A stretch of 44,747 bases of DNA, taken from positions 1 through 44,747 of the forward strand of contig DWXL01000008.1 in the NCBI GenBank assembly GCA_019119235.1. Reading direction: 5' to 3'. The translations under genes were made by a program, and so were the position numbers. Of this stretch, positions 1 to 44,747 are shown piece by piece. The first letter of the stretch is position 1, and each line of letters begins with the position of its first letter. Origin of the DNA: Candidatus Blautia excrementigallinarum (GTDB lineage Bacteria > Bacillota > Clostridia > Lachnospirales > Lachnospiraceae). Under the pieces are notes generated by a model. That model saw only the letters and a program-made list of their open reading frames with translations. It ran no database searches and was not told the origin of the DNA.

Positions 1-1848
1 GCTGGTAAGGGTAAGTTCTTTCATCGCCCTTGTGATCCCCACATAACAGAGCCTTCGCTCCTCCTCCATGTCAGAAGGATCTGCCGAAAACACGCTCATG
101 CTTCCGGGAAAAATGCCGTCCTCCATCCCGGCGAGGTACACGTTGGGAAATTCCAGTCCCTTGGCGCTGTGCAGCGTCATCAGGAGCACGTAATCCTGCC
201 CCGGATCCACCGTGTCGATATCCGCGATCAGCGCGATCTCCTCCAGAAATCCGGAGAGCGAGGCCTCTGCTCCCTCCGCGGATCTTAAGTCCTGATAGGA
301 CACGGTCTTGGAGATAAGCTCGTCGATATTCTCGATCCTTGCCCTGGATTCTTCCGTATCCTCCGCCTTCAGTTCATCCACATATCCGGTAAGGTCGATG
401 ATCTCCTCCAGGATTTCCTCCACCGTATAGGCCTGGGCCTTGCTCTTGAGAGACTGGATAAAAGATACGAAGCCTTTTATCTTCGACGCAGCCCTGCCGA
501 TGGACGGGATCTCCCCTGCGTTTTGCAGAGCCTCATAAAAGCTCATCTGCATGCTGTCCGCGTAATCCTGCACCCTGGTGATGGTCGTGGCTCCGATCCC
601 TCTTTTGGGAACGTTCAGGATCCTCTTTACCGCCAGATCGTCCGCGGCGTTGTCAACAGTCTTCATATAGCTGAGAAGATCCTTGATCTCTTTGCGGGCG
701 TAGAAATTCACTCCGCCCACGATCTTATACGGAATGTTTGCCAGCAGGCACTTTTCCTCGAAAAGACGGGACTGGGCGTTTGTTCGGTACAATACCGCGC
801 AGTCGCGGTACTGAAATCTCCCTTCCCGCCGTCCTTTCGCAATATCTCCCACCACATATTCCGCTTCCTCGAATCCGTTCATAAACTGTCGGAAATGGAT
901 CTTATCCCCTTCCGGATTCTCCGTCCACAGTCTCTTCGGTTTTCGCTCCGCGTTATTGGCGATCACTTCGTTGGCCGCGTTCAGTATGTTCTGGGTGGAA
1001 CGATAATTCTGTTCCAGGCGGATCACTTTGGCGCCGGGAAACACCCTCTCGAATCCCAGGATATTGCCGATATTGGCTCCCCGGAACTTGTAGATAGACT
1101 GGTCGTCGTCTCCCACCACGCAGAGGTTCTCATATTTGGAAGCCAGAAGACTGACGAATTTAAACTGGGCGGTATTGGTATCCTGGTACTCGTCCACCAT
1201 GATATAGCGGAATCTGTCCTGCCAGTATTCCAGCACTTCCCCGCATTTCTGGAACAGTTCCACCGTCTTCACGATCAGGTCGTCAAAATCCAGCGCGTTG
1301 TTCCGCCGGAGGGAGGCCTGATATTCCCTGTAGATCTCCGCGATCCTTTTCTCCCGGAAGTCGCCCCCGGCGTTCCGCTCCATATCATCCGGAGTGAGCA
1401 GCTCGTCTTTGGCGTGGGATATGGCCGCCAGGAGAGCCCGCTCCTTATACTGCTTCGTGTCCACGTCCAGCCTTCTGCACACGTCTTTCATCAGCGTTTT
1501 CTGGTCGTCTGTATCGTAGATGGTAAAATTGTTGTCGTATCCCAGCCGGTCGATATACCTGCGCAGGATCCGGACACAGGTGGAGTGGAAGGTGGATACC
1601 CAGACGCTTCCGCCGTCGTTCCCCACGATCTGGTCCACTCTTTCCCGCATCTCCTGGGCCGCCTTATTGGTAAAGGTAATCGCCAGGATATTCCAGGGAT
1701 TTACCCTTTTCTCTCCGATGAGATAGGCGATCCTGTGGGTGAGCACCCTCGTCTTGCCGGAGCCAGCCCCCGCAAGGATGAGAAGGGGACCTTCTGTATG
1801 GTAAACAGCTTTCTGCTGCATGTCGTTCAGTGTTTCATATATACTCAT
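1..1848 (-). CDS. pcrA: ATP-dependent DNA helicase PcrA/UvrD (C-terminal end truncated by window edge)
   Basis: Reverse-strand translation from ATG at 1848: MSIYETLNDMQQKAVYHTEGPLLILAGAGSGKTRVLTHRIAYLIGE... with Walker A GAGSGKT, VDEYQDTN, VVGDDDQSIYKFRGA, LEQNYRS and LMTLHSAKGLEFPNVYLAGMEDGIFP motifs of UvrD/PcrA; open at the left edge. Confidence 0.96.
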   Translation of the reverse strand, partial: MSIYETLNDMQQKAVYHTEGPLLILAGAGSGKTRVLTHRIAYLIGEKRVNPWNILAITFTNKAAQEMRERVDQIVGNDGGSVWVSTFHSTCVRILRRYIDRLGYDNNFTIYDTDDQKTLMKDVCRRLDVDTKQYKERALLAAISHAKDELLTPDDMERNAGGDFREKRIAEIYREYQASLRRNNALDFDDLIVKTVELFQKCGEVLEYWQDRFRYIMVDEYQDTNTAQFKFVSLLASKYENLCVVGDDDQSIYKFRGANIGNILGFERVFPGAKVIRLEQNYRSTQNILNAANEVIANNAERKPKRLWTENPEGDKIHFRQFMNGFEEAEYVVGDIAKGRREGRFQYRDCAVLYRTNAQSRLFEEKCLLANIPYKIVGGVNFYARKEIKDLLSYMKTVDNAADDLAVKRILNVPKRGIGATTITRVQDYADSMQMSFYEALQNAGEIPSIGRAASKIKGFVSFIQSLKSKAQAYTVEEILEEIIDLTGYVDELKAEDTEESRARIENIDELISKTVSYQDLRSAEGAEASLSGFLEEIALIADIDTVDPGQDYVLLMTLHSAKGLEFPNVYLAGMEDGIFPGSMSVFSADPSDMEEERRLCYVGITRAMKELTLTS

Positions 1849-2043
1849 GTTCTCTCCTGTTTATCCTGAAACTCTTTTTTATTCTGTTTCTGTAACGCCA
1901 ATGCGCCAGGCGCCGCACGCTCTGCACACTGACGCCGGCGGCAGTGTATTTCCCTGCACACCTCCGCCGCGCATATGCTACATTATAACGGAAAACATCA
2001 GTTCCCACAAGTTCTGCCGCAAAATAATATACAAAACAGAAAA

Positions 2044-2083
2044 GCTGCTTCCCCGGCATAGAAATCTTCGCCGGAAAAGCAGC
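2044..2083 (-). terminator. Rho-independent terminator of the alpha-galactosidase operon
   Basis: Minus strand GCTGCTTTTCCGGC-(12 nt)-GCCGGGGAAGCAGC followed by TTTTCTGTTTT, just after the GH36 stop codon. Confidence 0.8.
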
Positions 2084-2114
2084 CGTGTCACTGTTTGCCT
2101 TACATGATTCCGTT

Positions 2115-4304
2115 TTATTTTCTCACGAAATGGAACATCCAGCTCTGGTATTCCTCTTTCGCCTCGGGAACAGGAAAACCACCGTGGATAAGCGCGCCTC
2201 CGGGATATACTTTTCCCTCCGCTTCATAGAGCACGCCCTCATCAAGTCCCCGGAGGAGCATTCTGGTGGGCGGATCGTTGGTCCTTGCTCTGGACGCCAC
2301 CACACAGAGAAGCGCTTCGCTTCCGTCCTCTTTCGCGAACTCCCAAGCAGCGTAATGCTCGTCCCTGGCAGGATCGGTCAGACGGTAATACCGGCCTTCC
2401 TGGATCAGGTCATAATATTCTTTAAACAGTGCGATCTGTTTTCTCACTTCGTCCTTCTCTTCTTCCGTGAGTTTGCCCGGGTCAAGTTCATAACCGAAGG
2501 TTCCCGCCATAGCCACCACCGCCCTTGTGTTAAGGGGAGTGGTTCTCCCGGTCTGGTGATTGGGGCAGGCGGAAACATGAGCTCCCATGGTGCTTACCGG
2601 ATAACAGAAGGAGGTTCCGTACTGGATCTCAAGACGCTCCACAGCGTCCGTATCGTCGCTGCACCAGATCTGCGGGGTATAATGCAGCATACCCGCGTCG
2701 AATCTTCCGCCGCCGCCGCTGCATCCTTCCAGAAGGATATCCGGATATCTCTTTCCCAGACGCTCCAGGAACTCGTAGAGTCCCAACACATATCTGTGGG
2801 GAACCTCTCCCTGCCGGTCGGCCGGAAGCTGCGCGGAGTAAACGTCGCTGATACTGCGGTTGAAATCCCACTTCAGATAATCCACTTTCGCTCTGTCAAG
2901 GACACTGCACATCTGATCAAAGATATAATCCCGCACGTCCGCTCTGGAAAAATCAAGGACCAGCTGATATCTTCCCCTCATGGGATTTCGTCCCGGAACC
3001 CGGAGCACCCAGTCGGGATGTTCCCGGTAGAGGCTGCTGTCCTCGGAGATCCCCTCCGGTTCATACCAGATACCGAACTTCAGCCCCATGGCATGGATTC
3101 TGTCGGAAAGCTCGGCGAGCGTACAGCCCAGCTTTTCCTCGTTTACATGCCAGTCTCCAAGGCCGCTGTTGTCCGTATCTCTGTTTCCGAACCAACCGTC
3201 GTCCATCACAAAAAGCTCCACGCCGAGATCCGCCGCCTTCTCCGCCATCCGGAGGAGTTTTTCGCCGGTAAAATCAAAGTACGTTCCTTCCCAGTTATTG
3301 ATAAGGACCGGTCTCCTTGCGTGTTTAAATCTTCCCCTGCAGAGATTGTTCCGGAAAGCCCTGTGATAAATATGGGTCAGCTTTTCAAAACCGCCGTCGC
3401 TGTACACCATGGCCGCTTCCGGAGCCCAGAAGCTCTCTCCCGGTTCCAGTTTAAAGGAAAAGTTCTCCGGATGGATCCCCATCAGTACTCTCGTCTGATC
3501 AAACTGGTCCTTCTCCGCCTCGGCCAGGAAATTCCCGCTGTAGAGAAGGGAAAATCCATAGCACTCTCCCTGCGTCTCGGTTGTATTTCTGTCAGAAAGC
3601 ATGACAAAGGGATTGTACTGGTGGCTGGAGGCGCCTCTCAGGCTTCCCACCGCCTGAACGCCATGATGAACGGCAGTTCTGGAAAGCTGCCGTTCCATCT
3701 CGTGTTTTCCGTAAAATGTGATCCAGTCGTAGTTTCCATAGGGCTTATCCAGACACATGGACATCACACGTTCCAGGAAAACAGGGGCGGCGCCCCTGTT
3801 TTCCACGCACACTGCCCTGGTGATCAGATCCAGATCCTCCAGAACACCGTAATAAAGTTTCACACACACATCTTCTACATCGTCTTTCATGGTGATCACC
3901 AGGGTATCCGCCCGGTTCCCGTCCTCCGCGTAGATGGAGGGAAGCCCCGGGATCCTGTACTTGCCTTCCAGGATCTCGAAGTCTTTCACACGCAGTTCCA
4001 GCGCCCTGGCTCCTGTCTGGTATCTCACAGACAGGGCGCTCTGCCGGTAATCACCGCTTCCAAAGCAGGAATACTCCTGGGGAAGCGTATCCAGAGAATA
4101 GGTTCTGTCGTTGCCCGCCTGATAGGGATTTCCGGAAAAACCGTGATCCCTTCTCTGGATCAGATAGGAATAGTCAAAAATCTCTGTTTTTTTTCCGTAA
4201 TAGGTATGAAGCAGAACTCCGTACTGGTCTGTCTTCATCTGATACATACTGGTTTTCGTACACAGTGTAAATAAGGATTTCTGTTCGTTGAGTACTATTG
4301 ACAT
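2115..4304 (-). CDS. Alpha-galactosidase, glycoside hydrolase family 36
   Basis: 729 aa; GH36 motifs DDGWFGNRDTDNSGLGDW, nucleophile region YLKWDFNRS, acid/base region CSGGGGRFDAGMLHYTPQIWCSDDTDA. Confidence 0.93.
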   Translation of the reverse strand: MSIVLNEQKSLFTLCTKTSMYQMKTDQYGVLLHTYYGKKTEIFDYSYLIQRRDHGFSGNPYQAGNDRTYSLDTLPQEYSCFGSGDYRQSALSVRYQTGARALELRVKDFEILEGKYRIPGLPSIYAEDGNRADTLVITMKDDVEDVCVKLYYGVLEDLDLITRAVCVENRGAAPVFLERVMSMCLDKPYGNYDWITFYGKHEMERQLSRTAVHHGVQAVGSLRGASSHQYNPFVMLSDRNTTETQGECYGFSLLYSGNFLAEAEKDQFDQTRVLMGIHPENFSFKLEPGESFWAPEAAMVYSDGGFEKLTHIYHRAFRNNLCRGRFKHARRPVLINNWEGTYFDFTGEKLLRMAEKAADLGVELFVMDDGWFGNRDTDNSGLGDWHVNEEKLGCTLAELSDRIHAMGLKFGIWYEPEGISEDSSLYREHPDWVLRVPGRNPMRGRYQLVLDFSRADVRDYIFDQMCSVLDRAKVDYLKWDFNRSISDVYSAQLPADRQGEVPHRYVLGLYEFLERLGKRYPDILLEGCSGGGGRFDAGMLHYTPQIWCSDDTDAVERLEIQYGTSFCYPVSTMGAHVSACPNHQTGRTTPLNTRAVVAMAGTFGYELDPGKLTEEEKDEVRKQIALFKEYYDLIQEGRYYRLTDPARDEHYAAWEFAKEDGSEALLCVVASRARTNDPPTRMLLRGLDEGVLYEAEGKVYPGGALIHGGFPVPEAKEEYQSWMFHFVRK

Positions 4305-4373
4305 CGTCTTCTCCTTTATACTGGAATTTTTATGATCAATCCACTCCAGCCTGCATACGCAACTCCGGCATAC

Positions 4374-5225
4374 TTATTTTACAGCGCCGTTTACCACACC
4401 GTTCAGGATCTGTTTCTGGCATACCAGATAGAAGATCAGGATCGGGATCAGCGCCAGCAGGTAGGACGCGAACGCCAGGTTATAGTTTGTACCAAACTGG
4501 GTCTGGAAATTCAGCTGTGCCAGAGGCAGGGTGTTTTTTCCTGTGCCGGACATGATAACAAGGGGTGTCATAACGTCGTTCCAGGTTCCCAGCGCTGTGA
4601 GTACGGCTACCGTGGCATGCATGGGTTTCATAATGGGGAAGATAATGCTCCAGTATGTTTTCCATGTGCTTGCGCCGTCCACTTTGGCGGCCTCTTCCAG
4701 TGCCAGCGGTATGTTTTTCAGATAACCGGAGTACAGAAGCAGGTTCATCGGCATATAGAATACCACATAAAGAACGATTACACCAGCCCTGTTTCCGATT
4801 CCCATCTGTGACGTCTGTTTTACCAGAGGCATCATCAGGATCGCGAAGGGTACGAACATACCGCTTACGATATAAAGGTATGAAAATTTATAAAATTTGC
4901 TGTGCCCCATGTTTCTTCCGATGGCATATCCGGCCAGCGAATGAAGGAGGATAGCGATCACCACGGTCAGGATCGTGATCAGAAGAGAGTTTCCAAGGGA
5001 GTTCCAGAAGTCCGTGACTTCCATCGCCTGGGTAAAGTTGCTGAGGCTCCATTTGGACGGGAAGGAAAGCGCTCCCGCAATATCGTTTGTCATTTCCGTC
5101 GGCTGTTTAAAGGCAATAATCACTGCCATGTACAGCGGGAAGAAAATTGTGATACATCCGATGATCAGCAGAATGGTAACCGGCCAGTTGGTTCCGCCGA
5201 CCCCATGACTTTTCTTTTTCATCAT
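4374..5225 (-). CDS. Carbohydrate ABC transporter permease (CUT1, MalG/MsmG-like)
   Basis: 283 aa, polytopic, EAAKVDGASTWKTYWSIIFPIMKP EAA loop; overlaps the upstream permease by an ATGA-type junction. Confidence 0.93.
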   Translation of the reverse strand: MMKKKSHGVGGTNWPVTILLIIGCITIFFPLYMAVIIAFKQPTEMTNDIAGALSFPSKWSLSNFTQAMEVTDFWNSLGNSLLITILTVVIAILLHSLAGYAIGRNMGHSKFYKFSYLYIVSGMFVPFAILMMPLVKQTSQMGIGNRAGVIVLYVVFYMPMNLLLYSGYLKNIPLALEEAAKVDGASTWKTYWSIIFPIMKPMHATVAVLTALGTWNDVMTPLVIMSGTGKNTLPLAQLNFQTQFGTNYNLAFASYLLALIPILIFYLVCQKQILNGVVNGAVK

Positions 5226-6103
5226 AACTGCTCCTCCTTCTTATTCATAAACGAAAGCTGGAACACAGAGATCGCCACGATCACTACGAAGAACAGTACC
5301 GCATTGGCGCTCTGGAAGCCGAACTGTCCGCCGTCCATACCGTTTCTGTAGATCAGGTAGGAGATAGATTCCGTACTCTGTGCGGGACCGCCTTTGGTCA
5401 ACGCCATGATCTGGTCGAAAGCCATCAGGAAGTTCTTCATGCAGAGTACCATGTTAATGGTGAAAAACGGGATGATCAGAGGGAAGGTCAGGCTTTTGAA
5501 CTTCGTCCAGCCTGTAGCCCCATCGATGGAACCGGCCTCATAAACATCCTCCGGCACTGTCTGCAGACCAGAAATATAAATAATGGTGTTCATCGCTATG
5601 GACTGCCATGCGGCAACGATCACAATAGCGAACCATGCGGTTTTGGTGCTCGCCAGCATACTTCCGCTGAGGGCTTCGATGCCCAGAGCCTGTCCCACAG
5701 CGGGGATGATGTAGGTAAAAATAAAGCTGAAGATATAACCTACAACCAGTCCGCCCAGAACGTTGGGGATAAAGTAGATGCCTCGCAGCGCGCTCTTCGC
5801 GCGGATCTTGCTGTTCAGTCCCAGCGCCAGGATCAGGCTGACCACGTTAACAATGATCGTTGAGACAATGGCAAACTTAAAGGTAAACAGATAGGATTTT
5901 CCCACGCGGGCGTCCTGGAACAGATCGATATAGTTCCGGAATCCTACCCATTCATAACTTCCATATCCTTTGAAGTTGGTAAAACTGTAAATAAAACCTT
6001 TGATCAGAGGCAGTGTGTTAAATGCGAAAAACAGCACCAGGATCGGGATTGTGATCAGAAGAAACGTGCGTTTTCTTTCATTGCCCTTTGCCTTATCCAT
6101 CAT
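5222..6103 (-). CDS. Carbohydrate ABC transporter permease (CUT1, MalF/MsmF-like)
   Basis: 293 aa, polytopic, EAGSIDGATGWTKFKSLTFPLIIP EAA loop; overlaps the binding-protein gene. Confidence 0.93.
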   Translation of the reverse strand: MMDKAKGNERKRTFLLITIPILVLFFAFNTLPLIKGFIYSFTNFKGYGSYEWVGFRNYIDLFQDARVGKSYLFTFKFAIVSTIIVNVVSLILALGLNSKIRAKSALRGIYFIPNVLGGLVVGYIFSFIFTYIIPAVGQALGIEALSGSMLASTKTAWFAIVIVAAWQSIAMNTIIYISGLQTVPEDVYEAGSIDGATGWTKFKSLTFPLIIPFFTINMVLCMKNFLMAFDQIMALTKGGPAQSTESISYLIYRNGMDGGQFGFQSANAVLFFVVIVAISVFQLSFMNKKEEQL

Positions 6104-7398
6104 GATTCCTCTCCTCCTTCCCCGTGTTCTGCTTCATACTCCTGAACCTTGCGGATCAGGTCACGGTTGTAGCGCGCCCAGTCAGTGTCAAACTTCTCAA
6201 GGAATGCGTCTGTATCCCCGTCCATGATATAAGTCTGGATCATGGCATCCACCGCCATCTCTGTGGGATAATGATGATCCTGATAGTCAACCATCTTACC
6301 TTCTTCGATATACTCTGTCATGCCTTCCAGCTGCTCCGGAAGATTGAACTCACCCTCTTTACAGGGGATCGCGTTCTGATCGTCCAGATAGATCTGGATA
6401 TTCTCATCTTCCATCATAAAACGGAGCACCTCGTAGGCTGCTTCTTTGTTCTCGCAGTCTTCCATCACAGAAAACAGAAGGTCGACGCCGGAGTTGAGGA
6501 CCTGTCCCTCCGCCTCGTCGTTTGCCGGGAATACAAAGGAATCGATGTTCATATCCGGGTTTACGGACAGGATCTGCGGAACCGCGTAGCTTCCGATGCA
6601 GTACATCGCGGATTCGCCTCTGGCGAATGCGGTACACGCGTCGTTGTAGCTGTAAGCTGTGGGATCGGGCTGCGCGTAGGGCAGAAGCTGAAGGATCTTC
6701 TCCGCAGTCTCCCTGTATTCTTCCGCAAAAGTGGTCTCGCCCCTGTTCACCTGCTGGCATACATCCGCCGGCGCAAGATCGCAGGCCATAGCGTTCCACG
6801 GCGCCAGACAGGTCCAGGTATCCTTGAACCCAAAGTACAGCGGCTGCTGGCCGGAAGCCTGGATGGTATCGAGAAGCGTCAGGAATTCATCCCATGTGGT
6901 GGGAATCTCCCATCCGTTCTCCTCAAACATATCTTTGTTGTAAAGAATGCCGGCGGCGTTGGCCACATAGGGAACCGCGTATGTACCTTCTGTGGGTACG
7001 AATTCCAAATTCTCGAGAATATCCAGATAGGACTGCTTCACATCCGCGAGGCCGTCAAAATCCGAGATATCCATGAGCATGTCGGAATCCAGGAAGTTGG
7101 AGTAGTTGATATCTCCTCCGATACCGATGATGTCCGGCTGGTCTTCCTTGATAAAACGTGTCTTCAGAATCGTCATGGCTTCATTGGGCGACTCGATGGT
7201 CAGCTCAATGTCGTCGTGGGTGGCATTGAACTTCTCTTCCATCTGCTCAAAAGCCTTGACGGCTTCCGGCTTGTACTGGACCATCTCGATCTGGACTTTC
7301 CCGCTGTCTGAGGAAGAATCCCCGCATCCTGTCAGCGCGACTCCCGCACCCAGAACCACGGCGCCAAGTCCCACGGCAACTAATGCTTGTTTTTTCAT
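6100..7398 (-). CDS. Extracellular solute-binding lipoprotein (family 1 sugar ABC SBP)
   Basis: 432 aa with signal peptide and lipobox LTGCGDSS; SBP_bac_1-like sequence; first gene of the sugar ABC operon. Confidence 0.92.
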   Translation of the reverse strand: MKKQALVAVGLGAVVLGAGVALTGCGDSSSDSGKVQIEMVQYKPEAVKAFEQMEEKFNATHDDIELTIESPNEAMTILKTRFIKEDQPDIIGIGGDINYSNFLDSDMLMDISDFDGLADVKQSYLDILENLEFVPTEGTYAVPYVANAAGILYNKDMFEENGWEIPTTWDEFLTLLDTIQASGQQPLYFGFKDTWTCLAPWNAMACDLAPADVCQQVNRGETTFAEEYRETAEKILQLLPYAQPDPTAYSYNDACTAFARGESAMYCIGSYAVPQILSVNPDMNIDSFVFPANDEAEGQVLNSGVDLLFSVMEDCENKEAAYEVLRFMMEDENIQIYLDDQNAIPCKEGEFNLPEQLEGMTEYIEEGKMVDYQDHHYPTEMAVDAMIQTYIMDGDTDAFLEKFDTDWARYNRDLIRKVQEYEAEHGEGGEES

Positions 7399-7437
7399 TG
7401 CTCTTCTCCTTTCCCTCTATCAATATTCGGTAAACTT

Positions 7438-7466
7438 ATTGTAGCATTGGCCTGTTCCACTGTAAA
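7438..7466 (-). promoter_or_regulatory. Candidate sigma-A promoter of the alpha-galactoside operon
   Basis: Minus strand TTTACA-17 bp-TACAAT (7466..7438) upstream of the SBP gene, in the divergent intergenic region with the AraC gene. Confidence 0.6.
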
Positions 7467-7643
7467 TATTTCTACGGGTTTCGTTTTATACCCAAATGCT
7501 GTTTTTCAAGAAAATAGTTGAAGTTACTACTCATAATGATATATAATAATATAAAAGCGGCAAATTTCGTTTATTTTGTACATTTTTTTGTCGATTTTTT
7601 TGTATAAAACTCATAATTCAGGTTTTTGCAGGGAGAAATAAAT

Positions 7644-8495
7644 ATGGATAAATTCGCTTTTCACATTTTTTCGGACGACCGCTTTATGGATCTCACTCTG
7701 TACCAGTACGGCTACGAGAAATGCCAGCCCCTTCATTCTTTCGGTCCGGCTGTAAGGAACCATTATCTCTTTCACTATATCGTCTCGGGAAAGGGTACCC
7801 TGTCGGTGGACCACAATAATGTATCCCGGGAATATCCGCTCCAGGGCGGCGCCGGCTTTCTCATTGAGCCCGGAAGGATCACCACCTACACCGCGGACCT
7901 TCACGATCCGTGGGAATACTGCTGGATCGAGTTTGACGGTCTGAAGGCAAGGGAGATCCTTGAGGGAGCGGGACTGTCTTCCGACTCGCCGGTCTTCACT
8001 CCCCAGACAGAGCAGGCCGGGGAAATCCTCCGTAAAGAAATGGTGTATCTTTCTTCCTGCAGCGTGTCCTCCTCCTATCATCTGATCGGGCACCTGTTTC
8101 TGGTCATGGACGCGATCCTTACCGGAGCCGCCACCCGCAGGAAAACACAGAACGGAAAAAGGACACAGTTCTACACCAATGAGGCAATCTCGTTTATCTA
8201 CGCGAATTACGCGCTTCCCATAACCGTGGAGGATATAGCGAAACGGCTGAATCTGGACAGAAGTTATTTCGGCAAGATTTTCAGAGAGACCATGGGACAG
8301 TCCCCCCAGGAATTTCTGATCCGCTACCGGATGTCAAAAGCCGCCGAACTTCTCAAAACAACCGACATTTCGATCAAAGACATCAGCGTCAAAGTGGGCT
8401 ATCCCAACCAGCTCCATTTTTCCAGAGCTTTTAAGAATGTGTACGATCAGTCTCCCCGCAGTTACCGCCAGAATAACAGGATCATAAAATCCTGA
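7644..8495 (+). CDS. AraC-family transcriptional regulator (MsmR/RafR-like)
   Basis: N-terminal cupin-like sensor and two-HTH C-terminus (EDIAKRLNLDRSYFGKIFRETMGQSPQEFLIRYRMSKAAELLKTTDISIKDISVKVGYPNQLHFSRAFK); start chosen at ATG 7644 with upstream GGAG; divergent from the sugar operon. Confidence 0.93.
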   Translation: MDKFAFHIFSDDRFMDLTLYQYGYEKCQPLHSFGPAVRNHYLFHYIVSGKGTLSVDHNNVSREYPLQGGAGFLIEPGRITTYTADLHDPWEYCWIEFDGLKAREILEGAGLSSDSPVFTPQTEQAGEILRKEMVYLSSCSVSSSYHLIGHLFLVMDAILTGAATRRKTQNGKRTQFYTNEAISFIYANYALPITVEDIAKRLNLDRSYFGKIFRETMGQSPQEFLIRYRMSKAAELLKTTDISIKDISVKVGYPNQLHFSRAFKNVYDQSPRSYRQNNRIIKS

Positions 8496-8586
8496 AAGCA
8501 AAACGACACAAAACCGCAGGGCAGGACAAAAAAATGTTTACAAGTAGTTTTGAAAACTATATAATAGAGCAGAGGTGATAAAGGAA

Positions 8587-9210
8587 ATGACAATTGACAT
8601 ACACGACATGATGAACAGCATCATCCGGAGCGTTTCCCGGATCGACTATATCAAACCGGAGGATATCCCGGGAATCGATCTCTATATGGATCAGGTGACC
8701 ACCTTCATGGAATCCCATCTTGCTTCGTCCAAACGGTATCCGGACGACAAGATCCTGACCAAGACCATGATCAACAATTACGCCAAAAACAATCTGCTCC
8801 CCTCCCCGGAAAAAAAGAAATATTCCAGAGAGCATTTGCTTCTGCTGATTTTTATTTATTATTTCAAGAGCATACTTTCCATCAACGATATCCAGACCCT
8901 TCTCAGCCCCATTACGGAGAAATATTTCAAGTCCGACTCTGAGATGGATCTTACCTCTGTCTACAATGAGGTATTCAGCATGGAGAAGGGACAGATCGAA
9001 TATCTGACGAAGGATCTTCTCTCCCGGTACAAAACAGCGCAGGCAACCTTTCAGGACGCCCCGGAGGAAGATCAGGAATTCCTGAAACTGTTTTCCTTTA
9101 TCTGCCTTCTCAGTTTCGACGTATACATGAAAAAAATGCTCATAGAGCATCTGATCGACGAACTCCGCCCGGCTCCCGCAGATGACAAAGAGAAAAAGCA
9201 CCGGAAATAA
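8587..9210 (+). CDS. DUF1836 domain-containing protein
   Basis: MTIDIHDMMNSIIRSVSRIDYIKPEDIPGIDLYMDQVTTFME... resembles DUF1836 proteins; RBS AGAGGTGATAAAGGAA before ATG 8587. Confidence 0.75.
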   Translation: MTIDIHDMMNSIIRSVSRIDYIKPEDIPGIDLYMDQVTTFMESHLASSKRYPDDKILTKTMINNYAKNNLLPSPEKKKYSREHLLLLIFIYYFKSILSINDIQTLLSPITEKYFKSDSEMDLTSVYNEVFSMEKGQIEYLTKDLLSRYKTAQATFQDAPEEDQEFLKLFSFICLLSFDVYMKKMLIEHLIDELRPAPADDKEKKHRK

Positions 9211-9224
9211 AATCCGGTGCTTTT
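9194..9224 (+). terminator. Rho-independent terminator overlapping the DUF1836 stop codon
   Basis: AAAAGCACCGG-(9)-CCGGTGCTTTT; serves DUF1836 (+) and probably the convergent SH3 gene. Confidence 0.8.
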
Positions 9225-9241
9225 CACGTCTTCAAAGATCA

Positions 9242-10180
9242 TCAGTAAAGATAATTCCTGTTTACATAGCCGTTCTTATTCAGTTTCGGAGAGTATACAT
9301 ACCAGTAACCGTTATCGCTGGAATCGATCACCTGTACCGTATCTCCGGTATAAAGTTCTCCGATCTCATTGCGGGAATCATAGGCCTTCGCTGTCCGCAG
9401 CGCCAGGTAGCCTTTGCTCACGCTCACCGTATAGGTAGGATAGGACGGCCCTCCTGAAAGATACTCTCTGTTGACATAACCGTTTCTGTCATGCTTGGGG
9501 GAATACACATACCAGTATGTACTGTCACTGGTATCAATAAGCTGCACAACGTCTCCTGTGTACAGTTCCCCGATCTCATTGGCGGAATCATAGGCCTTCG
9601 CTGTCCGCAGCGCCAGATAGCCGCTGCTCACACTGACAGTCCTGACGTCTCCGGAAAGAGTGGGCGCAATCAGATAATCTCTGTTCACATAGCCGCATCT
9701 CCCATGCTTCGGGGAATATACATACCAGTAAGTACCGTCGCTGGTATCCGTCACCTGAACGGTATCCCCTGTATACAGTTCGCCGATCTCGTTGCGGGAA
9801 TCATAGGCTTTCGCCGTACGCAGCGCCAGATAACCTTTGCTCACGCTCACCGTCCAGGTATTGGACGCGCCCACAAGATAATTCCTGTTTACATAGCCGG
9901 ATTTCCCGTACTTCGGCGAGTATACGTACCAGTAAGTGGAATCGCTGGTATCCGTTACGTCTACCGTATCTCCGGTGTAAAGCTCTCCGATCTCGTTGCG
10001 GGAATCGTAAGCCTTCGCCGTCCGCAGAGCCAGATAACCCTTATCCACGACTACGGTATAGGTACTGGCCGCGTAGCTGTCCTTCGCCGTAACCGGCAGG
10101 GAAAGAACAAATACAAAGACAAGCAGCGCCGCCCACTTCAGAAGAGAAAATCCGTTCTGTCCTTCCATTTTCTTTTTCAT
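9242..10180 (-). CDS. Secreted protein with four bacterial SH3-like (SH3_3) repeats and no catalytic domain
   Basis: Signal peptide then four near-identical units each containing GYLALRTAKAYDS-NEIGELYTGD-V...YWYVYSPK...GYVNR-YL; start at ATG 10180 with GGAGG. Confidence 0.9.
   Translation of the reverse strand: MKKKMEGQNGFSLLKWAALLVFVFVLSLPVTAKDSYAASTYTVVVDKGYLALRTAKAYDSRNEIGELYTGDTVDVTDTSDSTYWYVYSPKYGKSGYVNRNYLVGASNTWTVSVSKGYLALRTAKAYDSRNEIGELYTGDTVQVTDTSDGTYWYVYSPKHGRCGYVNRDYLIAPTLSGDVRTVSVSSGYLALRTAKAYDSANEIGELYTGDVVQLIDTSDSTYWYVYSPKHDRNGYVNREYLSGGPSYPTYTVSVSKGYLALRTAKAYDSRNEIGELYTGDTVQVIDSSDNGYWYVYSPKLNKNGYVNRNYLY
9245..10060 (-). repeat. Four tandem SH3-module coding repeats (about 204-213 bp each)
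   Basis: GYLALRTAKAYDS occurs at residues 61, 129, 200 and 270 of the 325-aa ORF; spacing 68, 71, 70 aa with strong nucleotide conservation. Confidence 0.93.
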
Positions 10181-10260
10181 AGTGAAAACCTCCTTTACTT
10201 TAAAATATTTGCCGCACATCCGCCTTCCCCCTGCGGCTGCGCTTAACCCCCTGTAATTAT

Positions 10261-11337
10261 TTAACTGTTATAAAAGTCATAGATCTGGCGGCTGAGAGAT
10301 GCGATGGTACTCTGAGCTGATCCCGCCTCGGTCAGATTCTCCGACATAAATACAATGATCAGTTCATTGGACACATTATAGATGATCCCCGCGTCGTTCT
10401 CCACATCTCCAAGTTCTCCCGTCTTATTCGCCACGCTGACGCCCGCCGGCATCTGCGCGGGAATCTTGTTCCGCCTGGTCTGTGCCGCCAGAAGCTGGAA
10501 TTCTGCCGATGCGACGGAGTCTCCCTCCCTGTGCCCCTGGTAGACACGTTTCAGGAAGTTTCCGCAGTCCATAACAGAAGTGTAATTATCGTCAAATTCA
10601 TTGCTGTGCAGAAGAAGCCTTCCCATGTGGGTGTCATTGTATCCGTTAGCCATACAGTATTCATTGACCACGCTCATTCCGGCGTTCCCGTCTCCGCTGC
10701 CCAGATAGGATGTAAGCGTATTGGCGGCGTCGTTATCGCTGACCGTGATCATGGAATACAGGTTGGAATCTACGCTGTCCTGCCCGTACTGGGAGATCAG
10801 AAGATCATAATTCTCATAGACAGCTCCCATGATATAAAGCTTGATCAGGCTGGCAGCCTGCATCTGGTGCGAGTTGACGCTTCCCTCTGTGTTACCTGAT
10901 ATATTGCAGATATACGCGGACCAGCTCCCATTAGCTGACGGAAACGCCAGGCTGGACAGAAGTCCCTGCATCCGCTCATCGGTTACCGGTTCTGAACTCT
11001 GCTGCCCGAATACGCTGCCTTCCTCCGACGGAGGCGAAAGCGTTCCCGCTTCCCCGCCAGTCTCTTCCCCGCTGCTCACATCCGGCGCCGGTGAAACACT
11101 GACCGTTGGCGCCGGCTCTGCCGTGTCTGCCTCAGGCGACTGCGGCGCGGGGCCGAACACTTCGCCTGTTCCGCCGGTCTCCTCCTCCGCTTTCTCCTCC
11201 GGTGTGGGAGTCACGCCGGCGTCTACCACCTTCACATCTGCTTCCTCCTGTTTCCCGGGGACGCATCCGCCCTGAGCCAGAAGCAGCAATATACTTAGAC
11301 CGAAAATACCTGCCTTTTTTAATGATGATCTGCACAT
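10261..11337 (-). CDS. Class A beta-lactamase-like serine hydrolase lipoprotein
   Basis: Lipobox LLAQGGC; P/S/T/E-rich linker; SxxK = ASLIK, SDN = SDNDAAN, KTG = NKTGELG. Confidence 0.85.
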   Translation of the reverse strand: MCRSSLKKAGIFGLSILLLLAQGGCVPGKQEEADVKVVDAGVTPTPEEKAEEETGGTGEVFGPAPQSPEADTAEPAPTVSVSPAPDVSSGEETGGEAGTLSPPSEEGSVFGQQSSEPVTDERMQGLLSSLAFPSANGSWSAYICNISGNTEGSVNSHQMQAASLIKLYIMGAVYENYDLLISQYGQDSVDSNLYSMITVSDNDAANTLTSYLGSGDGNAGMSVVNEYCMANGYNDTHMGRLLLHSNEFDDNYTSVMDCGNFLKRVYQGHREGDSVASAEFQLLAAQTRRNKIPAQMPAGVSVANKTGELGDVENDAGIIYNVSNELIIVFMSENLTEAGSAQSTIASLSRQIYDFYNS

Positions 11338-11506
11338 AATGGTTATTATTCCTTTTCTGAATGTAGCGTTAGTATACAATATTTGTTAATATTATAAATT
11401 TATTTCACAGCCCCTGCAAGTATTTTCACTTTTCAAATTCTTTATTTTAGATTATCATATAGAATGTACCAATTTGTAAAATACAGATTCCGAGGGAGGA
11501 ACATCA

Positions 11507-12538
11507 ATGCAAAAATATTTATACATATTTCTTTTTATCCTTCTGCTCCCGCTTAATGCCTTCTGCGTATCCGCCGGCGAACAGAACACATACGAAAGCG
11601 AAAAAGGCCAGGCTGTGATCGGGCCTCCTGATTCCGAAACCGGTGCGGATGAAAACGGCGACGCTGAGGCCGGTTCCTCCGGCGTGGACTGGGAAGCCGC
11701 CAACACAGCCGCTTCTCCCGCCGGGAACGGCGGCTTTACAGTGGTCATCGATCCCGGGCATCAGGGCTCCTGGGTAGATATGAGCGCTCAGGAACCCATG
11801 GCTCCCGGCTCGTCCCAGACCAAAGCCAAGGCCACTTCCGGCACCCAGGGTTTATATTCCGGCGTACCGGAATATGAGGTCAACCTTCAGGTCGCCCTTG
11901 TACTTCAGGATGAATTAAACGCCAGAGGCTACAGAGTCATAATGACCAGGACGGATAACGATACCGCTATCAGCAACAAAGAACGGGCAGAACTGGCAAC
12001 ATCCGAAAAAGCGGATATCACCGTACGGATCCACGCCAACGGCTCCGACGACACATCCGCCTCCGGAACGCTTACCATGGCTCCAACCTCTGCCAATACT
12101 TATCTGGATGCTGATATAATTGAAAAAAGCGGCACTCTGGCTTCCTGTATCGTCAACCATTTCAGCACTGCCACAGGGCTCAAAAATCTCGGCGTTATCT
12201 CCGCTGACGATATGACCGGCACCAACTGGAGCACTGTTCCGGTAGCCATTCTGGAAATGGGATTTATGAGTAATCAGAATGACGATCTTTATATCACGAA
12301 CACAGCCAACCATGCTGTCATGGCCCAGAGCATCGCAGACGGGATCGACGAATATTTCAGTATCGTAGAGCCTCAGGCTGTTGCCGCCATGGCGCTGGAG
12401 GCCGAAAAAGAAGAAGCAGAAAAAACCGGAGACACGGAGACGGAAGAGGAAGAGAAAACAACCTCTCAGGAAGCCTCTGATAAAAAGAATGCGGAACAGC
12501 CGTCCAGACCTGCCGTTCCCCCGACTCCCGCCCCGTAA
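11507..12538 (+). CDS. N-acetylmuramoyl-L-alanine amidase (Amidase_3)
   Basis: Signal peptide; VVIDPGHQGSW, PEYEVNLQVALVLQDELNARGYRVIMTRT, ITVRIHANGS, ILEMGFMSNQNDD Zn-amidase motifs; charged Glu/Lys-rich C-terminal tail. Confidence 0.93.
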   Translation: MQKYLYIFLFILLLPLNAFCVSAGEQNTYESEKGQAVIGPPDSETGADENGDAEAGSSGVDWEAANTAASPAGNGGFTVVIDPGHQGSWVDMSAQEPMAPGSSQTKAKATSGTQGLYSGVPEYEVNLQVALVLQDELNARGYRVIMTRTDNDTAISNKERAELATSEKADITVRIHANGSDDTSASGTLTMAPTSANTYLDADIIEKSGTLASCIVNHFSTATGLKNLGVISADDMTGTNWSTVPVAILEMGFMSNQNDDLYITNTANHAVMAQSIADGIDEYFSIVEPQAVAAMALEAEKEEAEKTGDTETEEEEKTTSQEASDKKNAEQPSRPAVPPTPAP

Positions 12539-12553
12539 ACAATCAGGTACAAA

Positions 12554-12592
12554 AAGAGCAGTAGGCCGGCTCATCCCCGATATACTGCTCTT
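12554..12592. terminator. Bidirectional terminator between the amidase (+) and yerC-like (-)
   Basis: AAGAGCAGTA-(19)-TACTGCTCTT, flanked by A-rich/T-rich tracts, in the convergent gap. Confidence 0.7.
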
Positions 12593-12608
12593 CTATTCTA
12601 TAGACAGA

Positions 12609-12932
12609 TTATTCTGTTTCTTTGTTATTGTTCTCTGCAGCTTCTTTCTCCCGCAGTCTTGAAAACACCATCTCATATCCGTCATTCCCGTAATTAAGAG
12701 AACGGTTCACTCTGCTTATCGTAGCTGTGGACGCCCCTGTTTTCTCAGAAATATCCAGATATGTACGCTTATCGGTAAGCATCTTCGCAACCTCGAAACG
12801 CTGGGACAGAGAAAGAAGTTCGTTGATGGTACACACATCCTCAAAAAATGTATAACATTCTTCCCTATTTTTCAGGCAGAGAATTGCATCAAATAGATGA
12901 TCCACCTCTTCTGTTCTGATTTTCTTGCCCAT
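12609..12932 (-). CDS. YerC/YecD-type TrpR-like transcriptional regulator
   Basis: 107 aa; ELLSLSQRFEVAKMLTDKRTYLDISEKTGASTATISRVNRSLNYGNDGY, characteristic of the YerC family. Confidence 0.88.
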   Translation of the reverse strand: MGKKIRTEEVDHLFDAILCLKNREECYTFFEDVCTINELLSLSQRFEVAKMLTDKRTYLDISEKTGASTATISRVNRSLNYGNDGYEMVFSRLREKEAAENNNKETE

Positions 12933-13072
12933 AATGTCAGCTCCTTTATTTTATTTCACTTTTAACATTTTAACACTTTAACACACGATAAGCAAGTTCT
13001 TTTTTACTTCACAGAGTTACAGCGGGTTGCCTGTACTTTCTTTAGCGTCAGTGTACAATACACTCTTTGCAG

Positions 13073-13101
13073 TTGAATTTATGCAAAAAATGAAGTATAC
13101 T
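13073..13101 (+). promoter_or_regulatory. Candidate sigma-A promoter of rarA
   Basis: TTGAAT-17 bp-TATACT, about 50 bp upstream of the rarA ATG. Confidence 0.65.
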
Positions 13102-13152
13102 GAGAAATAGAACAAATGTACGATTACAGAGATTCAGAACGGAGCTATTATT

Positions 13153-14472
13153 ATGGACTTATTCGAATACGCGAAAACCAAAACCCTGGACAGGGAATCC
13201 CCTCTTGCATCCAGAATGCGCCCTTCCACTCTGGATGAAGTCGTGGGGCAGGAACATATTGTGGGCAAAGACAAACTGCTGTACCGCGCTATCAAAGCCG
13301 ACAAACTTACTTCTGTAATTTTCTACGGCCCTCCCGGGACCGGGAAGACCACCCTCGCCAGGGTGATCGCCAATACCACCAGCGCCAGTTTCACCCAGAT
13401 CAACGCCACCTCCGCCGGCAAGAAAGATATGGAAGCTGTGGTCAAAGAAGCGCAGGATACGCTGGGTATGTATGGGCGCAAGACGATCCTGTTCATCGAT
13501 GAGATCCACCGGTTCAACAAGGGCCAGCAGGACTATCTCCTGCCTTTTGTTGAGGACGGGACCATCATTCTTATCGGCGCCACTACAGAAAATCCGTACT
13601 TCGAAGTAAACAGCGCACTTCTGTCGCGTTCCATCATCTTTGAACTGAAAGCCCTCACCACCGAAAACATCCGCACCCTGATCCTCCGGGCAGTCAACGA
13701 CTGTGAGAAGGGAATGGGCAATTACCGGGCTGTGATAGATGAAGACGCGGTGGAATTTCTCGCGGATATGGCCGGAGGGGACGCCAGGAACGCCCTTAAC
13801 GCCGTAGAACTTGGAGTCCTCACGACTCCCAGAGGAGAGGACGGATATATCCACCTGACCCTGGAGGTCGCCTCCGAATGCATCCAGAAGCGGGCCGTCC
13901 GCTATGACAAAGACGGAGACAATCATTACGACACCATCTCCGCTTTTATCAAGAGCATGAGGGGATCCGATCCCGACGCGGCGGTTTACTATCTCGCCAA
14001 GATGCTTTACGCGGGAGAAGATGTGAAATTCATCGCCCGCAGGATCATGATCCTGGCCTCTGAAGACATCGGGAATGCGGATCCGCAGGCTATCTGCGTG
14101 GCCGTGGCGGCCGCCCAGGCGGTAGAACGTGTGGGAATGCCGGAGTCGCAGATCATTCTGTCCCAGGCCGCGGCTTATATGGCCTGCGCGCCCAAGAGCA
14201 ACTCTGCGGTAAACGCCATCGCCGCCGCCATGAACTCCGTCCGCAATATCCGGACTACTGTCCCTGCTCATCTGCAGGACGCCCATTACGGAGGCCATGA
14301 GAAGCTTGGGCGCGGGATCGGTTATAAATACGCCCACGATTATCCCAATCATTATGTGGAACAGCAGTATCTTCCCTCAGAGATCCTGGGCACCCGTTTC
14401 TATGAGCTGAGCGATATGGGATATGAAAAAGAACTGAAAAACCATATGAAAAAAATAAAGGGAGAATCCTAG
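13153..14472 (+). CDS. rarA: Replication-associated recombination protein A (AAA+ ATPase, RarA/MgsA)
   Basis: LASRMRPSTLDEVVGQEHIVG, GPPGTGKTT, FIDEIHRFNKGQQD, KSNSAVNAI, DAHYGGHEKLGRGIGYKYAHDYPNHYVEQQYLP. Confidence 0.96.
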   Translation: MDLFEYAKTKTLDRESPLASRMRPSTLDEVVGQEHIVGKDKLLYRAIKADKLTSVIFYGPPGTGKTTLARVIANTTSASFTQINATSAGKKDMEAVVKEAQDTLGMYGRKTILFIDEIHRFNKGQQDYLLPFVEDGTIILIGATTENPYFEVNSALLSRSIIFELKALTTENIRTLILRAVNDCEKGMGNYRAVIDEDAVEFLADMAGGDARNALNAVELGVLTTPRGEDGYIHLTLEVASECIQKRAVRYDKDGDNHYDTISAFIKSMRGSDPDAAVYYLAKMLYAGEDVKFIARRIMILASEDIGNADPQAICVAVAAAQAVERVGMPESQIILSQAAAYMACAPKSNSAVNAIAAAMNSVRNIRTTVPAHLQDAHYGGHEKLGRGIGYKYAHDYPNHYVEQQYLPSEILGTRFYELSDMGYEKELKNHMKKIKGES

Positions 14473-14484
14473 ATCAATTCTCCC
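14460..14484 (-). terminator. Terminator hairpin containing both convergent stop codons (DUF4364 and rarA)
   Basis: GGGAGAAT-(9)-ATTCTCCC; on the minus strand followed by TTTATTTTTTT. Confidence 0.7.
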
Positions 14485-14981
14485 ATGATAGCTGTATAAA
14501 TGTCCGGGCTTTTCTTCGGCCAGTTCCGGCAGATAGCCCGGGCAGCTTCCAGATTCGGCGCGTTCAGCGTCAGATCCAGTATTGTGGTATCCTTTTCTAT
14601 ATACTGGCAGCGGACCGCATATCCCCCCTGCGGCGTTGTAAAATAATCAGCCGGAGTCTGGATTCTTTTTTCCACCTGCACTCCCCTGTCCGCAAGAAAC
14701 TCGTCTATCTCTTTTTTTATTTCCGCAGACAGATCTTTTTCAAAATAATAAAAAGTCCTGCTTCCTTCTTCCGTGATCTCATAATGAGAACTGTTGGAAA
14801 CTGTACGTTTTTTCAGAAGCCCTGTTTCTACCAGTTCAGAAAGTACCTGCTGCAGATGAAAATAATCCGTATACTCTCTGTCCAGCACGAATTCCGAAAT
14901 CTGGGAATTCGTAAGTTCCTCCTTCGACTGCTGCGCCATATACAGAACGATCAGTTTATAAAGAGTAAACACATCTGCCAT
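14469..14981 (-). CDS. DUF4364 family protein
   Basis: MADVFTLYKLIVLYMAQQSKEELTNSQISEFVLDREYTDYFHLQQVLSELVETGLL... (wHTH-like); start at ATG 14981. Confidence 0.85.
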   Translation of the reverse strand: MADVFTLYKLIVLYMAQQSKEELTNSQISEFVLDREYTDYFHLQQVLSELVETGLLKKRTVSNSSHYEITEEGSRTFYYFEKDLSAEIKKEIDEFLADRGVQVEKRIQTPADYFTTPQGGYAVRCQYIEKDTTILDLTLNAPNLEAARAICRNWPKKSPDIYTAIMGELI

Positions 14982-15934
14982 TATTCTGCCCCTTTCTCTT
15001 TGACATAAAGTCTTCCCTGATATCTCCCCTCCTCCTTCATACGGTGATGAAGAAGATTCAGCACTTCTCTTTTCCTCGACGCCCACAAAGGCGCTATGAG
15101 AAGTTCTTTCGGCCCGTCCCCGGTGATACGGTGGATCACAATGTCCGGATTCAGATGTTCCAGACAGCCGATCAGAATATCCAGATATTCTTCCCGTTCA
15201 TATACCCTGAATTTGCCTGCAAGATAATCATATGCAAGATCCGTTCCTTTTAGAACATGAAGAAGCTGGAGTTTGATCCCCTGCACCTTTTTTCTGTTCA
15301 GATATTCCATGGTGGCCAGGATATCTCTTTCCTTCTCCCCCGGAAGCCCCAGTATGGTGTGCACGATCACTTCTATTCCCCGCGCCCGAAGATTTTCCAC
15401 AGCCGCATCGAAACAGGAAAGGGGATATCCCCTTCTGATATACCGGGCTGTTTCTTCGTGGATCGTCTGCAGTCCAAGTTCCACCCATACCGGTTTCCGC
15501 CTGTTCAGGCTTTCCAGCAGGTTCAGCACGTCTTCTCCAAGGCAGTCCGGACGCGTACCTATGGAGATGGCGCAGATCTTCGGATGTTCGATCGCCTCTG
15601 TAAAAATCTTTTCCAGATATTCCACCGGCGCGTAGGTATTGGTATAAGCCTGAAAATAGGCGATGAATTTCCGGATCGGTCTTTTTTCAGAAAGGATCCT
15701 GATTTGATACTCAATCTGTTCTGTAATGGAAAGAGCCGCGTCCGCGGCAAAATCTCCGCTCCCGCCTGCGCTGCAGAAAATACATCCTCCTGTCCCCAGC
15801 GTGCCGTCCCGGTTAGGACAGGACATTCCGCCGTTCAGCGTCACCTTATAAACCTTTTCGCCAAAACGCTCTCTGAGCATATAGTCCAGAGAGCGGTAAG
15901 GTTTTCCATTCCAGTTTTTCTGCGGTATTTCCAT
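14981..15934 (-). CDS. TIGR01212 family radical SAM protein
   Basis: KVTLNGGMSCPNRDGTLGTGGCIFCSAGGSGDF, CxxxxxxxxxCxxC-type radical SAM cluster; VHTILGLPGE. Confidence 0.93.
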   Translation of the reverse strand: MEIPQKNWNGKPYRSLDYMLRERFGEKVYKVTLNGGMSCPNRDGTLGTGGCIFCSAGGSGDFAADAALSITEQIEYQIRILSEKRPIRKFIAYFQAYTNTYAPVEYLEKIFTEAIEHPKICAISIGTRPDCLGEDVLNLLESLNRRKPVWVELGLQTIHEETARYIRRGYPLSCFDAAVENLRARGIEVIVHTILGLPGEKERDILATMEYLNRKKVQGIKLQLLHVLKGTDLAYDYLAGKFRVYEREEYLDILIGCLEHLNPDIVIHRITGDGPKELLIAPLWASRKREVLNLLHHRMKEEGRYQGRLYVKEKGAE

Positions 15935-16596
15935 CAGGATCTGCCTCCGTCAGCATCTACCTCGCTGTTTTCCGGTATATATTTATCAAAAATCTTCACC
16001 AGGAAAAACGAGTTCAGATACGCGATCACCGCCATCCCGAACAGAAGAAGCAGAAGGATCAGAGTCATCTGCATCTGAAGGGACGGAAAAAAAAAGATCA
16101 GCAGCGGAAGCGCGCAGATAATCAGCATGATGATCGTATACGGCAGATGGCGGATCGCCATCAGGACCGCGTTGGTGAAAGTGTTCTTCACAGAATTATA
16201 GAACTTGGCCAGGATCGGATACAGATACAGGAGGATCATCGCATATACAAGCGTAAACACCGCGAAGATCACCGACATGATCTGCGACATGGGTTCTCCC
16301 ATCGCCTTTACAATATTGGTGTCCAGATAAAGAAGAACAGCCGCAGCGACCATGATCAGATGAATGATCGTAGCCTGTCTGAAATTCTGTTTAAATGATT
16401 TGAAGAAACTTTTGAAGATATAAGATTCTTCATTCCGCACCATTTTCAGAGTCACATAGTAGAGCGCCGTAATGGAAGCTCCCGCTGTGACAATGGGAAT
16501 ACAGCATGCCAGGCAGACCAGGTTCAGAAGACACAGGTCCGCCACTTTTCCCATAAATACAAAGAATTTATTGTCCATACTGAAAAAGCGGTTCAT
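15934..16596 (-). CDS. YesL/DUF624 family membrane protein
   Basis: MNRFFSMDNKFFVFMGKVADLCLLNLVCLACCIPIVTAGASITALYYVTLKMVRNEE..., YesL signature. Confidence 0.85.
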   Translation of the reverse strand: MNRFFSMDNKFFVFMGKVADLCLLNLVCLACCIPIVTAGASITALYYVTLKMVRNEESYIFKSFFKSFKQNFRQATIIHLIMVAAAVLLYLDTNIVKAMGEPMSQIMSVIFAVFTLVYAMILLYLYPILAKFYNSVKNTFTNAVLMAIRHLPYTIIMLIICALPLLIFFFPSLQMQMTLILLLLLFGMAVIAYLNSFFLVKIFDKYIPENSEVDADGGRS

Positions 16597-16625
16597 CAAT
16601 ATTCCTCCCGACAAAGTACAGTGTT

Positions 16626-17249
16626 TTACTTATCCAGCATAATCTTCAGCTGTGCTTCAATGGATTCCACACATTTTTCAAATCCCAGCTTGCCGCTGTT
16701 CAGGCACAGATCATAATTGGTGGCGTCATTCCATACGCCGCCGGCAAATTTGCGGTAATAATCTTTTTTCCTCTTGTCATCCTTCAGAAGGAACTTCTCA
16801 ATATCCTCCCTGGAACCGGATATTTTCTTGGAAGCCTGCTCCACACGGAACTCCCATGGAGCATGGATAAACACACGAAGAGTATTGGGACGGTCTTTCA
16901 GCACATAGTTCACACACCGGCCCACGATCACGTAGGATTCTTTTTCCGCCAGGTCTCTGACAATCTTGGCCTGATAGTTAAAGAGATTCTCATCAGAGAT
17001 GAATTCCCTGCTGTCCGGCTGGATCAGGTCTCCCTTATATAATCCGGTCCTGCTGAACAGTGAAGGTTTTACCTTTACTCCGCCCTCTACTTTGCCAAAC
17101 AGGCTGAGATCGATCCCGCTCTCATCGGAAGCCATACGGATGATCTGTTTGTCATAATAGGAAATCCCCATTTTTTTCGCCAGCATTTCTCCCACGGTGC
17201 GCCCTCCGCTTCCATACTGTCTTGCAATTGAAATTACAATATGATCCAT
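16626..17249 (-). CDS. Cytidylate kinase-like family protein
   Basis: MDHIVISIARQYGSGGRTVGEMLAKKMGISYYDKQIIRMAS... characteristic of the cytidylate kinase-like family. Confidence 0.9.
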   Translation of the reverse strand: MDHIVISIARQYGSGGRTVGEMLAKKMGISYYDKQIIRMASDESGIDLSLFGKVEGGVKVKPSLFSRTGLYKGDLIQPDSREFISDENLFNYQAKIVRDLAEKESYVIVGRCVNYVLKDRPNTLRVFIHAPWEFRVEQASKKISGSREDIEKFLLKDDKRKKDYYRKFAGGVWNDATNYDLCLNSGKLGFEKCVESIEAQLKIMLDK

Positions 17250-17272
17250 CTTCTCTCCTCCTCTTGCCTGAT

Positions 17273-17983
17273 TTATTCTCCGAGATAAGCCTTCTGGACA
17301 GATTCGTCGTTCAGAAGATCCTCTGCCTTTCCGCTGAGGGTAATATTACCTGTTTCCAGAACATACGCCCTGTCCGCGATGGATAACGCTTTTTTCGCGT
17401 TCTGCTCCACCAGAAGAACGGTAGTCCCGCCTTCGCTTACTTCTTTGATAATATCAAAAATTTCATTTACAAAAATCGGGGAAAGTCCCATGGACGGTTC
17501 ATCCATAAGAATGATCCTCGGTTTGCTCATCAGCGCACGTCCCATGGCCAGCATCTGCTGCTCGCCGCCGGACAGTGTACCCGCCCGCTGGTTCTTACGT
17601 TCTTCCAGACGGGGGAATCTCTTGTATACGTTTGCCAGGCTCTGGACGATCTCATTCTTATCTTTCCGGGTATATGCTCCCATAAGCAGATTCTCGTATA
17701 CTGTCATATCCGCAAACACACGCCGGCCTTCCGGCACATGGGCCATCCCCATCTCCACGATTTTGTGGGCAGGGATTTTTGTGATATCTTTTCCTTCAAA
17801 AGTAATACTTCCCGCCTTGGATGGAATGATTCCTGTAAGTGTCTGCAGAGTCGTTGTTTTTCCCGCGCCGTTGGCGCCGATCAGGGCAATGACTTCGCCC
17901 TGGTTTACCTCAAAAGATATTCCCTTTAAGGCCTGGATGACTCCATAATATACCTGGAGATCTTTTACTTCAAGCATTGCCAT
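17273..17983 (-). CDS. livF: Branched-chain amino acid ABC transporter ATP-binding protein LivF
   Basis: GANGAGKTTTLQTLTG, LSGGEQQMLAMGRALMSKPRIILMDEPSMGLSPI; LivF-type length and order. Confidence 0.95.
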   Translation of the reverse strand: MAMLEVKDLQVYYGVIQALKGISFEVNQGEVIALIGANGAGKTTTLQTLTGIIPSKAGSITFEGKDITKIPAHKIVEMGMAHVPEGRRVFADMTVYENLLMGAYTRKDKNEIVQSLANVYKRFPRLEERKNQRAGTLSGGEQQMLAMGRALMSKPRIILMDEPSMGLSPIFVNEIFDIIKEVSEGGTTVLLVEQNAKKALSIADRAYVLETGNITLSGKAEDLLNDESVQKAYLGE

Positions 17984-17997
17984 TGTTCCGCTCCTCC

Positions 17998-18756
17998 TTA
18001 TTCTCCCAGATATGCAGTGATGACTGCAGGATCTTTCAGCACGGCCGATGTCTCGCCTTCTGCCAGGACCTGTCCGAAATTCAGCACAGTCAGCCTTTCG
18101 CAGATACCGCCTACCAGTTTCATGTCATGTTCGATCAGAAGAATGGTCATATGGAAATGTTCTCTTACAAAACGTATCGTATCCATCAGTTCCTGGGTCT
18201 CGTTTGGATTCATACCTGCCGCCGGCTCGTCCAGAAGCAGAAGCTTGGGATCCGTGGCAAGGGCGCGGGCGATCTCCAGCTTACGCTGCTTGCCGTAGGG
18301 AAGGTTCCCGGCAAGCTGGTCCGCCTCTTTGTCGAGATCGAATACCTTCAGGATCTCCATGGCTCTTTCGTTCATTTCCTTTTCCACTTTGAAATACTTC
18401 GGCAGACGGAGAATTCCGGTCAGTGTGGAGTAGGGATGATGGTTGTGCAGGCCTACCTTAACGTTATCCAGAACCGGCATATCCTTAAAAAGACGGATAT
18501 TCTGGAAAGTACGGGCAATACCCGCCTTATTGATCTCAATGGTGCTTTTTCCCGTGATATCCTGGCCATCCAGCTTAATGATCCCCTCGTTGGGCTTGTA
18601 TACGCCGGTGAGAAGATTGAATATGGTTGTTTTTCCCGCTCCGTTGGGGCCGATCAGGCCATAGAGCTCGCCTTTTTCAATATTTACATGAAAGCTGTCC
18701 ACCGCCCGAAGACCGCCGAACTGAATGGACAGATGATTTACTTCCAGCATCGCCAT
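17998..18756 (-). CDS. livG: Branched-chain amino acid ABC transporter ATP-binding protein LivG
   Basis: GPNGAGKTTIFNLLTGVY, ARTFQNIRLF, LLLDEPAAGMNPNET. Confidence 0.95.
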   Translation of the reverse strand: MAMLEVNHLSIQFGGLRAVDSFHVNIEKGELYGLIGPNGAGKTTIFNLLTGVYKPNEGIIKLDGQDITGKSTIEINKAGIARTFQNIRLFKDMPVLDNVKVGLHNHHPYSTLTGILRLPKYFKVEKEMNERAMEILKVFDLDKEADQLAGNLPYGKQRKLEIARALATDPKLLLLDEPAAGMNPNETQELMDTIRFVREHFHMTILLIEHDMKLVGGICERLTVLNFGQVLAEGETSAVLKDPAVITAYLGE

Positions 18757-18757
18757 A

Positions 18758-19840
18758 TCAAGCCGCCTCCTTTTTCTTATTTCCGCCTCTGATCTTCTCC
18801 ATCACGCGGCTTCTCCAGTTCCGTGCCGCGGGGGCCCAGTTAAAGAGCATCATGATGATCAGGACAATCGCGTAGATCAGCATACGATAGTTCGAGAAAC
18901 CTCTCAGAAGCTCCGGAAGGGCGTAGAGGATGATCGCCGCGATCATAGAACCTCTCAGGCTTCCGATACCTCCAAGTACAACGTATACCAGGATCAGGAT
19001 CGACATATTGTAGTCAAATACCGACACCTTCAGCATGGACAGGTTATGGGCGTAAAGCACGCCGGCAACTCCCGCCAGAGCCGCAGATACGGTGAAGGCA
19101 AGAAGCTTGTATTTCGTAACGTTGATTCCCACGGATTCCGCCGCGATACGGTTGTCCCTTGTGGACATGATCGCGCGGCCGCTTCTGGAATTCACAAGAT
19201 TCTGCACAATAAACAGTGTAAGCAGAACCAGTACGACTCCGATGGGGAAGAAATAATCCTTGATGTCTTTATAGAGAGTGGCTGTTCCTGAAATACCAAG
19301 GGCGCCCTTCAGGATCTGCTTGCCGCCGGCTTCCAGTTTAATGCCCGCAGAAGTGGTGGCCACATGGATACCGTGTCCGTCCACACCCACATATAGGATA
19401 TTGATCAGGTTCTTAATGATCTCGCCGAAAGCCAGTGTTACGATAGCCAGATAATCGCCGCGGAGCCTCAGTACGGGAATACCGATGATAATACCGAAAA
19501 CGCCGGCTACAGCCGCGCCCACAAAGATCGCAAGGATAAATCTCGGCACTGAGGGAATGGCGTCTGCCGCTATATGGGAAAACAGCGCGCTGGAATACGC
19601 GCCCACGCACATGAAGCCTGCATGGCCAAGACTCAGCTCACCGGAAAATCCTACCACAAGGTTCAGAGATACCGCCGCGATCACATATACGCAGAGCGGA
19701 ACAAGGAGTCCTGTAAGAAGTCTGGACAGATTGCCCGTAGAGGACAGAATCTGGACCACTACAAACATCAGGATCACAATTCCATAAGTAATAAAGTTGT
19801 TTTTTGATGTTTTGCTTATTTTTCTGTTCATACCGGCCAC
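18758..19840 (-). CDS. livM: Branched-chain amino acid ABC transporter permease LivM
   Basis: NLVVGFSGELSLGHAGFMCVGAYSSAL, LRGDYLAIVTLAFGEI, RDNRIAAESVGINVTKYKLLAF. Confidence 0.95.
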   Translation of the reverse strand: MAGMNRKISKTSKNNFITYGIVILMFVVVQILSSTGNLSRLLTGLLVPLCVYVIAAVSLNLVVGFSGELSLGHAGFMCVGAYSSALFSHIAADAIPSVPRFILAIFVGAAVAGVFGIIIGIPVLRLRGDYLAIVTLAFGEIIKNLINILYVGVDGHGIHVATTSAGIKLEAGGKQILKGALGISGTATLYKDIKDYFFPIGVVLVLLTLFIVQNLVNSRSGRAIMSTRDNRIAAESVGINVTKYKLLAFTVSAALAGVAGVLYAHNLSMLKVSVFDYNMSILILVYVVLGGIGSLRGSMIAAIILYALPELLRGFSNYRMLIYAIVLIIMMLFNWAPAARNWRSRVMEKIRGGNKKKEAA

Positions 19841-19841
19841 C

Positions 19842-20726
19842 TCATACTTTCTCCTGGATGTTCTTTCCGAACAGTCCGGTTGGTTTTACAAGAAGGACGA
19901 TAATCAGAACGCCGAAAACAATGGCGTCCGCCACCTGCGAAGAGATATAGGCTTTTCCGAAAATCTCGATAATACCCAGAAGGATTCCGCCGACCATGGC
20001 TCCGGGAATAGAACCGATCCCGCCGAATACCGCGGCGACGAAAGCTTTGATTCCGGGCATGGCCCCGGTGTACGGAGTCAGAGTAGGATACACGGAACAG
20101 AGCAGAAGGCCGGCGATGGCCGCAAGTCCTGAACCGATAGCAAATGTAAGAGAGATCGTGCCGTTTACGTTCACGCCCATAAGCTGAGCCGCGTCGCGGT
20201 CCTCAGATACCGCCTGCATGGCCCGCCCCGGTTTCGTCTTCTGCACGAAGAAAGTAAGACCGACCATGATAATGATACAGGTCACCACCGTTACGATCGT
20301 GATTCCCTTGATCACCAGTTCACCCCCGAAGAGGTTCAGGTCCGGAACATTGATCACGGATACGAAGCTCTTTGCGTCCGCGCCGAAGACGAGCAGCGCA
20401 AGATTCTGGAGCAGATAACTGACGCCGATAGCCGTGATCAGCACCGCCAGATTGGAGGACGCCTTTCTAAGAGGACGGTACGCCACTTTCTCAATGACTA
20501 CGCCCAGAACTGTACAGAATACAATGGATAAAAGCACTGCCAGGACAGGAGACATCCCCGCTCCGGTGATCGCTGTAAGGATCACAAACGCTCCAACCAT
20601 GATTACATCGCCGTGAGCGAAATTAAGCATCTTGGCAATACCATACACCATCGTATAACCAAGGGCAATGATCGCGTAAATACTGCCCAGGTTGATTCCA
20701 TCTTTCAGATAGGATAAAAAACTCAT
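19842..20726 (-). CDS. livH: Branched-chain amino acid ABC transporter permease LivH
   Basis: YALIALGYTMVYG-type motif (IYAIIALGYTMVYGIAKMLNFAHGDVIMVGAF), AVSEDRDAAQLMGVNV; start at internal ATG 20726. Confidence 0.95.
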   Translation of the reverse strand: MSFLSYLKDGINLGSIYAIIALGYTMVYGIAKMLNFAHGDVIMVGAFVILTAITGAGMSPVLAVLLSIVFCTVLGVVIEKVAYRPLRKASSNLAVLITAIGVSYLLQNLALLVFGADAKSFVSVINVPDLNLFGGELVIKGITIVTVVTCIIIMVGLTFFVQKTKPGRAMQAVSEDRDAAQLMGVNVNGTISLTFAIGSGLAAIAGLLLCSVYPTLTPYTGAMPGIKAFVAAVFGGIGSIPGAMVGGILLGIIEIFGKAYISSQVADAIVFGVLIIVLLVKPTGLFGKNIQEKV

Positions 20727-20765
20727 AGTGCACCTCTTTAAGTAAATTAATCGCCGCATAGAGAA

Positions 20766-20800
20766 GGAGGACGGTCCTTCATCGCAGGAAACCGTCCTCC
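20766..20800 (-). other. Strong intercistronic stem-loop between livK and livH
   Basis: GGAGGACGGT-(15)-ACCGTCCTCC perfect 10-bp stem without a strong downstream U-tract. Confidence 0.75.
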
Positions 20801-20832
20801 GTCCCCATTACAGACAGTAATCTGTCCTCTTA

Positions 20833-21996
20833 TTATTCTACCTCTACATATACGCCGTCCTGGATAACGAACGCTCTCGGCTCTTTATCACACTCGCCGT
20901 CCTCTGTCCATTTCGCTGTTCCGGTAAGGCCGTCAAGCTCGATGTTCAGCATGGAAGCGGACATTGCCGCGCTGATGTCCTCGTTGGACATATCCGGTGT
21001 GATGGCTGCGTCGTCAGCCGCAAGTTTCATTGCCTGGATTACGTCATAGGCATCAGCTGCGAACTGGTTCGGTGTCTCGTTGTTGTATGCTTCATTGTAA
21101 GCCTTAACGAAGTTCTGGGTAGCTTCGTCCTCGCCTGTCGCGGAGAACGGAGTCAGAAGCATAACGCCTTCTGCCAGGGAAGTATCAAAGTTCTCAACGC
21201 TGAGGATACCGTCCATACCGTCTACACCGAAGATTGTCATATCATCCATGCCTGCTTCAGACGCCTGCTGAAGGATCAGGGCATTGTCAGAATAGTAGTT
21301 CGGCAGGAACAGAAGCTCTGCGCCGCTGTCTTTGATCTTGGAAAGCTGTACGGAGAAGTCGGTGTTGGAGTCTGTAGTATAGGCCTCGTCTGCTACTACT
21401 TCCAGTCCGTATCCCTCTGCCGCTGCAACAAAGGAATCATGGATACCTACGTTGTAGTCAGCCATGGAATCGTAAAGCACAGCCACTTTTGTCGCAAGCT
21501 CATGCTCGGAAATGAACTGTGCGGATTTCTCTCCCTGCATGGGGTCTGTGAAGCACATACGGAACAGGTTGCTTCCTGCTGTGATACAGTCTACTGCTGT
21601 TCCGGAAGGTGTGAACAGGAAAGTGCTCTCTGCCGCCTCAGCGCCTACTGCGATACAGGGTGCGGAGGTTACGGTACCACAGAGCATCTGCATCCCGTTG
21701 TCCAGAAGATCGTTGTAAGCGTTGACAGCTTTCTCCGGATCTCCCATATCATCGCCGGCGTCCAGGATCTCGATCTGATATCCGTTGAATCCGCCGTTCG
21801 CGTTAACATCCTCTGCAGCAAGTACCGCTGCGTTATATACGTTGGTACCGTACTGTGCGTAGTCACCGGTCATAGGTCCGATAACACCGATCTTGAAGGT
21901 TTCCTCTTCTTCTGCAAAAACAGTTGTGGGTACCATTGCCGCTGCAGCCATGGCAACTGCGGCAGTCACGCCGAATGCTTTTTTCCAGTTTCTCAT
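20833..21996 (-). CDS. livK: Branched-chain amino acid ABC transporter substrate-binding protein LivK/J
   Basis: TFKIGVIGPMTGDYAQYGTNVYNAAVLAAEDVNANGGFNGYQIEILDAGDDMGDPEKAVNAYN; signal peptide without lipobox Cys; start at ATG 21996 with AAGGAGGAG. Confidence 0.94.
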   Translation of the reverse strand: MRNWKKAFGVTAAVAMAAAAMVPTTVFAEEEETFKIGVIGPMTGDYAQYGTNVYNAAVLAAEDVNANGGFNGYQIEILDAGDDMGDPEKAVNAYNDLLDNGMQMLCGTVTSAPCIAVGAEAAESTFLFTPSGTAVDCITAGSNLFRMCFTDPMQGEKSAQFISEHELATKVAVLYDSMADYNVGIHDSFVAAAEGYGLEVVADEAYTTDSNTDFSVQLSKIKDSGAELLFLPNYYSDNALILQQASEAGMDDMTIFGVDGMDGILSVENFDTSLAEGVMLLTPFSATGEDEATQNFVKAYNEAYNNETPNQFAADAYDVIQAMKLAADDAAITPDMSNEDISAAMSASMLNIELDGLTGTAKWTEDGECDKEPRAFVIQDGVYVEVE

Positions 21997-22077
21997 AACA
22001 ATTCTCCTCCTTAAAAATACTAACGACCGCCATCGGTTCCCCGTTCTTCTGTAATTATTCTTACCATAAATAAGGGT

Positions 22078-22114
22078 AAAAAAGCCCACTGGAATCCCAG
22101 CCGGCTTTGGCTTT
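22078..22114 (-). promoter_or_regulatory. Terminator-like hairpin in the livK 5' leader (putative attenuator)
   Basis: Minus strand AAAGCCAAAGCCGGCTGGGATTCCAGTGGGCTTTTTT between the livK promoter and start codon. Confidence 0.5.
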
Positions 22115-22152
22115 CCCTCTGACTTTCGTTTGCTAATGCTTTAATGTATTTG

Positions 22153-22181
22153 ATTATAGCATTATGTATTTTTGATTGCAA
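22153..22181 (-). promoter_or_regulatory. Sigma-A promoter of the liv operon
   Basis: Minus strand TTGCAA-17 bp-TATAAT (22181..22153). Confidence 0.8.
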
Positions 22182-22228
22182 GTAAAATTTATATAATCTT
22201 TATAATTTCACTCCTCTATAACAGAAGA

Positions 22229-22253
22229 CCGCGGCATCCCTTCGGTGCCGCGG
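22229..22253 (-). terminator. Probable terminator after rplT
   Basis: CCGCGGCA-(9)-TGCCGCGG followed by TCTTCTGTTAT on the minus strand; U-tract is weak. Confidence 0.55.
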
Positions 22254-22276
22254 CCTCTCATAAGGCATAATCTCTC

Positions 22277-22633
22277 TTATGCCACTGCTTTCTTTGCAAT
22301 CTCTGCCAGTGCTGCGAATCCTTCTGCATCGTTTACTGCCATCTCTGCAAGCATCTTTCTGTTGATGTCGATGTTTGCGACCTTCAGGCCGTGCATCAGT
22401 CTGCTGTAAGATAATCCGTTCATTCTTGCAGCAGCGTTGATACGAGCGATCCAGAGCTGTCTGAACTGACGTTTTTTCTGTTTTCTTCCTGCATAGGAGC
22501 TTGCAAGAGCTCTCATTACAGACTGTTTTGCGATTCTGTACTGTTTGGAACGGGCGCCTCTGTAGCCTTTCGCCAGTTTCAGTGTACGGTTATGTCTTTT
22601 CTTTGCGTTTAATCCGCCTTTAATTCTTGCCAT
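22277..22633 (-). CDS. rplT: 50S ribosomal protein L20
   Basis: [70 protein letters not shown]. Confidence 0.99.
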
Positions 22634-22668
22634 TTCTCAAATTCCTCCTGTTCTTCTTCTCTTATTTC

Positions 22669-22866
22669 TTATAAATAAGGCAGTGATTTCCTTACGTTCT
22701 TAAGGTTTGTAGAATCAACAACAGTGGCTTTTCTCAGATTTCTCTTTCTCTTCTGAGATTTCTTTGTTAAGATATGGCTCTTGTAAGCTTTGTTTCTCAT
22801 GATCTTTCCGGTACCGGTTTTTTTGAAGCGCTTTGCTGCTGCTCTGCATGTTTTAATCTTAGACAT
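22669..22866 (-). CDS. rpmI: 50S ribosomal protein L35
   Basis: [46 protein letters not shown]. Confidence 0.99.
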
Positions 22867-22953
22867 TTCTATTTCCTCCTTAATTCAATGGTTCTGTTTT
22901 TATTTCACACTACCGCCGCTCCGGGGACCCTGTCCCGGATCTGCAGTAACTGC

Positions 22954-23460
22954 TTAACGTTTTTCACTGAGAAACATGGTCATGCTTCTGCCTTCCACCT
23001 TCGGCGCTTTCTCCACCACTGCCACGTCTGCCAGCAGTTCGGCGAAATCATCCAGCACATGTTTGCTGCTTGCCATATGCGCCATCTCTCTTCCGCGGAA
23101 ACGAAGAGTGACTTTCACGCGGTCTCCCTTGCTGAGGAATTTCCTCGCCGCGTTTACCTTTGTCTTCAGGTCGTTGGTATCAATATTCGGAGAAAGACGT
23201 ACTTCTTTGATATCGATGGTCTTCTGTTTCTTCTTGGCTTCTTTCTCCTTGCGGGAAAGTTCATAACGGTATTTGCCGTAATCAATGATCTTGCAGACCG
23301 GAGGCTTCGCCTGCGGCGCGATCTTTACCAGATCAAGTCCGGCTTCCTGGGCCTTGAACATTGCTTCTCTGGCAGACATGATGCCAAGCTGGGCGCCGTC
23401 CGCACCGATCAAACGTACTTCTTTGTCTCTGATTTGTTCGTTAATCATTAAATTGCTAAT
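22954..23460 (-). CDS. infC: Translation initiation factor IF-3, proposed AUU start
   Basis: INEQIRDKEVRLIGADGAQLGIMSAREAMFKAQEAGLDLVKIAPQAKPPVCKIIDYGKYRYE; GGAGGTGTACTACA precedes ATT at 23460, in frame. Confidence 0.95.
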   Translation of the reverse strand: MSNLMINEQIRDKEVRLIGADGAQLGIMSAREAMFKAQEAGLDLVKIAPQAKPPVCKIIDYGKYRYELSRKEKEAKKKQKTIDIKEVRLSPNIDTNDLKTKVNAARKFLSKGDRVKVTLRFRGREMAHMASSKHVLDDFAELLADVAVVEKAPKVEGRSMTMFLSEKR

Positions 23461-23547
23461 TGTAGTACACCTCCATACCTGATAAATGAAAAAACCATGA
23501 CTGTCTGTCACCCTCAAATACGCCGACTAAAGACTGCCGCATTTTTC

Positions 23548-23579
23548 CAAAAGAAAAAGGTGCGGAGAGATCCACACCT
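23548..23579 (-). promoter_or_regulatory. Leader terminator/attenuator upstream of infC-rpmI-rplT (candidate L20-leader-type element)
   Basis: Minus strand AGGTGTGGA-TCTC-TCCGCACCT followed by TTTTCTTTT, between the infC promoter and the infC start. Confidence 0.65.
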
Positions 23580-23704
23580 GATTATACCCACTGATACACG
23601 GAAAACAAATAAAATATTTCCATGTGTGCATATAAACCCGAGTCGCATCTTAAGTGCGCTGAGGTGAGAGCGGAACTCTGCTTTATTTTCTAACGTACTG
23701 TATT

Positions 23705-23733
23705 ACAATATCATGCTTCCCGCCGGAAGTCAA
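23705..23733 (-). promoter_or_regulatory. Candidate promoter of the infC operon
   Basis: Minus strand TTGACT-17 bp-TATTGT, giving a leader of roughly 240 nt. Confidence 0.6.
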
Positions 23734-23805
23734 GCATTTTCTGAATAAGTTTCTCTCCATCTGTAAATACTAATTCTGCAGATCATAAATAAGGAGGAAA
23801 CGATT

Positions 23806-24129
23806 ATGACAATTCTGAACTGCAGCGCTACAACATGCGTATACAACAAAAACCAGCTCTGCTCCAGAGGCGGCATTGAGGTTACCGGTTCCGGAGCCCG
23901 CCACGCGGACGAGACATGCTGCGGAAGCTTCCGGGAACAGGGAAGTGATTCTGTTACCAATTCCACCGGAGAACAGTGCGGCTGCGAAAAGATCGATATC
24001 GACTGCAAGGCAAATGAATGTACCTACAACGATCACTGCCGCTGCACCGCAGCCGCCATCGACATCGCAGGCCCAAATGCCTGTTCCTGTCAGGATACGA
24101 AATGCAGCACCTTCGCGTGCAGGTGCTGA
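23806..24129 (+). CDS. DUF1540 domain-containing Cys-rich protein (two copies)
   Basis: LNCSATTCVYNKNQLCSRGGIEVTG...C and IDCKANECTYNDHCRCTAAAIDIAG...C; RBS GGAGG before ATG. Confidence 0.88.
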   Translation: MTILNCSATTCVYNKNQLCSRGGIEVTGSGARHADETCCGSFREQGSDSVTNSTGEQCGCEKIDIDCKANECTYNDHCRCTAAAIDIAGPNACSCQDTKCSTFACRC

Positions 24130-24149
24130 TCATCCTGAAAGCTCTCAGA

Positions 24150-24173
24150 AGGGCGCTGCAGATGCAGCGCCCT
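24150..24173 (+). terminator. Terminator of the DUF1540 gene
   Basis: AGGGCGCTGC-AGAT-GCAGCGCCCT followed by GTGCTTTT. Confidence 0.7.
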
Positions 24174-24190
24174 GTGCTTTTCAGAATATC

Positions 24191-25351
24191 TTATCTGTTT
24201 TTCAGGAAATCCGGAATCTGGATATCCTTCTTCTGTACCGTGCTGGACGGAACCTTGGTTCCGAATGAAGAATTCATTGTGGGCATATTGAATGTAGGCA
24301 TATTCATTCCCGCAGAAGATGAAGTGCTTCCTGTGGAAGCCGGTCTCCTCACGCTGAACGGGGATGAACTTCTTCCTCCCAGACCTGCCGGCTTGGATGA
24401 CGCATCGGTAAGACCGGTTGCGATCACAGTAATGCGGGCATAATCAGCCACAGAATCATCATACATCGCGCCGAAGATAATATTCGCATCGTCTCCAGTC
24501 AGCTCCTGTACATAGCTTGCCGCGTCGTTGGCATCCATAAGAGAGATGTCTCCGGAGATATTGATGATCACATGAGTAGCGCCCTTGATGGTTGTCTCCA
24601 GAAGCGGGGAGGATACCGCCTGCTGTACTGCCTCCATGGCCTTGTCGTCTCCTCTTGCTTCGCCGATACCGATATGGGCAATTCCCTTGTCTGTCATAAC
24701 TGTCTGCACATCTGCAAAGTCCAGATTGATAAGAGCCGGCAGATTGATCAGGTCTGTGATGCCCTGAACTGCCTGCTGGAGGACTTCATCCGCCTTGCGC
24801 AGTGCCTCCGGCATGGTGGTCCGGCGGTCAACGATCTCCAGAAGCTTGTCATTGGGAATGACAATAAGTGTATCCACTGCCTTCTTCAGATTCTCAATTC
24901 CGGCAAGAGCATTGTTCATTCGGGTCTTCGCTTCAAAACGGAACGGTTTGGTAACAACGCCTACCGTAAGGATTCCCATCTCCTTTGCTGCTGCTGCGAT
25001 CACAGGCGCCGCGCCGGTTCCGGTACCGCCGCCCATTCCGCAGGTGACGAATACCATATCCGCGCCTTCCATGATCTGTTTCACGTCTTCTATGCTCTCC
25101 TCAGCGGCCTTCTGCCCAACTTCCGGCTGTGCTCCCGCACCAAGGCCCTTCGTAATCTTCTCACCGATCTGAAGTACAGTTGGAGCTTTACACAGAGTCA
25201 GAGCCTGCTTATCAGTGTTGACACCTACAAACTCAACTCCTCCGATGGTCTCTTCCACCATTCTGTTTACAGCGTTATTTCCGGCCCCGCCCACGCCAAT
25301 GACTATAATCTTGGCAGAAGACTCGGCTTCATTTGACATGATCTCTAACAA
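24191..25351 (-). CDS. ftsZ: Cell division protein FtsZ (proposed UUG start)
   Basis: [32 protein letters not shown]-terminal [24 protein letters not shown] precedes TTG at 25351, in frame. Confidence 0.97.
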
Positions 25352-25411
25352 TGTACTTCCTCCTTTATTTCCCCGATTATTATCGTATATATACAAACCT
25401 GCATATAGTAT

Positions 25412-25440
25412 ATCATATATTTTTTTTTTGAATTAATCAA
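25412..25440 (-). promoter_or_regulatory. Candidate ftsZ promoter
   Basis: Minus strand TTGATT-17 bp-TATGAT with an A10 tract in the spacer. Confidence 0.6.
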
Positions 25441-25514
25441 CCACTAATTTCGTTTTTTTATACTTTTTTCACGAATTTTCGCCACATACGGCGCCCCGGC
25501 GCCTGCTTCCGGCA

Positions 25515-26795
25515 TCAGTAATATTCCTCGTAGAAATCTTCATCGTAAAGCTCATTGTATCCGGAATCGTCATAACCGGAATCTTCATCATAATATTCCT
25601 GATCTTCACCGGCAGATTCGTCATAATACTCTTCACCGGAACCGTCCTCCGGATATTCTTCCGGATACTCTTCGGAATCCTCGCCTCCCCCGCCGCTTTC
25701 ACCCGATTCGCTTTCATTGGGATTAGGGCCGACGTAATTGCCTTCCCGGTCATACTCGCCGGTTCCGGTAAATCCGCCGTCCTCATTATAGCCGCCCGTC
25801 CAGTCTCCCATGGCGTCTATCGTCTCCTGTGTCGGCGGCGGTCCCACATAATTCATGTAGACGTCGTACTCGCCGGTGCCTGTGTAATCCCCTTCTTCAT
25901 CATAGCCGCCCACCCAGCTTTCCAGGGCATAATCCAGGGCGGTCATGGGTTTGGGCCCTACATAGTTGCCGTTTTCGTCGTATTCGTCATAACCGGTATA
26001 ATCGCCGTTCTCATCATAGCCGCCTGTCCAGTTCTCCGCCGTCACCGGCTCCACTTCAGCCTCAAAGGTTATTGTCTTCACTGAATCCGTTACATTCTCC
26101 AGATGAAGGATTCCCTTCTGGCCGCTCAGCTGAGGCAGGATAGCGATCACCCGGGTCATTTTATCCTCCAGGAACTGGTCTCTTCCCAGCCGCACGGTTA
26201 TATCTCCATACAGGAGGCTGATGCTGCCCTTTTCATCAAACTGGATATGGTCCGGCGTGTTGTCGTTCTTGGCAAAGATCGTAGACAGGGCCACGGCAGT
26301 ATTCAGCACAGTGTCCTCTATGGGAAGCTTCTCATCCTGCACCACCCGATCCACCTCAATGCCGTCAAAAAAAGGCACGCTTTCATCTCTGATCTTGTCC
26401 CCTTCGATGAAGATCCCGTTCCGGTCGAAATATATAAAACTGTCAAGATAGGGAATACAGCCCACTGCTTTCTTCTCCTTGATGCTGACGACAATCGTAT
26501 CTCTTGCCGTCCTGGTAACGGAAAACGCTTCCACAAAGGGAACATCGTCCGTCTTATCCTTCGAATAAAGGACAGGGGCCAGAATGGAATTGGTTGCCAT
26601 CGGCCCCCTCAGGATCATCTCTTTGATTTCATCCTCCGTGTAATGCTCGCTGCCCATAACTTCCACGTTCTCCACATGAAAATATGTAAAGAAGAAGATA
26701 ATGGCTCCCAGAAGGCATACAACCGCACATCCTGCCGTGATTTTTTTCTGTTTTTTTGTCAAGGAAATTTTCTTTCTGTATTTGGATGTTCTCAT
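25515..26795 (-). CDS. ftsQ: Cell division protein FtsQ/DivIB with tandem-repeat and acidic C-terminal extension
   Basis: Short cytoplasmic N-terminus, one TM, POTRA-like region (VENVEVMGSEHYTEDEIKEMI), then a Trp-Gly-Tyr-Asp repeat tail; position between murA and ftsZ. Confidence 0.85.
   Translation of the reverse strand: MRTSKYRKKISLTKKQKKITAGCAVVCLLGAIIFFFTYFHVENVEVMGSEHYTEDEIKEMILRGPMATNSILAPVLYSKDKTDDVPFVEAFSVTRTARDTIVVSIKEKKAVGCIPYLDSFIYFDRNGIFIEGDKIRDESVPFFDGIEVDRVVQDEKLPIEDTVLNTAVALSTIFAKNDNTPDHIQFDEKGSISLLYGDITVRLGRDQFLEDKMTRVIAILPQLSGQKGILHLENVTDSVKTITFEAEVEPVTAENWTGGYDENGDYTGYDEYDENGNYVGPKPMTALDYALESWVGGYDEEGDYTGTGEYDVYMNYVGPPPTQETIDAMGDWTGGYNEDGGFTGTGEYDREGNYVGPNPNESESGESGGGGEDSEEYPEEYPEDGSGEEYYDESAGEDQEYYDEDSGYDDSGYNELYDEDFYEEYY
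25725..26030 (-). repeat. Three tandem 38-aa repeats in the FtsQ C-terminal extension
   Basis: W-x-GGY-[DN]E-[ND/E]G-x-[YF]TG-x-[DG]EYD-x3-NYVGP starting at W256, W294 and W332. Confidence 0.9.
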
Positions 26796-28129
26796 ATAAA
26801 ACTGTTCCTGTTTATTTCTCTGATCACGGCTCCAAGCCCGGCGAGATCGCTGCAGATATGCTCATATCCTCTCCGGATATAGGAATATCCTCTGATCACG
26901 GTATCTCCCCTGGCAGCCAGGGCGGCCAATACGAGAGCGGCTCCTCCTCTCAGCTCACAGGCCGTCACCGGACAGCCCTGCAGAGTTTCCGTGCCTCTGA
27001 TCCACGCATCCTTTCCGGATACGCGTACAGCGGCTCCCATTTTATTCAGTTCGCCAGCCAGCCTGAAACGGTCCTCGAATATATTTTCCCGTATATGGCT
27101 TTCTCCCGGTATCGTCGCGAGTACAGCCATTACCGGCGACTGCAGATCTGTGGGAAATCCCGGATACGCTTCTGTCTCCAGAAACGTGACCGGAAACCGT
27201 ACATTTCTGCCGTCCGCTATTAGTTTACCACTCTTACCTTCATATTGTCCACCTATTTTCCTGTACAGATCCAGAAAAGCGTCCAGTTCCCCCTCCGGCG
27301 GATTTTCAATAATGATCCTGCCTCTGGTCGCTGCGGCGGCACAGAGATAGGTTCCTGCAACGATCCTGTCTGCCGGAACTCTCAGATCGCCGCCATTCAG
27401 GGTACCGACTCCCTGAATGCGGATACAGCTGCTTCCCTCTCCCGTGATGCAGGCTCCCATTCCTCTCAGATATCTGCAGAGCCATACAATTTCCGGTTCA
27501 CGGGCACAGTTTTTCAGCACGGTCTCCCCATCCGACAGAACAGACGAGAGCACCGCCTGTTCCGTCGCGCCCACACTCTTTTTCGGAAAAACGACTGTTC
27601 CTCCTGTGGACCTCAGACGGCGGGCGGTTATGCCGTTTTCTTTTTCCTGCACAGACACTCCGAGACATCTCAGCGCAAAGACATGGATATCCACAGGCCT
27701 TTTTCCAATCACGCATCCTCCGGGATATCCCACCGTCCCTCTCCCGCTCCTCCCCAGCATCGCGCCCAGAAGGATCACAGAGGAACGCATACGCCCGGTA
27801 CTGTCTCCGCAGATCTCCGTTCCGTCCGCCCGTGTACAGTCCAGATAAAGGTCTTTCCCTTCCCAACGGCTTACGGCCCCCAGTTTTTTCAGAATTTCTT
27901 CCATACAGTAAACATCTGTGATACGCGGGCATCCCCGGAGCACACTGACCCCCCTGTGGAGCAAAGAAGCTGCCATCATGGGCAGCGCGGCATTTTTGGA
28001 ACCCTGCACAATGACACTGCCCTCAAGCGCCCTGCCACCTGTAATCTGAATCTCATCCAAGCTGTTCACTCCCGAAAGGGCTCTTACATACATCTTATGC
28101 AGATGTTTATTTTCTGCTACTACTGACAC
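26792..28129 (-). CDS. murA: UDP-N-acetylglucosamine 1-carboxyvinyltransferase MurA (start possibly TTG at 28060)
   Basis: VQGSKNAALPMMAASLL, active-site region YPGGCVIGKRPVDIH, ELRGGAALVLAALAARG; TTG at 28060 preceded by GGGAGTG aligns with typical MurA N-termini. Confidence 0.93.
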   Translation of the reverse strand: MSVVAENKHLHKMYVRALSGVNSLDEIQITGGRALEGSVIVQGSKNAALPMMAASLLHRGVSVLRGCPRITDVYCMEEILKKLGAVSRWEGKDLYLDCTRADGTEICGDSTGRMRSSVILLGAMLGRSGRGTVGYPGGCVIGKRPVDIHVFALRCLGVSVQEKENGITARRLRSTGGTVVFPKKSVGATEQAVLSSVLSDGETVLKNCAREPEIVWLCRYLRGMGACITGEGSSCIRIQGVGTLNGGDLRVPADRIVAGTYLCAAAATRGRIIIENPPEGELDAFLDLYRKIGGQYEGKSGKLIADGRNVRFPVTFLETEAYPGFPTDLQSPVMAVLATIPGESHIRENIFEDRFRLAGELNKMGAAVRVSGKDAWIRGTETLQGCPVTACELRGGAALVLAALAARGDTVIRGYSYIRRGYEHICSDLAGLGAVIREINRNSFI

Positions 28130-29198
28130 TTAACGCCAGCCCCATCTCTGCCAGAAGGAACACGACCGAAGTGCCTCCGTAGCTTATAAAAGGCAGCGTG
28201 ATCCCTGTATTGGGTATGGTATTAGTGACCACCGCGATATTCAGGATCACCTGGATCGCCAGATGTCCCATGATCCCCGCGCTGATCAGCGCGCCCTCGA
28301 GATCCCGGCAGTGGGAGGCGTTCACACAAAGCCTCCACAAAAGAAGGGCAAACACCATAAGCAGGCAGCCCGCGCCCGCCAGTCCCAGCTCCTCACATAT
28401 CACAGAAAAAATCATGTCATTCTGAGCCTCGGGAACAAAGCCCAGTTTCTGGAGACTGCTTCCCAGGCCCCGCCCGAACAGGCCGCCGCTTCCAATAGCA
28501 TACAGTCCCTGGATCGTCTGGAAACCTTTTTCATATTTCTCCGGGTCGCGCCAGATAGCCAGCCGCTCCAGCCGGTAGCTTTCCGCCGCCAGAAAAACGG
28601 TTATAAAAGCGGCTGCAGCAGCCCCCATACCCACAAACGGAAGATATCGCGGATTGGACACAAAAATAAGAAGGCCTCCGGTTCCCAGAATGATCACCGC
28701 CGTGCTGAGATTATTGGAACCTACCAGGCCGACAACAGGAAAAAGTGTAAGCATTGTCCGGCACATGATCCATATATGAGAGGTATCTCCCTTTGTCCGC
28801 CCGATCTGCCATGCCAGAAACAGGATCACTGCCACTTTGGCAAACTCCGACGGCTGAAAAGAAAGGGGACCCAGGCTCAGCCATCTCCGGGAACCGTTTA
28901 TTTCCTGCCCCGCAAAAAGAACTGCCGTAGAAAGGATCAGCGACAAAAGATATGCCCAGGGCGCCAGCGCAAGAAAACAGTGATAATCGATCCTGGAAAC
29001 ACCGTACATGACAAGCAGCCCCAGAGCAGCCGCAAACAGCTGCTTTTTGAAATAATAAGCCGGGTCGCCGAACCGGACGCTCCCGTTATAGGAGCTGGCG
29101 CTGAACAGTATTACAAGTCCGGATACTGTCAGTACCAGTACCGCCGCCAGAAGGATCCGGTCCGGTTTTCCTGTTTTTTTCTGCTTTATCCTCTCCAC
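28107..29198 (-). CDS. ftsW: SEDS-family peptidoglycan glycosyltransferase FtsW/SpoVE (GTG start)
   Basis: LGPLSFQPSEFAKVAVILFLAW, GLGSSLQKLGFVPEAQNDMIFSVICEELGL, GITLPFISYGGTS; GGAGGG upstream of GTG 29198. Confidence 0.95.
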   Translation of the reverse strand: MERIKQKKTGKPDRILLAAVLVLTVSGLVILFSASSYNGSVRFGDPAYYFKKQLFAAALGLLVMYGVSRIDYHCFLALAPWAYLLSLILSTAVLFAGQEINGSRRWLSLGPLSFQPSEFAKVAVILFLAWQIGRTKGDTSHIWIMCRTMLTLFPVVGLVGSNNLSTAVIILGTGGLLIFVSNPRYLPFVGMGAAAAAFITVFLAAESYRLERLAIWRDPEKYEKGFQTIQGLYAIGSGGLFGRGLGSSLQKLGFVPEAQNDMIFSVICEELGLAGAGCLLMVFALLLWRLCVNASHCRDLEGALISAGIMGHLAIQVILNIAVVTNTIPNTGITLPFISYGGTSVVFLLAEMGLALSVSSSRK

Positions 29199-29257
29199 GA
29201 AGATCCCTCCCGGACTGCATTAGTAATAATTATGAATCGCTGCCGGGATATTATGAC

Positions 29258-29300
29258 AAAAAGAGTCTGATACCAGGCAGGCCGCCGTGATATCAGACTC
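29258..29300 (-). terminator. Strong terminator between murD and ftsW
   Basis: Minus strand GAGTCTGATA-(18)-TATCAGACTC then TTTTTG. Confidence 0.8.
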
Positions 29301-29335
29301 CGGTCCTGTCCGGATATGGAGCATATCCGGGCGGT

Positions 29336-30691
29336 TTACAGTTTTTTTACATACTCTTTAAACATATCTCCCCGCTGTTCGTAATTATCGAACTGCCCCC
29401 AGCTGGCACATGCAGGGGAAAGAAGAACCGCCTCTCCCGGCTCCGCCTTTTCCGCACAGACCTTCACCGCCTCTTCAAGATCCTCACAGAGGATACACGG
29501 GCAGACGCCAAGCCGCTCCGCCGCATCCCGGATCTTTTCCTTTGTCTGGCCTATCAGAACAAGGTACTTCACTTTTCCGTCGAAGGAATTCAGCCATTCA
29601 TCGTAACTCGATCCTTTGTCATATCCTCCGCCGATCAGAAGCGTGGGGCGGTTCATCGCCTGAATCCCCTTGATGGCGGCATCCGGATTCGTTCCTTTGG
29701 AATCATTATAATACACAACTCCGTTTTTTTCTGTCACATATTCGATCCGGTGTTCCACCGCCGTAAATTCACAGATGCTTTTCCGTATGCTGTCCATGGG
29801 GACGCCGGCGTAATAGGCCATCGCCACTGCAGCCATCACATTTTCGAAATTATGCTGTCCCAGAAGCTTAAGTTCATCCGTGCGGACTACAGGAATCTCC
29901 TCTTTCTCCGTCTTCAGAACGATCACTCCGTTATCCAGATAAATTCCCTTCTCCAGTTTTCTTACGCTGGAAAAATAAACTGTTTCCGGAACGATATCCC
30001 GGCCGAATTCGCGGAGTACCTCGTCTTCATAATTCAGTACACAGTAATTCTCCGGCTTTTGATTTTTTATGATAAGCTCCTTGACCCGGATATATTCCTC
30101 CATCGTATGGTGACGGTTCAGGTGATCTTCTGTGATATTCAGAATCGCGCTGACCTCAGGAGCGAATCTGTCAATAGTTTCCAGCTGAAAACTGCTGATC
30201 TCCGCCACTGTCACGGAAGTTTCTTTCATCTCCAGCGCTTTGGAGGTATAGGGCGTTCCGATATTTCCCACTACGAACACAGAATCTTCCGCGTCGCTCA
30301 TGATTTTCCCAAGAAGGGCCGTCGTAGTAGTCTTTCCGTTAGTTCCTGTGATCGCCAGCACTCTTCCCTTTCCGGTACGGTATGCAAGCTCCACTTCTCC
30401 CCAGACAGGAAGCCCCTGCCCGTAAAAACTTCTGACCAGCGGAAGGTCTGTGGGCACTCCCGGACTCAGGACCACAAGATCCAGGCTTTTCCGCACTTCT
30501 TCCGGCAGCTCGCCCGCATAGACTTCCACATTTTTTGCGTGTGATATTTTATGTACAACAGCTTCTTTATCGATTTCCGGGTTTCCGTCGTAGATCACCG
30601 GACAGGCGCCGACCTGTCCCAGCAGATCGGCAGCTCCCGTGCCGCTCTTTCCGGAACCGAAGACCAGTACTTTTTTACCTGTTAAATCCAT
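29336..30691 (-). CDS. murD: UDP-N-acetylmuramoylalanine--D-glutamate ligase
   Basis: AITGTNGKTTTTALLGKI, LNITEDHLNRHHTMEEY, YYNDSKGTNPDAAIKGI, LLSPACASWGQFDNYEQRGDMFKEYV. Confidence 0.96.
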   Translation of the reverse strand: MDLTGKKVLVFGSGKSGTGAADLLGQVGACPVIYDGNPEIDKEAVVHKISHAKNVEVYAGELPEEVRKSLDLVVLSPGVPTDLPLVRSFYGQGLPVWGEVELAYRTGKGRVLAITGTNGKTTTTALLGKIMSDAEDSVFVVGNIGTPYTSKALEMKETSVTVAEISSFQLETIDRFAPEVSAILNITEDHLNRHHTMEEYIRVKELIIKNQKPENYCVLNYEDEVLREFGRDIVPETVYFSSVRKLEKGIYLDNGVIVLKTEKEEIPVVRTDELKLLGQHNFENVMAAVAMAYYAGVPMDSIRKSICEFTAVEHRIEYVTEKNGVVYYNDSKGTNPDAAIKGIQAMNRPTLLIGGGYDKGSSYDEWLNSFDGKVKYLVLIGQTKEKIRDAAERLGVCPCILCEDLEEAVKVCAEKAEPGEAVLLSPACASWGQFDNYEQRGDMFKEYVKKL

Positions 30692-30704
30692 ATAGAATCC
30701 TCCT

Positions 30705-31667
30705 CTACAGAGCCAGCAGCGCGATCAGGCACATGATTGCCGTAACCACGGAAAACACCGCCACTACCCGGGTCTCCGACCATCCGCACAGTTCAAAATG
30801 ATGATGGATCGGCGCCATCTTGAAAATTCTCTTTCCATGGGTGGCTTTGAAATAGCTGACCTGAAGCATTACAGAAAGGACTTCGATCAGATAGATCAGT
30901 CCTACCAGGAGAATAAACAGCGGCATTTCCAGCACATAGGCCGTTCCCGCGACAAATCCTCCCAGCGCCAGGGAGCCTGTATCACCCATAAATATTTTCG
31001 CCGGATAAACATTGAACAGAAGGAATCCCATAAGTCCGCCTACCACGGCTCCCGTCATGGGCTCCACGCCGCCCCCGAGTCCTATGGACACAACTGTAAA
31101 AAATACCGCCACGATCAGGGTAACACTGGACGCGAGACCGTCCAGTCCGTCGGTAAAGTTCACTCCGTTTACCGTGCCGATCACGGCAATAAAGAGAACC
31201 GGCACCGCCAGCCAGCCAAGATTCAGATAATGATCCGGCCAGAAGGGGATCCGCATGGACAAGGAAATATCCGTATAATTTATAAGATAATAAGCAAACA
31301 CCCCTGTCACCACAACCTGAAGCAGGAACTTCTGCCAGGGCAGAAGACCGTCGGAACGCTTCAGGACCACTTTCAGATAATCGTCAAGAAATCCGATGAT
31401 ACCGAAGCCCAGGGTCAGAAACAGGACCGGAATCACCGCCGGATAATCCTTTACATAAAAAAGGGCTGTCACAACCGCCGCGATCAGAAAAATGATCCCG
31501 CCCATCGTCGGCGTACCGGCTTTTTTCAAATGAGACTGCACGCCCTCCACTCTCTCTGTTTGTCCCATCTTGAGTTTTCTCAGAAACGGGATGATGACAG
31601 GCCCCAGAACCACGCTGATCGTAAAAGAGATCAGCACCGGGATTACAACTTGAAAATCCATCCTCAC
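30705..31667 (-). CDS. mraY: Phospho-N-acetylmuramoyl-pentapeptide-transferase
   Basis: HLKKAGTPTMGGIIFL, GFLDDYLK, NFTDGLDGLA, MGDTGSLALGG, APIHHHFE. Confidence 0.97.
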   Translation of the reverse strand: MRMDFQVVIPVLISFTISVVLGPVIIPFLRKLKMGQTERVEGVQSHLKKAGTPTMGGIIFLIAAVVTALFYVKDYPAVIPVLFLTLGFGIIGFLDDYLKVVLKRSDGLLPWQKFLLQVVVTGVFAYYLINYTDISLSMRIPFWPDHYLNLGWLAVPVLFIAVIGTVNGVNFTDGLDGLASSVTLIVAVFFTVVSIGLGGGVEPMTGAVVGGLMGFLLFNVYPAKIFMGDTGSLALGGFVAGTAYVLEMPLFILLVGLIYLIEVLSVMLQVSYFKATHGKRIFKMAPIHHHFELCGWSETRVVAVFSVVTAIMCLIALLAL

Positions 31668-31758
31668 ACCTCTTATCCATTCTTTTGTTTTTATTCCGTT
31701 TTAGTATAAAGCTTTTCCTCCGTTTTCGCAACCCTATCCTTGCTGTATACAGTCCGGG

Positions 31759-33489
31759 TTAACCGGAAAAAGCAATCCCCAGATAGGGAAGGACATTCTC
31801 AAAAATACCGCGCACTACCGGCGCCGCGACAGTACCTCCGTAGTAAACGCCCTGAGGATCGTGGATAATGCACAGCGCGAGCACCTGCGGGTCTTCTGCC
31901 GGCGCAAAACCCAGGAAAGAAGAAATATATCTGTTAGCGCTCCGGGGCAGCGTCTGTGATGTGGCTGTTTTTCCGCCTATGGAATAGCCTTCAATCCCTG
32001 CATTTCTGCCTGACCCCACCGATACCACCTGCTCCAGGATATACCGGACTGTCTCTGACGTCTCCTCTGACACAATCCCGTCTTCGGCAGGATATTCCAA
32101 TTCCCGCACAACACTCCCGTCCGTACTTTCCACCGCCACGCCGAAATGAGGCGTGACTCTGATCCCCCCGTTGATCAGAGAACTTACCGTAACCGCCAGC
32201 TGAATGGGCGTGATCTGAAAAGACTGACCGAAAGAAACTGTGGCAAGCTCCACATTCCCCATATTCTCTTTCTTATGCATGATTGTCCCCGCCTCTCCCG
32301 GAAGATCCACACCGGTCTCTTTCAGCAGACCGAACTGTGTAAAATAATGATAATATCTGTCCACACCCAGGCGCATCCCCACTTCAATGAAAACAGGATT
32401 GCAGGAATTTTCCGCCCCTTCCACAAAAGTCTGCGACCCGTGTCCCCGCCGGTTGGAGCAGTGAATCCTCCTGTCATCCACCAGCCTGTATCCCGGACAG
32501 TAAAAAGTGTCCCCGGGCGATACCACGCCTTCTTCCAGTCCGGCCGACATGGTAATGATCTTAAAAGTGGAGCCCGGTTCATATGTGTCGTTCAGGCAGG
32601 GATTTCTCCACATCTGATTCAGAAGATCCTGTTTTTCCTCTTCATCATAAGAATCTCCGCCATATTCCGCAGTGAGAGTGAAGGGGGCGTTCAAATCGAA
32701 TTCCGGGACATTCACGCAGGCGTAGATCTCGCCATTCTGCGGATTCATCAGCAGAATGGACACTCTTTCCGCCTGTTTTTCCTCCATGACTTTCATCGCC
32801 GCCTGCTGTACGAATTCCTGTATATCCGCATCCAGACTGATCCTCAGATTATTCCCGGCCACCGGTTCCGTCCTGCTCTCTCCCACAGAGTCTATCTCGA
32901 TCCCTCTGGCATCCGTTGTCGTCAGGATCTTACCCGGAGTGCCGGCAAGCACCTCTTCATATTCCACTTCCAGACCTATAATGCCCTGATTGTCTCCACC
33001 AGTAAACCCCAGCACCTTCGATGCCAGAGTTCCATAAGGATAATATCTTTTGTAATCCTCATCCACCTTCACTCCCGCAAGCCCCGCCCTGCGGATGGCG
33101 TCTCCTGTTTCTTTTTCCACATTTGTCCTGATCCTCTCAATGGAGGAAACCTTTTCTACTTTTTTCCGTATTTCATCCTCCTCCATATCCAGCTGTTCCG
33201 TCAGAAGGCGGATCACTTTTTCCGGTTCTTCTATCTGATTGTGGATGACAGAAATCGTACACACCGTTCTGTTCGCGGCAAGAACCTTTCCTGTCGCATC
33301 CAGGATCTCTCCTCTTGCCGCTTTTATATCGCGCTCTCTTTCATGAAGATCCTCCGCTTTTTCATAGTAATAATCCGACCGGAATCCCATCAGATAGACC
33401 AGACGTACCAGAAGACCCATGAGGATCGCCATACAGCCGAAAAAAACTACCCAGATTTTCTTTTTATGTGATGTCTTTGTGGTTTTCAT
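31759..33489 (-). CDS. Second dcw-cluster class B penicillin-binding protein (FtsI/SpoVD-like) with KTA instead of KTG
   Basis: EPGSTFKIIT (SxxK), NSCNPVF (SxN), GGKTATSQ; N-terminal TM and RAARGEILD class-B PBP dimerisation motif. Confidence 0.92.
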   Translation of the reverse strand: MKTTKTSHKKKIWVVFFGCMAILMGLLVRLVYLMGFRSDYYYEKAEDLHERERDIKAARGEILDATGKVLAANRTVCTISVIHNQIEEPEKVIRLLTEQLDMEEDEIRKKVEKVSSIERIRTNVEKETGDAIRRAGLAGVKVDEDYKRYYPYGTLASKVLGFTGGDNQGIIGLEVEYEEVLAGTPGKILTTTDARGIEIDSVGESRTEPVAGNNLRISLDADIQEFVQQAAMKVMEEKQAERVSILLMNPQNGEIYACVNVPEFDLNAPFTLTAEYGGDSYDEEEKQDLLNQMWRNPCLNDTYEPGSTFKIITMSAGLEEGVVSPGDTFYCPGYRLVDDRRIHCSNRRGHGSQTFVEGAENSCNPVFIEVGMRLGVDRYYHYFTQFGLLKETGVDLPGEAGTIMHKKENMGNVELATVSFGQSFQITPIQLAVTVSSLINGGIRVTPHFGVAVESTDGSVVRELEYPAEDGIVSEETSETVRYILEQVVSVGSGRNAGIEGYSIGGKTATSQTLPRSANRYISSFLGFAPAEDPQVLALCIIHDPQGVYYGGTVAAPVVRGIFENVLPYLGIAFSG

Positions 33490-33541
33490 AAAAAATCCCT
33501 GCAGAGAATGTCATAACAGTATATGACACTTCTCTGCAGGG
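33490..33541 (-). promoter_or_regulatory. Hairpin plus U6 directly abutting the start codon of the second PBP
   Basis: Minus strand CCCTGCAGAGAAGTGTCATATACTGTTATGACATTCTCTGCAGGGATTTTTTATG. Confidence 0.85.
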
Positions 33542-33583
33542 TATGAATCTTACAGAACTGCACTGAATTCTTCGGAACAGGAT

Positions 33584-35854
33584 CTATTCCAGACCTGCCT
33601 CTTCATTAGTGATCCCTTCGCTCTCCATATCGTTTCCCACGATGGGATCCTCGTCGTTCTCCGGAGGTTCCGGAGCGTCAGGATTCGACACAGAATCTTC
33701 GGAAACACTGTTGCCCTCATCCTGTAACGCCGTATCGCCGCCCTCTTCCTCAAGCGCCTCCAGATTCTCGGACATCATATATTCCCCTTCATCATTCAGG
33801 ATATGATTGCCCTCTTCATCCAGAAGATAGCCTTTTTCATCGATCCGGTTTCCCTCCATATCGATCAGGTTGCCTTCCGCATCCACCAGATTTCCTGCTT
33901 CGTCAACACTACTTCCGGAAACATCCTCGAGAACTCCGTTGAAGCCTTCCCACAACTCGGTTTCCGGAACATATCCGTCTTCCGCCTCATCCGGCGCAAT
34001 GTTAAGATAGGGAAGAAGCTCGGAGAGAATTCCCTGGGCAATATACTGAGGATATTTACTGTCAGCCTGTTCTTCTGCATTAGGCTCGTCCACTACAACA
34101 TAAATCACTACCTGGGGATCGTCAACCGGCGCAAATCCGATAAAGGAAACAAGATATTTGCCGTTTCCTCGGGGAAGTTTTTCCGCTGTTCCCGTCTTAC
34201 CGCCAGAGCTGTATCCCTGTACCTTGGAATGACGGCTGGTACCTTCCTGCACGCTGGCTTCCATGTAGGAACGGATATTGGCAGATATCTCAGACGATAT
34301 TGTCTGCTTCAGGAGTACCGGCTCGATACTTCTCAAAGTATTTCCGCTGCTGTCCAGGATCTCTGTCACCACATGAGGCTGATAATAATAACCGCCGTTG
34401 ATCACAGAACACATGGCGTTGATCTCCTGGAGCATGGTGCAGGTAAATCCCTGGCCGAACGCAGAACATGCAAGCTCTGTCGGTCCCATAGTATCCGTGG
34501 TATGGATGATACCGCTTCCCTCGTTGGGAAGATCGATACCCGTTCTCGTTCCGAAATTAAAAAGACTCTGGGCTTTGATGAACTGATCCGCGCCCATGGC
34601 TGACGCGATCTGCATCATACCGTCATTACAGGAATTGGCGATAACTTCCCTTGGACCCTGGGATCCATGAGCGCTGGGCCACACCGCACATTTGATGTAG
34701 GGCTCGCCGTTGGCTCCGAAGGCCTGTCCGCCGTCGCACTCAAAAGTATCGTCCTCTGAAATCGCGCCTTTCTCCATGGCCCCCGCCATAACGATAGGTT
34801 TCACAACAGATCCCGGCTCATAGGCGTCTGTCACACAGAAATTACTCCACATGGCGTTCAGAGCGTCCACCGTCTCCTCGTCGTTCATTGCCTTGATCTC
34901 TTCCTCGGTATGCACGCTGGACATATCCCGGGGTTCGTTAAGATCATACCGGTCGCCTCCGTCCATGGCAATGATCTCGCCAGTATTGGGATTTTCCACG
35001 ACTACGCCGATATTCTTGGCGCCCATTCTCTTATTGAAGCCGTTCACATATTTTTCTACGATCTGCTGGGCTCCCACATCAAGAGAGGTCACGACACTGT
35101 TGCCGTCCGTAGGCTCTATAATCGTCTGTTCCACGCTGGAATTACTGTTCACATATCCGTACTGGCGTCCGTCCGTTCCCATCAGGGTGCTGTTGTAATA
35201 GCTTTCGATCCCCACGTCCGCCACATCCCTGGCAAGGGTAAAGCCGATCGTGTCGCAGGCCAGCGCCTTGAAAGGATAAGATCTGAGGTAATCTTCCTCA
35301 AACCATACGCCTTTTACATTTTCTCGCTCTGTCTTCTCAGATTCAGAAAGTGTGCTGTCTTCCGTTACGGTAGTATACTCTTCAAAAGCATTCTTCTCAT
35401 CCATGGAAAGCTCTTTTTTCAGGATCTGATACTGGCTTTCCTTGGTATCGCTGTCTGTGAGACGGTCGCGGATATCCGCTTCGTCCAGCCCCAGAACTGT
35501 GGTCAGGGCCCGGATGGTAGGTTCGATGTATTCCGCATCCGAATTCACTGTCTTACAGTCCAAGATCACATTATATACTTTATTGCTGGTGGCAAGGATA
35601 TTGCCGTTCTTATCATAGATATCGCCCCGCCTTGCCGGCAGCACACTGTTCTCATACCGCTGCTGCGCCTGGGAAAGCACCTGACGGGAATATCTGTTTC
35701 CGCTTGTGGCATTGATATAAGTGATCCTTGCCAACAAACAAACTAAAGCCAGCAGCACTACTCCGAATAGTCCCACCAGCTTTCCTCTCATCTGATAATT
35801 CAGTTTTCTGACCGGTTTTCTGCGTCTGCTCCGTCTGCCGTTACTGCTCAACAT
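33584..35854 (-). CDS. ftsI: Class B penicillin-binding protein FtsI/PBP2-type transpeptidase with acidic repeat tail
   Basis: RRGDIYDKNGNILA, EPGSVVKPIVMAG (SxxK), NSCNDGMMQ, GGKTGTAEKLPRG; follows ftsL. Confidence 0.94.
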   Translation of the reverse strand: MLSSNGRRSRRRKPVRKLNYQMRGKLVGLFGVVLLALVCLLARITYINATSGNRYSRQVLSQAQQRYENSVLPARRGDIYDKNGNILATSNKVYNVILDCKTVNSDAEYIEPTIRALTTVLGLDEADIRDRLTDSDTKESQYQILKKELSMDEKNAFEEYTTVTEDSTLSESEKTERENVKGVWFEEDYLRSYPFKALACDTIGFTLARDVADVGIESYYNSTLMGTDGRQYGYVNSNSSVEQTIIEPTDGNSVVTSLDVGAQQIVEKYVNGFNKRMGAKNIGVVVENPNTGEIIAMDGGDRYDLNEPRDMSSVHTEEEIKAMNDEETVDALNAMWSNFCVTDAYEPGSVVKPIVMAGAMEKGAISEDDTFECDGGQAFGANGEPYIKCAVWPSAHGSQGPREVIANSCNDGMMQIASAMGADQFIKAQSLFNFGTRTGIDLPNEGSGIIHTTDTMGPTELACSAFGQGFTCTMLQEINAMCSVINGGYYYQPHVVTEILDSSGNTLRSIEPVLLKQTISSEISANIRSYMEASVQEGTSRHSKVQGYSSGGKTGTAEKLPRGNGKYLVSFIGFAPVDDPQVVIYVVVDEPNAEEQADSKYPQYIAQGILSELLPYLNIAPDEAEDGYVPETELWEGFNGVLEDVSGSSVDEAGNLVDAEGNLIDMEGNRIDEKGYLLDEEGNHILNDEGEYMMSENLEALEEEGGDTALQDEGNSVSEDSVSNPDAPEPPENDEDPIVGNDMESEGITNEEAGLE
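33779..33907 (-). repeat. Heptapeptide repeats in the FtsI C-terminal tail
   Basis: VDEAGNL VDAEGNL IDMEGNR IDEKGYL LDEEGNH ILNDEGEY. Confidence 0.85.
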
Positions 35855-35855
35855 C

Positions 35856-36428
35856 TCACCTCACGCTTCCAGGAACATCCTGATACTGCCTTACATAACT
35901 GTTGCTCGACATAGTATATGTCTTCTTCTGCGCGTCAGTGGGATAATTCATCCCCAGACGTCCGATAGCAATCCTTTTGATCTTGTTAAGATCCACATTG
36001 GACGTAACCTGGCTGTAATACGCATCGTTTTCTTCCTTGATCTGGGAATATTCCGCTTCCAGAGACGCCACTTCGCTGATCCTGCCGGTAATATCCGACT
36101 TCAGCTGCAGATAACTCACCGCAAAAAACATGATTGCCGCGCACACTACTGTCAGGAATAATACAAATCCCTTCCCCATGCTCATTGCTTTCTCACGGTT
36201 TCTGATCGTTTCCCTGCTTGTCTGACGGACACGTCTCTCTGACTGTGACGCGGGTTTCGCCGCAGCTGTCCTGCGCCTGGCAGGATACTGTCTCTGAGGT
36301 ACTTCCTGCAGCCTTCTTACAGTATTTCCGTCCACATACATACCACGGACATTTCTGGCATTTGTTCTTGCTTTTCTGGATGTTACTGCCCTGTTTGTCC
36401 TCTCCATCGCCTGACTCCCTCTGATCAT
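35856..36428 (-). CDS. ftsL: FtsL/DivIC-like septum protein
   Basis: Basic cytoplasmic N-terminus, single TM ([22 protein letters not shown]), coiled-coil ([25 protein letters not shown]); located between rsmH and ftsI. Confidence 0.8.
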
Positions 36429-37366
36429 TCATAACGCCGTTCAAAAATGCGAAGTTTTGCACTCTTCGAACGCGGATTTTCTTCCTGCTCCTGTCTGCCC
36501 GGCAGGATCGGTTTCCTTGTGATAACCTTTCCCCTGGACTTCTTTCCGCACACACATACCGGAAAATCCGGCGGGCAGGTACATGGATTCTCATTCTTAC
36601 GGAAGATCGTCTTCACGATTCTGTCCTCCAGTGAATGAAAAGTGATCACACAGATCCGCCCTCCGTCGCTGAGAATGTCGATCATTCCGTCCAGGGATTC
36701 CCTCAGTACGTCCAACTCTCTGTTCAGCTCGATCCTTACCGCCTGAAACGTTCTCTTGGCAGGATGTCCGCCGGTCGCCTGGACCTTCATGGGAATGGAC
36801 TGACGGATGATCTCGGTCAGTTCTCCGGTTGTGCGGATCGGCGCCTTCTGTCTCGCCGCCACAATGTGTTTTGCTATATTTTTCGCGAATTTATCTTCAC
36901 CGTAATCCCGGATGATCCGGTACAGTTCTTTTTCTTCATAACCGTTAATGATATCTGCCGCCGTCCGGGTCTGCCGCTGATCCATACGCATGTCAAGAGG
37001 CGCGTCTGTCCTGTAGGAAAAACCGCGCTCTCCATTATCCAGCTGATAGGAGGAAACCCCCAGATCCAACAGTATTCCGTCCACCTGGCGGATACCAAGT
37101 TTCTTAAGTTCATCCACCATGTAACAATAATTGCTGCGGATGACCGTCACCCGCTCCCCATAAACAGCCAGCCGTTCACCCGCAGCAATTATCGCATCTT
37201 GGTCCTGATCTATGCCAATAAATCTCCCCTTGGCAGAAAGTCTGCGGCACACTTCACCCGCGTGCCCTGCACCTCCCAGAGTTCCATCCACGTAGATCCC
37301 GTCGGGTTTTACCCTTAAACCCTCGATGGTTTCTTCCAGCAATACAGATTTGTGTTTGAATTCCAT
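36425..37366 (-). CDS. rsmH: 16S rRNA (cytosine(1402)-N(4))-methyltransferase
   Basis: [81 protein letters not shown]. Confidence 0.98.
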
Positions 37367-37402
37367 ATCCGTCTCCTGTTGGATTTCCTTCCAGCGTAAC
37401 TC

Positions 37403-37834
37403 TCAGATGATGATACCCATGTCCTGCATACCCTCTGCAATACTGTCCATATCATCATAATTGCAGTTCTCGCTCCACTTATCCTTGCTCCAGACCTCAA
37501 TCCTGTTCAGATTACCGGTCAGAACCACATCTTTCTCCAGACCCGCAAATTCCCGAAGCGTCTGAGGCACGAGAATTCTCCCCTGCTTGTCCAGTTCACA
37601 TGTAGTGGCTCCTGCTACAAAGAATCGTGAGAAGGTTCTTGCATTCTTATTTGTAAGTGGTAAGGCTCTGAGTTTCTCTTCAAAGGCCGTCCATTCGTCC
37701 ATGGGATATATGGAAAGACAGCCATCCAGTCCCTTCGTCAGAACGAACTCTTCTCCCAGCTGTTCTCTGAACCTGGAAGGAATGATCAGACGCCCCTTCG
37801 CGTCTATTGTGTGACTGTATTCGCCCATGAACAT
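37403..37834 (-). CDS. mraZ: Transcriptional regulator MraZ
   Basis: [48 protein letters not shown]; start placed at ATG 37834. Confidence 0.97.
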
Positions 37835-37853
37835 GTTACTCACCTACTCTCAC

Positions 37854-37880
37854 AAAGTACGATTCTCCCCTTCGTACTTT
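37854..37880 (-). other. Stem-loop in the mraZ 5' UTR
   Basis: AAAGTACGA-(9)-TCGTACTTT, perfect 9-bp stem. Confidence 0.6.
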
Positions 37881-37903
37881 CCGGCAGAGATGAAACTACT
37901 CTC

Positions 37904-37969
37904 CCACAAGCCCTCCATTCTCTACCACTATTCACCACTTTCTACCACTTATGAACCCATTCTAAACCA
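37904..37969 (-). promoter_or_regulatory. Candidate MraZ operator: seven TGG boxes with ~10-bp periodicity
   Basis: Minus strand ATGGTTTAGAATGGGTTCATAAGTGGTAGAAAGTGGTGAATAGTGGTAGAGAATGGAGGGCTTGTGGG; TGG spacing 10, 12, 10, 10, 10, 11. Confidence 0.75.
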
Positions 37970-37987
37970 TTTATGGCAAAAAAACAA
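37959..37987 (-). promoter_or_regulatory. dcw operon promoter
   Basis: Minus strand TTGTTT-17 bp-TAGAAT, overlapping the upstream end of the TGG array. Confidence 0.65.
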
Positions 37988-38025
37988 GTGCAAATATCAG
38001 ATTTTTTTTGATTCAATTCAAAAAA

Positions 38026-38054
38026 AAGCTCTCTGGTCACAGGCCAAAGAACTT
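38026..38054 (-). terminator. Terminator downstream of the Lgt-like gene
   Basis: AAGTTCTTTGG-(7)-CCAGAGAGCTT with G.U pairs, followed by TTTTTT on the minus strand. Confidence 0.65.
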
Positions 38055-38067
38055 TTTCTTCCCCACA

Positions 38068-39270
38068 TTATTCATTTTCAGTCTTTGTATCTTCAGGATC
38101 AGTCTGTCCATCCTGCGGCTGAGCCTCAGATTCCGGGACAGATCCGTCCTGCACCGGATCCTCCGGTCCATTTTCTTTCTCAGCCGTCTGATCTTCCGGC
38201 TGAGATTCCGGATCTTTCGCTGATTCCGCTGTTTCTCCCGCATCGTCGCTGTCTGTACTCTCTTCTTTACTGTCAGGAGTTCCCGCTGCATTCTCTGCAG
38301 TTTTTTCTTCGCTTTCAGGAGTTTCACCTGCGTTCTCTCCAGTTTCCGGTTCATCGATTCTCTGTTCTTCTGCGGCATACAGTTCCCCTCTTCTGCGTTT
38401 ACTGAGGGCGCTGCGTTTTTTCGCCATTACCCTGCGCACAACCGCCGATATTCCACAGCCGAGGAACAAAAGCGCGTACACAGAAACAAACACCGGAAAA
38501 TCGGTTCCGGGTATTTTCAGAGAATCCCGGCGGAGCCATTCTGTTACTGTTCCGCCCAGACCGATCCCGGCCAGGTACCTGAGAAAAATCTCGCCCTGGT
38601 ATTTCTTTCTTCTCATATAAATAAGAAGAATAAAAAACAGGAATAAATACCAGACGCCAGCGTACAGAAAAAGCGGATGCGCCTGAATGTACGCCGTATC
38701 GCCCACTGTAACAAGATGTTCCTTAAGGCCTCCTGTGAGCAGGCTCTCCGGAACAACTTCCGCGGGAATCTGCATGGCGGCCAGGTTATCTGTATAGGAA
38801 CCGAAAAATTCTCTGTTGAAAAAGCAGCCCCATACTCCTATTATCTGCACGATCAGAAGTCCCATACTGGCAGTATCTGCCACCTTCATAAACGATACTC
38901 TGCGCAGCTTCAGATACAGCGCCGTAAGGAACACGCCGCCCAGAAGACCGCCCAGGAAAGACAGACCTCCGTTTCTGACGTCGCAGAGCTCCTGCAGCGT
39001 TTTCCCGCTGTAAAGATCCCATGACAATAGCACATAAAAAAATCTTCCCCCGGCAATTCCGCCCAGAAGCGCCGGAATCACTATCTCAAGATAAATATTC
39101 TGATTTTCTTTCTGACGTTTTGCCTGAAGGATCACAAAAGCAAGCGCCAGCAGCATTCCCACTGCCACCAGAATGCCGAACAAGGTGATCTCGTATCCCA
39201 TAACAGAAAAAGATACGGGCACACGGGCAAGTTCCAGTTTAAGATTTGGAAACCGAATTGACATATCCAT
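38068..39270 (-). CDS. Prolipoprotein diacylglyceryl transferase (Lgt)-family protein, divergent at catalytic positions, with acidic C-terminal tail
   Basis: Lgt topology and landmarks (GGRFFYVLLSW, NGGLSFLGGLLGG, GVWGCFFNREFFGSYTDNLAAMQIP, HPLFLYAGVWYL, GTVTEWLRRDSLKIPG); start at ATG 39270 preceded by AAGGGG. Confidence 0.85.
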   Translation of the reverse strand: MDMSIRFPNLKLELARVPVSFSVMGYEITLFGILVAVGMLLALAFVILQAKRQKENQNIYLEIVIPALLGGIAGGRFFYVLLSWDLYSGKTLQELCDVRNGGLSFLGGLLGGVFLTALYLKLRRVSFMKVADTASMGLLIVQIIGVWGCFFNREFFGSYTDNLAAMQIPAEVVPESLLTGGLKEHLVTVGDTAYIQAHPLFLYAGVWYLFLFFILLIYMRRKKYQGEIFLRYLAGIGLGGTVTEWLRRDSLKIPGTDFPVFVSVYALLFLGCGISAVVRRVMAKKRSALSKRRRGELYAAEEQRIDEPETGENAGETPESEEKTAENAAGTPDSKEESTDSDDAGETAESAKDPESQPEDQTAEKENGPEDPVQDGSVPESEAQPQDGQTDPEDTKTENE

Positions 39271-39284
39271 AGGCGGCCCCTTCA

Positions 39285-40382
39285 TCATACGTTAAAACGG
39301 AACAGGATCACATCGCCATCCTGAACCACATAGTCTTTTCCTTCCATTCTCACAAGGCCTTTCTCTCTCGCTCCCGCATAGGAACCGCTGTCAAGAAGGT
39401 CCTGGTAATTCACAACTTCCGCTTTGATAAAACCTCTTTCAAAATCCGTATGGATCTTGCCGGCAGCCTGCGGCGCCTTCGTGCCGATTTTGATCGTCCA
39501 GGCTCTTGTTTCATCTTCACCTGATGTAAGGAAGCTCATCAGCCCCAGCAGCCGGTAACTTGCCCGAACCAGCTTCTCAAGGCCGGACTCTTCAAGCCCC
39601 AGATCCTCAAGGAACATCTTCTTCTCATCATCGTCAAGTTCAGAAATCTCTTCTTCAATCTCGGCGCAGATCACAAACACTTCGCTCTTCTGTTCCGCCG
39701 CGTATTCTTTGACCGCCTTTACATTCTCATTGGAAGCCCCGTCGTCTGCCAGTTCATCCTCCGCCACATTGGCCGCATAGATGACCGGTTTCCATGTGAG
39801 AAGATTATAAGAAGGCATCCACGCTTCCTCATCCTCGTTCTCCGGTTCCAGTGTGATTGCCATCTTCCCGTCTTCCAGATGCGCCTTGATCTTCTGAAGG
39901 AAATCCAGCTCCTTCGCCGCTTCCTTATCCATTCTCGCCGCCTTGGTCACTTTGGCGATCCGGCGCTCCAGTATCTCCAGATCCGAAAAAATCAGTTCCA
40001 GATTAATCGTCTCAATATCGCGAAGGGGATCAATGCTTCCGTCCACATGGATAACATTGGGGTCCTCGAAGCAGCGGACCACATGAACGATGGCGTCTAC
40101 TTCACGTATGTTGGCCAGGAACTGGTTGCCCAGGCCTTCGCCTTTGGAAGCTCCTTTCACAAGACCGGCAATATCTACAAATTCGATCACTGCGGGAGTG
40201 ACTTTTTTTGAATGATAAAAGTCGCCCAGAAGCTTCAGTCTCTCATCCGGCACTGTAACCACTCCCACATTGGGATCTATGGTACAGAACGGATAGTTTG
40301 CAGATTCCGCTCCTGCTTTTGTCAGTGAATTGAACAGTGTACTTTTTCCCACATTGGGAAGGCCAACGATTCCTAATTTCAT
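39285..40382 (-). CDS. ychF: Redox-regulated P-loop ATPase/GTPase YchF
   Basis: [80 protein letters not shown]. Confidence 0.98.
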
Positions 40383-40448
40383 CTCTCTGTATTCCTCCTG
40401 AATTCTGAAACCGGGACTGGCGGCCCGTTTTCATTTCATTTTATATCC

Positions 40449-40468
40449 AAGACCCTTCGGGTCTTTTT
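40449..40468. terminator. Short terminator-like hairpin between thiN and ychF
   Basis: AAGACCC-TTC-GGGTCTT with T5 on the plus strand; no U-tract in the direction of flanking genes. Confidence 0.4.
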
Positions 40469-40513
40469 CCATCTGGTAACCATCTTACCATACCGGTTCC
40501 GAAAAGTCCACAA

Positions 40514-41173
40514 TCAGTCCCGGGTCATGAGCATTAAAAGGCTGCCGCTTTCAAACTCCACCTTTGCAGAACCCTCTGTGATCTCATTGCTCACAGTGAG
40601 ACCGCAGTCCTCCGCTTTCAGGCAGTGCCGCCGGAGAGGGTATCTGAACCCGGTCAGGGTAAGCCCCGTCACATCCCCGCCCAAGGGGAAGAAAGACACA
40701 TATGTCCCGAACTGCTCCTCTTTCTGCAGGACTGTCCCGCTTTTTATCAGTGTAATATAATTGTTTTTGTCCACAAGGGAAATTTCTGCCCCCTTCTTTT
40801 GTCCCAGAAGAAGAAGCTCCAGATTTGCCAGAAGATGGTCGATACGGCTTCCCGTAGCGCCCAGTATCAGGATCTTTTCCGCTCCTTTCTCTATGGCATA
40901 GTTTACCGTATGCTGGGTATCGGAATCGTCTTTTTCCGGCTGGAGCCTGCATATTTCTGTGTTTTCAAGGCTTTCCAGGTATGCGAGCCCTTCCGGGGAA
41001 AGACTGTCGAAATCCCCCACCGCCGCGTCCGGGACAAGTCCGGTTTCCATAAAAAATTCCAGACCTCTGTCCGCCGCGATCATATAATAATCTTTATTTT
41101 TGTTTTTTCTCAAAAAATCGAGGGCAAAATCTTTCTGGATATTGCCCCCGCTTACGATAACCGCTTCCGTCAT
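40514..41173 (-). CDS. thiN: Thiamine diphosphokinase
   Basis: DYYMIAADRGLEFFMETGLVPDAAVGDFDSLS, PEKDDSDTQHTVNYAI, GATGSRIDHLLANLELL; start at ATG 41173. Confidence 0.94.
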   Translation of the reverse strand: MTEAVIVSGGNIQKDFALDFLRKNKNKDYYMIAADRGLEFFMETGLVPDAAVGDFDSLSPEGLAYLESLENTEICRLQPEKDDSDTQHTVNYAIEKGAEKILILGATGSRIDHLLANLELLLLGQKKGAEISLVDKNNYITLIKSGTVLQKEEQFGTYVSFFPLGGDVTGLTLTGFRYPLRRHCLKAEDCGLTVSNEITEGSAKVEFESGSLLMLMTRD

Positions 41174-41180
41174 TTCCGCC

Positions 41181-41855
41181 TCACTGAACCGTTTCTGCGA
41201 TTCTGCGCATTTTTTCATTTATTTTTCTTACATTCGAGGCCAGATCCCCTTTGAAAACATAGGATCCGGCTACAAGGAGATTCGCGCCCGCCCGGATAAC
41301 CGTTTCAAGAGTATCCTCATTGATTCCTCCGTCCACCTGGATATCCACATCCAGATCGTCTTCCTCGATCAGTTCCCGCAGCTCCCTGATCTTCTCTGTG
41401 CAGTCCTCAATGTATTTCTGGCCGCCAAAGCCCGGCTGCACTGTCATTACGAGAACCATATCCACATCTTCCAGAAGATGGCTGATGTCATTTACCGGAG
41501 TTGCCGGTTTAATGGAAACCCCCGCTTTTACACCGGCGTCATGGATCAGTTCGATCGCACGTTCCAGATCCTCGCACGCTTCTGCATGTACCGTAATGGA
41601 ATCCGCCCCGCAGTCCACGAAATCCTGTATATACCGTTCCGGTGCGGATACCATCAGATGAACGTCAAAAAACATATCCGACTCTTTTCTGATAGAACGG
41701 ATCACCGGCATTCCGAAAGAAATGCTGGGAACGAAATCACCGTCCATGACGTCAATATGAAGCCACTTTACGCCCTCTCTTTCCATAATTTTTATCTGCT
41801 CGCCCAGACGGTTGAAATCTGCCGACAAAATCGAAGGGCACAATTGATATTCCAT
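41181..41855 (-). CDS. rpe: Ribulose-phosphate 3-epimerase
   Basis: LCPSILSADFNRLGEQI, WLHIDVMDGDFVPSISFG, DVHLMVSAPERYI, VMTVQPGFGGQKYIE, VDGGINEDT. Confidence 0.98.
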   Translation of the reverse strand: MEYQLCPSILSADFNRLGEQIKIMEREGVKWLHIDVMDGDFVPSISFGMPVIRSIRKESDMFFDVHLMVSAPERYIQDFVDCGADSITVHAEACEDLERAIELIHDAGVKAGVSIKPATPVNDISHLLEDVDMVLVMTVQPGFGGQKYIEDCTEKIRELRELIEEDDLDVDIQVDGGINEDTLETVIRAGANLLVAGSYVFKGDLASNVRKINEKMRRIAETVQ

Positions 41856-42734
41856 TTAATATCTCCTTTTCTCTTTTAACTCTTCATACAGACAAAGGTA
41901 ATCCTCATACCGCTGTCTGCTGATCTCTCCCTGTTCCAGAGCCTCTTTCACTCTGCAGTCCGGCTCATGGATATGGCTGCATCCCTGGAATCTGCACTGT
42001 CCTTCATATTTACGGAATTCTCTGAAATATGACTTCAGTTCCTCCGGTTCCATATCGCTGATATAAAGAGAGGAAAATCCCGGCGTATCCATCAGATATG
42101 TGTTTTCGCCCACCGGGATCACCTGGGAATGCCGGGTGGTATGGCGTCCTCTTTTCAGCTTTCTGCTGATCTCCCCGGTCTCCATCTGAACCTGATCCTG
42201 AAGAAGATTGGTAAGAGAAGATTTCCCCACCCCGGAAGGCCCCGCCACAACTGTGGTTTTTCCTTTCAGAGTCTCCCGGACATCTTCCACGCCGATTCCT
42301 TCCCGGGTGCTGGAAAGGATGACCCGGTATCCGCAGTTACGGTATAAAGCGCCTAGCCTTTCACATTCTTCCCGGTCGGCCAGATCCTGCTTGTTAAAAC
42401 AGATCACTGCAGGAATTCCCGCCTGTTCCATCATGATCAGAAAGCGGTCCAGGAGAAGGAAATTCGGGCTGGGATCCTCCATGGCAAAGATCACAAAAGC
42501 CTGATCCACATTAGCCACTGCAGGGCGTATCAGAAAATTCTTTCTCGGAAGGATGCGGATAAGATTTCCCTCTTTCTCTTTCGCATCCAGGACGGTGATC
42601 TCCACATTGTCCCCCACCAGAGGTTTCTGATTATCTTTCCGGAAGATACCTTTTGCCCGGCACGCATAGATGATCCCGTCCTTTGCATGGACATAGTAGA
42701 AACCGGCAATACCCTTTATGATTTTTCCTTCCAT
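41856..42734 (-). CDS. rsgA: Ribosome small subunit-dependent GTPase A
   Basis: VDQAFVIFAMEDPSPNFLLLDRFL, CFNKQDLA, VAGPSGVGKSSLTNLL, RHTTRHSQVIP, DTPGFSSL, circularly permuted G motifs. Confidence 0.97.
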   Translation of the reverse strand: MEGKIIKGIAGFYYVHAKDGIIYACRAKGIFRKDNQKPLVGDNVEITVLDAKEKEGNLIRILPRKNFLIRPAVANVDQAFVIFAMEDPSPNFLLLDRFLIMMEQAGIPAVICFNKQDLADREECERLGALYRNCGYRVILSSTREGIGVEDVRETLKGKTTVVAGPSGVGKSSLTNLLQDQVQMETGEISRKLKRGRHTTRHSQVIPVGENTYLMDTPGFSSLYISDMEPEELKSYFREFRKYEGQCRFQGCSHIHEPDCRVKEALEQGEISRQRYEDYLCLYEELKEKRRY

Positions 42735-42737
42735 GGA

Positions 42738-44747
42738 TTATTCAGCCTTTTCGAAAGTAAGCGGATAGGATCCCAGCTGCTGATAATTGCCGTTCACCAT
42801 CTCGTATACATATAAGGTTCCCTCGCTCACGCCGGGAATTCCCGTGATATCCAGCTGATACGGGAATTCCAGAACCTGTCCGTCCACAATATTGGTGGAT
42901 TCCGATTCACCGCCGGACTCCTGAACAAGTTCCAGTCTGAGGGCACTTCCCTGATATCCCTGGGGAGCGTTCAGAGTCTGGGTACATTTCCATACTTCAC
43001 CGCTGGCTGCTGCCGCATTCTCCAGTTCTGTATCATTCACATCCTGAGCTGTTTCCTCCTCTGCCGCGCCGGGTTCCTGATCTCCGCTGCTGACAGTAAT
43101 GCTGATGGGTTCATCCGGATCAGCATAGGAATACGCTTCAATGCTCTGATCGATTACTTCTCCTGCAGGAGCTTCCGCATTCTGCTCTTCCACAACTTCA
43201 ATATCGATCCATTTGCCGAGGGTGGTAAGAGCGTCGTCTTCAGACATCCCGATCACACTGGGCACCTGGGCTCCGTCCGCAAAATCCAGCCCGCGGCTGA
43301 CTGTAAGAGTAACACTTTCGCCGGAATTTACCGTACTTCCCTCTTCCGGAGAAACCGCCAGTACGTATCCGGGTGATACTACCGGATTGCCGCTGCCGTC
43401 ATCCTCGCAGTATTCCTTCTGTACGGTCACAGTAAGTCCCATATCCTCCAGCATCCGCTGGGCGTTGATTCCGGTTTCCTCAGAAAAATCCGGGATCGTC
43501 ACGTCCGCGCCGGAACTGATATAATATTTCAGAGTCGTGTATGCCTCTACCCTGGTCCCCGCCGGGATATCCTGAGATGAGATCCTGCCCTTTTCCTGAG
43601 TGGAAGGTTCTTCACCGATCATCTGTGTTCCCAGATTCACTTCCTCCACAAGTTCCTTGGCTTCTTCCTCTGTTCTTCCCACAAGGTTCGGGACTTCCAC
43701 CAATCCGTCGTTTTCATCTTCTGTCTGCTGCTGTTCCTGTTCCGCGGGAGCTGTGCCGCCTCCAAGCAGTCCGGCTGATCTGACGACAAAGAAGATTACC
43801 GCTATGAGAATCAGCGCGCCGCCGAGGAACGCCGCTATGGTCACTGTCCTGCTGACCGCTCTTCTCTGTCTGTTTTTCTTTTTTCTTCTCTCCAGGGACC
43901 GTCTCCGCTCATATTCGTCGTCGTCATCCCCGTCATCATAATCTGTATCGATTTTTTCTTCCTCAAGAGCCGCCGCGTCTGTTTTTCTCTGGCCGGTTCT
44001 TGCTTTTGGCGTATGTTTGATCTCTCCAAGTTCTTCATCGGAGATTATCACCGTCTTGGCCTCGTTATCCACATCGCTGAGTTTGACAAAATCGCCGGAG
44101 GGATCGATCAGGGAATGTTTCAGATCCGCGATCACATCCTCCATTTTTGCGTAACGCCGGCCAACACTTTTCTGTGTGCATTTGAAAATGATCTGTTCAA
44201 GACTGTAGGGAAGATCCGGCGTATAAACACTGGGCGGGATCATTTCCTCCTGAAGATGCTTGATGGCAATGGCAACTGTGGTATCTCCGTCAAAAGGCAC
44301 TCTTCCCGTCACCATTTCATACAGAGTGATACCCAGAGAATAGATGTCTGACTTTTCGTCACTGTATCCTCCCCTTACCTGTTCCGGGGAGCTGTAATGG
44401 ACAGATCCCATTACGTTGGAGCTGATGGTATTGGAGGATGCAGCTCTGGCAATTCCGAAATCTGTCACTTTTACCTTTCCGTCTGTGGAGATGATAATAT
44501 TCTGCGGCTTTACATCCCTGTGGACAATGCCGTGATTATGGGCGGCCTCCAGTCCCATGGAAACCTGGATGGCAATACTGGTGGCCTCCTTAATGGAAAG
44601 CTTGCCTTTCTTGGCAATATATTCCTTAAGGGTAATACCCTCGATCAGTTCCATGACAATATAGTAAACGCCGTCGTCGTCGCCCACGTCAAACACATTT
44701 ACGATATTCGGGTGCGTCAGACCGGCAGCCGCCTGGGCTTCGCTGCG
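42738..44747 (-). CDS. prkC: PASTA-domain Ser/Thr protein kinase PrkC/Stk (N-terminus beyond right edge)
   Basis: GIVHRDVKPQNIIIS, KVTDFGIARA, GSVHYSSPEQVRGG; TM segment; three PASTA repeats; reading frame stays open to 44747 (RSEAQAAAGLTHPNIVNVFDVGDDD). Confidence 0.96.
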   Translation of the reverse strand, partial: RSEAQAAAGLTHPNIVNVFDVGDDDGVYYIVMELIEGITLKEYIAKKGKLSIKEATSIAIQVSMGLEAAHNHGIVHRDVKPQNIIISTDGKVKVTDFGIARAASSNTISSNVMGSVHYSSPEQVRGGYSDEKSDIYSLGITLYEMVTGRVPFDGDTTVAIAIKHLQEEMIPPSVYTPDLPYSLEQIIFKCTQKSVGRRYAKMEDVIADLKHSLIDPSGDFVKLSDVDNEAKTVIISDEELGEIKHTPKARTGQRKTDAAALEEEKIDTDYDDGDDDDEYERRRSLERRKKKNRQRRAVSRTVTIAAFLGGALILIAVIFFVVRSAGLLGGGTAPAEQEQQQTEDENDGLVEVPNLVGRTEEEAKELVEEVNLGTQMIGEEPSTQEKGRISSQDIPAGTRVEAYTTLKYYISSGADVTIPDFSEETGINAQRMLEDMGLTVTVQKEYCEDDGSGNPVVSPGYVLAVSPEEGSTVNSGESVTLTVSRGLDFADGAQVPSVIGMSEDDALTTLGKWIDIEVVEEQNAEAPAGEVIDQSIEAYSYADPDEPISITVSSGDQEPGAAEEETAQDVNDTELENAAAASGEVWKCTQTLNAPQGYQGSALRLELVQESGGESESTNIVDGQVLEFPYQLDITGIPGVSEGTLYVYEMVNGNYQQLGSYPLTFEKAE

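Follow-up and report, generated by a model that had tools for sequence, protein, structure and literature searches.

Prolipoprotein diacylglyceryl transferase (Lgt) is usually regarded as an enzyme of high conservation, in many cases indispensable, and as an antibiotic target. In a 44,747-nucleotide stretch of a Blautia metagenome-assembled genome (MAG), referred to herein as the window, an lgt-family gene is found with substitutions at several catalytic positions, and the initial annotation of this DNA regarded its product as a catalytically dead or re-purposed paralogue (chaperone, regulator or different lipid chemistry) or else as a divergent Lgt. The locus raises the question of what this protein is, which enzyme lipidates the lipoproteins of its host, and why the gene is still there.

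Gene, Locus and Family Assignment

The open reading frame (Table 1), with the motif GVWGCFFNREFFG and the GGLSFLGG and HPLFLYAG blocks, encodes a protein that scores 154.8 bits with PF01790 (cut-off 24.9) and 126.5 bits with TIGR00544 (cut-off 118.9), and these scores put its assignment to the Lgt family beyond chance. It also matches the E. coli Lgt 5azb in sequence (E = 8e-14). The AlphaFold model has a pLDDT mostly above 90 across the core; in a PDB comparison 5azb is its sole significant match (E = 6e-10, TM-score 0.73 on the target), and the predicted structure displays the seven-transmembrane Lgt fold with head and arms. With NF000778, which describes the GRIGC type of Lgt, the protein reaches 73.5 bits and stays under the cut-off of 334. 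The gene order is ychF, lgt, then mraZ and the division/cell-wall cluster. A search of genome contigs for related loci yielded no more than three relatives, of which one is distant; relatives of the window protein include a copy on a Blautia MAG contig (L033, 86% identical) and one from B. schinkii (L034).

Table 1. Features of the lgt locus, with residues of the window protein set against their E. coli Lgt equivalents.
Feature	Position	Strand	Basis
lgt-family gene, 406 aa; canonical-lineage Lgt, active site dismantled	38068..39288	(-)	ORF, profiles, AlphaFold fold
ychF, conserved neighbour, stop overlaps lgt start (ATGA)	39285..40382	(-)	ORF and synteny
mraZ, start of dcw (division/cell wall) cluster, conserved neighbour	37403..37843	(-)	synteny
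Acidic low-confidence (predicted disordered) C-terminal tail, residues 296-406	38071..38403	(-)	AlphaFold, dN/dS
F37 = E. coli Y26	39178..39180	(-)	alignment
L112 = E. coli H103 (Tyr in 58/60 canonical relatives)	38953..38955	(-)	alignment
V152 = E. coli R143	38833..38835	(-)	alignment
C155 = E. coli N146	38824..38826	(-)	alignment
A210 = E. coli E202	38659..38661	(-)	alignment
I242 = E. coli Y235	38563..38565	(-)	alignment
G246 = E. coli R239	38551..38553	(-)	alignment

The Blautia copies end in acidic tails, predicted to be disordered and poorly conserved in sequence, with a median length of 95 residues versus 13 in canonical relatives. In the window and in loci L036-L058 these tails are fast-evolving and rich in Glu, Pro and Ser, span 18 to 223 residues and follow a conserved basic stretch. 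From the known topology of E. coli Lgt, the tail presumably lies on the cytosolic side.

Catalytic Positions of the Window Copy

In an E. coli plate assay, R143A/E/K, Y26A/F/Q, the H103 mutants and E151A/Q were inactive, and the pocket that surrounds the cleaved bond is made up of R143 together with R239 (PMC4728403). PMC13251419 names Y26, H103, R143, N146, G154 and R239 as required by Lgt, and reports that the tested monoderm Lgts did not complement E. coli.

The substitutions first noted at the R143, N146, H103 and E202 positions are all present in the window copy, and two more had been overlooked, namely Phe37 for Y26 and Ile242 for Y235. At the R239 position Thr had been read; the gap-free alignment of GIGLGGTVTEWLRR with GYGAFRIIVEFFRQ places Gly246 there and assigns the Thr to position 240. 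Leucine does occupy the H103 position, but for Lachnospirales the change is from Tyr to Leu. Both arginines of phosphate binding and catalysis are thus replaced (Val152, Gly246), as are Y26, N146 and Y235 (Phe37, Cys155, Ile242). Kept, in E. coli numbering, are R73, G98, G99, G104, D129, G142, G145, N149, E151, G154, E243 and R246. The comparison, which carries residue numbers and mutant data from E. coli over to a monoderm, supports an active site dismantled beyond anything tested Lgt mutants tolerate. Residue loss is nevertheless no proof of inactivity, since the essentiality data come from E. coli, the monoderm Lgts tested fail to complement that host, and Lgts with a natural N146C exist.

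The source is a fragmented MAG (2.18 Mb, 286 contigs, 78% complete), which could invite a sequencing, assembly or alignment artefact as explanation. This is hardly credible: an error at 38824-38835 is excluded by the independent Blautia MAG copy L033, which carries the same GVWGC...GLGG residues, neighbouring species are intermediate on the same branch, and the motif blocks align without gaps.

Orthology with the Canonical Lgt

Canonical Lgt adjoins ychF and/or mraZ in most of the sampled Lachnospiraceae genera, and all Blautia copies with sufficient upstream flank lie directly after ychF. In a tree obtained by a quick search after removal of the six key columns, with support of 80-100 at the relevant forks, the Blautia copies form one group (SH-aLRT 93) nested in the canonical sequences and far from the GRIGC type. 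Taken together, synteny and tree identify the window gene as the ancestral Lgt in its old position and the GRIGC gene as a separate lineage. By position (ychF-lgt-mraZ) as well as by phylogeny, the window gene is orthologous to the standard Lachnospiraceae Lgt. An origin as an extra paralogue is ruled out, so that of the initial description the dismantled active site stands and the paralogue status falls.

A Second Lgt in the Same Genomes

Two further Lgts of 255 residues, near-identical to each other and with the motif GRIGCLLAGCCYG, are encoded in the window genome, together with LspA. They score 359.7 and 356.3 bits with NF000778 (cut-off 334), and GRIGC copies are constant (33/33) at Y26, R143, C146, Y235 and R239. 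The expectation of a functional Lgt elsewhere in the genome was right in that other Lgts are present; these are, however, of the GRIGC(F/L)LAGCCYG type, and a copy with intact GRWGNF is not found in this 78%-complete assembly. The expectation had been built on a nearby lipoprotein with LTGCGDSS, which is indeed encoded at 6100-7398 as a lipoprotein-like solute-binding protein; a lipoprotein-like beta-lactamase-fold protein with LAQGGC lies at 10261-11379. At 9242-10219, a predicted secreted protein carries four near-identical SH3-like repeats (KGYLALRTAKAYDSRNEIGELYTGD...).

The two GRIGC copies of the window genome (L001 on G000:C64 and L002 on G000:C113) share 95.7% amino acid identity, a dS of 0.15 and the same upstream neighbour, and the other Blautia genomes searched hold one GRIGC copy of this kind each; the pair may reflect a co-binned second strain or a recent duplication. 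Upstream of the GRIGC lgt lies an ORF that in L001 (L001:731-1471) resembles the arginase family (PF00491, 42 bits); ORFs of similar appearance occupy the same place in other Blautia (L025, L029), possibly as operon partners. Additional second or third Lgt-family copies (L070 on G011:C131, L071 on G009:C7, L072 and L073) have GRIGCF-x-x-GCCYG-like motifs and 111-129 bits to PF01790, and their HP block deviates (IPVALIEA and the like); they may be located on mobile elements.

Each of the 150 Lachnospiraceae genera sampled (at least 95% completeness) has at least one Lgt. Eleven genera other than Blautia, whose sequences were read in near-complete genomes, encode no Lgt but the GRIGC type and also have LspA; this sole occurrence suggests that the GRIGC type is active in Lachnospiraceae. 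Two LspA genes occur in 7 of these 11 (G041, G044, G116, G138, G159, G163, G183). In several GRIGC-only genera (L167, L168, L169, L177 and others), ychF and mraZ adjoin each other and an lgt could not be detected in the gap.

Outside Blautia, the canonical copy is intact in nine dual-Lgt genomes and partly eroded in G059 and G131. A GRIGC-type copy was present in each of the 15 searched genomes that have a copy without R143. When about 390 family and about 390 class genomes were screened for DNA encoding G-[V/I/M]-W-G-x-F-F-N, a pattern blind to other forms of R143 loss, no such Lgt turned up outside Blautia. The three matches outside the genus fall in no Lgt gene and are thus attributed to chance.

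Graded Loss across Blautia

In the canonical set from Lachnospirales, Y26, R143, N146, N149, E151, E202, Y235, R239, E243 and R246 are invariant (60/60). Of 37 Blautia orthologues, 16 lack R143 (replaced by V, K, A or I), 22 lack N146 (mostly replaced by D, also by S, C or Y) and eight lack R239, and 32 copies have at least one change at Y26, R143, N146, Y235 and R239. The remaining five have all five sites intact and may still be active. At the other end stand the window copy and L033, in which all five are lost. The V/C pair of the window, whose conservation in orthologues had been put forward as a check, recurs in L033. The minimum number of changes on the tree, by parsimony, is four for R143, eight for N146 and four for R239, and the species neighbouring the window copy show intermediate states on its branch.

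Retention and Selection

Every Blautia genome of at least 97% completeness (21 of 21) carries one GRIGC and one long copy, neither with internal stops; a third Lgt is present in two of these genomes and a short, broken fragment in one. The ratios that follow come from the simple Nei-Gojobori method (NG86), with some pairs near saturation; saturated pairwise values for the canonical genera were left out. Between the window copy and L033, both without R143, the core dN/dS is 0.154, and other R143-less pairs give 0.135 (G007 versus G019) and 0.104 (G009 versus G019). The same kind of comparison among GRIGC copies yields 0.07-0.13. More distant R143-less pairs reach a core dN/dS of 0.46, with dS near saturation. 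The C-terminal tail of the window copy, for its part, has a dN/dS of about 1.1.

A redundant gene in slow neutral decay since the arrival of the GRIGC Lgt would be expected to erode its catalytic residues in the graded manner seen across Blautia and to be deleted in the end, as in the GRIGC-only genera, several of which no longer have lgt in the ychF-mraZ gap. Such a course is improbable. The ORF is intact in 21 of 21 near-complete genomes, core dN/dS is already at 0.10-0.16 in close orthologues without R143, and the start of lgt still overlaps the stop of ychF. The family-invariant structural sites (R73, G98, G99, G104, D129, G154, P197, F199 and G225) are kept in 37 of 37 Blautia copies. Universal retention and purifying selection together make plain decay unlikely.

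Possible Function of the Window Protein

Catalytic residues are lost, while the gene is kept and the remainder of its product evolves under purifying selection. The window gene probably encodes a membrane pseudoenzyme kept by selection, with lipidation carried out by the GRIGC Lgt. On this reading of the sequence data, the window protein would no longer transfer diacylglycerol, a task that the GRIGC Lgt would have taken over in Blautia. The retention of E151, E243 and R246 in the window copy counts against a pseudoenzyme.

The main rival is a divergent but active transferase, in which the long copy would lipidate a subset of lipoproteins with another donor lipid or catalytic arrangement while the GRIGC Lgt does the rest. 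Strong retention, purifying selection and the kept E151, E243, R246 and arm-2 glycines would fit an active enzyme, and PMC13251419 suggests another substrate or mechanism for Lgts that lack R143 and R239, such as those of Deinococci and Acidimicrobiales. Nonetheless, in the window copy Y26, R143, N146, E202, Y235 and R239 are all gone and no new conserved set of polar or charged residues lines the cavity; the newly conserved positions of the Blautia copies are mostly hydrophobic, Gly or Pro, or lie in the basic juxtamembrane end. The replacements also vary by species, which has the look of release rather than of a new fixed chemistry. We consider this alternative unlikely, though less so than decay.

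For a selected pseudoenzyme, the following course of events can be envisaged. Canonical Lgt was inherited vertically in Lachnospiraceae as ychF-lgt-mraZ, and in Blautia the presence of a GRIGC Lgt supplying the activity would have freed the canonical copy from diacylglyceryl transfer. In the window lineage, the residues that bind phosphatidylglycerol and catalyse transfer (Y26, R143, N146, E202, Y235 and R239) have been removed stepwise, while purifying selection keeps the membrane fold, the arm-2 glycines, and also R73, D129 and the hinge of the head domain, G154. Most likely, the protein would work by binding, or as a partner, next to the GRIGC Lgt and LspA, as suggested by the sites kept (arm-2, R73, D129 and the head hinge) versus those lost (the donor-lipid pocket). 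It could use its front cleft and arms, which are retained, to bind prolipoprotein signal peptides or lipid non-catalytically, and thereby serve the GRIGC Lgt/LspA pathway as a holdase, adaptor or regulator, tethered by its long acidic tail on the cytosolic side. It is a tentative proposal that the ancestral Lgt has become a non-catalytic component of lipoprotein biogenesis and that lipidation in Blautia, a common gut genus, is a two-protein system of enzyme and pseudoenzyme. A literature search on Blautia and diacylglyceryl transferase found no paper and no biochemical data on a Blautia Lgt.

Comparison with Known Lgts

The window copy shares its fold and motif layout with canonical Lgt (E. 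coli 5azb/5azc and the Lachnospiraceae ychF-lgt-mraZ Lgt), its gene position with the latter, and the arm-2 glycines, R73, D129, E151, G154, E243 and R246 with canonical Lgt in general. It differs in the replacement of Y26, H/Y103, R143, N146, E202, Y235 and R239 and in the added acidic tail of about 110 residues. The name 'prolipoprotein diacylglyceryl transferase', which a TIGR00544 score over the cut-off confers, should accordingly be read with caution, as it does not imply activity. The GRIGC-type Lgt (NF000778, PRK00052.3-4) belongs to the same family and likewise has Cys at the N146 position; unlike the window copy, it forms a separate lineage, keeps R143, R239, Y26 and Y235, and is a tailless protein of 255 residues that is not located at ychF.

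Other parallels come from the available part of PMC13251419. An archaeal lead was dropped, as the H. volcanii genes are described there as not homologous to the bacterial ones. MSMEG_5408 of M. smegmatis, cited there as a second Lgt of presumed low activity, is altered at two sites that are also changed in the window copy; it is described by Y26H and N146C only, whereas the window copy is the ancestral-locus orthologue and has lost R143 and R239 too. Both arginines are missing, as in the window copy, from Lgts of Deinococci, Acidimicrobiales, Anaerolineales, Acidobacteriales and Myxococcales. As far as that description goes, on which alone the comparison is based, these losses are found at the level of large groups and without a stepwise series. 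Blautia differs in that a single gut genus offers a natural series from an intact to a fully dismantled active site, among single-locus orthologues and with a substitute enzyme present. With such a series it becomes possible to test which of the 'essential' Lgt residues are needed for chemistry and which for structure, and what other tasks Lgt has in the cell.
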